Origin: Rhizopus arrhizus
Taxonomy: Eukaryota > Mucoromycota > Mucoromycetes > Mucorales > Rhizopodaceae
Assembly: GCA_024220505.1 (NCBI GenBank)
Contig: JAKZZE010000015.1
Coordinates: forward strand, 1,229,110-1,293,109
Length of the DNA: 64,000 bases
Direction: 5' to 3'
The notes below the pieces were generated by a model, which saw nothing but the letters and a program-made list of their open reading frames with translations, was not told where the DNA came from and searched no databases. This document shows, piece by piece, positions 1 through 64,000 of the stretch (position 1 is its first letter; each line of letters opens with the position of its first letter). The translations under genes and the position numbers were made by a program.

Positions 1-57
1 TGAACACTACTCGCACCGTTTTGTTAATAAAGAGTTGGATCACAAAAAAAAAAAGTA

Positions 58-232
58 TCGTCTCTTTCAAATTCATATTTGTCTTTTGATAAGAGTCTCG
101 TAATAATTTTTACTGTGTCTAATTTGAAAGTCTGCAATAGTCTCTACTAAAAAATGATTTCGTCCAATAAGATTTTCATATCGTCTCTAATTTATTTACA
201 ATATGTCTCTAAAAAAATTTGCAACCGTCTCG
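58..232. repeat. Array of GAGAC/GTCTC iterons
   Basis: About nine copies of a GTCTC-like pentamer (GAGAC on the minus strand), some degenerate, recur every 15 to 23 bases in AT-rich DNA, for example near 60, 94, 141, 182, 204 and 226. The last three copies are spaced 22 bases. The layout resembles the 21-bp iterons inside the ends of the Fanzor element at 18.2 kb, but the sequence differs. It may be the subterminal region of a decayed DNA transposon whose tip lies near or beyond the left edge. No matching inverted array was seen to the right. Confidence 0.45.
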
Positions 233-1297
233 TTTTAGGTTAAAATCCTGTAGCGTATATAACTCAGGAGATACTAGATCAAAGAAAGACTGTATAAATC
301 CGAACATTATACCTATTGATCCGTAAGATTTCCAAGAACTTACCAAATCGATTATGCCCCCAAGGAAATGAATACACTTTTAAATCATAGCATCTTATCG
401 AATCAATTGAAATATGATTGACTCTGGTGGAGGATAATGTTGTAAACACATAATCCTGAGTTACATAACATCCAAATAAACAGCCATTCAACGGGAAAAC
501 ACAATAAATGTGATACAAAGTTAAAGATGTTAGTAATTAGTTATCAAGTGAACATAACATATGCCCACAAAATCAATTATGTATTAACTGAAAATAATAC
601 AATACAATAGCAAATATTATATTGTTAGCAGTACCATCATGTAAACTTCATCGTTATTTAAAATGGATTATTCGGCTCAAGTAACACTAATAACGATATA
701 GCCAATAAAGCTTGATCTGCTGTCAAAGTACAATGACAGCCATATACTTTTATCCTCAGTGATTAAGTTGGGGCACACACCATCTAATCATACCTTGCTC
801 TACCCTAAGCAATTACTAATTATACACACTGTCCAACTCCAATTCATATAAATAGGTTTAGTTTTATTTAGTCTTTTGTTCTTTACTTATATTTTAGTTT
901 TTAACGATAATAAACTTTACAAACCCCAAGGGATTCTCACTTGCTTCTTTTGTCCCTTCGTATTGTTTATTATTACCATTCACAACAGATAGCCAATAAA
1001 AACTTTTCATTATTAATATATATGTATAGATACATATTCATTTGGTATGTAGAATAGTTATATTACTGTTATATACAAATTCTGGGTTTAATAAAAGAAT
1101 GCATAGTTAAAGATCATAGTGACAGGTATAGATTATATGTCAAAGCATATTTGGTAATTAGAATATAGTAACAAGTTCAAACTGCGACAATTTTAATAAA
1201 AGGATTAAAGGAGACTCATTTCGCTTAACCGCTTAATCTACAATTAAGTATCAATTCATAAAGTCAAAACCTCACAACAACATCTGCTACCTTTCTT
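233..1297. other. AT-rich stretch without a recognisable gene
   Basis: Short open frames occur here but none has recognisable motifs, splice-linked partners or coding bias. I see no RNA gene. It probably serves as 3' flank of the minus-strand gene that follows. Confidence 0.5.
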
Positions 1298-2392
1298 TTA
1301 TTTTAAATTCTTTCTTACACGTGAATATATTACGCGTAAGCTCTCCCCGTTTCCATATCGTTTAAAGTAACCAACTCGACTACCAGTCTCCCAACAAATC
1401 TTCCAAGACATTTTGCCATTTTTTTTCGAGATAAAGTTTTCAATAAACGTTATTTCTTCATCAGTCAACGAATCTTGAACCACTGACTCAATGACTTTGA
1501 TTTCCGCTGGTTCTTCCATTGGTGTTGTTGTCTCGTCCTTATCTTCAAATACAATTTCTTCATATTTTCTTTTTAATTTTGAATGGTAATCAACACTTTG
1601 ATTAACATATTTAAGAACTTTGCTATTTACTAGCAGTTCATCTTTAAGAAGGCTTCTGATTTTTTAAACTGGTTTTCAGAAGTAAAACATATTGTCACCA
1701 AAGCATTCAACTGGGACTCGCTGGCACCAGCATGTTTTTCTGTTTCATTTTTGACGATTGTATAGTTCAATAATCGTCACGTCATCGTAAAGATCCAAAG
1801 CCATGATGTTTCTTTGTTGACTACCAAAGAAGTACTGTATTGCTACAATGGGATCCATGTTGGCAGAACTTTTGTTGCTTAAGGCAGGATCGATGATCCG
1901 ATTAGAAATTAAATAGCAGTTTTTAGCCCAGTTATAACATATTGTTTCAAACATATTCGCTTTTGTGTTTGATTGCTCAAATGTATGCATAACAGCTTGA
2001 CTCACTGTATCTACACAGAATATTAACACAATCGGATAAAATTTATATCGCATGAAGACGTTGATGGAGTAAGTTATTAATCTCGCCATGAAGGTTTGAT
2101 CTAAGCGTTTTTGTACTTCGATTAGTATAGGTGGGAGGCTACTGGAAATGCCGATACGTGAGACATAAAGGATGTCACCTCTCAAGCCATTTGACCACTC
2201 AGTATTATCAGTGGTATAAGTACCGGGTGTAACATCCAAAAGAGATTTCGAAATATGATCAACAATAGTTGAATTAGACAAAATGATTTTGCTAAGTTTG
2301 TCATCACCAGGACGATAATCAGATGGTATCTTAAATAAAAGGAGATCTTCAGGTACTATGGAAAAACACGTAAGCATCAGTGGACTAAACAC
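1298..2392 (-). pseudogene. PD-(D/E)XK nuclease-like protein, frameshifted
   Basis: The first reading frame (2392 to 1745, 215 codons) has a GDILYV segment followed by PPILIEVQKRLD and then a long hydrophobic/aromatic strand. This D...E-x-Q spacing is the signature of the PD-(D/E)XK nuclease-like fold seen in Rpn-type and related proteins. The frame ends at NRQK-stop. Reading then continues naturally in the next frame (about 1760 to 1668) and again in a third (about 1666 to 1298), which ends in a Trp/Arg-rich, SANT-like tail (KMSWKICWETGSRVGYFKR). The two breaks lie in A/T runs near 1757 and 1665, so this is either a two-frameshift pseudogene or an intact gene hit by homopolymer sequence errors. 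The 5' end is uncertain: TTTTCCATAG just after the first ATG could be a splice acceptor, with an exon upstream. Function inferred from the fold motif only. Confidence 0.5.
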
Positions 2393-2439
2393 ATTTTATA
2401 ACAGCTTACTTTGCATTATTAGAATAAAAATATAGTGTT

Positions 2440-4270
2440 GCTAGGGAAATGAATTTTTTTTTTGTAAATAAATAGTCTGAGAGCGGTATGAACCAAACGG
2501 AACAGAGTGTAGGCGATTGAACATGCTAGTCAAGGTCGAGTCTGCCCCTTGTGAGGGTGGCAAACTGCGACATAGCACGAGTGACCAACTGTTTATCAAT
2601 AAAAGGAAAGCCGTCAATAGTAAATCTCCAATGGGCACGCCAGATAACGGAAAGCACACAGCAGCTGAGAGTCTAGAGATCAGTGTTGTCAACAAAAGTA
2701 AACTGCTGAAAAGACCAGAGAATTGAGCATACATCGTCTTGAGTGAAAGTGAGGTGTGGACTAAAGAAATTGAAGGCATCTATCCATACTCTCTATTTCA
2801 TAGGACAGCGCACGAAGAGGTGTTGTAAGTCTTCAGTGTTGGCAGAACAAAATTTACATTGTGAAGAGGTCAAACCGTTATCAAATCTTGAAAGAAGTGA
2901 TTGGCTATAGAGTTTACGGTGGAGTAGACGATACCATAGAGACCGACTTTCAGGCGAAACAGGCATTGTCCAAAAAAGTGACCACTTGGAGGTTGGTATT
3001 TGTGACAGTGCCGATGATGGTAGAGATCGCTGTATGAGAGACAACCGAAATGGTTTAGGTTTGTAATTGATCCATTGGGCTGCAAACAGAAGGCATAGAT
3101 GAACGCTGAATCATCTACTTCACCAAATGGTTGATTTTGATTCAATATATGAGGCCAGATAAGCTGATTTAGCTTGATGATACGATTATGAATATCTCGG
3201 CTTAACTTAGAAACCAGACGAGGGGAGGAAGGCTGGTCAGATGACAATAAAGGTCGTATACATCCAAAGTGGTGATCATACGTAAAAAATTGAGACACCT
3301 TGAGTTTTTTGTGTCGTGATCGAGTGATCCAATAATCAGTAGGAATCATAGCGAATATAGCAGACAGGGGCAAGCGGAGAAGTGTGGCAGGAGTACACTT
3401 TGCCTGTTCTGTATCTACATATCCGAAAGAATCAACTGCCTCATATATGTTTTGCATAAAGTTATTGACGTGAGCAGCAGGACATAATTGCAAAAGAGGG
3501 AAAAAGAGAGCCAGTCTTGTTCCAGTATTTCCTGAATGGAAATGACGTATATGATTTAGCAATATAGGCTGACTACAAGACTGAGGGTGGTTATCTTCCA
3601 GAACTTGACGAAGCAAGCGTATCTGTAGGTTGTGTCGTTGAATTTGTGGATCCAAAAGACCTAACCCATCTAACTTTGGATCTAAACACAACTGCGTGTA
3701 TTTGATCTTAGGTTTGCAATTATGCCAGACAAACTGATAAATCACAGAATTGAGCCGTCGAAAGAAGGTAGTCGGCAAATGAACCATCTGCAGAACATAC
3801 CACAATTTAGAAAGTATTAATGCATTCACTATGATAACGTGTCCTTTGATAGAAAGTCTACGTTGAGAGTAGATAGTACATTGAGATTTCACTGTCTGTA
3901 ACAACTGTTGTTCTAGATAACGACGTTGATGATGAGATATTTGGTACTTATAATATGAAAACAGTAAGAAGTCAATAGCTAACAACTATTATTTATTAAG
4001 TAAGAAAAAGGAGAGGAACTAATAATTTAGAATGAACCCTGGGTTATATCGTCTGACTATTAATTGTATAGTCTGACGTAGGCTGAACTGAGATCAATAA
4101 TAAAATAATAAATAAAGACATCATTAATGACCAAACACGACAGATGAAAAGACTGAATCAAGGGAAAGCCAAGGTATCGAAGTGGACTAGGTGACGAATG
4201 ATCGTGCCATTTGGAAATACCTTGCACTGCTAGAAAAGCAATCCACTCTGGGTAGGAGCGTCCATTCAAA
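2440..4270 (-). mobile_element. 5'-truncated, decayed LINE (non-LTR retrotransposon)
   Basis: On the minus strand the frame from 3985 to about 3050 encodes the end of a LINE reverse transcriptase, with the thumb-like segment LSIKGHVIIVNALILSKLWY. It shifts frame near 3045 into a segment ending CKFC...DLQHLFVRCP, a zf-RVT-type zinc knuckle. It shifts again to WRAHWRFTIDGFPFIDKQ and terminates near 2525. Upstream, 4269 to 4146 encodes HDHSSPSPLRYLGFPLIQS, the conserved stretch that normally precedes the thumb. No catalytic YADD box remains. The copy is 5'-truncated, frameshifted and interrupted at 3935-4146. Confidence 0.8.
3935..4146. other. About 210-bp insertion inside the LINE
   Basis: LINE coding sequence stops after LGFPLIQS (4146) and resumes at HHQRRYLEQQLL (about 3934). 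The intervening AT-rich DNA has stop codons in the LINE frame and no LINE similarity. It contains a direct repeat GTCTGAC spaced by 20 bases. No clear target duplication or terminal inverted repeat was found, so its nature is unknown. Confidence 0.4.
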
Positions 4271-5613
4271 GAAAATGCTTCATGCTATTAAGTATAAGTA
4301 TAATATGCTCTGAATCGACAGAATGAAAAAATGGCATGCTTGAGAATATTTTGTAAGCATAGATTTCTTCAGCAAATCATAGATATACTGGAGCTTTTTA
4401 GTATAAATTTACTTGGTCTGCATATTGGTCAAGTGTTTTTTTTAGTTATTTTCATAATCTCACAAGAGTTCAAGCTCATAATATGATTATGAAGCAGTAA
4501 GGTTTAACAAAATGAGGGATTATTTTCCGAAAGTCCAAGAAAAATGGAAAGAAAAACAAAAGGAGAGAAGAAGAAATTACATTTTACCTCTTTCTATGAC
4601 TTGTTTAAATAGCAAGTTCTACCAAAAATAAGAACTGACATGCTATATGATTTTCAATTCTTGTACTGAAATTAATTTTTGCTATTACATTGGACGATGA
4701 GAACCTATACCTAGTCTATTTAAAATAAAAAGCCCTATGGTCATTATCTGCCTTGTATACCGCAAAACGACGCTCAGTTACTTTCATGTATTTCGAGTGT
4801 AGAAAAACAAAAATTAACTTTTCTTACTGTACAAAATTTTGCAGGTTAGAAAATGATAGGAGGATTCGGGCAGGAGTCAACATGGAATAGGAGTAAGGAG
4901 ATTTATGTTTTATATAAAAATAAATTCGTTATTATATCGCATATAAGCATAAATGATGAAAAGAGGTACTCCATGTTGTATGAAGCCCTAGCAAGTCCCC
5001 TTACAACTAAATTTTATTCTCTTCGTAGATGCCTAACATAATCAAGCTAGCATCAAATACTTCAAATGCAGCACAAAGATATTTTAAAGAAAAAATAATA
5101 AACTAATTTTTAACCCACACGAGAAATAAAAAATAATTAAACTATTTGAAAAGCAGAATAACCTTATACTTGGCTCTTTCCACCAGATTTGTATCGTTGA
5201 GTATTTTTTGAAGTGGAACAATTAAAGAGCGCTTAATTTTCTTATGTCGCACAATCGCACAAAAGCACATTTTTTTTGTCAGTTTGGTTACACTTAGAAA
5301 TTGTTACATGTTCTTTTGTGATACGCCTTGACCATTCATCTTTGCAAACACAAAAACAGGTATTTTTTTTCTTACTTCTTCATTAGAAGGTTTGTGTTGA
5401 GATCCGTTGCTATTGAACGAAAGAAAAAAAAACAAAAGAACCAAATTACTTTGGTTCAATTTTACTCCTATTTTCGTACCTTTTTCGACCTTTCCTGATC
5501 GACGAAAGGATACCGTGTTTCCAATTCGGAACAACAAATGTTGCACTTTATATATTAGATCACTTTCTATTCTTTCCTTCTCTTTTTTCCACTTTATACA
5601 TTTTCATAGACTC
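4271..5613. other. AT-rich intergenic DNA
   Basis: No convincing gene. The open frame at 4853-5041 and the one at 5304-5546 (minus) lack motifs. The last 200 bases before 5614 are T-rich and are probably the promoter and 5' leader of the next gene. Confidence 0.5.
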
Positions 5614-6932
5614 ATGGGCATTACAATACAACAAAACAAATTAAAATACGTCTACATAACATCCATCGTGGGCTGTCTTCTGCTCTGGTTCACCATTTAT
5701 GAATATCCTGCTGATCAAAAAGCAGACTTAGTAACAGATATTGAAGAAGATCGTTTATGTACACCTACGACTTACAACATCGGACAATGGATCTATGACC
5801 CTTCTCCATTCACAAATATTGCACAGAAATCAGGATATAACTGTATAAAGAAAAAATTTGCTCATCGATGTTTTCGCAGACTGTCAGAGCCAGATGAAAT
5901 TGTTCGATCCAAGCAAATGTATGCACAGGCACATGTTCAAATAACTTTTAACTTATGTTTCTTCATTGTTGTTTTTTCAATATTAATAGATTGGATTACA
6001 GATGGCAACCTTCTCAATGCCACTTATTAGAAATGAACACAGACTTATTAGCTGACCATTTTCTTCAGCGTCCCATCTTGTTTATTGGTGATTCCATTAC
6101 ACAATTACAATTCGAAAGTCTCAGTTGCCTACTTGGTCACCGATATCAGAAAAGACAGGCAACTATGAATGGAGGCAATCCAAGGCTTCGTGTGAGCGAG
6201 ATAGGTAATGAAAACAGCACTGCACTAGCATATATTCGATCCGACTATCTGTTAAGGTTAGATGATTTTAAAATAATGGAACCATTTGATAGTAATGGAG
6301 TTCAATTGGGATCAGGGGAAAATTATCCATGGTAAATGGCAGCTAAAGAAATTGTAGAATTTACTGAGACGTGTATTTTTTTCCTTTGATATAGGGTTCA
6401 TGCTATATCTGAGTTTAAATATATTGTTATTAACACAGTAAGTTGTACTTTATTAAATAAGGTCTTTCTATAAACTAAATGCAATTATTAGGGTCCTCAC
6501 TGGCATGTCAACGAAAGATGGGGCCCCAATCGATCAGAACAAGAACTTTTATCAGCCTATGAAAAAGCTATGACGATCGTATATCAGTATTTAAAAGATC
6601 ACCTACAGTCTGACCAAACCGTGTGGGTTAGAACAACGCCACATGGACATGCCAAATGCTCTCAATATACCTCACCTCAGCCTTCACCTGTTGCACCTTC
6701 TGGTAAACTAGGTGAATACGACTGGCATCTTTTTAAAGAATTTGACTTGATTTGGAAGAAATTGATCGCCAAAGGAAATGATAACCGATTCCAACAATTC
6801 GATATCGCAGCGATGTCCAATATGCGAGGTGATGCCCATTCAAGACCAGACAAAGATTGCTTGCATACCTGTCTACCTGGGCCAGTCGATGACTGGAATA
6901 GATTACTGTATCACGAAATTATGAAAAAATAA
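5614..6932 (+). CDS. PC-esterase/SGNH-type type II membrane protein
   Basis: Proposed exons are 5614-5918, 5990-6331, 6395-6437 and 6492-6932, giving 376 aa; all junctions are GT-AG and in frame. A short cytosolic N-terminus is followed by one hydrophobic segment at about residues 11-29 (type II anchor). A cysteine-containing region then leads to GDSITQL at residues 135-141 (catalytic Ser block) and the C-terminal DCLH (352-355) with CLPGPVDDWN. This GDS plus DxxH pair is the PC-esterase layout of plant PMR5/TBL and related acyl transferases. The protein probably adds or removes acyl groups on secretory-pathway or cell-wall glycans; the substrate cannot be read. The 43-bp third exon is small but restores W-V-H-A-I-S. 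Translation stops 88 bp before the Pol5 gene on the same strand. Confidence 0.82.
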
Positions 6933-7020
6933 AGCTAGTCACATCGACATCAGCCACATAAATAGATACTTTTTTTTTGACAACTGAGCTAATTTTTTTT
7001 TTTTTGTGTTCTTTAAAGTC

Positions 7021-10000
7021 ATGGCCACTACGACACTGCAACTTTACTGGGATCTTGCTTCATTTGATCCCAGCGTGAGACAGAAAGCTGCTCATTCACT
7101 TATTAAAACGTTGGCCGAATTCCAAAAGACGCACGAAGAAACTTTGGAACAGATTGATGTTGCTGATACAGAAGAAAAGCTTGATGCACTCTGTGCTTCT
7201 GATGTATCCTATGCTGTACGTCGTTTAGTTAGAGGTCTTTCATCTTCTAGACAAGGTGCTCGACAAGGTTTTTCTTTAGCTTTGACTGAAGTAAGTTATT
7301 TTTTGTGAGTTTATAAACCAAAGGCTAAATGTGTATTTGAATAGTTGTTAGCTATTGTCGAACTCATTTCCGCCAAACTTGTGCTTGATCTTTTGTTTAA
7401 ATGGACTGAATGTACTGGATCTATGAAGGGTGACGAAGTGCGTGACATGTTGTTTGGTCGCTTGTTTGGTTTGATGTCTATTGTTGCAGCAGGAATGATA
7501 TCTCGAGAGTCCACCACAACTGAAGATATTGTTCGTATCTTGACTAGCTTACAAGAAATGTCAACTCAAAAATCATATCTTGCAGAAGTATGCCACCATG
7601 TTGTTATCAATATGATTCCTTATGTACAGTATTACTTTTTCTGTAAAGAATACAAAATACTTATATTCCTCTCCGTGTAGGTTAAAGATACTCAGCATCA
7701 AGAAATTGCTGTTGAAAAGATAAAAGAACTTTACTTTAGTGGTTCCGTCAGTAATGTGGATCAATTGAATCTTGTGATGAGCCTTCAACAGCTTGATAAT
7801 ATTGATTTGAGTGGCCCATTTGCCAATTGGAAGTCTCAAACGATTTTGGATCCTACCAATTTGCCTCGATTAGCCCGTATTCTTTGTGAAGTTCCTGATG
7901 ACTCACAAGACTCTTCATCCGATTGGAAGCCTCAACTTCACTCTGTCTGGGACCCCATCTTGGCCGTTTATCTTGAATCTAATCAACCCACAAACATAGC
8001 CTCTTTCCAAGAATTCTGGACTGTGTGCGTTGACAGTAAGTTGATTATGATGATAAAATCAAGACAAGTTTAACTTTAATTTTTCTAGGCACTTTATTTG
8101 ATACGAATGCTAGCCATGGACGTAAATTCTGGGGATTCCAACTGGTAGAAAAAGTATTGAGTCGATTATCTCCTGAACAAGTTCCCTTGATTTTTACTGC
8201 CAATTTTATGAGAACTTTTATCAACAATCTCTCATCTGACGTTCGTTTCCTTTATAACGCTGCCAAGCATACTGTAAGTCTTTTTTTACAAAACACACAT
8301 AAGTTATTAAAGTAATTTTGATATTAGGCTCAAGTTATTCACAAGGTAGCTGAAGAGAACAAGAAAGTAGGATTCGCATTGGTTACTCAACTGTTGGGTA
8401 AACATGGCAACCAAAACTTTGATCGTATTACTCGTACAAAAACTGTCGAAAATTTATTGACAACGATGGATGCTGAAGGCATCACTTCCTATCTGGAATA
8501 TCTTGCTGAAACATTTATTCATACGCAAGAAGATGCTGCCGAAACTAGTCGTGAATGGGTCTTGAATCAAATGACTCTCTTGGTTACCAACACAAAGATC
8601 CCCAAGCAAGAAGAATGGGTCGTTGAACTTACACAATTCTTGATGACGTTTGCTTTCTTTGAAGTGAAGACAGCCGATGCAAAGAACAAGTCTTACTTGA
8701 AGGGATTGCACAAGCCTACACCTGCATTGTCTGATGCTACTATTGAATATGCTCAAGGACGTTTCCAGGCTGTCTTGGTTGGTTTGTCCAAACTCTCACC
8801 TCCATCTGAAGATCAACAAGAAAGCTTAAAGACACGCAAATGGAATGGATACACAAAGGATTATGAGCTCTGGGTTCATAAAATATACACAATCTATCAA
8901 ACATTAGAAAAGAGCAAGAAATTAAAAGCTCGCTTACAACTTTCCAAGGAGACAAAGGCTATCGTTCAACAAGCCATTGAAAAAGCAGAGTCATTGGATG
9001 CAAAGAAAAACGAAGAACCCTCTGACAGTTTAGAGCGTGGGTTCCAAATCTTGCTGTTGAACATTGTTACTCATTTGTGGATTAACGAAGAAGAAGGCGT
9101 TTCTATCTTGTCTGAACTTTTGGATTGTTATCAAAAGATTTTCACTGAAAAGAAGACCAAGAAGAAGAACAGTAAGGAGACTGAAGAAAAGCAACCTGAT
9201 CCCGTTGACGTCATTGTCGATATCCTTGTTTCCTTTTTAACCAATGAGTCTCCTGTACTCAAGAACCTTGCTGAAAGAGTATTTGAAATGTTTTCTCACA
9301 GATTGACAGAGCAATCTCTTAAGATCTTGTTGGACATCTTGGCTTCTGGAGAAGATAAGCAAGATGATGAATTATTCTCTGAAGAAGAGGATGAGGAAGA
9401 CGATGATGTTGAAATGATTGATATGGATGATATTGATGAAGAAGAGGAGGAGGAAGAGGAGGAAGAGGAAGATGTAGATGAAGAACTCCGTCAAAAGGTT
9501 GAAGAAGCCATGAAATCCCAAGGTATCAATGCTGTAGACGACGAGTCTGACGAAGAATTAGATGATGATGCCATGGCTGCCTTTGATGAAAAGTTAGCTG
9601 AAGTCTTTAAACAAAAGAAGATTGCCAAACAAGAAAAGGCCACTATGCAGCAAAATGTCATTCACTTCAAGAACAATGTGATGGGACTTGTTGCTATTTA
9701 TGCACGCAAGAATCCTACCAACCCACTTGTGTTGACCTTGATTGTACCTCTTTTGAACATCATTCGTTCTACACCTGCTAAATCAGCCACCAGCCAATTT
9801 GTTGAAAAGGTAGTCGCTTTCCTTAAAAACCGTTTGGCTAGATCAACAGAGTATCCTAAAGATATTAAGGATGATTCTGCCATTGATGTTCTTCAAGCTG
9901 TACATGAGTTTGCCAAGCATTCAACCTCCAAGGAATTGTCTGACATGTATGTTCAATTAGCCATATATTTGCGTAAAGTAATTTTGGGAACTGGTGCGGA

Positions 10001-10533
10001 TTTTGAAGTGTTTCCCAACTTGGACAAGAAGCAAAAGACACGTTTGGATAAGATGATGGCGATTTACAATGATTCATGTCAATTGTATCTCAGCAAGAAA
10101 TCCACTGTGTTCCCTGCAAGTATGATTCAACAGTTATTACAGCGCTATCCCTTAAGTTCATGGGGATTGTTGGATACCTTGGTTACCTTTTTAGACCGTA
10201 AAGCTTGTGCAAACAATTACAGATTGTCTATGACATGTCAGTGGACAAGTACGATTGTTCAACGTACAGTTAATAAGGTAAGAATCCACAGGAAAAGATA
10301 GACATTAATAACTCAAATGATTATAGAAACATGAAGCATACAACGAAAAATTCATTTCCATGTTACCCAAATTGGCTAAATCCATTAACGCAACAATTGA
10401 GCAGTGCAGTGAAGAAAATAGCGGCACGTTAGATAATCAAACCAAGAAGAATTTCAACAAGTTTGTTTTGCAATTAACTAGAGTGTACAGTAACTTAGGA
10501 GTTGACTCTCCATTTAAACCCTTGTCTTCTTAA
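7021..10533 (+). CDS. POL5: Pol5 / MYBBP1A-like ribosome biogenesis factor
   Basis: Six exons fit the frame: 7021-7290, 7345-7623, 7681-8035, 8089-8273, 8328-10277 and 10327-10533, giving 1,081 aa (yeast Pol5 is about 1,020). The start follows a T-rich leader and opens with LQLYWDLASFDPSVRQKAA, typical of the DNA polymerase phi/Pol5 family. The body is a run of HEAT-like helices. A very acidic stretch, almost all Glu and Asp, lies at about residues 708-758. A basic, helical tail follows. Despite the historical name the family has no polymerase activity; it is nucleolar and required for rRNA production and 60S assembly. Introns are 49 to 57 bp with GTAAGT-like donors. The long fifth exon has no frame breaks. 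The gene looks intact. Confidence 0.93.
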
Positions 10534-10856
10534 TAAAGAAAAAAAAAAAATAGGCTAACCTATCTATTTAATACAATCGTTGAATAATCATCTCTTCAAA
10601 TTATATAAATGTTAATACACTTACTCCTTTTTTTCTATTTAGAAAGATGATAGTATGTAAGGGGTAGGGATATATGAAATATGCAGAGAGATAAAAGTCT
10701 ACGTATATTAGTGTGCATGTGTTGGTAACTATGTACATGCATTATTTGTCAAAACATTACGCCTCTTGAATTTGGACCCAGTCATCATAAACTAAATTTG
10801 ATTCTTATCGTTCTCTCTTTGTCTTCTTTTAGATTTTTTTTATACCCGAAAAAAAG

Positions 10857-12542
10857 ATGGAAGTCAGTAAGCCTGATGTAGAACAGGAACATACATTCAC
10901 ATTAAAAAAATTATGGAAACATATGGGACCAGGTAGATGTGAACAGGGATTTTGAAAAAGAGTTTAAAATAACGTTGATAGGCTGGCTGATGTAAATGAG
11001 ACGAATTAAAAGCATTGAATCTTAACACATCTGTAGGTCAATAGGATATCTTGATCCTGGCAACCTCGAATCCGATCTTCAAACCGGTGTTGCTTCTGGG
11101 TACAGTTTGCTTTGGCTACTCTTCTGGTCCCATGTGATAGGTAACACAAGAGAGCATACGATCTGTTCTTTCTGCTCACCTCTTTCTTCACAGGCTTGAT
11201 TTTTCAGTTATTAGCAGCCAAGCTAGGCACAGTCACCGGCAAACACCTAGCACAACTCATCCGTCAGCATTATTCTCCACCTCTGGCCAACACCCTCTGG
11301 GCTTTCACGCAACTTGCCCTGATCGGAGCCGACATGCTGGAGACGGTCGGGACAGCGATCGCGCTTCACATCTTCTTGCGCTGTCCGGTCTGGGTCGGTG
11401 TGATGATGACCTCATTTGATACCATCACTTTTACAATGATTCAGCGGTACGGCATGCGTCATCTGGAAGCGATTTTCATGATCCTGATCAGCCTGATGGC
11501 CATCTGCTTTTGGCTCGAACTGATTCAATCCGAACCTGACCTGGGCCAGATCGTTCACGGTCTCCTGATGCCCTCGGTTCCTCGCCATGCCGAGTTTCAA
11601 GCGGTAGCGATGGTCGGTGCGGTCGTCATGCCTCACAACATGTTCCTGCACAGTGCCTTGGTCGCCTCGCGAGAAGAAAAGAGCACACAGCAGCTGAAAC
11701 AAGCCAATGTCTATATCGCTCTGGATTCCGCACTCGCCCTGACCGTCTCGTTCCTGGTCAACTTGGCGATCGTGGTCGTCTTTGCCCAAGGTAAGAGAAA
11801 GTGATGCTGTGCTGGGTGTTCATGTCTCTGTAGTGTTCTATCAGCAGGATCACAAGGTCGAGCTGCTCGGTTTAGCGGATGCGGATGCCGTCTTGGGTAA
11901 AACATTAGGTTTTGCTGCAAAGTATCTGTGGGCTGCTGGGTTACTCGCAGGTAGAAAGATAAACATCGGATCGGATTGTTAACAGACATCTAGCCGGACA
12001 GAGTTCGACAATGACAGGCAGTCTGGCAGGAAGATATGTGACTGAAGGATTCTTTGGGCATGTGTTTGATAAAGAATGGCATCAGATGGCCATCACACGG
12101 GCCCTGTCCATTGTACCTGGCATGGTGGTCGCCATATTTGCTGTTGATCATTTCGATACCATGGGTGAATTGCTCAATGTGTTGCAAAGGTAAAGTAAAA
12201 TCAAATTATCTTATTCGCTAAACCAACTCCGAGTACAGTATCTGTCTACCCACCGTGTTGATTCCCATCATCAAGTTATCTTCATCTTACTCTGTCTTGC
12301 AAGACTTTAAAATATCATTTAAACTTCAATTCATCTGCTGGTGCCTGATTACGATCGTGATCTCACTCGATATCTTTCTCTTTATTCAATACGGTCAAAC
12401 ATTAGGCATCAGTAGGATCATCAATCCTGCAGTGTTTGTTTACATCTTGTTCTTGATGTACATTGTCTGGAAGCCCCTAAACGCTGTGATGGAGGATGGA
12501 TGGATTCATCTGGCACGATTTGATGTCCCTAGTTCAATATAA
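10857..12542 (+). CDS. NRAMP-family divalent metal transporter
   Basis: Seven exons give 467 aa: 10857-10932, a 10-bp microexon 10982-10991, 11037-11140, 11194-11790, 11834-11950, 11994-12189 and 12239-12542. The microexon restores [15 protein letters not shown]; without it the frame meets a stop. DPGN (residues 35-38) in TM1 and MPHN (209-212) in TM6 are the metal-binding motifs of NRAMP/SLC11 carriers. [12 protein letters not shown] marks the conserved loop before a later helix. About eleven hydrophobic segments are visible. The protein should import Mn2+ or Fe2+ with protons, at the plasma or an endosomal/vacuolar membrane. GC content of the exons is visibly higher than that of neighbouring DNA. 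Its stop is 76 bp from the end of the convergent RhoGEF gene. Confidence 0.92.
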
Positions 12543-12618
12543 AAAGCATTTATGTATAGAAATATGCACATAATGATATTTGACTGATACGCAACGCGTT
12601 TATATGCTTTATTCTGTT

Positions 12619-15498
12619 TTATAATTGATATAAACAAATGATTGGGTTAGTAGCTGTTGACATGGTGAACAGGATAGGTTGTGATGTATGAATACAGTCA
12701 ATATGTTGCCCAACAATGGCTTGAATCAATTGACCCTACATAAACTCTTAGCATTTTAAAGACCATCGCCTCATGGACTTACTGTCTCTATATGTTTAAT
12801 CTCGATCAAAAGTGAAGAAAATGCGATAAGGTAAGGGGGGTGTATGGCAAGTTGATGAACAGTGGATTCAAATTGTATTTTTCTTGAAGGTGTATGGTTT
12901 AATAAGTCTATGATTTGAACTTGATGACCGTGATAGACAAACATCCTTTGCTCATGTATTGTAAATCCTGTGTGAGGTCCGTCGACGATCACCATCCCGT
13001 CTGCTCGTTGAATGCCCTCAGAAGGTGAAGAAAGAAAGATCATGTCTTGCACAATAGACATCTGGGTGATCTGTTTCAGTGCGATCTTATGCTCCTAATA
13101 TTTCTTTTTATTCAACTTGTCTTGCACTCCATCTCTTTACACTTGCCTTTTTATATTTCTTGAGCCAATGTCCTGAGGATGGGGTGAGGGTGAGAGTGGT
13201 GAGGGTAGAATCCTTTTGCTGTGACTTTTTGGTAATGTAGGCCACTACGGGTTGAGAACGTAGAGTACCTGTCTGAGAACACATCACACGCGATGACTTG
13301 AAGGCGTGTGCGCTTAAAGTGCTCGCCTTGGAGTCATTCATCCACTCTTGCAGTGGATAAGTCAAGAGGGCATTCGCGCTCAACACAATGACTTTATCGT
13401 CCAGTACACTTAAACTGTTCACCTTTTGTCCTCGAATCACCCACTTGACCTGTCCTTCTCCTTTGCTGGGTAGGATCCAAACGCCAGATAAGGAGCCTAG
13501 GCCGATAAAGGACTGATTCATGTAATCTATAAAGCAAATGAGCCTCAAAATCCATCTTTTTGACCCTTTGTTCATTTACTAAACACACAGGCGCATTGAA
13601 TCTGATCGACAGGGATAAGATGATCTGTAGGAAGCACCGATGGTTTCAATGGTTCATGTCGCATGCTGTCTATCGCCGCCTGTCGAATCCTATTCTCCCA
13701 ATCGGCTTTTTGAGACCTTGAAAAGAACTCGAGGCGAAAGGTGTGCTGAGGACAGGCCAGATGAGTGATTCGAAGAGATCTCTTCTTGATCGACAGACCG
13801 ATACTGTGTTCTCTTGATGTTTTCTTTTTGGAAAGTAAGGAAGCAGGAGCAGACTCACGACGAACGACCGACACGTTCTTTTCTGTCATGGGCACGACAG
13901 GTGCCGAAGAAGGGAAATAGAGAGATTTCAGACTGAGCAGCCTGGTTTTGATCTGCTGATGGATCCATGTCTTGTGCTCGGATGGTAAGCCTTGTCGTAT
14001 GGAAGACGCATGCCGATTCAAGTGGGTGTTGAACAGAGAGAGTTGTCTTTTGAAGGAAAGTGAGGCTTCTTGATGAATCCAGACCATCTGAATCGGTATC
14101 GGTGTGCCCTTGATCACGTCATACTCTCGCTTGCCTTGGATTGTTTTGGGACAGGTCAAGATGAGAGCGTGTGAAAACAAAAAGAGACGACAGAGCAGAG
14201 GTTGCAGTGGATGATCCGGTCGAGCGAGTCGAACGTCTTCTTTAAAGAGCAATTTTGCCTCCGTGGGTAGTCTCAGGAGTTCAGAATCCTGATAGAGACG
14301 GGGGGCGAAGGCTTCAGATCGATAAAAATTGTCTTGTTTCATTTCACTATTCATCCTGCAGAGCGTATCATGAAGTAAGGTAATGGCTACCTTAATCGCC
14401 AGTTGATCTCCATCGTCCTCGGTATGCTTCAAAATGGCCTCGACCATCAACTTGAATCGGCCGATCCATAAGGTGGGTGCGGTCAGGTAATGACGAAGAC
14501 CGAGTCGACGAGTGAATTTTTGAGCGTCTTGATCGGCAAGAAACTGGGTGAGCGTGAGGTTCTTTTGGAGTTCGAGAGAGATGGCGTGTAATGATTTAGT
14601 GTGTTGTGAAGTGTAGAGAATGTAAGGCTCAGTCAGTTCGTTGACATGATGCATCAAGAGAGTGCCTATCCTGCCTATCAACGGACTCGACTGTCTTTTC
14701 TTGGCTTTTAATGCGTGATAAAATGAATGATGTAATTGGATGATCTCGAGATGGTTACTAAAAACAGTTTGATAGAACTGTTGACGTCGACTGGAGTCAG
14801 TTATGATATCGGGTGACTCCAACAGAGGAAGAGCATAAGCGTTGTGTAGGATGAGTAGATCTTGAATATAATTTTTTTCGGTAGCTACAAGTTCCGCAAT
14901 AGCTGCTTGTCTCTTTAGTTCTTTTTGGCTCGTCAAGTCAATCAAATGTTGTGGTATGTTTTGTATCCAGTCCTTTTGTTGTACCTGTTATAATAAGTTA
15001 GTGTAACAATAACAAGAAATGAAACAAAAGAGAGTTGCTTTACATGTTCTTGATCTATCAGTTGTAATAGATCAGAAAATACTTTATTTGGACATAAAGG
15101 TGAATAACAATTCAAGTTATTTGATCGACAAGAAGGTGAATAACAGTTTGCTAAGGGTATGAATATACCATGAATTGTTTGTTGCATGTTTACGACATAT
15201 TGGTCCTTATCTTCTTTTTGAAGTAGATGATTGTTAAGAAATGCATCAAATAGTTGTGAATGAATAAGTTCATCTTGTTCATAAAGTAAATAACTAATAA
15301 TATCCTTTATATATGTTAATCATCATCTTCCTATAATCCTTATTTACCATTGTCTCTTGTCTTGTTAGTTTATAATAATGTATTGTATTCTTAAAAATAA
15401 ATGATAGATTGGATAATAAACAATTTGTTATTGAACCCTAACTACTTGTCAACTTTATTCTATCTGTCTTCTTCTCTTACCTTATTCATCCTGTTCAT
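12619..15498 (-). CDS. Rom2-like Rho1 GEF (DEP-like, DH, PH, CNH)
   Basis: Seven exons in descending order give 860 aa: 15498-15481, 15437-15348, 15304-15044, 14984-13580, 13526-13147, 13094-12783 and 12735-12619. A DEP-like N-terminus (YYKLTRQETMDIISYLL) leads to CYSP repeats, then the DH domain (about 146-335, start LKRQAAIAELVATEKNYIQDL shortened here), a PH domain (about 350-575) and a CNH domain (about 590-855) containing CACVFNYMNQSFIGLG. This order matches yeast Rom1/Rom2, exchange factors that load GTP on Rho1 in cell-wall integrity signalling. The intron 13095-13146 appears to use a GC donor (GCAAGT). The first 18-bp exon and the acceptor at 15305 (AAAG) are the least certain parts. 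The RhoGEF start lies 268 bp downstream of the Nas2 stop. Confidence 0.87.
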
Positions 15499-15766
15499 CT
15501 TAACAAGAAGAAAAGAAATCTGAAAATAATGTGAAAGGTTTACTTTATATTTTTTGTCATGTGTTTATCAAACACACAATTTTTTGTTGTGTTTTAATGC
15601 ATCATTTGAATTTTGACACTTGATTTTTATTAGCTTTAATAGTTTAACTCATCACATCATTCACTTTAATAAACACATGTCAGTCAAGATACTTTGGGTG
15701 AAACGGTAACTTGGTAGGATTCAGTCTGCATTATTCTTTCTTTATTCAATCGATTCCACTCACTGT

Positions 15767-16378
15767 TTACAAAGGTAACAAGTGACATCCTAATGTTCCT
15801 CTTCCTCCCCATCCACTTTTTGGTATCACTGTTAGGTTCAATCTGTTCCCATCTTCTTCGATCACTCTGACTTGAATAGGTTGATTTTCATGCTGACTTA
15901 CATATAAATTCAATGCTTGTAATCTCTCATTGTTCGCTCTCTTAATCGGTCCAAATTCTACTATCTTTTGCTGTCGTCGTAACCCAGCAGAATATGCAGG
16001 TGAATCGGGTGCAACAGCATTTACGATAGCAAAAGGTATCGCATTATCATCATCGGAAGAAGTGGATGGTGCTTGCTGGACTTGGTCTCGTTTAGCTTGG
16101 TGTAGTTCAGTCAATAGTTTTTCAATCTCTGCTGTAATACCATGAACGTCATTTCGCAACCTGTGAACCTGATTACGTGTTGTTCTAATAGTCGCAACAT
16201 CAAGATCAGCTCTTGGAAATCCGCTATTATCCACCAAAGGATCATTCATGCCTACACCTGCTGTAGTCAAGACTTGTTCAAGTTCTTTCAGTTGTAATTC
16301 GACATCCTCTTTTTTCTTTATCCACTCTTTTGTTTCCTTCATGAGTTGCTCAAAATCTACTGGTGGCGTCAGTCCCAT
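15767..16378 (-). CDS. PSMD9: Nas2/PSMD9 proteasome assembly chaperone
   Basis: A single exon encodes 203 aa starting MGLTPPVDFEQLMKETKEW. The frame is open further upstream, but only through a 35-base homopolymer leader translated as polyphenylalanine, so the ATG at 16378 is chosen. Residues about 9-105 form a long helical/coiled-coil hairpin. The segment AIVNAVAPDSPAYSAGLRR starts a PDZ domain (about 115-195) that ends in VRVIEEDG and the Trp-Gly-Gly-rich tail. This is the layout of Nas2 (yeast) / p27-PSMD9 (human), which chaperones the Rpt4-Rpt5 pair during assembly of the 26S proteasome base. Length fits the family (about 200-220 aa). No introns. Confidence 0.93.
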   Translation of the reverse strand: MGLTPPVDFEQLMKETKEWIKKKEDVELQLKELEQVLTTAGVGMNDPLVDNSGFPRADLDVATIRTTRNQVHRLRNDVHGITAEIEKLLTELHQAKRDQVQQAPSTSSDDDNAIPFAIVNAVAPDSPAYSAGLRRQQKIVEFGPIKRANNERLQALNLYVSQHENQPIQVRVIEEDGNRLNLTVIPKSGWGGRGTLGCHLLPL

Positions 16379-16422
16379 CTTGAACACTTGGTTTTGATTC
16401 AAATAGGAAAGTAGAAAAGTAG

Positions 16423-16457
<35 letters not shown>
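16423..16457. repeat. 35-base poly(A) run in a 5' leader
   Basis: An uninterrupted A run on the plus strand (T run in the Nas2 transcript) lies 45 bp upstream of the Nas2 start. Its length is prone to sequencing error. Confidence 0.85.
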
Positions 16458-16459
<2 letters not shown>

Positions 16460-16812
16460 ATTCGCTTTCCGATTGTTTATCTCTTTTCTACTTTTCTTTC
16501 GGTCCATGAATTTGATTCCCGTAAACAACAGACAAGAAAAAGGATGACGTTTTGCAACTAAAAGGTAATGGTTAAACAGGAAGATCAGATTTTTTACAGA
16601 AAAAGCAAGATAAAATTCTGCTGCTTTTTGTTGAATTGTAAAAGAAACTTATATCAAAACAAACTGTCCAATTCAAACATTTCTTTAACATATTTTACTA
16701 ATAGAAAATCGTTTATAAAACGTTGAAACATTTTCCTTTATCCTTCTTTACAAACCACCCTTCTCTTCATCCTTTCTTACACTCCTTCAATCTCTTAAGT
16801 TGTTGCATAAAA

Positions 16813-17643
16813 ATGAAGTCACTGACTCTTTTCGCCGCCGCCGCCGTCTTTACTTGTGCTGTCTGTAAGTTGAAGGATCGCTTTTGTTGGAGATGAAAAT
16901 AATTATTCTTTAGCCGCTCAACATCACGGTGGATATGAACATGCTGATCACGACCTTGGTAAGGACGATGGTCATGATGACTACGACAGCAATCATGACT
17001 ACGATCAATCTGTTCATGATCCACTTATTCAGGAACAACCTAACGTTGAAATTCAAACAAAACCTCCTGTCGTCGTCCTCAAAACAGTCACTCGCACCAA
17101 GCCTTGGGTTATTGTACCTGAAAAAAAAACGATAACAAAAACTGTTGTAAGTATCGGTTCTTTTAATGGTCCTACAATTAAAGCTTCTCTTTTTAGAAAT
17201 ACAGTGTTCCTACTTTTCACTATGGGTATGACTACGACAATAACCATGACAGTAGCCATGATCGTGACCATAGCAATCACGATCATCCGGAGGACCACAG
17301 TAGGGATCACGGAGATAGCCGTCAACGTCAAAAAGGCCACTTGCGTCAACAGATCCATGCTAATTCCGTTTCTCCAAAACAAAGGATGAATGGACATCTG
17401 GCCGCAGCTGCTGTTTCCTCTGCTGGCCGTGCCGCCATTTCCTCTGCTGTCGTCAGTCCTACTGCTGTCAGATCGGCTCCTGCCGCTTCTTCCAAAGTCA
17501 ATCTGGCCGCTTCTCCTTCCGTCGCACGTTCTGTTGCTTCTTCTGCAGTCGCACCATCTGTGAATGATGCAAACAGTCTTCCGGTGCATAGTATCTTGAT
17601 CACAGCCACAGCTGCTATGGCAGCTTGGTTATTACTATTTTAA
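16813..17643 (+). CDS. Secreted His/Asp-rich, probably GPI-anchored protein
   Basis: Exons 16813-16864, 16914-17146 and 17197-17643 give 243 aa. The N-terminus MKSLTLFAAAAVFTCAV is a signal peptide. Residues about 20-45 and 105-150 are rich in His, Asp, Tyr and Asn (HHGGYEHADHD, YDYDNNHDSSHD), suggesting metal binding. A Ser/Ala/Val/Pro-rich region follows (about 160-225), then a hydrophobic C-terminus (ILITATAAMAAWLLLF) after a small-residue segment, as in GPI-anchored fungal surface proteins. Splicing is supported by GTAAGT donors and TTTAG acceptors that keep one frame. I know no named family; a cell-surface metal-binding role is inference. It is divergently transcribed from Nas2 with 434 bp between start codons. 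Confidence 0.72.
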
Positions 17644-18200
17644 AGCTTTCATAATTGATTTTTGTAACTTGAAATTCTCCTCGATCTTAAAAAGTAATAA
17701 AATTTAATTTATTTTATAGCAGTCAACAGCATCAAAGTATTATTTAACATAACCATCTTTTTTTAAGAGGAATGCACTTTTAAACATATCAACTGAAAAA
17801 ATACTTTATAAAACCTTTGTTACGTAAACAGGATGGATAGCATAAATAATTACATTTCATTACATAAAAAATTAAGCTCCCGTTGTATGCTTTATGTAGT
17901 TTTCTTTTTTCATAAACAACCAATGATTTAAATAAATTATTATTTTTACATAAAAATCAAGATGACCCTGAACCTTACCAGAATCATCCTCTTATTTATC
18001 CTACCTTCATTTTTGCACCCTATTTTCCCTTGTTGACTATCTGCTCTTGATTGCTTTCTCTGGGTAGGATAAACAAAGTCGCCAACTCTTCTTTTTGATT
18101 TTTTTTTTGTTACTATCCATCTTCAATCAAATCTTTCAATAGTGGGCTTTTGATCTTTGATAACATGATAAATTAGAGTATTCAGATGAATCAATATATA
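17644..18200. other. Intergenic DNA, 3' flank and pre-transposon region
   Basis: AT-rich with poly(T) tracts and no coding or RNA signal seen. It ends at the TA dinucleotide (18199-18200) that abuts the mariner/Fanzor element. Confidence 0.5.
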
Positions 18201-18223
18201 CAGTGCGACTAGTAAATTTTGTC
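18201..18223 (+). repeat. Left terminal inverted repeat of Fanzor element
   Basis: 23 bases beginning CAGTG directly after TA. The inverted partner at 23305-23327 differs at three positions. Confidence 0.88.
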
Positions 18224-18231
18224 CATTCTGA

Positions 18232-18294
18232 AAAAATAAACGGCAACTTCCGAAAAATAAATGGCGGTTACCTAAAAATAAACGGCACTACCTG
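18232..18294 (+). repeat. Three tandem 21-bp iterons, left end
   Basis: Copies at 18232-18252, 18253-18273 and 18274-18294 share AAAAATAAAyGGC followed by a variable part and a CC. The period is exactly 21 bp, two helical turns, which would place bound proteins on the same DNA face. They are probably transposase or host-factor binding sites; alternatively part of a transcribed structure. Confidence 0.8.
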
Positions 18295-18446
18295 ATAAAT
18301 GTTTAGCTGTTTGCTAGCAAATAATTGTCGCTCTTAAAACTTTACTTTGTCTTTTTGGGCCGAGTCAAATTGGGTTGCTGAGGGATTATTGTCGGCTATG
18401 ATGTAAAGGCTTTATTTCTTTCCCTTCGCTCTAACAATTGAATAGC

Positions 18447-19680
18447 ATGACAAAAAATACATTTTTTATGAAGACGAACACAATAATGCCTACAATAAGG
18501 ATGGAGAGAGAGTCTTCGACCCGATGGAAGGTGTGTTAACCGAAATCAGTTATCCAAACGTAATACTTGAATCCACAACGAGCCAAAAGTCCTATCTGAG
18601 TCTCAAACCAGCAGAGAAAGAAACTACTGCAAAAGATTCAACAAAAAAGGCTATAACAGTGGTCAAGAAAGCAGCGTCTATAAAGACTACAACGACCAAA
18701 CCAGAGAAATATTTATTGACCAAATGATCGAGAGTTCTATGGAAAGAGGAAAATGACTTTGCATACAAAGGATCTTGGAATTAATACTCGTACTGCTATG
18801 CGCTGGTGGAAACACTATCAAGAAACTGGGAAGGTAGTTTACAAAACGTTACAAAGAAATCCCGGCCGACCCAACTCACTGACTCCTGAGAATGAGCAGC
18901 ACATTCAACGAATAGTTGAAAAAGACTCACAACTTTGTGCTGATGACATTATTGATTCTTTGAAATCGCTGTTTGAGGACTTGAAGACTTCAAAGTCTCA
19001 AATAAACCACCACTTGAGAAACAACATGCTCATTTCAATGAAGAAGCCAACCTTCGATCCTATGACAAGAAACACTGATAATAGCTTGTAAACGAGATAC
19101 GAGTGGTTCATGAAGTGGAAAAGCTCGGATCTGGATTACACTAAGAACTGCGTTTTTATTGATGAGGCTGCATTGAAGACAGCCAAATAAAAAAAAGGAA
19201 AACTTGCAGGAGGCAAAGAGCAAAGAGCAGGCGACATTATTATTGAAAAGCCTACTATAGAGTACAATGGTGTGGAGGAGAATATTGCCATAGAGAACAA
19301 CAAGCCAGTAGCAAAAGGTACCACTACTGCCCACTTTGTAAGATTTACAAGTGAACTTCTTGGTATCATGGACATGGACGAAGGTCTTATGGTTAGTTAT
19401 CTTGTAATGTATTACTGTACTATTCATAATTCTCATCCAATGATAAGAAAAATTGAGATTAGAGGTTATAGAGTAATGTACTTACCTCCTTGTTCGCCAG
19501 AGCTCAACCCAATTGAGCAGTTTTAGAATATAGTTAAAGGAAAGCTCAAATGTCGTCGAATAAAAACTTATCGAGTCGAAGTGCTGATGCTTGTAATAAA
19601 GTTATTTATAGCTTCTCTAGTCAAATTATCTACTGTTTTAATAAAACACCTATGTGAACATGCTTTTAAAATCATACTAT
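18447..19680 (+). pseudogene. Degenerate DDE (Tc1/mariner-type) transposase
   Basis: Fragments in shifting frames follow transposase order. A helix-turn-helix part has INTRTAMRWWKHYQETGKV (18.78 kb). RYEWFMKWKSSDLDYTKNC with FIDEA carries the first catalytic Asp (19.1 kb). TTTAHFVRFTSELLGIMDMD and YLVMYYCTIHNSHP occupy the place of the second catalytic Asp, which here is Tyr. PPCSPELNPIEQF-stop contains the catalytic Glu. Breaks include frameshifts near 18728 and 19090, an in-frame stop at about 19187, internal deletion before 19270 and a stop replacing the Trp after EQF. It cannot make an active enzyme. Confidence 0.88.
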
Positions 19681-20054
19681 GATATTTTCATAACACCATA
19701 TCTTTTTAGAATGTAAACCTTGCGAGAATTGATATGATTAAAACAGCTTTATTGGGCTCATCAAAGGACCTTTAATGGAGATTTTGATCAGTGAATATAT
19801 CATCATTATGCAGTGACATTACAAGATGACGGTCCAACATTTTATGATCATCAAGTATGTTCTTAACATAATTATCATTGAGGTTTGATGAAAAAACATA
19901 AAGAACTTGACACATTTAGACGCTAATAACTTCTCGAGTCCTACCTACTATGTGTATCTAGAAAACAAGTATCTTCTATTGCAAGTTATTACATGGTATA
20001 AGCTTATTGTAGTCACTTTGCTATTATTAGGTTGTAGCTGTGTTCGAATAAATC

Positions 20055-20063
20055 TATATAAAT
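20055..20063 (+). promoter_or_regulatory. TATA-like box of the Fanzor gene
   Basis: TATATAAAT lies about 95 bp upstream of the proposed Fanzor ATG at 20158, a plausible distance for a core promoter. It suggests the gene has its own promoter. Confidence 0.35.
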
Positions 20064-20157
20064 GAGATGGAAGTATTTCCTTTTAACATTTAAATCAATT
20101 TCTGAAGACATTTTTTCTTTTTATTGGTAAATTTCACTCGTGAAAACACATTAGAAA

Positions 20158-23094
20158 ATGAAAGGAAAGCAAAAGGATACTTTATTCTCTTCAAATCAAA
20201 AGAAGCCATCTAAGAGCGAAAATGGTAGGCTCCATATCTAATAATGGATCGAAATGTCACTGACCACAAAATTGATACTGTTATAGATTCGTTTGAACTA
20301 TATGTAGAAAACAACTCAGACGACGACTTCCAACCCGCTGTAACAGCTAGGAAAAGAAAAAGTAAGTTGCATTGTCAAACTTGATGTAGGTAAACAGCTA
20401 GTCTAACGTATGAAACTCCATCATAGGTAGGGAAAATATTCCACAGAGTGGATTACAAAAGAGACTCAAAGGCAAAGGAAAAGCTACAGATTCTGAAGTT
20501 ACTACTACGAGTAGTACTGGTATCTCTACAACAGATGAAACTATCATGTTCGATAAGATCACTCTTGATGACTATGATCTTGAATATAGCAGTGACGATT
20601 TTGATGCACCTGTCGTCAAAAGATCCTTTTTGGGTGAATTAACCAAGTCTGATTTTCGTATCACCAAATCAACTTCTGCTGCTGTGGAGTCAAGCACAAC
20701 TGCTTTCAATTCAGCTGCAACTTCTATCAAGTCAAATTTTTGTCCTGTACCTGTTGACAAGGCAAGTGACATTAAAGAAGGCCCTAAGAAGATAAACAAG
20801 CGTGTGATGGCAATTAAAACGACTGTAAAAAATATTTGGAAACCAGCATATTTACAGCCATTGTATGATTTGGTTCACACTACCAACTTACTAGTTACAC
20901 ATACCTTTGCCTTCACAAAGTACATATATTTACAAGAGCTGGCAGCAAATGAAAATTTTGCGCTGAACAACTTTGTGACAAAAGATTTCTTTGTTGAAGT
21001 TTTTCTGAGTCTTGTTCTCTCAAAGGGTAGAAATAGCTCAAGGCTGAAGGATACGACCAAAAGCTATAGGCGATTGATATCAAGATATAAAGGAGCTTAC
21101 TTTGAAAACGCTGGTTATACTCCTCAAAACTTACCATATGCTCAGCAAATAGCCTTGTACGAGTGTACGAAGATCCAAACGGCCTACTATAATAACATCA
21201 AAGCTCATTTTGGAAATAGGCTGCGTGGTTTGATAAACAGGTTATTTAAAAAGAAGGAAAAGACAGAGAGTCTCAGAAGAGAAATGCAAGCAAACAAGTC
21301 TAGTAGTAAAGCGATAAAAGAAGCTATCCGAAAGAAGATTTATGGACCTTGCAATAAGGTGAAGTTTGCCATCGCAAAAAAAGAAATGCCTGAAGTTGGT
21401 CTTTTAGATGATCAATCAAGAACACAATTAAATGGCTTTCTCTCAAGCTACCCAGAGGACTACACCTTTCAAAAGAACTCAATTTACTATGACATTATGT
21501 CTAGTCCAAAAAACCATTTTAAAGCCTTCTTCAGACTTGCCGAATTGTCTGAAGCTGAACAGATGAAACAGTTTGCTTGTTTCCCGCTACGTACCACCTT
21601 TATTCCTTGCTACATGATGTTGGATAGCAAAATAATCCATCACCATGTTCTCAAGAGCAAAAAGAATCCAAAAACAGGAAGCAAGTTTGAGACATGGGGT
21701 GCCGTCGTAGACTTAAATAAAAAGGCGTTCAAGCATCAAGGATTTCAAAAGTCTTTGCGGTTCCAAGGAACTCTCGAAACCGATGGAGTCGGTGTCTCCA
21801 TAATAAAGCAAAACACTGATACAAGCAGAAAGTCGCCTAAACTCAACACTGAAAAGAAAGTGGACGGTAATCAAACAGAGCATATTGAAGGATTAGGTCA
21901 AGCCGACTTAAAGAGCGCTGAAGGCAAGTGTGTCTTGATAGACCCTGGAAGGCGGGACTTGATGTACTGCATGAAAGAAACCAGCATTGTTGAAGAAAAA
22001 CAAACACTTATATTTACCAAGAACAACCGCTCAAAATGTTCAAGGCACTTTAGATATTTAAGAAAGCGTACTCAACCTTTTGTCGTCCAGGAAGCAGAAG
22101 CGATCCTTTCTAGATCTGAATCCAACTCTGTAAACTTGAAAAAGTTTGTACAGTACATTAAAACAAGAGAATCAGTAAAAAACACTTTGTACGAATATTA
22201 TGAAAACGAGACAACAAAGTCAAAAGAAACATATTTCCCTGAATCCGAATTTGACTTTCGAGTGGACCAAAACTGTAATTTGTATTATGGAAATCTGTTC
22301 ATAGCAAGAATCCGTGGTTTTTTCCCTCAGCCTGAGAATTACTCTACTGATAGCTCTGTAAAGTCTCAACTGTATGCCACCTACCTACAAACAATGCTAC
22401 AACAAAAGCATATTTCAGAAAGACTAGATGATAATGAGAAAAGCAAAGTTCTAGGGCTGGCAAAAGAGATGTACAGACGACCACAGCAAAGCAATTACAA
22501 AAAGGCTATTAGTACAGCATTAGAAAGGCTACAGCTTTTACCTTTTCGAAAATTGAAGTTTTCAAGTAAACTCTTCTTTGACCAGAATGATCAAAAACTG
22601 GTGCGTAGCTTAAAAGCAAATTTTGGTCAAGATGCTGTCTTAGTTTTTGGAGATTGGTCCGCCCCTAATGACAAGTATCAAGAACCAACAAGAAACAAGG
22701 GGTTAATCAGGATGTTAAAGAAGAACGGGTTTGTTGTCTACTTAATCAATGAATACAAAACATCTTCCCATTGTCCAACCTGTGAAAATGACTTGGAAAA
22801 ATTCAAAACCGTGCCAAATCCTCGCCCTTACCAACGGAAAAAGAAGCCAGATGTGCTATGTAATGGTTTGCTGAGGTAATCCAAAGGGAAAAATAAACTA
22901 GAATAATTCTTGATAACTAATGCAGTACTAGGTGTAAGAGCCTCTCATGCCTTAAACAACAAACCACAGGAATAAAAAGAAGACTTTGGAATCGCGATCA
23001 AGCAGCCGTATTGAATTTTCTCAGGATCCTAAATAGTTTGAGAAAGACTGGCAAACACCCTAGCCTTTTCACCAGAAAATATTCTTTAGATTGA
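20158..23094 (+). CDS. Fanzor (eukaryotic TnpB-like RNA-guided nuclease)
   Basis: Exons 20158-20224, 20287-20361, 20427-22875 and 22932-23094 give 917 aa with GT-AG junctions throughout. The N-terminal ~110 residues are charged and low-complexity with basic clusters (ARKRKSRE, KRLKGKGK) that could be nuclear signals. The C-terminal half has the RuvC-like core: VLIDPGRRDL with Asp553; FGDWSAPN (Asp790); then INEYKTSSHCPTC with Glu823 and Cys830/833; CNGLLRCKSLSC (Cys865/870) completing the zinc ribbon; and WNRDQAA with Asp886. The last two parts are brought into frame only by removing the 56-bp intron at 22876-22931. The canonical RuvC-II Glu position carries GDW, and the Glu 33 residues later may serve instead, as reported for some Fanzors. 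No internal stop: the gene looks functional. Family members are RNA-guided DNA nucleases; the role in this element is unproven. Confidence 0.92.
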
Positions 23095-23233
23095 TCATCT
23101 TTAAGTAGAACAAAAGTAGGAAAATCACAAAAAATTCTCCACCAAGGTTATCGCTTTGGTCATTTAATACAGGTATTGCAATAAAACAAGTACAAAGCGA
23201 CAACAATAAATGTACTAAACGAAATTTTCATTT

Positions 23234-23296
23234 AGGTTAGTGACATTTATTTTTCTGGAAACGACATTTGTTTTTTGCTAAACGAAGTTTATTTTC
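23234..23296 (-). repeat. Three tandem 21-bp iterons, right end
   Basis: Mirrored relative to the left array: 23234-23254, 23255-23275 and 23276-23296, with cores AAAAATAAATGTC, AAAAACAAATGTC and GAAAATAAACTTC on the minus strand. The copy number and period equal the left side although the sequences have diverged. Confidence 0.75.
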
Positions 23297-23304
23297 TTTA
23301 AACC

Positions 23305-23327
23305 GACAAAATTTACCAGCCCCACTG
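23305..23327 (-). repeat. Right terminal inverted repeat of Fanzor element
   Basis: Ends CACTG followed by TA. The terminal G at 23327 is also the first base of the 15-bp target duplication made by the adjacent LINE. Confidence 0.88.
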
Positions 23328-23341
23328 TATATGCAATCATC

Positions 23342-24330
23342 CTCTTTCGCTTCCCCAACACTTTTGATAATTTTTTTCCTTTTAAGGAAATACCTCATCA
23401 TGCCCACCCACCTTCAAACCATTCAACGATTACAAAATGAACTCGCAATCGCTAATGCCAAGATACACCAGTTGCAACAGGAAAACGCTTCTTTGCGGAA
23501 GCAAGTATCCTCTGAACCCACACCAACTGCAAATCCCAGTCCTCCTTTTGAATCTACTCCCCCCCTCCTCCAAACGTCCACGCTCCCCCAGCAATGATGC
23601 TGCTCCTCCCACAACCAAGGTATCTAAGCTTCCGAATCCCAAACCCAAACACAGTTTAGCTGCCATTGCTCGACAATTTTCCTCTCCTACTGCTCCTTCC
23701 AGCTTCAAGTTTATTCACGTTCCCATTCACCGTCGCCTCCCCATCCATCAACTCCGTGCTAACCTTCGTGAGTTGCACATTAACACACGCCGCATTCTGG
23801 ATATTCAATATTCAGATCGAAATGTGGTCAGCTTCCTTATTCATACCGGTTTCGAACCTGAGCTCCGTTCTCAGCTGTACAAACACAAAATCACTATTCG
23901 TGACGACTTTGACCCTCTGAGCCCCTCCATCATTCGTGATCCTACACTTCTCAATGAATCCATTGAAAGAAAAACCAAACTTGCTCGTCATATATTCCTC
24001 CAACGACTTGGTTCTGCTTTCCGCCGTCTCAAGGCTCCTCTTTATAACGCTGTCACTAACTACTTTCTCCAATCTGGACTCATAGACCTCAATTTCTTGG
24101 AGTCTTTTGATCTCGCTCCCCCTCACAGCTATCACAACCCTCTCCTAGACAAGATCTAGAGCTCTTTTCTACCTCTTCCCTTCCCTTTTCTTTTTCCCTT
24201 TTTGACTATCAAAAAGGTTTTTAGCACTCTTTTATCCTCCCTTTGATCTGACCCGGGCAATTCAATCCTAAAAGTGATTATGTGCTCACATGGGGTTTTT
24301 AATTTTTATAAATAAAAATAATCTTTAATC
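23342..24330 (+). mobile_element. ORF1-only (half) LINE copy with target duplication
   Basis: The 989-bp insert is bracketed by GTATATGCAATCATC at 23327-23341 and 24331-24345, a 15-bp target duplication. It contains the LINE ORF1 and then directly a 3' tail (GACTATCAAAAAGG, CTGACCCGGGCAAT, GTGCTCACATGGGG) that recurs at 25.2 and 27.5 kb. ORF2 with endonuclease and reverse transcriptase is absent. The insertion point is the junction of the Fanzor element and host DNA. Confidence 0.85.
23401..24159 (+). pseudogene. LINE ORF1 (nucleic-acid-binding gag-like), one frameshift
   Basis: Translation from MPTHLQTIQRLQNELA gives a leucine-zipper-like coiled coil (LQNELAIANAKIHQLQQENASL), then a Pro/Ser-rich part. 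Frame changes in a run of seven C near 23565. The second frame (to 24159) encodes SKRPRSPSND and a basic domain with RRLPIHQLRANLRELHINTR and FDPLSPSIIRDPTL, the conserved part of Mucorales LINE ORF1 proteins. Without the indel it would be about 252 aa. No zinc knuckle is visible. The break lies in a homopolymer and could be a sequence error. Confidence 0.75.
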
Positions 24331-24345
24331 GTATATGCAATCATC

Positions 24346-25169
24346 AAAAATTAGGCTAATAGAATAGCCTTACGTCATAAAAGGTCGAAGCTTTAGTTTT
24401 TACACTCTTGAGTACATTGTCTTTGATCTACAATCTATCTTCGCTTCTTCAACTGTCAAATGCTTTTTTAAAGCAAGTATTTTGTCTGCAGACGTTCTCT
24501 TGTATGATCATAATAGTTACAAGAAGAGAAGCATTGAATTCCGGAATCCAACCATATTCTTTTTAAATACTATTTCCAATTGGTTTGCGTACCTGATCAA
24601 AATTTAACTGCCATTCTCATCCATAATGACAACGAAGCAGAGTTTGGTTCATAGTTAAGAAGATTAAGATCTCAATCCTTCATGGCTGTGATTCTCTCGA
24701 TTCTGACAACCTATATGACCCACACGATGAGAACATTGACCACGAAGCAAAGCTAGAAATTGCCTTCGATGTCTTCACTTATTTGGTATACTCATCATAT
24801 CAGGCTTCATATCCGTTGAATGGTGTTTTATTTAAAATACTTTGATACTTTGGCCTTTGCTTAACTATTTCCGAACATGACATCACGGATAAAGCTGTTC
24901 TTTCTTTCTTTTTTATCCTTCTTAACTACCTTTTTTTTAAACGCAAAGTAATTTTCATCATATTGATCTAGCCCAAGCAATAAAAGTTTATTCAATCTTT
25001 GCTCAGTTTGAGATACAAATAAAACGTCTTCAAAAAAAATTCGATCATACGATTAAACGAAATTCTATTTATAATAAAATTTGATGAGCGTGCAGTGTCT
25101 TCAATACACCCTGATCGCCTAAATCAGTCCAGAAGAAGTGTAAGAGAATAAAAACTGATTACGATTAAA
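24346..25169. other. AT-rich DNA with possible remnants of a decayed gene
   Basis: Open stretches near 24420-24560 and 24685-24840 (the latter encoding LYDPHDENIDHEAKLEIAFD) look protein-like, but frames break repeatedly and I do not recognise a family. No RNA gene seen. Confidence 0.35.
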
Positions 25170-25330
25170 GAATATTTTATTTATCTGAGAATTAAAATAA
25201 CCCAATTGAGCACATAATGGAAATTATTGTATTGCCCGGGTCAGATCATGAGATGGTTAAAGAGCTAAAAAACCTTTTTGATAGGCAAAAAAGGAAAAAG
25301 GATAAAGATGGGAAGATGAAGAAGATACAG
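25170..25330 (-). mobile_element. LINE 3' tail fragment
   Basis: On the minus strand this matches the tail of the half-LINE at 24.2 kb: CCTTTTT...TGCCTATCAAAAAGG, CTGACCCGGGCAAT and a GTGCTCA box, in the same order and spacing. It is a severely 5'-truncated copy. Confidence 0.7.
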
Positions 25331-25465
25331 TAACAAACGATACGAGATTAATTAGAGCTGAACCAATGCAATAGTTTAGTACCCAGATAAAAAACTAATT
25401 ACGGTGTTCTTCAAATGAAAGTGAAAAGTTTTCAATAAATGAGAAAAAATTTATTGGTCAGATGA

Positions 25466-26233
25466 GAAAATAAAATTGATAAAGAAAAGGAGAAAGCAAC
25501 TTCAACGTCAGATTTTACAAATGATTTTGATCTTACTTTCAGCTCCTTCTCCACATCTCAAACTTTTCAGAAACCGGGTAGCTCTTCAACAACTCCTATT
25601 AATAATGACAGTTATGCAATAGAAAAAAACAGGCTGTCTACGAGAAAATATTCCTTTTCCCATGAACGTAGCCTATCTGTATTATCATCTGCTTCCATTC
25701 AATCAGCAAGTTCCAACCATACTTTCACCTCAGACAGCCAATCTGAAACAACTAGCAAAGGTAATATATGTTATTCTAATGCTACCCATTGCTATGATAA
25801 AGTCACATTACTAAAACATGTCCCATATTTGCAGCTTCTATAACAGATTCGGATAACAGTGAGCCAATCAGTACAAGAAAAAGAACCAATAAGTCTGAAA
25901 GTCAATTAAGCACGGTATGTTGACATAAGAATGAAGAGACTCTGATACTTTAAAATGTCTATTTGTCTTTTTCTAATACTCTTTACAATTTGATAGGGTA
26001 AAATGATAAAGGTAATGTCGATGTCAATAGAAAGACATACGCAGCAGCAAGTATCAATAGGACATTATGAATGTAATCTACAAAGTGCATTTAAACAACG
26101 AAGACGTGGAAGATCAAGAAAGACTGCAGATGATTCTGCATCTAGGCCTGTCAACACCAAAAATAAGAGACCAAGAGGAAGACCAAAAAAAGCAATCGAA
26201 GTTACAAAAGAGCTTAGTCAAAAAGATTTTTAA
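25466..26233 (+). CDS. Possible AT-hook protein, 5' end not found
   Basis: Three exons are compatible: 25466-25760 (open frame, no ATG after the upstream stop at 25463), 25835-25914 and 25997-26233, joined in frame by GT-AG introns of 74 and 82 bp. The first exon is Ser/Thr-rich (LSVLSSASIQSASSNHTF). The last contains RRRGRSRK and KRPRGRPKK; the second is a textbook AT-hook core (RGRP) that binds the minor groove of AT-rich DNA. The start codon must lie in an exon further left, which I could not place, or the gene is 5'-truncated. It lies between transposon remnants, so it may be a decaying or transposon-derived gene. Confidence 0.45.
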
Positions 26234-27043
26234 AGTGTTTAACCAAACAAAGCCAAAGAAAGATGAGGACTATATAATGTCATTATTTTAAATGCATATA
26301 ATCGACGACACAAGTTCTTCAGCAGAGAAATTTCTTTTTACCATTCCGCGAAGTATATACTATTTATTATAGATATACTTTTCGCAACATCTCTTATTAT
26401 GTTATTTTTACGACAATAAACTATTTAATCCAACGTCATCTATATACATTACAGAATTCGTATGAAGTGAAATAAGTCTTTTATACCATAGTAAAATGTA
26501 TCTCTTTTGTTACTATTAAATCTATCATAATATTATTATCCGTCTTGGATACTAAATACTCATTCTCTTGTCTAACTTTAGTGCTACATGTTAACATTTT
26601 AGCATTCTCTAAAAGTCATATGGTTTGTTTCTTATTCATAGCATACAATGCAACAGTAGCAAATGTTTTAACTTTTATAATATATAACTCTGCTGTAAGC
26701 ATAACTTTTATTTAATATCCTTAATACTGTGCAGCGACAGTGGTCTTTCCTTTTCTTTTTTTTCTTTTTTTTCTTTTTTTTCTTTTTTTTTTTTTTACTT
26801 TGAAAAAAAAAAAAGTTTAACAAAGTAATTATGCTATTCATCATTGCTGTTGAAGCATATACCAATGATTTCAAATTTTAATATACTTTCTTACATGTCT
26901 GCATCTGAAATATGATTATCGTTTTCTCTAACTCCACAACGCACTGAGATTCACTCTATAGAGACAGTGTTTTAACTTGTGAATTTGACTAAGAAAAGAC
27001 AATATCAATAATAATAATAATATCTAGTCTTCCTTTTCTTGTT

Positions 27044-27075
<32 letters not shown>

Positions 27076-27477
27076 CGAGACAAAATAAATTATTTTCATA
27101 TTGAAGTCTTGACAAAGTCGAAGTTAAGAAGGATGTTTTGAAATGCGTAAAATTGTTTAAATAAATGAGGAAAAAAAACTAACGCAAATAAAACTTCAGT
27201 TAAAATATCTTTCAAAATTATCTACTATTGATTGAGCATATATTGCATATAAAAATATGAGAGCTTCAAGCAAATAAAAAAAAAAGAGAATTATCACTGA
27301 ATCACCCAAAATTTTTATTGGAATAATGTCTGTTTATATTACATACAGTGGAGAAATTGTATTCTACAGTACAAATACCATACCAGAATTTATATAGAGA
27401 GAGATATACACTTTATATAAACATTAGTCATCGCTCTAAGTTTCTCATTTAAGCATTATTATAATGACACAATTAAA

Positions 27478-27479
<2 letters not shown>
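26234..27479. other. AT-rich DNA with homopolymer and T-rich tracts
   Basis: No gene seen. It contains a CTTTTTTTT-type repeat at about 26745-26796, a T run at about 27043-27075 and many short A/T tracts. Confidence 0.5.
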
Positions 27480-27512
<33 letters not shown>

Positions 27513-27640
27513 TCTAAATAACCAATGTGAGCACATAATAATATGAATATTGGATTTCCCGGGTCAGATCAAAGGGGAGTATAAAAGAAACTAAAAACCT
27601 TTTGCTAGTCAAAAGGGAACAAGAAAATGTATCTTCAAAT
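27480..27640 (-). mobile_element. LINE 3' tail ending in an (AAT)n microsatellite
   Basis: The minus strand has GACTAGCAAAAGG, CTGACCCGGGAAAT and GTGCTCACATTGG as in the other LINE tails, then runs into about twelve AAT units (27481-27512 on the plus strand as ATT). Coding sequence is absent, so this is a very short 5'-truncated copy. Confidence 0.72.
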
Positions 27641-27667
27641 ACCAGATCAATTGTTGCATATCCAAGC

Positions 27668-27765
27668 TATTATGTTCTGGTAAAGTAATTTAAAGGTAGC
27701 AATAAAAACCAAAAGAATACTTTTTGAGACTGAACTTTATTTAAGACAATCTTAATTGTTATTTT
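27668..27765 (-). repeat. Fragment of LTR family X
   Basis: About 95 bp matching the end of the LTR-like repeat at 27989 (TATGTTCTGGTAAAGTAATT then CTGAACTTTATTTAAGAC). A short open frame on the minus strand just after it (27866-27950, ...ALPDVIKLIKKHLDTL) may be the tip of an unrecognised gene. Confidence 0.6.
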
Positions 27766-28375
27766 TTTAAGGGCAAACTTTATTGTAATAAAATTGCAAT
27801 ATTTATTGTCAAGAGGATGTCGAGATGACAACTATCATCTGAGGGATCTTCCGACTTTTTCGTATTAATCAATCAAATCTGGATTGAGTGTGTCGAGATG
27901 TTTCTTGATTAACTTAATAACGTCAGGAAGAGCAAAGCTGAAACCAGCTGTTTAGGAAAGGGGAGTTTTAAGTAAAATGTGATATAGCTGTTATGTTCTG
28001 GTAAAGTAATTAAAGGTAGCGATAAAAACCAAAGAATACTTTTTGAGACTGAACTTTATTTAAGACAATCTTAATTGTTAAAAAGAAATCATTACAAAGT
28101 CTACTATTTATATTCTTCTATCAGCTGGCGGGTAAATGAGTAGTTATGAGCGTAGATCCAATAATTGACATGTTTGATTGAAGAATGATCACTGAATCGA
28201 TTATGAAAATTTTTAATTCGTTGTTTTTATAGATCTTATTGTTCTTTAACTGATCTGGGAGAATTGTCCCGTCTTCATTGAGAGGAAAGATATATTTATA
28301 TGAAATGCCTCCAGTCAGATCAAAGTTGACTAGGTACCTGATCCATTATTATTCATTTACAGAATTGATGAATAG

Positions 28376-29219
28376 TGTTTTGCCAAGTATTAAAATAAGA
28401 GACAAAAACTAAAAAAGACAATAGTTGTGAAACTAAAGATTATATGTTGCTTTATTAATAAAAACATTTGAGGCTATTTATACTTTTTGGATGTCTGGGT
28501 CTTTACCACTATTTCAATTGATCGGTTAAAAGAATGATGTGGGAAGGATGGGAAGTGATTTATCCAAGAATAGAAAGGAACAAGAGAGGACGAGACTCGA
28601 TAAAAAGATTGCTTTATTTAATAAGAAAATGATACTCTATTTATACTTTTCATACACGGATAATATTTCATGTCATGGATTAATAATTAATGAGTATGAT
28701 ATAACTGATGACAAATAGATAATGGTTGCGTGTTCTTCCATTGTTATCTTTGTCATCATAAGCATTTATCCATAGAATACTCGTATATGATTGACTGCGA
28801 TTGACTGTGATTTAGTTCCTGGATTTAATATAATTTAACCGTGCAATTACGCAGCATCTTGTTCTTAATGAAGATTATCCGAATTAACCTGTAGCCTATC
28901 TATTGGATATATTTTACATGTAGCTTATTAATACTGTTTTCATATCGAGTTATGAATGATGGATACATCAGGAAGATAAAGGAAAGATAGTGGATAATCA
29001 ATAGCTGCTGTCTTCTTGACGAATCAAGGGACAATGAAGTAGATAAATTATTGATCTAACGATAATTATCGAATAAGGTTGAATTGAACTGCCGTTGTTA
29101 TAATCAGGTTCCGATATAGTCGTGGGAACGCCAATAGAGACAACAGGGCAGAGTTGGCTATTGCGGAGATCTCTCGTTTATCCATGAATGTTCACTTTAC
29201 TAGTTGTGTGGATACAACA
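28376..29219 (-). mobile_element. Solo chromoviral LTR, itself interrupted
   Basis: Both halves match the 423-bp LTR of the complete chromovirus at 43-49 kb (TGTTTTGCCAAG...GGATACAACA). Flanks carry the 5-bp duplication AATAG on both sides. Net length without the nested insert is 424 bp. A solo LTR forms when the two LTRs of one element recombine. Confidence 0.88.
28556..28970. mobile_element. Second solo LTR nested in the first
   Basis: 415 bp starting TGATTTATCC and ending GGATACATCA, flanked by GGAAG at 28551-28555 and 28971-28975. It interrupts the chromoviral LTR and belongs to a different LTR family that is otherwise not seen in the window. Confidence 0.85.
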
Positions 29220-29408
29220 AATAGTAAAGGTCATGACTTATTTATTGTTCATGTTTACTTCATAGAATGAATCTAATAGTGATAGTTTTATATAAAAAGA
29301 AGAAGAATATATTTTATTTGATAAAGATTTAAATTATTATCTTTTATCAATTTTCATATACTTCTTTTAGTTGTGATTATTCAATGTCCGTTATGATTAG
29401 ACGCTGCT

Positions 29409-29954
29409 CTACAACAAAGTGAACAGAAGAGATCTAGCTTGACTGGTAAATACATTATCATCTCTATCTTTGAATTCATTCCAAAATTGACCATCATAGA
29501 TATCGTACATAGTGTTGTTATGACGAGTACGATAGCGCCATGCTTCAATTGCTGATTCAAATCCTGGCCTGGAGAACATCACTGTCAAAGCATACTTGAT
29601 CGAATTGAATGCCGAGACCTTGTTGGCATACATCTTGCTTGCACCAATAGTAACAGGCTTGAAGAGTGGGGCATTACATGTGATGCGAAATTCAGAAAAG
29701 GTGCACTTTGAATCACAGTGTACTTCTTCAGGCTGATATAGCGTATGGCATTCGGGACAGACAACAAGGCGAAACATGCCCTTGTAAGTATAATCGATTC
29801 CAACAGCATTACGCATGGTATCCAATTTTGCGGGAAAAATTGGTTGATGGTTTAAGAGAAAAGCAAGATCATTCGCAAATTTCATTACCACTTCAGCAGC
29901 ATATTCGGATATGAAAAATAACTGGAAGTACAGTAGGTGAAAAAATACGAGCAA
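29409..29954 (-). pseudogene. Tnp2/CACTA-like transposase fragment
   Basis: A 181-codon frame contains VVCPECHTLY, a C...C...NAPLF segment, and then KYALTVMFSRPGFESAIEAWR and MYDIYDGQFWNEF. These blocks, in this order, are typical of fungal Tnp2-type (CACTA/EnSpm) transposases just before the catalytic region. The catalytic core is missing and the N-terminal side is cut at about 29931, where a mariner-like tip (CAGTAGGTGAAAAAATACG) begins. Confidence 0.6.
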
Positions 29955-30169
29955 CCTCTGTTCGATTTGTCTTCATATCTTTTTATTTTTGTGTGCATAT
30001 TCGCCAGAGCGTTGATATCTCACAAACTAATTAGGGCAACAAAGATACATATAATACACTAAAGAGATTGACTGTACTGGAAGTACAAGCTTTTTAAAAA
30101 GGGAAGATAATCACAAAAAAGCCAATGATGATTTATCAAAATTCGCTATCTTTATTTAATATTTTCTAT

Positions 30170-30382
30170 ATCTTCCCTTTGCTTTAAATAGTGCTTCTAC
30201 TTTGGCTAGTATACGATTGATGTACCTCTTGCAAGCATTTGCATTGAATTTGTTTCGCTCTACACCCACAAATTGCTAAAGCTTTCCGGCGCCTCTTTCT
30301 CCGAGTTCATGTGGTGTCAGATTAAGTTTGAGCTGATGCCAAGCATGCTTTGTATGATTTAAATCCAGACTTTGAGCATACC
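30170..30382 (-). pseudogene. C-terminal fragment of a Tc1-like transposase
   Basis: Minus-strand translation reads SLDLNHTKHAWHQLKLNL, a decayed version of the conserved S-P-D-L-N-P-I-E-H block, then a stop, then NACKRYINRILAKVEALFKAKGRY, the usual C-terminus. The catalytic Glu is replaced by Lys. The adjoining 30383-30579 has no readable coding part. Confidence 0.65.
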
Positions 30383-30594
30383 AATAATTTATATACCTTA
30401 CAATGATACCGCGTAGCTACGCAGTTATGAATCTTAATTTATACTTTACGTCGCTATCACTCTGAAGGTATACATCAGATGTCTTCAAATAATGGTACTC
30501 TAACGTATTCATGCAAATAATGCTAAGTATATGCAGACAAGTCCTTGAGTTTATGTTATGGCCATAAAGCTGACATGTCTACAGTAAGGGACAA

Positions 30595-31364
30595 TGAAGT
30601 GTTTTAAGTTGTTTTACCAAGTATTCAAATAAGAGACAAAAACTAAAAAAGACAATAGTTGTGAAACTAAAGATTATATGTTGCTTTATTAATAAAAACA
30701 TTTGAGGCTATTTATACTTTTTGGATGTCTGGATCTTTACCGCTATTTCAATTGATCGGTTAAAAGAATAATGTGGGAAGGATGGGAAGATAAAGGAAAG
30801 ATAGTAGATAATCAATAGCCGCTGTCTTCTTGACGAATCAAGGGACAATGAAGTAGATAAATTATTGATCTAACGATAATTATCGAATAAGGTTGGATTG
30901 AACTGCCGTTGTTATAATCAGGTTCCGATATAGTCGTGGGAACGCCGATAGAGACAACAGGGCAGAGTTGGCTATTGCGGAGATCTCTCGTTTATCCATG
31001 AATGTTCACTTTACTAGTTGTGTGGATACAACATAAGTATTCAAAAATAAGATAAAGAACAATTAACGAGACCGAACAATAGTTCTAAAGTCGAATACTT
31101 TTATTAAAGAAAGATTTCAAGGCTATTTATATTACTTGAGCAAGACCTGAGATTAGATGACAAAAATAGTTACGACCGATATGATTTGACATGTATAAGA
31201 AAAATTTTATAAACTGATGTTAATAATCAACTGTTGAGATGAAAGTGAAACTTGGCTGTTTAGGGCAGTGATAATTATCAGGTTCTATTCTTATTCAAAC
31301 TCATTTGTAAAGATTTAGTCCAGAATGATAAGACTGTATCTTATTGACATGTCAAAACATGACA
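30595..31364. mobile_element. Solo LTR inside the left TIR of element A
   Basis: Starts TGAAGTGTTTTAAG and ends AACATGACA, with target duplication GACAA at 30590-30594 and 31365-31369. Net length is 341 bp after removing the nested chromoviral LTR. Family not otherwise seen in the window. Confidence 0.8.
30610..31033 (-). mobile_element. Solo chromoviral LTR, third nesting level
   Basis: 424 bp matching the LTR of the complete chromovirus, with duplication TAAGT at 30605-30609 and 31034-31038. It sits within the LTR that sits within the TIR of element A. Confidence 0.9.
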
Positions 31365-31561
31365 GACAAAATCAGTCCGTTTTTTGGTTTTTTCGCAATG
31401 CCTCGCCGGGAATTAAGCTTAGAGCTCTGCTTTGCTGACGAAAAATTTGTCTCTTCCTTCAACAAAGTTGACAATATTTGTCGGAAATGGTATTTTTTAT
31501 TTTCCGCCATGTTATAAGAAGATATATTGAAAATAATGTATTTTTATTTTTTGAATTTCGA

Positions 31562-32584
31562 TTAGTACTTGGTATCGCGGCCCTTACGCTGGATTACGTC
31601 CCGAACTCGACGGGGCATAGAGTGAATAAGGTTTCTACAGTACTCTGGAGTTGCTAGGTCATACCAAAGCTTCGAAACCCGGTCAAAAAATGCTTGGTCA
31701 GTCTCAACCACAGAAGAAGGTGGTCTTGTCATCTGTTCCTTCTTTTTAAGCATGGCCCATGCATTTTCAATTGGGTTAAGGTCAGGGGAGTATGCTGGCC
31801 AACTCAGGAGCTTAATCTTGTTCTTTTGGAACCATTTTGAAGGAGCTGAAGCACAATGGATGCTTGCATTATCTTGTTGAAAGATCATGTCCTTACTTTG
31901 CAGGCCATAATACTTCAATGTCTCCTTGTATTCCTCCTCAAGTACTGACGTGTATAGCTCACCATTTACATTACTTTGTAGCCAGGACATGTAGCCCCCT
32001 CCATGTATAGTTATGCAACTCCAAAGCATGATCCCGCCTCCTCCATAAGCATGTTTCTTTTTGTAGTGATGGTCTCGATAAGGTGCATTATCCTCTTTCC
32101 AAGCGTATTCTAGGCCATTAGACCCTCTTTTTTGGATCTTTGTCTCATCAGAAAAGACAACGCGTTCCCAATCAGTCTCGGACCAGTCTTTATGAGCCTT
32201 TGCCCAATCATATCGTGCCTTTTGCTTGTCATTATTAAGTGGAAGTACCGTCTTTTTCTTAGTCGATTTTAGACCTTTGCGTTTCAAAGTACGAGCAATT
32301 GTTTTTGGATTGACCATTTGATCTGGTTTTTTAACGCCAAAGGAAGCATCGACTGCGCTTTTAGATAAGCCAAGTCTTATGTCTCTAGCTGCTTTGGTTT
32401 CCTCCCTAGGTGTGAGTAAACGATGTCTACCCGCGCTATTTTTTGACTGCAACTTAGTTTTCCTTGAAATTCTTCGAATCATGGACTTTCCACAGCCTAC
32501 TTTTTTTTTAATTACATCCCATGGAATGGAGTGGTTCAACATGTTTTCAATTTGGGCATGTTTGTCGGCATTCTTTGCTGTCAT
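31562..32584 (-). CDS. Tc1-like DD34E transposase, intact
   Basis: A 340-aa frame starts MTAKNADKHAQIENML; longer upstream in-frame ATGs precede a hydrophobic stretch outside the family pattern. An N-terminal paired HTH region (IPWDVIKKKVGCGKSMIRRI) is followed by the DDE_3 catalytic domain: VVFSDETKI, FQQDNASIH and SPDLNPIENAW. Exactly 34 residues lie between the second Asp and the Glu, the Tc1 (DD34E) spacing. The C-terminus VIQRKGRDTKY is typical. No stop or frameshift. Length is usual for Tc1 transposases. The enzyme would cut at its TIRs and insert at TA. Confidence 0.93.
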   Translation of the reverse strand: MTAKNADKHAQIENMLNHSIPWDVIKKKVGCGKSMIRRISRKTKLQSKNSAGRHRLLTPREETKAARDIRLGLSKSAVDASFGVKKPDQMVNPKTIARTLKRKGLKSTKKKTVLPLNNDKQKARYDWAKAHKDWSETDWERVVFSDETKIQKRGSNGLEYAWKEDNAPYRDHHYKKKHAYGGGGIMLWSCITIHGGGYMSWLQSNVNGELYTSVLEEEYKETLKYYGLQSKDMIFQQDNASIHCASAPSKWFQKNKIKLLSWPAYSPDLNPIENAWAMLKKKEQMTRPPSSVVETDQAFFDRVSKLWYDLATPEYCRNLIHSMPRRVRDVIQRKGRDTKY

Positions 32585-33173
32585 GGCGTGTTTGGCTAAT
32601 CTGAGATGAGGTAAATGAGGAAAAAGAAAAAATGTAAAAAAATAAAAGAAGCTAAAATATGAGAACACGTTAGCGTTCACTGACGTCATAAGACGTACCA
32701 AACTAAATCTCAAGTCAGTCCAGTGACTGTTTCTGGAGATATGGTGTCTAATGCAAAATCGGGCGTTAGCAACAATCACGGAAAATCACTTTTTCCGCCA
32801 TAACTACAGAGAAAATGGTGGTAGAAGCAATTAGGTTACATCAATAATTTTGTCTAGCTTGCGTGCAAATGTTTCGTCAGCAAAGCGAAGCCCTAAGTTT
32901 AATTCCCGGCGAGGCATTGCGAAAAAACCAAAAAACGGACTGATTTTGTCCCTTACTGTACAGTGGGTCAAAAAACTGCACCAACCTAACCTAATTTTTC
33001 GGAAATAAGAGCATAGGTCTGTCAGTTTTATAGCAAACATTATGAAACTTGAACCAAACAAAGTTAATACTATTATGATTTATTGACAAGAATTTCGAAG
33101 TCAGAAGCTGAGTATACACTTAAAGCGAGCCCAGAAAAAAGCGGAGGTCGGTTGGTGCAGTTTTTTGACTTTC

Positions 33174-34196
33174 TTAAAATCGAGTGGATCCACCCTTTTC
33201 TGCTAATACTGCTTGTATTCTGGCGGGCAAATTGTCTATATATTTGATGCATTGTTTCTTAGTAAATGAATTCCATTCATTTTCGGCTCTTTCCCGCAGT
33301 TCATGGATGCTGGTCGCCCTATTATCATACATGCTCAGCTTTAACTTCAAATGATGCCATACATGTTCAACAGGATTAAGATCTGGACTTTGTGATGGTC
33401 AATCGTCAATGTAAACCATGCCCCTATCTTTCATTCATGGCGTTGTGAACTTTGATCGATGTTTACGATCATTGTCGTGCTGAAATACCGATGGTTTCCA
33501 ATTCAGACCATAGTACTTCATGGTGTCCTTCAGACTTGTAGCAAGAATTTCTTGGTATAGCTCTGAATTCATGGTACCATCATAGACCTGACATGCGTAT
33601 CCAGGTCGTGCGCTGGTTATACAACCCCATAACATGAGACCGCCGCCTCCATGCTTCACAGTAACGTCGATATGGTGGGGCTGTAAACGATCGCATTTTT
33701 TCTTCCAATAGTATTTGCAACCATCTGAGCCCCAAATGTTAATTTTGGTCTCACCAGAAAATATCACACGTCGCCAATCATGTACTGTCCAGTATTGATG
33801 CTTTTTTGCCCATGTCAATCGAGCCTTCTTATGCTTTTCAGTCAATAATGGCTTCTTCTTTTTGATCTCAGCATAAATGTCAACTGAATGTAAAACATTA
33901 ATAGCCGATTGATACGACATAGGGTGTCCAAGCTCCTCCAACTTCATTTGAACATCCTTGGCAGTCTTCCAGTAACCCGTGAGTACTTGTCTCTTGATGT
34001 ATCGACGCGTTGATTTTGCCACAATGCTCGATTTATCTCCGCTTTTACGTATTCTATTATACATCCAGTTATTTGCATACCTATTAACGGTATTTCTATG
34101 CACTCAAACTCGTTTCCCAATGACTGTGGGGTCAACGCTATCTTCCAATAGTGGTTTGATACTGTTTTGAACATCGAATGGAACTGTTTTGGTCAT
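33174..34196 (-). pseudogene. Transposase of element B, inactivated
   Basis: The frame begins MTKTVPFDVQNSIKPLLE and is broken by a stop near 34109, after which it continues to 33435. FSGETKI replaces the first catalytic Asp with Gly. FQHDNDRKHRS keeps the second Asp. After a frameshift near 33430 and a stop, SPDLNPVEHVWHHLKLKL carries the Glu, and the tail AVLAEKGGSTRF ends at 33174. Several independent lesions show long inactivity. Confidence 0.88.
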
Positions 34197-34424
34197 TTCT
34201 AATGATGGATAGACACTGGCGATGTATGATACGTTTGGGTAAAGTACACTAGGTGAAAAAATAGGGACAACCTACCCTAAAGTAATTTTTAACTTTTTTT
34301 TTTCTCTTCCACTCCGTACGACATCCAAGCCATGCCTATAGAGTGTAACCTTAGGTAGTGGGTATTACGTTTCCTGCATATAAAATTGATCAGGATAACA
34401 TATGGCGGAAGAAAAGAGGAAATA

Positions 34425-36054
34425 CAGTAGCGGACAAAACTGGTGCACAAAACTTTTTTTCAGCTTTTAACTACCATTACCTGCTCATGGTAGTTGCAAT
34501 AGTCATGAAACTGTACTAGAAGGAGGATATACTAGTCATTGTAATTTATGTATGTTCTAAGCATGACAGTGTTAAAACTGAGCGATGAGCGTGTTTTAAA
34601 TTTATAAAATTTTATATTTTCTAAAAACCGCAAAAGTGGCTAAAATCTTAGACTTTATATAATCATCTCATCTCTTGATATCATCGGATGTTCTTCTTTG
34701 CATATGCTAATAATATGCGTGTATATCATTTTCAGTAAAAGAACCCGGCTCTTTAACTATTCTTTTCCAAAGATCATCGACCCTTTTTAATCTAGTGTCG
34801 TATCATCATACCTTTGCCATCAATTGCCACCTGGCATGCTTAAGCGGACTTAGGCCGGGATTAGTGGCGGCTAAACTTGTAGCACAGAAGCGCTGTTATC
34901 AAATATTGAGTTTGTGACATGCGTTGACTTGTGCCTTGTGTCATTGTCATACTGAAACGAGAGATTACGACGTTTTAGACTACTATACGCTAGGCTTTTG
35001 TGGTATGAAGTAAGCGAAATATATGTGTATATTTATGAGTTCATTATACCATCGTATACCTGACACACATATTCTGGTCCTCAATATCTAATACAGCCTT
35101 AAAACATAACAGAGCAGCCAGCATGCTTCATTGTTTGATCACCGTGAAAAAATCGCTAAGGTTGCTCGACTTGCTTTCAATATTAGTGTATACTGTCTGC
35201 ATCCATAATGTTCATATTTGTTTCATTGCTAAAGATAGAAGACTTCCAGCCCTCTATAGTATACAATGGCTTGTCGTGATACCACATTCATCGCTTTTTC
35301 CGACTTATACAGCTGATGAAATTCTTCGATTCCTTACTTCCAGACTCAAAATCTAGCTTCCTACTGTGCCTTTAGACTGACAGTCTGCTAACACTGTATC
35401 TTAAGGTCCTCGAAATGTGCTGAGCATCAGGAACTGTGTGTAGCGGACCTTGTCCAAGCTCTAGGTTGATGACTGAACTAATAACTTTTCAGGCTAATAG
35501 CGGAATACCTTCATGATCACAAGACATTAAGTTTCTTTCTTCCCTCTTTCTCCTGTTGATTGTCCATTTAGAGATTCTTGTTACTCTAGAAATATCTGTT
35601 GTCGTACGAACTAAGTGTATTCGAGATCTCAGAGTTTCATTTTTACAGTTGCTTATTTTCTTAAACATATAAGGCTAGTACTTTGTTATAGTGAATAGGG
35701 TAAAAACAAAAGGGGGGGCTCAATGGGAAATACAAAATAAGTACAGTTTTATATATTTTTTAAGAGCTACTAGAATTTACTAATATGCTGTGAAATCTGA
35801 AAGCAAACGGGAGAGATTTGGGGAAAATTGAAAGAAGGCTAGACAAGCACTACATTTTTGGCGAAAATTGAAATATGCAAAAAATCACTAAAAATGACCT
35901 TATGCCTGGGGGATGTCCGGCACAGTTCCGGTTTACATAACATAATGTATATTTTGGACTGTCTTTCAGATGGTATATGCCACAAAAGTCGCAGACATAT
36001 GGCGGAGATACAATGTTAATTTTAAGTTTTGTGCACCAGTTTTGTCCGCTACTG
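34425..36054. mobile_element. 1,630-bp Tc1-like element D, copy 1
   Basis: TIRs read CAGTAGCGGACAAAACTGGT with TA on both sides. Inside are heavily decayed transposase remnants and no usable frame. The copy at 61370-62999 is the same length, inverted and almost identical. It is inserted within element C. Confidence 0.9.
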
Positions 36055-36104
36055 TAGTTGCAATAATTTTATAAGTGTTAAATTATAAAATGGGTAGTAT
36101 TTAT

Positions 36105-37126
36105 TTAATAACGAGTAAATCTCCCTTTTAATTTGATTACCGCTGCTATGCGATTAGGCATGCTGTCAATGTAACTTCTACAAACATCTTTATCTAGCTT
36201 GTTCCATTCAAAGTCCACTCGTTCCCATAGTTCGTCGATGTTTCTGGCCTTTCGTTCATAAAGACTTAACCTAAGTTTCAGCAAAAGCCACACATGCTCT
36301 ATAGGATTCAGATCCGGACTATTAGGTGGCCAATCGTTAATGTACTGGACCTTGTTTTGTTGGAGCCATGACATTGTTGATTTCGACTTGTGCTTTGGGT
36401 CGTTATCTTGTTAAAGTAAATAATGCGCTTGTTCATACCATAGTACTTTAGCGTTTCCATGTAATTTGTTCCAAGAATATGCTGGTACACCAAGGAGTCC
36501 ATAGTACCATCGTATACCTGGCACGCATATCCTGATCACTCACTGGTTATACATCCCCACATTACCAATTTGCCGCCACCATGCTTCATTGAAAGATCTA
36601 TGTGGTGTGGACGAAGGACATCACCAGGCTGGGTCCAATAGTATCTGCAGCCATCAGATCCCCAAATGTTGATCTTCGTTTCATCAGGGAACACTACTTG
36701 ATGCCACTATTGCATACACCAACTTTGATACTTTTTTGCCCATCCTAACCTCTGCTTGCGGTGGTTATTAGTTAAAAGAGGCTGCTTCTTTTTACGCCTA
36801 GAATAAAAATCCATTGATACAAGGACGTTTATTGCTGAACGGTAAGACATAGAATACCCAAGTTGTATGAGCATCCGATGTACATCCTTGGCTGTCTTTG
36901 GGGCTCCTTTAATCAGTAATACCTTGATATATTCCTTCGTAGCAGATGACACAAGTGTATGCCTACCACGTGTTGCGGGTACCATTGGCCCAAATAGCTT
37001 GTTTCTATATCTCCTAACTGTCTTTGGATGGACACCAAGTTCACCAGCAATATCCTTTGGGCTTCTATTGCTCATCAGTGCAGACTTGATGCTGTCTTGC
37101 ATGTTTTGAGGTAAAGCGCGAGGCAT
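36105..37126 (-). pseudogene. Transposase of element C, inactivated
   Basis: It starts MPRALPQNMQDSIKSALM with an HTH (PKDIAGELGVHPKTVRRYRN). It has a stop after SWCMQ (36707), another stop in the middle and a frameshift near 36410. The last frame holds SPDLNPIEHVWLLLKLRL and ends LKGRFTRY. The block FPDETKINIWGSDG (first Asp) remains. Full length would be about 340 aa. Confidence 0.88.
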
Positions 37127-37880
37127 CAGTAAGAGAAATTTCGCAGGAAGTAAGATGAATATAATGAAAAAAAAAGAATGTATGAATGAAGGAAAACAGC
37201 ACCCATTTTATATTATTAATTATAGGAATGTGCATAGCTAAAATTAGAATTGATTTGCATTTTAATTGTAGCTGATATTCTAGGTCAAATTAGAAGAGTA
37301 CGAAATATGGTCTAAAACTGAGCTATGGAGTATCTAAAATTCTACCAATTATACATGTATTACTCCCTCATTTTCCATACTTGGCTCATCATATTTTGAT
37401 GTAATACTTTACACATTAACCTCGTTTTAACATATTGCTAGCGTCATGAGGCGACCTTCTCTTAATGCTACATGCTGCATGAAATGAAATTTTCGAAAAG
37501 GTTGTCCCTATTTTTTCACCTAGTGTAGGAAAGAAAAAAAAAGGAAAATAATTGCAAAAAAGTTTATTTTAAGATCCCCAGTGTGACTACATACTCCGCA
37601 GACTAATTTATATCTGCCGGAATGGCCTCAGTCCGGGCATATAGTGTCAAACCCACTTTTATTTTAAAAGTCAAAAAACTGCACCAACCGACCTCCGCTT
37701 TTTTCTGGGCTCGCTTTAAGTGTATACTCAGCTTCTGACTTCGAAATTCTTGTCAATAAATCATAATAGTATTAACTTTGTTTGGTTCAAGTTTCATAAT
37801 GTTTGCTATAAAACTGACAGACCTATGCTCTTATTTCCGAAAAATTAGGTTAGGTTGGTGCAGTTTTTTGACCCACTGTA

Positions 37881-38332
37881 AAACTATCACAATTAGATTC
37901 ATTCTATAAAGTAAACATGAACAATAAATAAGTCATGACCTTTACTATTCATCATTTCTGTAAATGAATAATAATGGATCAGGTACCTAGTCAACTTTGA
38001 TCTGACTGGAGGCATTTCATATAAATATATCTTTCCTCTCAATGAAGACGGGACAATTCTCCCAGATCAGTTAAAGAACAATAAGATCTATAAAAACAAC
38101 GAATTAAAAATTTTCATAATCGATTCAGTGATCATTCTTCAATCAAACATGTCAATTATTGGATCTACGCTCATAACTACTCATTTACCCGCCAGCTGAT
38201 AGAAGAATATAAATAGTAGACTTTGTAATGATTTCTTTTTAACAATTAAGATTGTCTTAAATAAAGTTCAGTCTCAAAAAGTATTCTTTGGTTTTTATCG
38301 CTACCTTTAAATTACTTTACCAGAACATAACA
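37881..38332 (+). repeat. LTR family X copy, truncated
   Basis: Inverted match of the repeat at 27989-29300. It ends CCAGAACATAACA, as LTRs end in CA. Its left side is cut by the right end of element B (TA at 37879-37880). Coding parts of the parent retrotransposon are not visible. Confidence 0.65.
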
Positions 38333-41300
38333 GAAGCAACTACAATTCTGGGAAAGAGACTTTATAAAGACTATTTAAACCATAAAGAAAGCAATCGATA
38401 CATCTTTACTAAAGTACAAGTACCATTAGAATAGGAATAGAATACATATGTAATATTAAGAACTTACCTTTTATAAAAAAGAGAAGAAAAAAAAAAGAAA
38501 AAAAAAAAGAAAAGTGCTTTTTTGTAGCCTTATTTTACCAATGTTACACTTATTCACTGTCTATCCATATTAGAAAACAAAAACAGTTGCTTTTCATGTA
38601 GTTTGTATTTAATGATATCCCAAAAGATAACTAATACATTGCTTGAGTAAGTTTTATTACTTGAATGCAATATGTTTAGGAGGAAGGTTATTATTTTATT
38701 TTATTTTATTTTATTTTATTTTATTTTTTTACTTGAAATAAAAAAAAAAAGTCGGTATCTTAACAAATTATAGCAGTAAAGCAACTTCTTTTTTTTTTCC
38801 CTTGTTTTGTTTCATGGAATACTCTAGATGCCAAAGGCACAAAACAAAAAAAGGAAAGCTCAAGCACTGGTCAAATGTAAGCTTATAAAAAAGTAATAAC
38901 AACCAAGTCTAATGTCGGTTTTTTTTTTTTTTTTACATTAGGAATTCCTAATGGGACACATTCGGATGACGAACATGAACCTCATGAGCAAAGTTTTTCG
39001 CTTTAACACGATAAAACTATAAGAATATCAAACTTATATTACTGCTTGTTGTTAAAAAGCCCTTTTTGATAAAGAAAGTTGACAATGTTAACATCTCTAA
39101 TGGCTGATGGCTAATGGCTAATTGCAAATTACACCCATCTGCAAATACAAAGTAAGTAATGAACTAATATAAGCTTAAAAACATATATTCTTTTGTATTA
39201 TTTGTCATAAAAAATAATAAAGTAATCTCTTTACTTGAAACCAAAAAAATTGTGCTTGTATTTGTTAATTATAACTGCCTTGCAACAAAATGTGAGCAGA
39301 GCTTCTTTACTTTTTATTCTTTTGAGAATATACACGTATTCTTTTGTTATAATGTAAAAGCATTTGTATTTTTATAAAACATGTTTACTGTTAGGTTATT
39401 GTTTTCATTTGAATAAGGAACCTTTTATTGCTATGCTCTTTTTTTTTTTTTTAACTAGGTCTTTTTTTTAACTTTGTCTTTTTTTTTTTACTTTTAATCT
39501 TTCAGCTTCTTTTTTTTTTTACTAAACGCAACTATTTTGTTATGTTCTGTTACACATTTCCAATGAGCTTAGCTAAAGATCACAGATTGCCTTCCTAATA
39601 TGTATTCTTCTGTACAAAATAATCGCACGGTGCTTTTGATTTCCGCATTTTGCCCTCAAAAATAAAAAAAAAAGAAAATATCGGCCTTTAAACAATGGAG
39701 AGAAATACGCTTTCCAAAAAAAGATCATTTGTAAAAAAAGACATTTCTTTAAAAACATGAATAACTCCATGAATATTTACCCTACAAATAAAATAATAAC
39801 ATTGTTAAATTTCTTTATTTTTTTCGCATCTAAAACTTTTTTCAAAATTCGAAAATGATCAATACAGCAAGATTTAATTTTTTCACGAAAAAAATAACTA
39901 TCTGTTACCCAAAAGAAGAGCAATCTTGCGCAATCCGGTACCTAATTGGAACGATTATTTGCAGTGTGTCTTTGGCGTGGAGTTGGGACAAATCTAAGTT
40001 TTGCTACGACACAGATGATAATGTACTAAGGGAGAAGATATACTTTTTTGAAGGACTTGATTAAGACGGTAAAAGATATATCAACTAAGTTGCCTATTTG
40101 ATTTTCTATTAATTCACTTCAATTCGAACGAGAACCTAGGCCGACTGAAAAAACCTACTTCGAGCAATTGGTACCAGAATAATAAGAGAACCACCAAATA
40201 GATAAAGGCAAGTGTACGTTATAAGAGAGTGAGTGAATAAACAAAGGTTTAGAGAGAACTTTGATTATTCCAAAAGAAAAAAAAATAAAATAAAAAAATA
40301 GGTCGATTTTTCGATATCTTTATTTCATAACAAATTATTAGTCTTTATATACTTTTGCAAGCGCATAAAGTATTAACAGAGGATGAATAAAAAATAAAAT
40401 AAAAACATGTCAGAACATTGACGAGGGTAACTGAGGATAAGAAAAGGAAAATAAAAAAAAACATCAGACAAGAGAAACATCCAACGGAAGAAAGTAAAGG
40501 AACAAAAATATGATCTGAGCAAATGTCATCGGAAGAAGCACACAATACATCGAACCACCCAGTTAAACCTAGAACCTAACCGACAAAAAGGAAAGTGCAC
40601 CCCAACTGTATATGGCCATCAATTCACTTGAGCTCCGCCAGCAAGTTGCAGGTCACCTGATCAACTCCGGGGTTCTCCTTCAGCTGGTGTCAACCATATC
40701 CGCTTCCCACTATAGACTTCTCAGCCAATCATATTTCCCAAAGAGCTTCGCTTAAACATGTCCCCGAACCGAGTTGAGTTTATCGCCCACAATTACCAGT
40801 CACCTGTCACAGAATGAGATTACGCGGTAGTGTTAAACTAGTTGTTTTGAAGGACTTGCGAATAATAGACTGAAATGTTCTTTAATAGAAAAGAAAACAC
40901 GAATCCAATAGGTAAACAGTAATAATAAAACCTTTGTCTTTAAACCAAGACAATATTATCCGGAAGAAAGAATTCGATTACGATGTTGTTTATTGATTCA
41001 CTTTATAACAATATTTATATCTTTTCGAAGTTAAACTAAGGGTTATCCTGATATCAATTCTTTACACAAGTGGAAGGAATGATGCAAATAAAAAAAAAAA
41101 TTAAGAAGGTAAACTAATTTAGATCAAAAGTTAAATCAAGTAACTAAAATAGCGTCAAACACGATCAGAGGAATACTAGAATAAAAATGGTAAATCAAAG
41201 GAAAGATGATTTAAGCTTTGGACAATGATCAATGCTGCTGAAGCTCCGCCGAGACAACACCGAAATCAAACCCAGATTTCCTTCTCACGTCATCGACTCG

Positions 41301-41570
41301 CTACCGACACCCAGGTCACCAACAGACATCTTTCATTTTTCTAATCTTGAATTTCTTTCACATTGACTTACTCATTCCATTCGGCCATGACCAAGTTGAG
41401 CTAGACCAAAAAGGAAAAAGACCAAAAGCTTCACCTCTTTAAGACAAGTGTTACTACATCAAAAAAAGATAGATTTAACTTGAAGAACCAAACAGAAAAG
41501 GAAATTTCTTCTGGCCACACAAATCGAGTTTACAATCTTAATCAACTCGGAAAGTGTCAAGAAAAAGTGT
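38333..41570. other. Gene-poor AT-rich DNA
   Basis: I find no convincing gene. It contains a TTTTA microsatellite at 38690-38728, many poly(T) tracts and two less AT-rich patches (about 40,600-40,830 and 41,220-41,420) of unknown nature that could be remnants of LTRs or of an old gene. Confidence 0.45.
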
Positions 41571-41641
41571 GCGCGGATGGTTAAGTGGTATAATCTTCGC
41601 CTGCCACGCGAAGGGCCCGGGTTCGATTCCCGGTTCGCGCA
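41571..41641 (+). tRNA. tRNA-Gly (GCC)
   Basis: A 71-nt sequence folds as a cloverleaf. The acceptor strand GCGCGGA pairs with TTCGCGC before the discriminator A. The anticodon loop CTGCCAC gives GCC. The T arm contains GGTTCGATTCC, the internal box B, and TGGTTAAGTGG is box A. A T run four bases downstream is a Pol III terminator. No intron. Confidence 0.95.
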
Positions 41642-41705
41642 AACGTTTTAATTTTTTGTATTCCTGATTTTGTGTCGTGTTTTATCACGAATAGTCTTTT
41701 TACAG

Positions 41706-42267
41706 TGTAACGAGAATGATGAAGACATCTACAAAATTTTGGACAGTGCAACTGACTTTGAAATCGACTTACTTCAGTAATTTAACTGAAATACACAACA
41801 ACGACACAAGTAAAAATATCGACACAAGTAAAAATATTAACTCAAGTAAAAATATCAACCTTATTTCCTTTTCTTTTTTCTCTTTCATTTTTATATAAAT
41901 ATCTCTATATCTTTTATTTCAATTCACTTCAGTTCACTTAAATTCACTTCTATTCAAAAACCTATTTTTACTTTGAATAAATAGTCTCTTAAAAGACAAA
42001 ATCTATTTTTCTTATTTTATAACAAACAAGTCGAATTCCCTTGAAGCAAATTATCTTCATTGTATCCATTTTATATTTTTATTATATTTCTTTACATTTT
42101 ACTTTACAAATCAAGTTTGATCCACTTAACAAGATCTGGTGGTCACTATATACAAGCAAGCCTATAATTCAAATTACTTACCCTTATTGGATCTCAATTG
42201 ACCTAATACTTTATCTCAACAACTTATATCGAACCTATCGAAACCCGAAAACATAACGAACCTTACA
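41706..42267 (+). repeat. 5' LTR of outer Ty3-type element
   Basis: 562 bp, TG...CA ends. An internal motif TGGTGGTCAC (42137) repeats the start of the primer-binding site that follows the LTR. Confidence 0.88.
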
Positions 42268-42269
42268 TT

Positions 42270-42286
42270 TGGTGGTCACTACGAGG
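42270..42286 (+). promoter_or_regulatory. Primer-binding site of outer element
   Basis: TGGTGGTCACTACGAGG begins two bases after the 5' LTR and starts TGG, complementary to the CCA end of a tRNA. The donor tRNA was not identified. Confidence 0.6.
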
Positions 42287-42971
42287 GATCTTCATCAAAT
42301 TAAAAAGAAACAAATTATCAGCCTAAACAATTAAACAATTATCTAAACTCCTAAGGGACAGAACCTTACAACAACTACAACAACAACAAAAAATAAACAG
42401 AAGAAAAAGAAAAAATTCCCAAAATCGAATCAACAATATCAAAACATCTATTAGCAACAATGACTACAACAGGACAAAACGTGTTGGCAACAATCAGCAA
42501 CCAAAGTGTTAACCCAGGCTTCCGCCCGCGACTCATTGAATTTTATGGATATGAAGGAGAAGACTTTCGACATTTTCAAGAAATACTGGAATCCTACTTT
42601 GCTATCAGTAACACTAACAACGACTCTCGCAAATTAACCATACTCAGATCTCAATTAAGACGTGCAGCAAAAGTATACTATGAACGTGTCATACTCGTAG
42701 AAAACCCAGACGTTAATTATGAGCAAGCAATGGAATTACTGAAGAAACATTATATCACACCTGAGCTTATCCAAAGCTATGAGATTGAATTTAATGATAT
42801 GTGTCAAGGAACTCAAGAGCATCCACAAATTTTCCTCTCAAGACTTCGTGAAGCTGCAGATTTGGCTAATATCTCAAATGAAGCAGTAATTGAAAGCAGA
42901 TTCAAGGCTGGACTATTAAAAGAAATCAAATTATTCTGTATACAAAGTAGTTCTCGCACATTCAAGGAATG

Positions 42972-43394
42972 TGTTTTGCCAAGTATTAAAATAAAAGACA
43001 AAAACTAAAAAGACAATAGTTGTGAAACTAAAGATTATATGTTGCTTTATTAATAAAAACATTTGAGGCTATTTATACTTTTTGGATGTCTGGATCTTTA
43101 CCGCTATTTCAATTGATCGGTTAAAAGAATAATGTGGGAAGGATGGGAAGATAAAGGAAAGATAGTAGATAATCAATAGCCGCTGTCTTCTTGACGAATC
43201 AAGGGACAATGAAGTAGATAAATTATTGATCTAACGATAATTATCGAATAAAGTTGGATTGAACTGCCGTTGTTATAATCAGGTTCCGATATAGTCGTGG
43301 GAACACCGATAGAGACAACAGGGCAAAGTTGGCTATTGCGGAGATCTCTCGTTTATCCATGAATGTTCACTTTACTAGTTGTGTGGATACAACA
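42972..43394 (-). repeat. 3' LTR of the chromovirus
   Basis: On the minus strand a TATA-like AGTATAAATAGCC and a downstream AATAAA lie in this LTR and its partner. One difference from the 5' LTR was noticed near 42994 (AAAAG versus AGAG). Confidence 0.9.
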
Positions 43395-43406
43395 TTGCCC
43401 CCTTCT
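43395..43406 (-). promoter_or_regulatory. Polypurine tract of the chromovirus
   Basis: AGAAGGGGGCAA on the minus strand, immediately upstream of the 3' LTR, the expected site of plus-strand DNA priming. Confidence 0.75.
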
Positions 43407-43620
43407 AGTTTGAAGCAAACGGTAAAAAGGAAAAGTGAAGATTCAGAAATGAGCAAAGGTCATACACAATAAGTGCGGTAATGATCATAGAGTAGATAAA
43501 TAGACATAGTATAATTGAGGATAGATCGTAGTAGTAAGTTGTCATAAAAACCTGATAGTAAAAAAACCTTCTTTAGGAAAAATTGTCTTAGGGAAAAAGA
43601 CGGTCAACTACTTAGACAAT

Positions 43621-46600
43621 TTAACGTCTTGATCTCTTGCTTCTACTGTGATGTTCACGAGTAAGAACGGTACGTTTAGGTAGTCTTGCTTTCTTTGAGA
43701 CAGCAGTATTGTTACCTGCTTGACGACGAGCCCAATATGTTTCAATTGAAGATCGATCATCGAAGCTAGAAGTAGGTTCCCAAGTGTAATCTGTAGGATC
43801 ATCGTATCCTTTCCAATGAACAAGATACTGGTAATTACCTGGAGTTCCTTTGTGTTGTATAATTGCTTGAATCTCATAATGTTGGCCATCGATTGATTCT
43901 GCACTTTTATTACTGGGTAATGCAATAAGTTTTAAGTGTGAAGTGGGTACATCTCTTGATAAGAGGTTATTTTGTTTATCAACTAATATGTAACTGCCAT
44001 TAGTTGTCATTCCACTTATGTAAAAAGGTCCTTCATAATGCGGATCAGTTTTGTTTTCCTTGTTCACATTTTTAATCATGACTTCACTATGGAGTGGAAA
44101 CGGTGTATGAACGATTTTGTTTGTTTTCATAAAATATGCATTGTCTACATCCTGAGTTTCCTTAATGCGTTTAGCCAGAGCAGGGATAACAACTTCGGTA
44201 GCATATTTAAGTCTGTTTTCTATTGCTTTAGAATCTACAGCATCACTTCTAAGAGTGGGTTTAATATGAGAATAATCTTTCATATCATTTGGTACTTTAT
44301 TGAAGATTACTGTGTATGGTCTACTCTTATGAAGTCTGGAATATTTCAGATTCATAGCATATTGGGTTGCAGGTACATATAGATCCCAATCTTCTTTTCT
44401 TCCTTGTAACTGTTTAACGATAGTCTTTTTAGCAATTCCTACAAATGCTTCATTGACTGAGTTACCAAGGGGATTAAAAGGGTTAGACACTCTCTTATCG
44501 ATACCACTGTTATTAATAAGTTCAGTAACGATGGTAGCAGTAAACTCTTTTCCGTTATCACTAGCGATGACCTTAGGCCAGCCGAATGTACAGAAGATAT
44601 CAACAAGCTGTTTGGCAATAGTAAGAGCTTGTTTATCAGGAATGGCTTTCAAGATAGTAAAGCGAGAAAATAAATCAACCATGACAAGAAGGAAATTATT
44701 TCCGCTCGTAGATGTTATATTAAAAGTGCCGAGGTCCATAACCCAATGATCTAGAGGTCCGTCAGGTAGGATACTTCTAGGGGGATGATAACCTGTTTTG
44801 GCAATGTTAAACATTTTGCATTCATGACACTTGGATATGACATCCTGAATATCTTGACGTAAATTAGTCCAGTGGAGATTATCACCATGAATGGTTTGTT
44901 CTATGGCTTTAATTCCGTAATGACCTAATAAGTGAGCCTTCAATATTATATCTTTTCTTTCCTCAGGAGGAGGTGTGATATAATCTTCATATTGCAAAGC
45001 GCGATGCAATAAGGGTTTTGATAATGATGATGATGTTGCAGAAGTGACTGCATATGTTTGTGTTTCATAACTTTTAGATTTTTCTTTAAAAGTTGGTTTT
45101 CTTTTTTCTTTTTCTTTACCACGGATATTGTAGATGGCAACATTGTTGACATTGTTACCCCCCTCCAGTTTATTGTCATCTGGGAATAAACGACTAAGTG
45201 CGTCTGGGATAATATTCTTAATGCCAGGACAATGAACAATATCAAATGAATATTCGAAAATTGTTTCAAACCAAACAAGCATGGCAGCATTTGGAACAAC
45301 TTGCTTCTTGATATAAATCAAGGCTTTATGATCAGTTGTCAAGGTAAAATGACGGTTGTATAACCATTTATTATATCTCTCAAACATGAATACAATCGCT
45401 AACAACTCTCGTTTGTTTGTATGATAACGACGTTCGGTAGGGGAAAGAGATCTTGCAGCAAAGGCGTTATATTTAATGTCTTGGTCGATGACTTGATAAA
45501 CGACACCGCCGATACCATAAGCACTAGCATCTGTTGCAACGTAGAATGGGTACTTAAGGTCAGGAATGTGAATAACTGGGGCATTCACTAAGGCATCCTT
45601 AATGTTACGAAAACTGCATTCATGGGTTTCATTCCAAATTCCTTTTAAAGAATTAAGAGATCGCAACCGGTCAAGTGGAGCAGTCAAGCGAGAAAACATT
45701 GGTAAACTATTACGGAAATAGTTTGCAAACCCAAGAAAACTCATGACTTGTCTACCAGTTTTAGGTGTGGGCCAAGAATGTATATTTGTCAGTTTACGTT
45801 GATCAGGGATTAGAGAACCATTGTTACCAATAGTCCATCCGAGAATATTTACACAACTTTGTGCAAAATGCGTCTTTTCAACATTAATGATTAAATTTGC
45901 AGCAGTAAGACGTTTCAACACTTCACGGACATACTCAATATGTTGATTCATGTCACCAGAGCTGAAGACACATAGATCATCAATATAGAGTGCAGTGTAA
46001 GGAAGATCTGCGAACAAATTTGTAAGAACACGCTGTACAATGTTACCGGTACTTGTCAAGCCAAAAGGACAATGACGAAATTGATACTGCATACCAGTAA
46101 ATGGATGAGTAAATGCAGTTTTGGGTCTATCAGATTCTTGGATAAGAAAACGATGAAAGCATGCTCGTATGTCGAAGGTAGTGAATATAGTAGCAGAACC
46201 CATACGTTGATGAAGATCGCTGATTAGAGGTAAAGGCATTCTATCAACATTCTTTACAAGTTGGTTAAGCAGACGTGGATCAATAACTGCTCTTTTCTTA
46301 GTGTATAATCCGTTGACATCCTTTTTTCCAACAAGAAAAATAGGGTTATTGAAGCGAGTATTGGAAGGAGCAGGTTCAATGACACAATCATCCAACCAAG
46401 TTTGAATTTGGTCTTCCATGATCTTTCTATTAGCAATAGCAATATCGGGTTGTCTTCGATAAGCAAAGGCATTGGGTTCAGTATCAAGAGTGATGATAGC
46501 ACCAGGTAAATTACAATGAGAAGACATGGGGATACTCGTATTAGCATCTAACAAAGGTTGAATAGTGCTCATCAAACGTTGTCTTTCCTGCATAGTGCCA

Positions 46601-48678
46601 ACAGGAGTTTCATTTGGCTTATAATCATCAGGGTTAACTGGATCAGGTATTTTAGGAATATTAGAATTTAACCAAGAAGTGGCTAATCCTGTTAAACCTA
46701 TTCTTAGTTTAGGCAAAATGTCAAGTCCTAAACAAATGGGAACATCACTGCTAAAATCAAACACTTCAAATTCATATGACAAACGGATTTGGTTATAATA
46801 AACAGTAAGATTTATTATGCCTAACCGGCTTACAGTACTTGAACTATTATGTCCTAACTTGATCGATCCTGGATTAGGTGTTGGAACTAAACCAAGTGCC
46901 GAACAGAACGAAGGAGACACACACGAAAAAGACGAACCGGTATCAATCATGGCCCATGTTTTGATGTGCTCTATAATAATAGGAACATAAAGCGTATTAG
47001 TGTTTGAAGGCGCTTTAGAAAAGATGTGATGTGTAATGTACTTACAGGCCTGAGCAGCTTCAGCCACAGTAAGGGCTTCCGCAACATCAATGTCCATATC
47101 ATCCGACGAATCGGGAACAGGAACAACGGGACCAGCAGCATCAGTCTTGCGACCGGGAGAAGCATCACTACTACTCGAAGCAGCAGTGGCAGAAGAACCA
47201 ACAGAAACAGAAACATCGTTACCAGAAGAGGCAACGGAAGACAAGGAAGAAGCAGGGGATCGACTCATTGCTCGAAACATGTGAGAAGATCCGGCAGAGT
47301 CGTCAGCCAAGGAACCGGTTGAACGGCCCTTTCCTTTGCATCGGTGACCAGGACGCCAGTTGTCAGCACCACAAGAGCGGCACGGACGTCCCAAACCGGA
47401 AGGTTGGTTTCTTGGATTCCACTGAGAGGCAGCAGAACCAGAGGAGACATCATCTTGGGTTGAACCCGAAGAAGGAGAAGAAGAGGAAGCTTTCTTCATA
47501 GCACGACATTCATCATTGCTATGGTTGGTGGTCTTGTGGAATCTGCAATACTTCCTAGAAGCTTGTGGATAAGGTGCAGAACGAACAGCAGAACCAGAGA
47601 CAAAAGCAGAAGATCTCTTCCGACCAGAAGAAGAAGAGTCATTGACCATCGAAGGGCCAGCAGAAGTGTGAGCAGCGTTAGCCACTTTACGAACTTTGTA
47701 CAGCGAATGGTACAAAGTCTTGGCCAACTTGACAACGTAGTCGACCGATTCTTTTTCCGCGTCCGTACAATTGGCTAAGGACACGACCACCTTCTTGTAG
47801 ATATCGGCCTGAAGACCGATCAGAAAGCAACGAGTCAAGACACAGCGATCTTGGATCTGTGCCAAGCGACGGAGGTTGTTGAAACGTTCAACATACTGGT
47901 CAACAGTTTCAGCAGCGGTCATGGAGATGCGTAACAACTCCGTTGTAGACGTGGCTTTTTCTTCAGCCGATCCAACACCATAATGGCTAGTAAAAGCCTT
48001 TTTGAACTGACTCCACGTATGGACATCCTCTTTTTCTTGGTACTCATCAAGCCAAGTACGTTGACTCGATGACAAGCAAGGAGGGAGAAGACGAAGCCAG
48101 TGCTGATCAAGATCAAGACCATGTGCGAACATTACGTCCTGAAATTTTTTCAAGCAGTGCTTGACATCCACAGAGACAGGGGCAGATGGGTCAAAGACCG
48201 CACCCTTCCACTGCATGAGGGGTAGGTTTGGAGGTACAACATTCAAGGCTGCAGGAGCAACCTTAGGTGAACCAGTCCAAGCGGTGGGAACAGCATGGTT
48301 CATGGCTCGCTGGAGGAGGTCTCTAGTATGAACTAGTCTCTCCAGATCCTTAGAGCAGGCTTCGTACTTAGCGCGCACCATGCTATCTTCCTCTGACTCA
48401 GGCGTCGTAGAAAGAAGACGAACAGACAAGTTAAGAATAACTTGGGTGGCACCGATGATGGTGGAATCCAACTCCTCAATAGAAGAGTGGATGGATGGAA
48501 CTGCGATTCTAGGCTCAAGAGAACCAGAAGAAACTGCGGAAGTGGTCATTCCAGAGGACTCTGCCTCTGAAGATAAAGTAGAAACATCTGACATACGACG
48601 AGCGTTATCAGGATAAGTTTTGGCATTACTACTGGAAGAACCAGCAGCAGCAGAGTTGAAGTCATTTGTGTTTGACAT
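43621..48678 (-). CDS. Chromoviral Gag-Pol polyprotein
   Basis: A single frame of 1,685 aa from MSNTNDFNSAAAG; the frame stays open into the 5' LTR, but this is the first ATG after it. Order: gag helices (TWLDEYQEKEDVHTWSQFKK), Cys/His knuckles (CRFHKTTNHSNDEC; CRSCGADNWRPGHRC), aspartic protease (IDTGSSFSCVS, residue ~575), reverse transcriptase with YIDD (~897), RNase H (VATDASAYGIGG), integrase with an H2C2 finger (HLLGHYGIKAIEQ...CHEC) and DDE residues (MDLGTF, SDNGKEF, NEAFVG), and a C-terminal chromodomain (YLVHWKGYDDPTDYTWEP, ~1620). Chromodomains steer such elements to marked chromatin. Gag and Pol are fused without a frameshift or stop. No lesion seen. Confidence 0.95.
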   Translation of the reverse strand: MSNTNDFNSAAAGSSSSNAKTYPDNARRMSDVSTLSSEAESSGMTTSAVSSGSLEPRIAVPSIHSSIEELDSTIIGATQVILNLSVRLLSTTPESEEDSMVRAKYEACSKDLERLVHTRDLLQRAMNHAVPTAWTGSPKVAPAALNVVPPNLPLMQWKGAVFDPSAPVSVDVKHCLKKFQDVMFAHGLDLDQHWLRLLPPCLSSSQRTWLDEYQEKEDVHTWSQFKKAFTSHYGVGSAEEKATSTTELLRISMTAAETVDQYVERFNNLRRLAQIQDRCVLTRCFLIGLQADIYKKVVVSLANCTDAEKESVDYVVKLAKTLYHSLYKVRKVANAAHTSAGPSMVNDSSSSGRKRSSAFVSGSAVRSAPYPQASRKYCRFHKTTNHSNDECRAMKKASSSSPSSGSTQDDVSSGSAASQWNPRNQPSGLGRPCRSCGADNWRPGHRCKGKGRSTGSLADDSAGSSHMFRAMSRSPASSLSSVASSGNDVSVSVGSSATAASSSSDASPGRKTDAAGPVVPVPDSSDDMDIDVAEALTVAEAAQACKYITHHIFSKAPSNTNTLYVPIIIEHIKTWAMIDTGSSFSCVSPSFCSALGLVPTPNPGSIKLGHNSSSTVSRLGIINLTVYYNQIRLSYEFEVFDFSSDVPICLGLDILPKLRIGLTGLATSWLNSNIPKIPDPVNPDDYKPNETPVGTMQERQRLMSTIQPLLDANTSIPMSSHCNLPGAIITLDTEPNAFAYRRQPDIAIANRKIMEDQIQTWLDDCVIEPAPSNTRFNNPIFLVGKKDVNGLYTKKRAVIDPRLLNQLVKNVDRMPLPLISDLHQRMGSATIFTTFDIRACFHRFLIQESDRPKTAFTHPFTGMQYQFRHCPFGLTSTGNIVQRVLTNLFADLPYTALYIDDLCVFSSGDMNQHIEYVREVLKRLTAANLIINVEKTHFAQSCVNILGWTIGNNGSLIPDQRKLTNIHSWPTPKTGRQVMSFLGFANYFRNSLPMFSRLTAPLDRLRSLNSLKGIWNETHECSFRNIKDALVNAPVIHIPDLKYPFYVATDASAYGIGGVVYQVIDQDIKYNAFAARSLSPTERRYHTNKRELLAIVFMFERYNKWLYNRHFTLTTDHKALIYIKKQVVPNAAMLVWFETIFEYSFDIVHCPGIKNIIPDALSRLFPDDNKLEGGNNVNNVAIYNIRGKEKEKRKPTFKEKSKSYETQTYAVTSATSSSLSKPLLHRALQYEDYITPPPEERKDIILKAHLLGHYGIKAIEQTIHGDNLHWTNLRQDIQDVISKCHECKMFNIAKTGYHPPRSILPDGPLDHWVMDLGTFNITSTSGNNFLLVMVDLFSRFTILKAIPDKQALTIAKQLVDIFCTFGWPKVIASDNGKEFTATIVTELINNSGIDKRVSNPFNPLGNSVNEAFVGIAKKTIVKQLQGRKEDWDLYVPATQYAMNLKYSRLHKSRPYTVIFNKVPNDMKDYSHIKPTLRSDAVDSKAIENRLKYATEVVIPALAKRIKETQDVDNAYFMKTNKIVHTPFPLHSEVMIKNVNKENKTDPHYEGPFYISGMTTNGSYILVDKQNNLLSRDVPTSHLKLIALPSNKSAESIDGQHYEIQAIIQHKGTPGNYQYLVHWKGYDDPTDYTWEPTSSFDDRSSIETYWARRQAGNNTAVSKKARLPKRTVLTREHHSRSKRSRR

Positions 48679-48753
48679 ATTGGTAAGGTAGGTAGTAATA
48701 ATAAAAAAGGGTTGTTTTAAAAATAAAGTCAATAAAGAATTCACAAAAAAAAA

Positions 48754-49176
48754 TGTTTTGCCAAGTATTAAAATAAGAGACAAAAACTAAAAAGACAATA
48801 GTTGTGAAACTAAAGATTATATGTTGCTTTATTAATAAAAACATTTGAGGCTATTTATACTTTTTGGATGTCTGGATCTTTACCGCTATTTCAATTGATC
48901 GGTTAAAAGAATAATGTGGGAAGGATGGGAAGATAAAGGAAAGATAGTAGATAATCAATAGCCGCTGTCTTCTTGACGAATCAAGGGACAATGAAGTAGA
49001 TAAATTATTGATCTAACGATAATTATCGAATAAAGTTGGATTGAACTGCCGTTGTTATAATCAGGTTCCGATATAGTCGTGGGAACACCGATAGAGACAA
49101 CAGGGCAAAGTTGGCTATTGCGGAGATCTCTCGTTTATCCATGAATGTTCACTTTACTAGTTGTGTGGATACAACA
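48754..49176 (-). repeat. 5' LTR of the chromovirus
   Basis: 423 bp, see the paired LTR. The sequence directly after it on the minus strand (T-rich, then GTGAATTC) does not show an obvious tRNA primer-binding site. Confidence 0.9.
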
Positions 49177-49937
49177 GAATGGGTCAACCACGCTGAAGGA
49201 TGGTGGAATGCCCATCGACCAAGAAAAATCGCAATGGTAGACAACCCATTTATCCCAAGAAACATTCACAATGCACTTATCTATCAGGACGATCATATAT
49301 ACTCAAACCAAAATGCATACAACAAACACAATATCGAGTTAGTTGATGTAGATGAAAGCCACGGTCACATTATTCCTGTTAATGACGCAAGTACTAATGT
49401 TAAATCAGAAGCCTTCACTACCAATGTAATAACTGGTCCTCATCAGTTAAGTACTATGGAAGTTGTAGGTCGTGCTGGTTACAATCAGCAGTATACGCAG
49501 TCAAAGAATAAGAATAGTGATTACCAGACTTCACAGCAAGACCTTTTGAATTTTATCCAACAGACTATCCGAAATGAACTGAAACAACAACCGCAATATC
49601 AACCACAATCTTCAAGTAGACCATATTACCGGAATCGTATGGCCAACGATTACAGTCACACTGGCAACCATGTTTACAATCAAGGATACAATGACGATTA
49701 TCCAAGACATAACAGATATAATAATCAAAATAATTACCATAATTATAGATCAAGAAATAATTATGTCAATGACTATGGCGGATCCGATTATAACAACATG
49801 TATCGAGAACCCCGAAACAACCAAACAAATCAGCCTCATTACAAACAAACAGGCAATAACCATTATAATGATCAACCTTTTCAAAATAATCTACAAAATC
49901 GTCAGCAACAGAATCATCAGTCAAAAAACTAAATGGG

Positions 49938-51200
49938 TTGGTTGCTTTTGAATCTCAAAAGAATGGTCAATCAAACACCCAAAACAAAAACGAAAAATCC
50001 ATTAATCAAACTAAACAACCTCACCAACTCAATGTAATATTATCACAAAACGAATCCCATCAGCCCCATCAAAATATTGAGCTATATTCAGCAATCAGAC
50101 GAGAAAATCCTCCTGAAGTAATTCGAGCTGAACCGTACATAACACCTAAAGCAAGAAACACTGGAAAACGTCCTGAAACACCATTAACAAAAAGAAGAGT
50201 TACTACCCGAAGCCATCTAGAAGAAATAAAGCCCTCAGCAACAAGACAAGTGCATCACAATGCTTCTCCACCTGATACAGATACTCAAATGAAAGAAAAT
50301 ACAACTATGAAACCCAAAAGAAGAAAAAGACATCTTGAGATCAGATATGATATTGTAACAGATGTTCTGGATCAGAAAGCAAACATAACATTTCGGGACT
50401 TGATTAAATCCACACCTGCTATGAGGAGAAAACTAGCGAAAGCATGTCAACCATCAACATTACATGCAAATGAAGCTTCAAATGATACAATGGCAGTAAT
50501 TGAAGATGATGAATTAAATACCACTGCAGTTTACACCAACATCTCAATAGGCGATAAAGATATTAAAACACTAATAGATTGTGGAGCAGCGAAATCTTGT
50601 ATGTCAAAAGCGCTAGCTGAAACCCTAGGATTACAAATTGATGCTGCATCAGAAAGTATATTCACACTTGGAAATGGAACAAAACAACCTGCCCTAGGAT
50701 TGATATACGATGTGCCAATTCAAGTAAAAGAAGGAATGATCATACCTGGTACCATTGAAGTTCTTCCTCATTGCCCCACACCACTCATCATTGGTAACAA
50801 CTGGCTAAATCGAGCAAAAGCAAGAATTGATTTCAACAGCGCCTCGTTAAAAGTATCATACAAAAATCAAAAAGCAGAGTTAGAAATATCATTCCTACGA
50901 AAAAGCGTTGCTCCTCCAAAAGTCATTATGTATACACAAACATACAAAAATCCAATTAGTCTGACAAATTCAAAATCAATAAAGCAAGTGCATTTTGAAG
51001 AAAATAGTTCGAGTGATATAGAACAATCAGATAAAGAGAGCAGCTCATATGACGAAGAAGATGAAATATCTGAGGAAGAAACATCGGAATTAGAATATGA
51101 AGAAAAACCACTGTTATTATTAGAAGATAGTAATATCGAGCAGGTTGTCATTGAAGAAGAAACAGAAAATACATTATTCGAGCCTCAGAAGATGGATTAA
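49938..51200 (+). CDS. Protease region of outer Ty3-type element
   Basis: A 420-codon frame offset from gag. Residues about 200-310 form a retropepsin-like domain: TLIDCGAAKSCMS in place of the usual D-S/T-G-A, and later LPHCPTPLIIGNNWL (flap/C-terminal signature). The catalytic Asp is present but is followed by Cys-Gly. An acidic tail (SSYDEEDEISEEETSELEYE) precedes the stop. It ends 33 bp before the RT frame. Confidence 0.82.
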   Translation: MVAFESQKNGQSNTQNKNEKSINQTKQPHQLNVILSQNESHQPHQNIELYSAIRRENPPEVIRAEPYITPKARNTGKRPETPLTKRRVTTRSHLEEIKPSATRQVHHNASPPDTDTQMKENTTMKPKRRKRHLEIRYDIVTDVLDQKANITFRDLIKSTPAMRRKLAKACQPSTLHANEASNDTMAVIEDDELNTTAVYTNISIGDKDIKTLIDCGAAKSCMSKALAETLGLQIDAASESIFTLGNGTKQPALGLIYDVPIQVKEGMIIPGTIEVLPHCPTPLIIGNNWLNRAKARIDFNSASLKVSYKNQKAELEISFLRKSVAPPKVIMYTQTYKNPISLTNSKSIKQVHFEENSSSDIEQSDKESSSYDEEDEISEEETSELEYEEKPLLLLEDSNIEQVVIEEETENTLFEPQKMD

Positions 51201-51232
51201 ACTTACAAGCAAACACTTCAAAGTCTATACAT

Positions 51233-52390
51233 ATGGATAAACCTAAAGCAGATCAAAACATTTGGTATAATTTCGAGCCTACTAATGATCAACTTATTGT
51301 AAAATCTGGATATTTTGATGTCTGTTCAAGTCTCATTGTCAACAAAAAGAGTATAGAAGTTAAGCTTTATAATCGAACTAATGAGGATGTGATTTTTCAG
51401 CCATATGAAGAACTGGGATGGCTAGAAAAATTTAACACGCAATCTATTTTGCAAGCATACGAAGTAGAAGAAAATCTTCAATTATGTATGATGGAACAAA
51501 ACATCGATGAAAAAAAAGAAAAAGAGGAACCTATGTTAGAATACGAACTATTCATCAAATTAGAAACAGGAGAGATTTCAGCCGAACTCGAGCGTAAATT
51601 AAGAAAGTTACTTGAAAGATACAAGCATATATTTGATTGGAACAATGATACCATCGGTTTTACTAATCTACTGGCCCACAAAATAATCATTAAAGAAGAT
51701 ACTCATCCAATCAGTCACAGACCATATAGAATGAGCCCTATCGAAGCAGAATATCTTCAAAAAGAATTAGAAAAATATACAAAGCTAGGAGTTATTACCC
51801 CATCAAACAGTCCTTGGGCAGCACCTATCATTCTTGTTAAGAAAAAGAACGGAGAATACCGAATGGTTATAGATTACCGAAAATTAAATGCAGTGACAAA
51901 AAAGGACGCATATCCTTTACCAAGAATAGATGATTTACTTGATACACTTGGAAAAGCAAAAGTATTTTCTGCCCTAGATATGAGAGCAGGGTTTCATCAA
52001 GTCCCTATGGAAGAGGCAAGCAAAGAACTTACAGCATTCACCACAAAGTTTGGAACCTATCATTATAATACGTTACCCATGGGATTAGTTAACTCACCAG
52101 CAACATTTCAAAGGCTCATCGATCTCTGTTTTAGATCTTTAATCAACAAATGTCTCGTGGCATACATTGATGATCTCAACGTTTATTCTGAAAATCCAAT
52201 TGAACATTTACAACATTTAGATCAAGTATTCAATTGTATACAAATCGCAAATCTCAAACTCAACCCTGAAAAGTGCTTCTTTTTTAAAGATCACCTGAAA
52301 TTCCTAGGATACATTGTAACAAAAGAAGGAATACAAACAGATCCTGAGAAGATAAAAAAATCATTGATTATCCCGTACCTAGAACTATAA
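51233..52390 (+). CDS. Reverse transcriptase of outer Ty3-type element
   Basis: 385 codons with the RT blocks in order: YRPYRMSPIEAEYLQ-like start, YRMVIDYRKLNAVTKKDAYP, FSALDMRAGFHQVPM, LPMGLVNSPATFQRL, VAYIDDLNVYS (YIDD active site) and LKFLGYIVTKEGI. It ends with a stop caused by a one-base shift in an A run at 52353-52360; the next frame continues at once with DYPVPRTITQVRAFLG. Confidence 0.88.
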   Translation: MDKPKADQNIWYNFEPTNDQLIVKSGYFDVCSSLIVNKKSIEVKLYNRTNEDVIFQPYEELGWLEKFNTQSILQAYEVEENLQLCMMEQNIDEKKEKEEPMLEYELFIKLETGEISAELERKLRKLLERYKHIFDWNNDTIGFTNLLAHKIIIKEDTHPISHRPYRMSPIEAEYLQKELEKYTKLGVITPSNSPWAAPIILVKKKNGEYRMVIDYRKLNAVTKKDAYPLPRIDDLLDTLGKAKVFSALDMRAGFHQVPMEEASKELTAFTTKFGTYHYNTLPMGLVNSPATFQRLIDLCFRSLINKCLVAYIDDLNVYSENPIEHLQHLDQVFNCIQIANLKLNPEKCFFFKDHLKFLGYIVTKEGIQTDPEKIKKSLIIPYLEL

Positions 52391-52962
52391 CCCAAGTACG
52401 AGCCTTTCTTGGAATTGCATCATATTATCGAAGGTTTATCAAGAATTTTGCCTCAATTGCACGACCGTTGCACGATCAAACAAAGACTAAGAAAAAACTA
52501 CCTTGGACAAAGGAAACAACTGACTCTTTTGTGTTGCTCAAAAAGTTACTTACAACAGCACCTGTTCTGACCAGGCCAGATTTCACTAAATCCTTCATAC
52601 TAGTAACAGACGCCTCAAAACTCGGTTTAGGCTGCATATTGACTCAATTAGATGAAAACGGAAAAGAACATCCAGTTGTATATGCCAGCCGAGGTCTTAA
52701 ATCAAGCGAAATACATTATGCAGCAACAAAATTAGAATGTCTAGCAGTAATATGGGCAGTCAAAACTTTCAGACCATATTTACTTGGAAAAAAATTCACA
52801 ATCATAACTGACCACTCTGCATTAAATGGCCTACTTAAAACTTCAAATCCTACTGGAATTATCGCTCGATGGATAACAATATTATCAGAATATGATTATG
52901 AAGTGAAATATCGACCTGGCCGAGTAAACGAAAGTGCAGACTTATCAAGACTTGGATATTAA
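52378..52962 (+). CDS. RNase H part of outer Ty3-type element
   Basis: Continues the RT connection domain (FLGIASYYRRFIKNFA) and the RNase H fold: FILVTDASKLGLGCIL (first catalytic Asp), ATKLECLAVIWAV (Glu) and ITDHSALNGLL (Asp). It ends ADLSRLGY-stop before an A-rich spacer. It has no own start; it is the shifted remainder of the RT frame. Confidence 0.88.
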   Translation, partial: PRTITQVRAFLGIASYYRRFIKNFASIARPLHDQTKTKKKLPWTKETTDSFVLLKKLLTTAPVLTRPDFTKSFILVTDASKLGLGCILTQLDENGKEHPVVYASRGLKSSEIHYAATKLECLAVIWAVKTFRPYLLGKKFTIITDHSALNGLLKTSNPTGIIARWITILSEYDYEVKYRPGRVNESADLSRLGY

Positions 52963-53120
52963 AAAAAAAAAAAAAAAAAATATTATAATCAACAACATGG
53001 GGGATGGGAGGGTAGATGATACATAAACTCAAGAAAAATCCAAAAACAACATAAAATACGCATAAAAAAAAATCATATTATCAACTACATGGAGGATGGG
53101 AGGGTAGACGATGTACAAAA

Positions 53121-53153
<33 letters not shown>

Positions 53154-53203
53154 AAACATATCCAAAACACCAAACCTTCAACCACACAACAACTCACAAA
53201 TCA
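52963..53203 (+). repeat. A-rich spacer with duplicated purine-rich block
   Basis: A run of about 18 A, then ACATGGGGGATGGGAGGGTAGA, another similar block about 90 bp later, then a run of about 29 A. The two purine blocks resemble polypurine tracts. The spacer separates RNase H from integrase, which normally share one frame. Confidence 0.7.
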
Positions 53204-54562
53204 ATGACAGTAAACATGAATATCGACAAAATAAACACTCTGAAACAATACTTGCAAACTCTAGAAATACCTGAAGACATATCGTCTAGCTTAAAGAAAT
53301 TCATACAAAAAGAAGCTTCAAAATTCACTATTTACCGAGATATACTATATCGATACAACACAGACAAAGGGATAATTCGAAAAGTCCTAAATCAAGAAGA
53401 AGCCGAAGAAATAATGTATGCTTATCATCAACACCCATTAGGAGGACATTTAGCCTATAACAACACTCTACACAAAATAGCTTCAAGATTCTATTGGGAA
53501 AGAATGAGCAAAGATATCATGAACTACGTACAAAAATGTCAAAGATGCCAAAATCATGGAAAGAAAAAACTGAACGAAGAACTGTATCCAGTAGCAGTAT
53601 CTGTAAAGCCATTTGATCGAGTCGCCCTAGATGTGAAACACGTACAGACATCTAAATCAGGACACCGATACATCATTGCCGCAATTGATTATTTAACAAA
53701 ATACGTCGAAGCAAGACCTATAAGATTCCAGACATCCTCAGAAATTGCCTTGTTTTTGTATGAAGAAATTATCTGTCGCCACGGCTGTCCTACCATACTC
53801 GTTTCTGACAATGGAAAACCATTCCTCAGTAATCTAATACGACAAGTGTGCCTAAATTATTCAATAATACACAAAACAACGACTCCTTACAATCCTCAAA
53901 GTAATGGTCTCATAGAAAGATTCAATCGAACACTAGGTCAAATTTTACAGAAACGATCAAGTGATGAAAAACAAGATTGGGATGAATATTTGCCGGCTAC
54001 ATTATTTGCCTATCGTACAATTAAGCAAGCCACTACAAAACAAACACCATTCTTTCTGTTGTATGGGTACGAACCTAAAACACCATTTGACTTGGACCAT
54101 CACATGTATGACAAAAATTCAGTAAAGTTTGAAGCTGCCCTGTGGCACCGAACCGCTCACCAGTTACACAACTTGAATAAAGTTCGAAGCGAAGCAAGCC
54201 AAGCTATAAAACAAACACAAGCTGTCCAAAAGAAGGCAATCGAAAAGAAAATACTGGACGAACGAAAAGAGCTGAAGCCGTCATTTAAGCTAGGAGAATT
54301 AGTGCTTTTATATAAGGATTACCTATCAACATCATGGTCTGGTAAATTGCAAGACAGATGGGAAGGCCCTTTTATTGTTCATCATATTCTTGGAAAAGGC
54401 ACATACCATATTAAAAATCACGATACACAAGATGTTAGAATAAGAAGGGTACATGGAAATCGCCTCAAACCTTATTTGGTACCAAAAGTACAATGGAGCA
54501 CAGATCATGAACGAAGTCTTCCTCTTAGATTAGATCACGAGACTGAACAACTGCTCCACTAA
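53204..54562 (+). CDS. Integrase of outer Ty3-type element
   Basis: 452 codons. An H2C2 zinc finger (HQHPLGGHLAYNNTLH...CQRCQ) is followed by the catalytic core with DRVALDVKHV, LVSDNGKPF and GLIERFNRTL providing D, D and E. The C-terminal part has FKLGELVLLYKDYL and WEGPFIVHHIL, the GPY/F-like module. No chromodomain follows. The frame is intact. Confidence 0.92.
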   Translation: MTVNMNIDKINTLKQYLQTLEIPEDISSSLKKFIQKEASKFTIYRDILYRYNTDKGIIRKVLNQEEAEEIMYAYHQHPLGGHLAYNNTLHKIASRFYWERMSKDIMNYVQKCQRCQNHGKKKLNEELYPVAVSVKPFDRVALDVKHVQTSKSGHRYIIAAIDYLTKYVEARPIRFQTSSEIALFLYEEIICRHGCPTILVSDNGKPFLSNLIRQVCLNYSIIHKTTTPYNPQSNGLIERFNRTLGQILQKRSSDEKQDWDEYLPATLFAYRTIKQATTKQTPFFLLYGYEPKTPFDLDHHMYDKNSVKFEAALWHRTAHQLHNLNKVRSEASQAIKQTQAVQKKAIEKKILDERKELKPSFKLGELVLLYKDYLSTSWSGKLQDRWEGPFIVHHILGKGTYHIKNHDTQDVRIRRVHGNRLKPYLVPKVQWSTDHERSLPLRLDHETEQLLH

Positions 54563-54749
54563 AGTAATAATGATACATATAAACACTAAAACATCAAAAA
54601 AGACCATATAAATACAAAAACATCAGAATGACCATATAAATACAAAAACATCAAAAAACTATATAAATATATATATATAAAGAGAACTTTTCTTTCAACA
54701 TTATTAAGCAATTCAAGTAACAAATCCAAAAACTCAAGAAATATCCAAG

Positions 54750-55627
54750 ATGCAAACGAATCAAGAAAACTCCAACAAGAAGACTAGCTGCGATAAAAGT
54801 CTTCCAATATCTGTTCTTTCAAGACGTACTTCACAGATCTCTTTAAAGAGAAAGGAAAACAAGCTGTCATTCAAGAATTAGTAGACTACTTAAACAATTG
54901 GGAGCTAGAGCAAGGAGGGTCCGAAAATGTCTGCTATCTAGATGACAATGGCAAAGAAGAAACAAGAGAAATCTTCATTGAAAAAAGAGTACAAGAAATC
55001 CAAAATGAAATTATCCAAGAAATAAATGAACTTATGGAACGAAAGGAGACGGAATGCATAACGCCAGTCTTAACACCCAGCGTGACTCCCTCTACTTCAT
55101 CAAAAGCTATTCCAGTTCAAGAGACAAATGAATTATTGACTAACTTGGAACAATCTGAAAAAGAAACCTTTGAATATGCCCTCAGTTCCATATTTGGTAT
55201 CAATGAAAATCAAAACTTCTCAAGTGCGGACTACCATGAAGTAATGTTTATCAATTACTACAATGAATACCGAGAAATATTGAAACAACAAGCCAAATTG
55301 AATAAAAGAAGAGAAGACGTACTTTCTAAATTTACTTTCTCTGTAAATGAATGGTCTCATTACAAATTCGCTAAACCTACCAACAACCAATCTAGTATTC
55401 AATGCTATCTAGGAGCAAAGCACAATCAACTTAAAGCAATTTTGCCGCATCACACCCGCTACAGAACTCTCTGTCAAAAAATTAAGAAAAGCGATATCTG
55501 GAGTAAGAATCAAGCAACGATCGAGGACGATCTTTCCCAAGGCCGAGGGATCTGTAACGAGAATGATGAAGACATCTACAAAATTTTGGACAGTGCAACT
55601 GACTTTGAAATCGACTTACTTCAGTAA
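54750..55627 (+). CDS. Extra ORF after integrase, reaching into the 3' LTR
   Basis: A frame from 55034 (197 codons, MERKETECITPVLTPS) to 55627 is preceded by compatible coding sequence from about 54811 (FTDLFKEKGKQAVIQELVDY) and, after a frame change near 54815, by an ATG at 54750. The C-terminal 25 codons are encoded by the 3' LTR, which begins at 55553. The protein is hydrophilic, Glu/Lys/Asn-rich, with helices and a basic segment; no signal peptide, membrane helix or cysteine pattern is visible. The place is that of env in some Ty3 relatives, but nothing in the sequence supports an envelope. Function unknown. Confidence 0.6.
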
Positions 55628-56113
55628 TTTAACTGAAATACACAACAACGACACAAGTAAAAATATCGACACAAGTAAAAATATTAACTCAAGTAAAAAT
55701 ATCAACCTTATTTCCTTTTCTTTTTTCTCTTTCATTTTATATAAATATCTCTATATCTTTTATTTCAATTCACTTCAGTTCACTTAAATTCACTTCTATT
55801 CAAAAACCTATTTTTACTTTGAATAAATAGTCTCTTAAAAGACAAAATCTATTTTTCTTATTTTATAACAAACAAGTCGAATTCCCTTGAAGCAAATTAT
55901 CTTCATTGTATCCATTTTATATTTTTATTATATTTCTTTACATTTTACTTTACAAATCAAGTTTGATCCACTTAACAAGATCTGGTGGTCACTATATACA
56001 AGCAAGCCTATAATTCAAATTACTTACCCTTATTGGATCTCAATTGACCTAATACTTTATCTCAACAACTTATATCGAACCTATCGAAACCCGAAAACAT
56101 AACGAACCTTACA
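55553..56113 (+). repeat. 3' LTR of outer Ty3-type element
   Basis: 561 bp, one T shorter than the 5' LTR in a T run (55736 region). It contains the end of the extra ORF. Confidence 0.88.
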
Positions 56114-56117
56114 ACAG

Positions 56118-57867
56118 TATTTAACAAAGGTACCGAGAACTTATTAAGTAGTAAAAGATTGATTGATTTTATTTAATAAAGATAATGTTGTAACACAATG
56201 CAGCAAACTTTTGCAGCATTTGACTTTTCTCTCTCCAACTAATTCAAATCCAGGAAAATACAAACAAATACGTATGAATACGTATGAATACAGATAAATC
56301 CAGAAAAATACAAAAAAATACAGAATATTCACAAAATCATCAAAAACAGCATATAATCAGAAAAGCCAAAAACATATAAATAACTTCAATATTTCTTATA
56401 CTCTTGACTTACGTACTTACTTACTTACTTACTTACTTCACTTTTAACTTTTGTTTTACTTTACTTACTTTACTTTTGATTATTTTAATAAATATCATAC
56501 AAAGTAAATCTCTTTTGTTTTTCTTTTATTTTATCAAATATCAAGAACAAGAAGTCCCTTGAAGCAAATACACTTCATTGTAATCCCTTTTTTTTTATCT
56601 TTTTACTTTATTTTATTCACAACAGTTTGATCTACTTAACAAGATCTGGTGGTCACTTATTACAAGCGAACTTATATTCAAATTATTACTACTTTTGGAA
56701 CCAAACTCTATACGAAACTTTGGTCTCACATCAAGAATCTTATAAAACAAACCTATTTTATACTATATAAACCCTATAAACTCCAATCTCACAATGTCTA
56801 TTTATACTGTAGCACAACGACCGTGGAAAATTCAATTGTTGGTGCCACGAACCTTGTCTAAATTCATACAATCATGCAAATTCATACAGCTTCGTGAATT
56901 AATACAACTCTGTGAATTCATATAACTCTATGAATTCATACAACTCTATGAATTCATACAACTCTATGAATTCATACAAAATTAAACTTTTATCAAACCA
57001 TCACCAAAAACAACATATAATCAGAAAAACCAAAAAAATATAAATAGCCCAATGTATTTTCTTATTCTTTTTTACTTACTTCACTCTTAACTTTTGTTTT
57101 ACTTTACTTTATTTACTTTACTTTTTGATTATTTGAATAAATATCATACAAAGTAAATCTCTTTTGTTTTTCTTTTATTTTACTTAACATCAAGAACAAG
57201 AAGTCCCTTGAAGTATATACACTTCATTGTAAATCCTTTTTATTTTATCTTTATTTTACCTTTTTATTTTTACTTTACTCAAAACAGTTTGATCTACTTA
57301 TAAGATCTGGTGGTCACTTTACTCAAGCAACTTATATTCAAATCATTACTCTTTTTGGAATCAAATCCTACTTAAATCTTTGATCTTATATCAAGTCTCT
57401 CTGTTAAATCAAACCTATTTAACACTATAAAAACCCTACAAACTCCAATCTCACAATACTATTTTACATTTGCTGCGGAGGTGATGTTGTTATATTTTGT
57501 TATAATGTTAATATTGAAAGTACTGCGACATTGCTGCGACTATACTGCGGATGACAACCGTAGGTAGAAGTATCAAAAAAGGAATATTTGTAACACTATC
57601 CAAAATGAGAATAAAATATACGACAGTTGTAAAACAATGCAGCGAACTTTGGCAGCATTTGACTTTTCTCTCTCCAACTAATTCAAATCCAGGAAAATAC
57701 AAAAAAATACAGAATATCCACAAAATCATCAAAAACAGCATATAGTCAGAAAGGCCAAAAACATATAAATAACTTCAATATTTCTTATACTTTTGACTTA
57801 CTAACTTCATTCTTAGCTTTTATTTTACTTCATTTTTTGATTATTTTTATATATATCATACAAAGTA
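56118..57867 (+). repeat. Cluster of diverged LTR fragments
   Basis: At least three partial copies of one LTR family start or resume at about 56186, 57000 and 57590. Shared boxes recur in order: ACATATAAATA (TATA-like), GAAGTCCCTTGAAG, then AAGATCTGGTGGTCAC. No coding part lies between. The last copy is cut by element C2 at the TA at 57866. Confidence 0.7.
56861..56979 (+). repeat. Minisatellite of about 18-bp units
   Basis: About six imperfect tandem units of AATTCATACAACTCTATG lie between two LTR fragments. The last units are near-identical, suggesting slippage. Confidence 0.85.
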
Positions 57868-58093
57868 CACTAGGTGAAAAAATAGGGACAACCTACCCTA
57901 GAATAATCTTTAACTTTTTCTTTTCTCCTCCACTCCGTACGACATCCAAGGCATGCCTATAGAGCGTAACCTTAGGTAGTGGGTATTACGTTTCCCGCAT
58001 ATAAAACTAATCAGGATAACATATGGCGGAAGAAAAGAGGAAATTGTTGCAATAATTTTATAATCGTTATATTATGAAATGGGTAGTATTTAT

Positions 58094-59778
58094 TTAATAA
58101 CGAGTAAATCTCCCTTTTGATTTGAGTACCGCAGCTATGCGATCAGGCATGCTGTCAATGCAACTTCTACAAACATCTTTATCTAGCTTGTTCCATTCAG
58201 AGTCCACTCGTTTCCATAGCTCGTCGATGTTTCTGGCCTTTCGTTCATAAAGACTTAACCTAAGTTTCAGCAAGTGCCACACAAGCTCTATAGGATTCAG
58301 ATCCGGACTGTTAGGTGGCCAATCGTTACTGTACTGGACCTTGTTTTGTTGGAGCCATGACATTGTTGATTTCGACTTGTGCTTTGGGTCGTTATCTTGT
58401 TGAAGGTAAATAGTGCGCTTGTTCATACCATAGTACTTTAGAGTTTCCATGTAAGTTGTTCCAAGAATATGCTGGTACACCAAGGAGTCCATGGTACCAT
58501 CGTATACCTGGCACGCATATCCTGATCCCTCACTGGTTATACATCCTCACATTATCAATTTGCCGCCACCATGCTTCACTGAAAGATCTATGTGGTGTGG
58601 GCGAAGAACATCACCAGGATGGGTCCAATAGTATCTGCAGCCATCAGATCCCCAAATGTTGATATTCGTTTCATCAGAGAACACTACTTGATGCCACTGC
58701 TGTATGGACCAATTTTGATACTTCTTTGCCCATGCTAACCTCTGCTTGCGGTGGTTATTAGTTAAAAGATGCTGCTTCTTTTTACGCCTAGCATGAAAAC
58801 CCATTGATACAAGGACGTTTATTGCTGAACGGTAAGACATAGAATACCCAAGTCGCATGAGCATCCGTGTTTAGAAAAGGGGAGTTTTAGGTAAATATAA
58901 TATAGCAATCAAAGATAAAGAAATACTGTTAGAACTTGGTATCTCTTTATTAAGTTAAGATAACTATTGTATGATTAGATAAAAAAAATAAATTCTACAT
59001 GTAAAAAATGAGAGTATTTATAGACATGATACGGATAAAGAATTAGGACAGATTTATAATCAATTTGACAGAATAGATGATTACTATTTCTAATTATTAG
59101 TTTAGCCTGTTCCTAGCTTGTATTGTCAATTATGCTATTGGGATGGTTTCAGATATAACTATTTAAGGAGACGGTACGGATGAATATAAAGACTTTTAGT
59201 TCCGTGATTGGATATCATTGTTAACAATAATATCTCAGTCAGGATAAATGTTTTCATGACTAATGATGATCCGGTAAGTAATCGTCATTCCTTATTCAAC
59301 ATGCTCATACTATCACTAAACTATATTACAACCATGTCATCTTATTTGACTATGTGAAGTTAATATGAATAAAGCTTAATATAAAAATCTAATCAAAGTA
59401 TTTTATTGATCTGTGTTGGGAATAATGTTATAAATGATTCCAAGTTATGTCAACATATTATTCAGGATCATATCTGATTCCTTTTACTAAAATAAAGTGA
59501 CTATAATCTTATGTATCCTTAACAATCCGATGTACATCCTTGGCTGTCTTTAGGGCTCCTTTAATTAGTAATATCTTGATATATTCCTTCGTAGCAGATG
59601 ACACAAGTGTATGCCTACCACGTGTTGCGGGTACCATTGGCCCAAATAGCTTGTTTCTATATCTCCTAACTGTCTTTGGATGGACACCAAGTTCACCAGC
59701 AATATCCTTTGGGATCCTATTGCTCATCAGTGCAGACTTGATGCTGTCTTGCGTGCCTTAAGGTAAAGCGCGAGGCAT
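58094..59778 (-). pseudogene. Transposase of C2, broken by stops and an LTR
   Basis: From the right: MPRALP-stop, then SNRIPKDIAGELGVHPKTVRRY to 59530, an inserted LTR (58868-59524), then MLMRLGYSMSYRSAINVLVS, FSDETNINIWGSDG (first Asp), a frame change near 58545, LQQDNDPKHKSKS (second Asp) and SPDLNPIELVWHLLKLRL (Glu), ending KGRFTRY. Without the insertion it would be about 340 aa. Confidence 0.88.
58868..59524. mobile_element. Solo LTR inside C2 transposase
   Basis: 657 bp starting TGTTTAGAAAAGGGG and ending CCTTAACA, with duplication ATCCG at 58863-58867 and 59525-59529. A fragment of the same family start lies at about 27951-27988. Confidence 0.85.
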
Positions 59779-60177
59779 AAGTAAGAGAAATTTCGCAGGA
59801 AGTAAGAAGAGTATAATGAAAAAAAAAATGCATGAATGAAGGAAAATAGCACCCATTTTATATTATTAATTATAGGAATGTGCATAGCTAAAATTAAAAT
59901 TGGTTTGCATTTTAATTGTAACTGAGATTCCAGATCAAATTAGAAGAGTACGAAATATGGTCTAAAACTGAACTGTGGAGTATCTAAAATTCAACAAATT
60001 ATATATGCATTACTCCCTCATTTTCCATAGTTGGCTCATCATATTTTGATGAAATACTTTATACATTAACCTCCGTTTAAAATATTGCTAGCGTCATGAG
60101 GCGACCTTCTCTTAATGCTATATGCTGCATGAAATGTAATTTTCGAAAAGGTTGTCCCTATTTTCTCACCTAGTGTA

Positions 60178-61018
60178 TGTGTATTGCTGAGTATAAGGTA
60201 GGAATCCAGTAGCCCTTGAAAATGACGGAAGCCTTCGCCTTCATAGCCATAGAATTCGATTAATTTAGGACGATATCCTTGAATTTGGTTGCTGTTTTGC
60301 ACCAACGCGATAGGTTCTGTTGTTGCCATTGTTGATAGTAAATGTTTTGATATTGTTGATTCGATTTTGAGGAAGTTCTTTTGATTCATTTGATTGATTT
60401 CTTGATTTGATTTAATTTCTTGATTAAATTCGATTTATTGATTTAATTCCCTCGTAGTGACCACCAAATGTAATTTTTTGCTACTTTAATGGCTTGTAAG
60501 AGTTAACGGTTTTGAAATAGAGTAAAATTGACGAAAATGGATAAAAAAATTAAGAATTGGGTAGAGTATTGATATTAGGTTCGCTTGTAAGTGACCACCA
60601 GATCTTGTTAAGTAGATCAAACTTGTTTGTAATAAAGTAACTTGATAAGAGTTTTAAGAATGTTTACAATGAAGATAATTGACTTCAAGGGACTTGTCTT
60701 GCTTGTGTTTTAAGAGTAATATATCAAAAGATTCAGGGATAAAGATATTTGATTTATTGGATAAAATATATTTGAAATATCACAAAGAGAAGTTAAGATA
60801 AGTAAAGTTAAAATATATAAGTCAAGAGAAGTGAAGTAAAATAAAAGTAAAAACTTATCTATTTTATAGACAAAGAAAAATAAAGTTTCATTTTGATATA
60901 AGGTTTGATTTTGATATAAAGTTTGATTTTGAAATAAAGTTCAAAAAAGAATAAGGTTCAAAATTAAAAAATCACAAACCGCAGCCATTGCTGGTGTTAA
61001 TGTTGTAATCTTTGTTAC
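60178..61018 (-). mobile_element. Broken Ty3-type copy: gag start, PBS and LTR
   Basis: Minus-strand gag begins at 60329 (MATTEPIALVQ) and reads LIEFYGYEGEGFRHFQGLL as in the outer element, then is cut by C2 at 60177. The same primer-binding site (60449-60466, inverse) is followed by an LTR-like block from 60469 to about 61018. The rest of the element is missing. Its LTR differs clearly from that at 41.7 kb, so it is a related subfamily. Confidence 0.75.
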
Positions 61019-61369
61019 AACGTCAAAAGTTAAAACTTGTACGAAGTTTCGGAGTTCATACTGTTAATTTTATAAGGTTGGCTTGTAGGTTTGTGTTTTA
61101 ATAGAGTAAGCTTGCTTGTAAAGCTTGATTGTAAGGTTAAGATTGCCTTGTAAGTTGTTGTTTTATATAGAATTTAAGCAGATGCTTGATAAGTAGTGAC
61201 CACCAGATCTTATGTGTAAGATCAATACGATGTTTCTTGATAAAAGTTAAAGTAGAGTAAAAAGTTTAAGTGAACAGGGACTTTCTTGTTAAAGTTTGTT
61301 AATTATTGAGTAAAAATATATAATTTATTTAAACTGACTAACAATTTCTTCACAAAAAGATGGGATATA
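61019..61369 (-). repeat. LTR fragment with the GTGACCACCAGATCTT box
   Basis: Carries the inverse of the shared AAGATCTGGTGGTCAC box (61195) but no complete LTR ends. It is cut by element D2 at 61369. Confidence 0.55.
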
Positions 61370-62999
61370 CAGTAGCGGACAAAACTGGTGCACAAAACTT
61401 AAAATTAACATTGTATCTCCGCCATATGTCTGCGACTTTTGTGGTATATACCATCTGAAAGACAGTCTAAAATATACATTACGTTATGTAAACCGGAACT
61501 GTGCCGGACATCCCTCAGGCATAAGGTCATTTTTAGTGATTTTTTGCATATTTCAATTTTCGCCAAAAATGTAGTGCTTGTCTAGCCTTCTTTCAATTTT
61601 CCCCAAATCTCTCCCGTTTGCTTTCAGATTTCACAGCAGATTAGTAAATTCTAGTAGCTCTTAAAAAATATATAAAACTGTACTTATTTTGTATTTCCCA
61701 TTGAGCCCCCCCTTTTGTTTTTACCCTATTCACTATAACAAAGTACTAGCCTTATATGTTTAAGAAAATAAGCAACTGTAAAAATGAAACTCTGAGATCT
61801 CGAATACACTTAGTTCGTACGACAACAGATATTTCTAGAGTAACAAGAATCTCTAAATGGACAATCAACAGGAGAAAGAGGGAAGAAAGAAACTTAATGT
61901 CTTGTGATCATGAAGGTATTCCGCTATTAGCCTGAAAAGTTATTAGTTCAGTCATCAACCTAGAGCTTGGACAAGGTCCGCTACACACAGTTCCTGATGC
62001 TCAGCACATTTCGAGGACCTTAAGATACAGTGTTAGCAGACTGTCAGTCTAAAGGCACAGTAGGAAGCTAGATTTTGAGTCTGGAAGTAAGGAATCGAAG
62101 AATTTCATCAGCTGTATAAGTCGGAAAAAGCGATGAATGTGGTATCACGACAAGCCATTGTATACTATAGAGGGCTGGAAGTCTTCTATCTTTAGCAATG
62201 AAACAAATATGAACATTATGGATGCAGACAGTATACACTAATATTGAAAGCAAGTCGAGCAACCTTAGCGATTTTTTCACGGTGATCAAACAATGAAGCA
62301 TGCTGGCTGCTCTGTTATGTTTTAAGGCTGTATTAGATATTGAGGACCAGAATATGTGTGTCAGGTATACGATGGTATAATGAACTCATAAATATACACA
62401 TATATTTCGCTTACTTCATACCACAAAAGCCTAGCGTATAGTAGTCTATAACGTCGTAATCTCTCGTTTCAGTATGACAATGACACAAGGCACAAGTCAA
62501 CGCATGTCACAAACTCAATATTTGATAACAGCGCTTCTGTGCTACAAGTTTAGCCGCCACTAATCCCGGCCTAAGTCCGCTTAAGCATGCCAGGTGGCAA
62601 TTGATGGCAAAGGTATGATGATACGACACTAGATCAAAAAGGGTCGATGATCTTTGGAAAAGAATAGTTAAAGAGCCGGGTTCTTTTACTGAAAATGATA
62701 TACACGCATATTATTAGCATATGCAAAGAAGAACATCCGATGATATCAAGAGATGAGATGATTATATAAATTCTAAGGTCTTAGCCACTTTTGCGGTTTT
62801 TAGAAAATATAAAATTTTATAAATTTAAAACACGCTCATCGCTCAGTTTTAACACTGTCATGCTTAGAACATACATAAATTACAATGACTAGTATATCCT
62901 CCTTCTAGTACAGTTTCATGACTATTGCAACTACCATGAGCAGGTAATGGTAGTTAAAAGCTGAAAAAAAGTTTTGTGCACCAGTTTTGTCCGCTACTG
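61370..62999. mobile_element. 1,630-bp Tc1-like element D, copy 2
   Basis: Inverse of the copy at 34425-36054, the same length, TIR CAGTAGCGGACAAAACTGGT, TA on both sides. A handful of differences were noticed by eye (for example near 61517 and 61638). No usable transposase; it must have moved in trans. Confidence 0.9.
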
Positions 63000-63001
63000 T
63001 A

Positions 63002-63841
63002 TATATGAATAATTTTTTTTTTCTTTTTAGCTTTTCTTATTTTTTTAGCATTTCTTATTTTTGCGGCTATTAGTATTTCTTTGACAATGGTTGTTAAAAT
63101 AACTTAAATTATTTTAACATCCATGTCGGAGTTGTTTTGCGTTTCATCCAAAAAGCGATCATTCTCACAATACTGTAATATATTTTACTAGTTCGTTTGA
63201 GTGTGTTGAGTTGAAGTTTAAATAAACAGATTTAAGTTGTAATTGATATAATAATTGTTTTTATATGAGTTGGATTTGGTTTGATTCGCTTGTTATAGTG
63301 ACCACCAGATCTTATAAAGTAGATCAAACTGTTTTGATTAAGGTAGAAAAAAAAAATAAAAAGATAAAGTAAAATAAAAAAGGGGATTTACAATGAAGTA
63401 TAATATCTTCAAGGGACTTCTTGTTCTTGATAATAAAATAAGAGATAGTTTGCTTCTTTAAAAGAATATTTATTTGATAAAAAGAAAAAGTAAAAATAAA
63501 ATAAAAAGTAAAGTTAAGAAGTGAAGTGAAGTGAAGTGATATTTTTTTGAGATTATTATGTGAGGTTATTTATATGTTTTTGGGTTTTATGATTTTGTTC
63601 TGTTTTTGGTATTTTGAATGGTTGTTGTATAGTGTAAGGTGGTTGTTGTAAACTGCAAGGCGTTCGTTATAAACTGCAACGATTTAAATTCCGACGCTTC
63701 ATTCTTGTTTGTTACAATACCTTCATAATCATAGCTACAGCATCACACCATTTTCGTTACAACACCAACTGCGTCACAGTAGAATCAAAAGATTTGACAA
63801 CACCAAAAATCAAAATATATGACTTCCTATAGCTAGGAACA
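63002..63841. other. LTR fragment and AT-rich flank before tRNA-Gln
   Basis: 63200-63560 holds another inverse copy of the LTR boxes (GTGACCACCAGATCTT at 63297, CTTCAAGGGACTTC at 63408). The rest has no gene signal. Confidence 0.55.
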
Positions 63842-63913
63842 AGGTCCCACCGAGAATCGAACTCGGATCACCGGATTCAAAGACCGATATGATAACCATT
63901 ACACTATAGGACC
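63842..63913 (-). tRNA. tRNA-Gln (TTG)
   Basis: The minus strand folds as a 72-nt cloverleaf: acceptor GGTCCTA with TGGGACC and discriminator T, D arm GTG...CAT, anticodon loop CTTTGAA (TTG), and T arm CCGAG-TTCGATT-CTCGG. It resembles yeast tRNA-Gln. One T-T mismatch closes the anticodon stem (position 31-39). No intron. Confidence 0.93.
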
Positions 63914-64000
63914 CGACTATTCTTTCGCTTTTGGTTAAAAAGGTAAACTTGACTCTTTTTTGGAAAGCCGATATCTCTGTCAAATCTATCCATCCATCAA

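Follow-up and report, generated by a model that had tools for sequence, protein, structure and literature searches.

A Fanzor nuclease gene under selection beside a dead transposase in a non-autonomous mariner-type family of Rhizopus arrhizus

The Tc1/mariner-type element at 18201-23327 of the window, the 64,000-nucleotide stretch of Rhizopus arrhizus DNA analysed here, carries an undamaged Fanzor1 gene beside a transposase that is broken in every copy examined, and across the family the two genes have diverged differently: nonsynonymous changes are depleted in the Fanzor and occur at the neutral share in the transposase. Left-type ends are, in addition, preceded by TATA far more often than right-type ends are in mirror, a one-sided motif that is a new observation of the present analysis. 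We think it probable, with considerable reserve, that this is a non-autonomous mariner mobilised in trans and maintained or propagated through RNA-guided cleavage of empty sites. Protein matches place the DNA in the R. arrhizus/delemar group.

The element and its transposase remnant

The element is 5127 bp long, starts with CAGTG and ends with CACTG. Its boundaries and the landmarks of the transposase are as follows.

18199-18200: TA target-site duplication, left copy
18201-18295, + strand: inverted repeat of the left terminus; its three iterons, at 18233, 18254 and 18275, are spaced 21 bp apart
18446-19680, + strand: remnant of a Tc1/mariner-type DDE transposase
19161-19190, + strand: junction of the core deletion, just past the first catalytic Asp (codon 19161), with TAA at 19188
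19410-19412, + strand: second catalytic Asp changed to Tyr (TAT), a change otherwise present only in copy C12_1763449
19524-19526, + strand: TAG stop where the PIEQFW block has its Trp, in 24/26 copies, the other two having CAG
23295, 23274 and 23253: right-arm iterons, matches with up to 3 mismatches
23328-23329: TA target-site duplication, right copy

The terminal arms are ~74% complementary across 95 bp and each has three AAAATAAAYGGC-like iterons at a spacing of exactly 21 bp, confirming the good inverted repeats, TA flanks and iterons of the earlier note. A TA duplication with CAGTG-type inverted repeats is characteristic of Tc1/mariner elements and, among the ends listed, TA lies directly outside 47/52 left-type and 55/59 right-type ends. 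Assignment of bases -5 to -3 to the element was considered and rejected, as base counts reveal no TA that stands out further out; the TA directly at the right ends also counters it.

Two pieces of the transposase have Pfam matches, HTH_32/HTH_29 under the curated cut-off and DDE_3 over it, and the complete DDE transposase of an autonomous Tc1/mariner element is absent. There are stops at 19089, 19188 and 19524, one base near 18754 that is present in 27/36 copies is missing, and the second Asp is replaced. A lost catalytic Asp, stops and a frameshift, the kinds of lesion from which the enzyme had been called dead, are seen. For the family, 60 loci were merged to 49 copies; 36 copies have >300 bp of transposase, and in 31 the alignment with the open frame exceeds 600 bp. 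The distance between the first and second catalytic Asp is 225-274 bp in 24/24 measurable copies, compared with 396 bp in the related L063, and every one of these copies, for which both Asp sites can be mapped, is without ~50 residues of the transposase core. At codon 19410-19412, the 26 covering copies have 21 GAT, 2 TAT, 2 AAC and 1 CAT. The core deletion and the stop at 19524 thus extend to the whole family, as far as its copies were examined; the Asp to Tyr change is common to just one other copy. As the core is missing from 24/24 copies and the stop is common to 24/26, the family spread after its transposase had died, and the element belongs to a non-autonomous family.

None of the 150 genome matches to the transposase core listed (of 377 candidates) lies inside a family element. 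Among these 150, one is <7 kb from a family match, C1:1332823, which is ~6 kb from a Fanzor match and outside that element. Two tblastn core matches, C3_63306 (E 4e-6) and C39_1254884 (E 0.08), are located outside the element-matching stretches of the 49 copies. No mobilising transposase with matching inverted repeats was found among the stretches examined. The related mariner loci L062 and L063, considered as mobilisers, have the core, each with its own lesions, but their ends differ, those of L063 having at best 6 mismatches to the family inverted repeat. L061 and L065, two stretches bounded by matching ends, proved to be a palindrome and an element of 4.2 kb; both contain retroelement-like frames, and no family transposase was seen in them.

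The Fanzor gene and selection on it

The Fanzor1 gene has three exons, joined across GT..AG introns.

20244-20361, + strand: exon 1; intron 1 is GT..AG in 11/11 copies read
20427-22875, + strand: exon 2, with REC, WED, RuvC and FRI regions assigned by homology to PpFz1
22932-23094, + strand: exon 3, with the second zinc-finger Cys pair and WNRD (RuvC-III Asp)

The intact, spliced gene described earlier was recovered without lesions, but not at the 917 aa then given: the protein has 909 aa, or 911 aa with an alternative acceptor. Residues 17-907 match PpFz1 of Parasitella (E=0), making the protein, as judged by this alignment, a close relative of an enzyme with a solved structure; the Pfam PF07282 match is weak (E 0.023, under cut-off). 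When aligned to PpFz1 and SpuFz1, the RuvC catalytic set is complete, D545 (DPGRRD), E815 (NEYKTSS) and D878 (WNRD), and the motifs of this split triad (DPG, the alternative Glu, then D) are present in all five intact Fanzor copies. A C4 zinc finger followed by RD (CPTC, CKSLSC, WNRD; four cysteines) spans the exon 2-3 junction, copy C41_94465 being without the exact CPTC string. FFPQP at residue 671, in the RuvC insertion, aligns with the cyclophilin-binding PQP loop of PpFz1 and is a candidate cyclophilin-binding site; by this feature the protein falls in the PpFz1-like (FRI) subgroup. As expected of a Fanzor1, the gene is encoded inside a transposable element.

Matches to the Fanzor exon lie at 40 or more places of the family (among 55 scored of 366 candidates), a number reached by manual grouping of 79 stretches, which also cover a second family. 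Five copies, at different places, have a spliced Fanzor that is fully intact, two further copies have a single frame break, and at 33 of the at least 40 places the gene is broken or partial. Twenty-two copies have >1800 bp of Fanzor. An intact set used earlier had seven copies, including the two with one frame break each, and the test was repeated with the five.

Among the five intact Fanzors, 99/170 changes are nonsynonymous (58.2%; neutral 70.8%; p=3.3e-4), whereas the transposase in four of the same five copies has 75/103 (72.8%; neutral 71.9%; p=0.91); the two shares differ (Fisher p=0.019). This pair of results upholds the claim of a selectively preserved nuclease beside a decaying transposase, and the dN/dS check proposed with it agrees. 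Raw pairwise omega for the five intact Fanzors is 0.33-0.46 (median 0.37), neutral drift simulated with the family mutation spectrum gives a mean of 0.64, and the transposase has a median of 0.69 in the four scorable intact-Fanzor copies and 0.64 over 31 alignable copies. The converse arrangement, intact transposases beside decayed Fanzors, was not encountered, as no copy examined has an intact transposase. Deep Fanzor variants (minor count >=6, the last of six variant classes) are nonsynonymous in 20/47 cases (p=7e-5), whereas singletons, taken across the 22 copies, are neutral. Changes private to the seven copies with an intact or near-intact Fanzor show a deficit (84/142 nonsynonymous against the neutral 70.8%); those of the 18201-23327 copy, 10 synonymous and 17 nonsynonymous, are not distinct from the neutral expectation. 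Constraint on the Fanzor is moderate, and selection is visible at the level of the family. Silent divergence between intact copies is ~0.07, near the transposase divergence of those copies, which places these Fanzor changes after transposase death. A search of open-access papers for Fanzor with purifying selection returned nothing relevant.

Left flanks and the right end

18197-18200, + strand: TATA adjoining the left end of the element; it includes the target-site duplication and is a candidate target-adjacent motif (TAM) of the Fanzor
23236-23327, + strand: right end with inverted repeat, three iterons and candidate omegaRNA scaffold
23328-23345, + strand: right target-site duplication TA and predicted start of the guide, placed from the Fanzor1 literature

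Among the ends listed, TATA directly precedes CAGTG at 34/47 left-type ends, against 10/55 right-type ends in mirror (p=3.4e-8). These flank counts leave out ends with no TA next to them (5/52 left, 4/59 right); with these added, TATA is present at 34/52 and 10/59 of the ends listed, respectively (p=2.4e-7). T at -4 is similarly one-sided (41/47 left, 18/55 right in mirror; ends listed). In the window, 459 of 5074 TA sites (~9%) are TATA. The ends were drawn from 100 of 149 listed inverted-repeat sites together with the family loci, and six of uncertain type, some of them among the 39 hand-sorted family ends, were omitted from the left/right test. When the listed left ends were sorted by hand from their positions, after the flanks had been seen, TATA was found at 33/39 family and 4/13 other ends; the left-end counts of 41/47, 38/47 and 34/47 are independent of this split. 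Outer 7-mers are distinct in 37/39 of the hand-sorted family left ends, and the insertions are thus separate. In the three elements presumed to carry a left-type end on either side, TATA is present at 1/6 ends, a count from three elements only. The position of TATA suggests, by analogy with characterised Fanzors, that it is the target-adjacent motif, next to which cleavage is predicted.

Among intact copies, no stretch of the element is more conserved than the right end: its last 92 bp have 4 differences in 908 comparisons between the five intact copies, compared with 710/8673 in the transposase. Its predicted fold is no better than that of shuffled sequences (z -0.45, 0.23, 0.63). By comparison with other Fanzor1 systems, this region is a candidate source of a guide RNA that would reach into the flank. 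A retroelement starts at ~23342, so near to the right end (14 bp) that 12 bases of the native guide would remain beyond the TA. The left flank of the 18201-23327 copy has a single genome match, itself, and no paralogous empty site was found, the left flank having no second match and the right flank being a multicopy retroelement.

A proposed explanation, its alternatives and related systems

In the explanation that we favour, 18201-23327 would belong to a non-autonomous Tc1/mariner-type family of the Rhizopus genome that had its own transposase destroyed before it spread and whose copies have since been moved by a transposase acting in trans. Fanzor1 would be kept functional by selection on the element. 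It presumably binds a short RNA from the conserved right end, the last part of which would copy the DNA right of the insertion, and could then cut the matching element-free site, T(T)ATA followed by that right-flank sequence. Repair from the element-bearing chromosome would restore or copy the element; this could follow excision or take place on an allele that is empty. Insertions without the motif could not be rescued and would become under-represented, leaving the one-sided TATA of today. Cutting, guide RNA and mobiliser are the inferred parts of this scheme; the left-flank motif suggests that the nuclease helps the element to persist. Mariner excision usually leaves a footprint by which the perfect match at the donor site would be lost, and this makes homing into empty alleles more plausible than donor repair. 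More tentatively, and with slightly less than even confidence, we propose that a transposase-less eukaryotic transposon has persisted and spread under selection for a nuclease that rescues or homes only TATA-site copies, the flank motif being a genome-wide footprint of survivorship and the Fanzor an in vivo selfish gene drive. The retention or copy-back role raised in the earlier note gains support from the left-flank motif, with host and transposition-aid roles remaining as rivals. If confirmed, this would be in vivo evolutionary evidence of a eukaryotic RNA-guided nuclease maintaining a transposon. The family provides an internal control in one DNA, a neutral transposase and a selected nuclease, and a quantitative prediction, that the TAM is TATA and the guide starts after TA, for which a close relative has a structure and an assay.

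It is unlikely, but worth weighing, that the one-sided TATA reflects the target preference of the trans-acting transposase, with Fanzor selected for another role, such as transposition aid or regulation in trans, or cyclophilin binding via the RuvC insertion. No mobilising enzyme was found among the stretches examined, an asymmetric transposase could yield the motif, TATA at the other left-type ends listed (4/13) exceeds the window background, and FFPQP at 671 would fit the cyclophilin variant. Tc1/mariner target preference is, however, normally palindromic; the right side is without the mirrored T excess at -4, elements with left-type ends on both sides have TATA at just one of six ends, and the motif coincides with known Fanzor1 TAMs. 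Adoption of the Fanzor by the host, for the benefit of the fungus rather than the element, appears improbable. The intron-containing coding sequence is intact and its nonsynonymous share is under neutral, but the five intact copies are at different places, the right end of the element is conserved too, constraint is moderate with no one locus standing out, and the left flank of the 18201-23327 copy matches just itself.

Three further readings concern the timing or the extent of decay. That the constraint is a relic from before transposase death, with nothing acting now, is very improbable: the oldest variants are the most constrained and singletons are neutral, as a relic would predict, but the silent divergence of intact copies dates the changes after transposase death, and a deficit is also seen in the changes private to the seven copies with an intact or near-intact gene. 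Recent chance loss, the transposase of this copy having died first with the Fanzor not yet decayed, was the alternative originally offered; it is compatible with the private Fanzor changes and with an Asp to Tyr change common to just one other copy. It is rejected for the family, in which core deletion and stop are common property and neutral expectation fits the transposase divergence and not that of the Fanzor; the loss is not recent and extends beyond this copy, and we regard this reading as highly improbable. Least probable of all is an autonomous family with a shortened but active transposase. At 318 aa, the frame of C12_1763449 is the longest and stays open up to the common TAG, but it has neither the core nor the second Asp. 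The ~50-residue block after the first catalytic Asp is present in core-bearing relatives, and codon positions diverge alike (9.3/8.7/8.7%; 31 copies), so that a functional shortened enzyme was rejected on the missing core and the neutral pattern of change.

The reading that the Fanzor maintains its element by cutting empty sites resembles the case of TnpB of IS200/IS605, with a motif on the left flank, a guide on the right and a proposed cut at the element-free site, but differs in host, transposase chemistry and the footprints left by mariners. Bacterial TnpB cuts the excised donor site. Such donor-site cutting is also discussed in the accessible part of PMC10432273, where the role of Fanzors for their carrier elements is stated to be unknown, and the accessible parts of the Fanzor papers contain no demonstration of retention by any Fanzor.

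According to the same part of PMC10432273, Spu-1 of Spizellomyces punctatus is likewise an inverted-repeat element with no transposase found between its repeats and many Fanzor-less relatives, and has a conserved CA just left of its left end, matching the SpuFz1 TAM, CATA. Unlike the Rhizopus family, no transposase remnant is reported there for Spu-1, which therefore offers no neutral yardstick within the element, and neither a left/right statistical test nor dN/dS was seen in that text. Target-site duplications are predicted, in the available text of PMC10711439, to be part of the Fanzor1 guide-RNA scaffold. PUl-4 and PGv-1 are mariner-type Fanzor1 elements as well, flanked by TA duplications and in some cases lacking a transposase, and are grouped for comparison with the old Fanzor1 family CMe-1A (PMC3627910, in the portion available); lasting coding capacity in a non-autonomous family is argued there to imply function. 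These three are from other organisms, and that portion has no paired test of transposase against Fanzor. PpFz1, with structures PDB 9cf0-9cf3 and the TAM ATN, has the full-length match, RuvC triad, zinc finger, FRI insertion and PQP loop in common with the Rhizopus protein; ATN fits ATA, and FRI is described only from Parasitella parasitica and Rhizopus (PMC11423790, available sections). Transposase state, selection and insertion-site statistics are not covered in those sections. Fanzor-only elements are thus already known, and the Rhizopus family is a further case, with unusually direct evidence.

The element and its Fanzor

The Fanzor-bearing element and the retroelement beside it are positioned in the window as follows.
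18201-23327: Fanzor-mariner element, with TA on both flanks
about 23342-24331: short non-LTR-like retroelement, 14 bp from the right end of the Fanzor element
23386-24159: ORF1-like frame of the retroelement

The ends of the family, the copies of this element throughout the genome, have the terminal sequence CAGTGNNNCTNGTAAATTTTGTC, and each arm of the window element has three iterons spaced 21 bp. Its transposase remnant is of the mariner type (Pfam: DDE_3 above cut-off, HTH matches below cut-off) and its Fanzor is encoded by three exons (909 aa). A protein search returned 86 matches, the top two 94% and 85% identical, and places the host in Rhizopus arrhizus/delemar. Solved structures provided two distinct matches, the Parasitella parasitica Fanzor1, PpFz1 (E=0, residues 17-907), and SpuFz1 from the Spu-1 elements of Spizellomyces punctatus (E 8e-50). 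The alignment shows that the protein retains its RuvC residues, its zinc finger and the PQP in its RuvC insertion. Exon 2 is 2489-2501 bp long in 7 of 11 copies read and 2449-2452 bp in the other 4, including the window copy, which lacks a 51-bp (17-aa) in-frame N-terminal segment beside a 9-bp repeat in this exon (about 20697-20705). A Rhizopus protein annotated as a cellulase (P0060) combines PF02015 with the Fanzor-type domain PF26935, and is either a gene-model fusion or reflects an insertion into a cellulase gene. The retroelement is flanked by a 14-bp duplication, TATATGCAATCATC, at 23328-23341 and 24332-24345, and its start, the right flank of the window copy, has 33 matches in the genome, including the window place, that are 94-100% identical.

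Family copies and the loss of the transposase

Searching the genome (50.3 Mb, 41 contigs) with the Fanzor identified at least 79 stretches (55 of 366 candidates scored), which grouping by hand resolved into at least 40 family places and three copies of a second Fanzor family. Five family copies have wholly intact Fanzors by spliced reading (909 or 926 aa, mutual identity 91.5-95.9%), two have a single frame break, and at the other 33 of the 40 places the Fanzor is broken or partial. As DNA queries, the left 1.5 kb of the element matched at least 54 stretches (40 of 118 candidates scored); its rightmost 228 bp matched at least 40 places with 94-100% identity (40 of 79 candidates scored). The second Fanzor family (contig 23, C23:648494-650296, locus L064; C2:1447396; C23:266572) is about 41% identical; its inverted repeats of 129 bp (88%) enclose an open exon of 617 aa, and no transposase frame was seen. 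Two further loci have retroelement-like frames: L061 (C37:1597229-1602616), palindromic with left-type family ends on both sides, long inverted arms and no Fanzor, and L065 (C5:1248202-1252424), a 4.2-kb element with 66-bp inverted repeats resembling the family ends.

The family transposase was dead before the family spread. A core block of about 50 residues after the first catalytic Asp is present in two related loci, L062 and L063, both with lesions of their own. From Asp to Asp, L063 measures 396 bp, whereas every one of the 24 family copies, of 49 merged, in which both sites could be mapped measures 225-274 bp. A tblastn search with the core block matched two of the 49 merged copies, both times beyond the element-matching stretch, and when the 150 core matches listed (150 of 377 scored) were compared with the 80 listed family matches, none was inside a family element. 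A TAG at 19524 is present in 24 of 26 copies, with CAG in the remaining two. The decay of the transposase beside an intact Fanzor that an earlier note had described is upheld. The core loss and the TAG are family-wide in the copies examined, but the Asp-to-Tyr change is not; nor is the missing base near 18754. Related mariner transposases that do have the core (C40:1302535-1303461, which is L063; C40:1922887-1923485; C7:626943-627839) could point to a parent or mobiliser; the ends of L063 are unlike those of the family.

Selection within one element

Codons with two states and a one-step difference were scored, with the neutral expectation derived from the observed mutation spectrum. Among the five intact copies, 71 of the Fanzor differences are synonymous and 99 nonsynonymous, a nonsynonymous share of 58.2% versus 70.8% expected (p=3.3e-4), whereas the transposase, scorable in four of these, has 28 and 75, or 72.8% versus 71.9% (p=0.91); the two shares differ (Fisher p=0.019). 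The reading of the earlier note, that the nuclease is selectively preserved while the transposase decays, is supported by this comparison. Raw pairwise omega for the Fanzor is 0.33-0.46 (median 0.37), with a neutral simulation mean of 0.64. At codon positions 1/2/3, seven intact or near-intact Fanzors diverge by 3.1/2.8/4.7% and the transposases beside them by 9.0/6.8/7.3%; the corresponding figures are 9.3/8.7/8.7% across 31 transposase copies and 7.9/7.6/8.0% among decayed Fanzors. The constraint is tempered, as singletons in the full set of 22 Fanzor copies are neutral (71.7% nonsynonymous), shared variants are only mildly low (66.2%, p=0.039), and the private changes of the window copy (10 synonymous, 17 nonsynonymous) are compatible with neutrality. 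The right end is conserved, with 4 differences in 908 comparisons over the last 92 bp among the five intact copies, versus 27/591 in the left 100 bp and 710/8673 in the transposase.

A one-sided flank motif

Ends were gathered from family copies and from snippets around the inverted-repeat sites listed (52 left-type, 59 right-type, 6 unclear), and flanks were counted where the end is followed by TA (47 left-type, 55 right-type), the right flank being read outward likewise. The motif is confined largely to one side: T at -4 in 41/47 left versus 18/55 right (p=2.3e-8), A at -3 in 38/47 versus 27/55 (p=0.001), and TATA in 34/47 versus 10/55 (p=3.4e-8), the window background being 459 of 5074 TA sites. 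When left ends were sorted by hand, with flanks already seen, TATA preceded 33/39 family ends versus 4/13 others (p=6e-4). Among ten elements with both ends, TA is at -4,-3 on the left in nine and on the right in three. Of 39 outer 7-mers in these flanks, 37 are distinct, and so the insertions are separate. The window copy also has TATA at its left flank.

Fanzor1 guide RNAs are predicted to include the TA target-site duplication (TSD) in their scaffold (PMC10711439), so that TA can act in the motif and in the scaffold alike, and the guide would begin after it. An element-free site would then consist of T(T)ATA plus the guide target and could be cut by the Fanzor with the element's RNA; repair from the element-bearing chromosome might restore or spread the element, whose copies would have been mobilised in trans. 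Directly shown are the loss of the transposase in all copies measured, its neutral change alongside a constrained Fanzor, the conserved right end and the one-sided motif, whereas the guide RNA, the cleavage, the repair and the mobilisation in trans are inferred. The window copy has 12 native bases after its right TA, followed by the retroelement, and its present predicted guide would therefore be partly retroelement sequence.

The evolutionary evidence for this Fanzor-mariner family is unusually strong. Earlier publications already describe mariner elements that carry a Fanzor1 as well as Fanzor-only elements, and already argue from the persistence of coding capacity (PMC3627910, PMC10432273, PMC10711439); neither a selection test that pairs two genes of the same element nor a left/right test of a flank motif was found in the accessible portions of the open-access literature searched. 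The target-adjacent motif (TAM) reported for PpFz1 is ATN (PMC11423790) and that for SpuFz1 is CATA (PMC10432273). Spu-1 elements have a conserved CA left of their left repeat (PMC10432273), the same kind of footprint, from the published description, as the TATA documented here.
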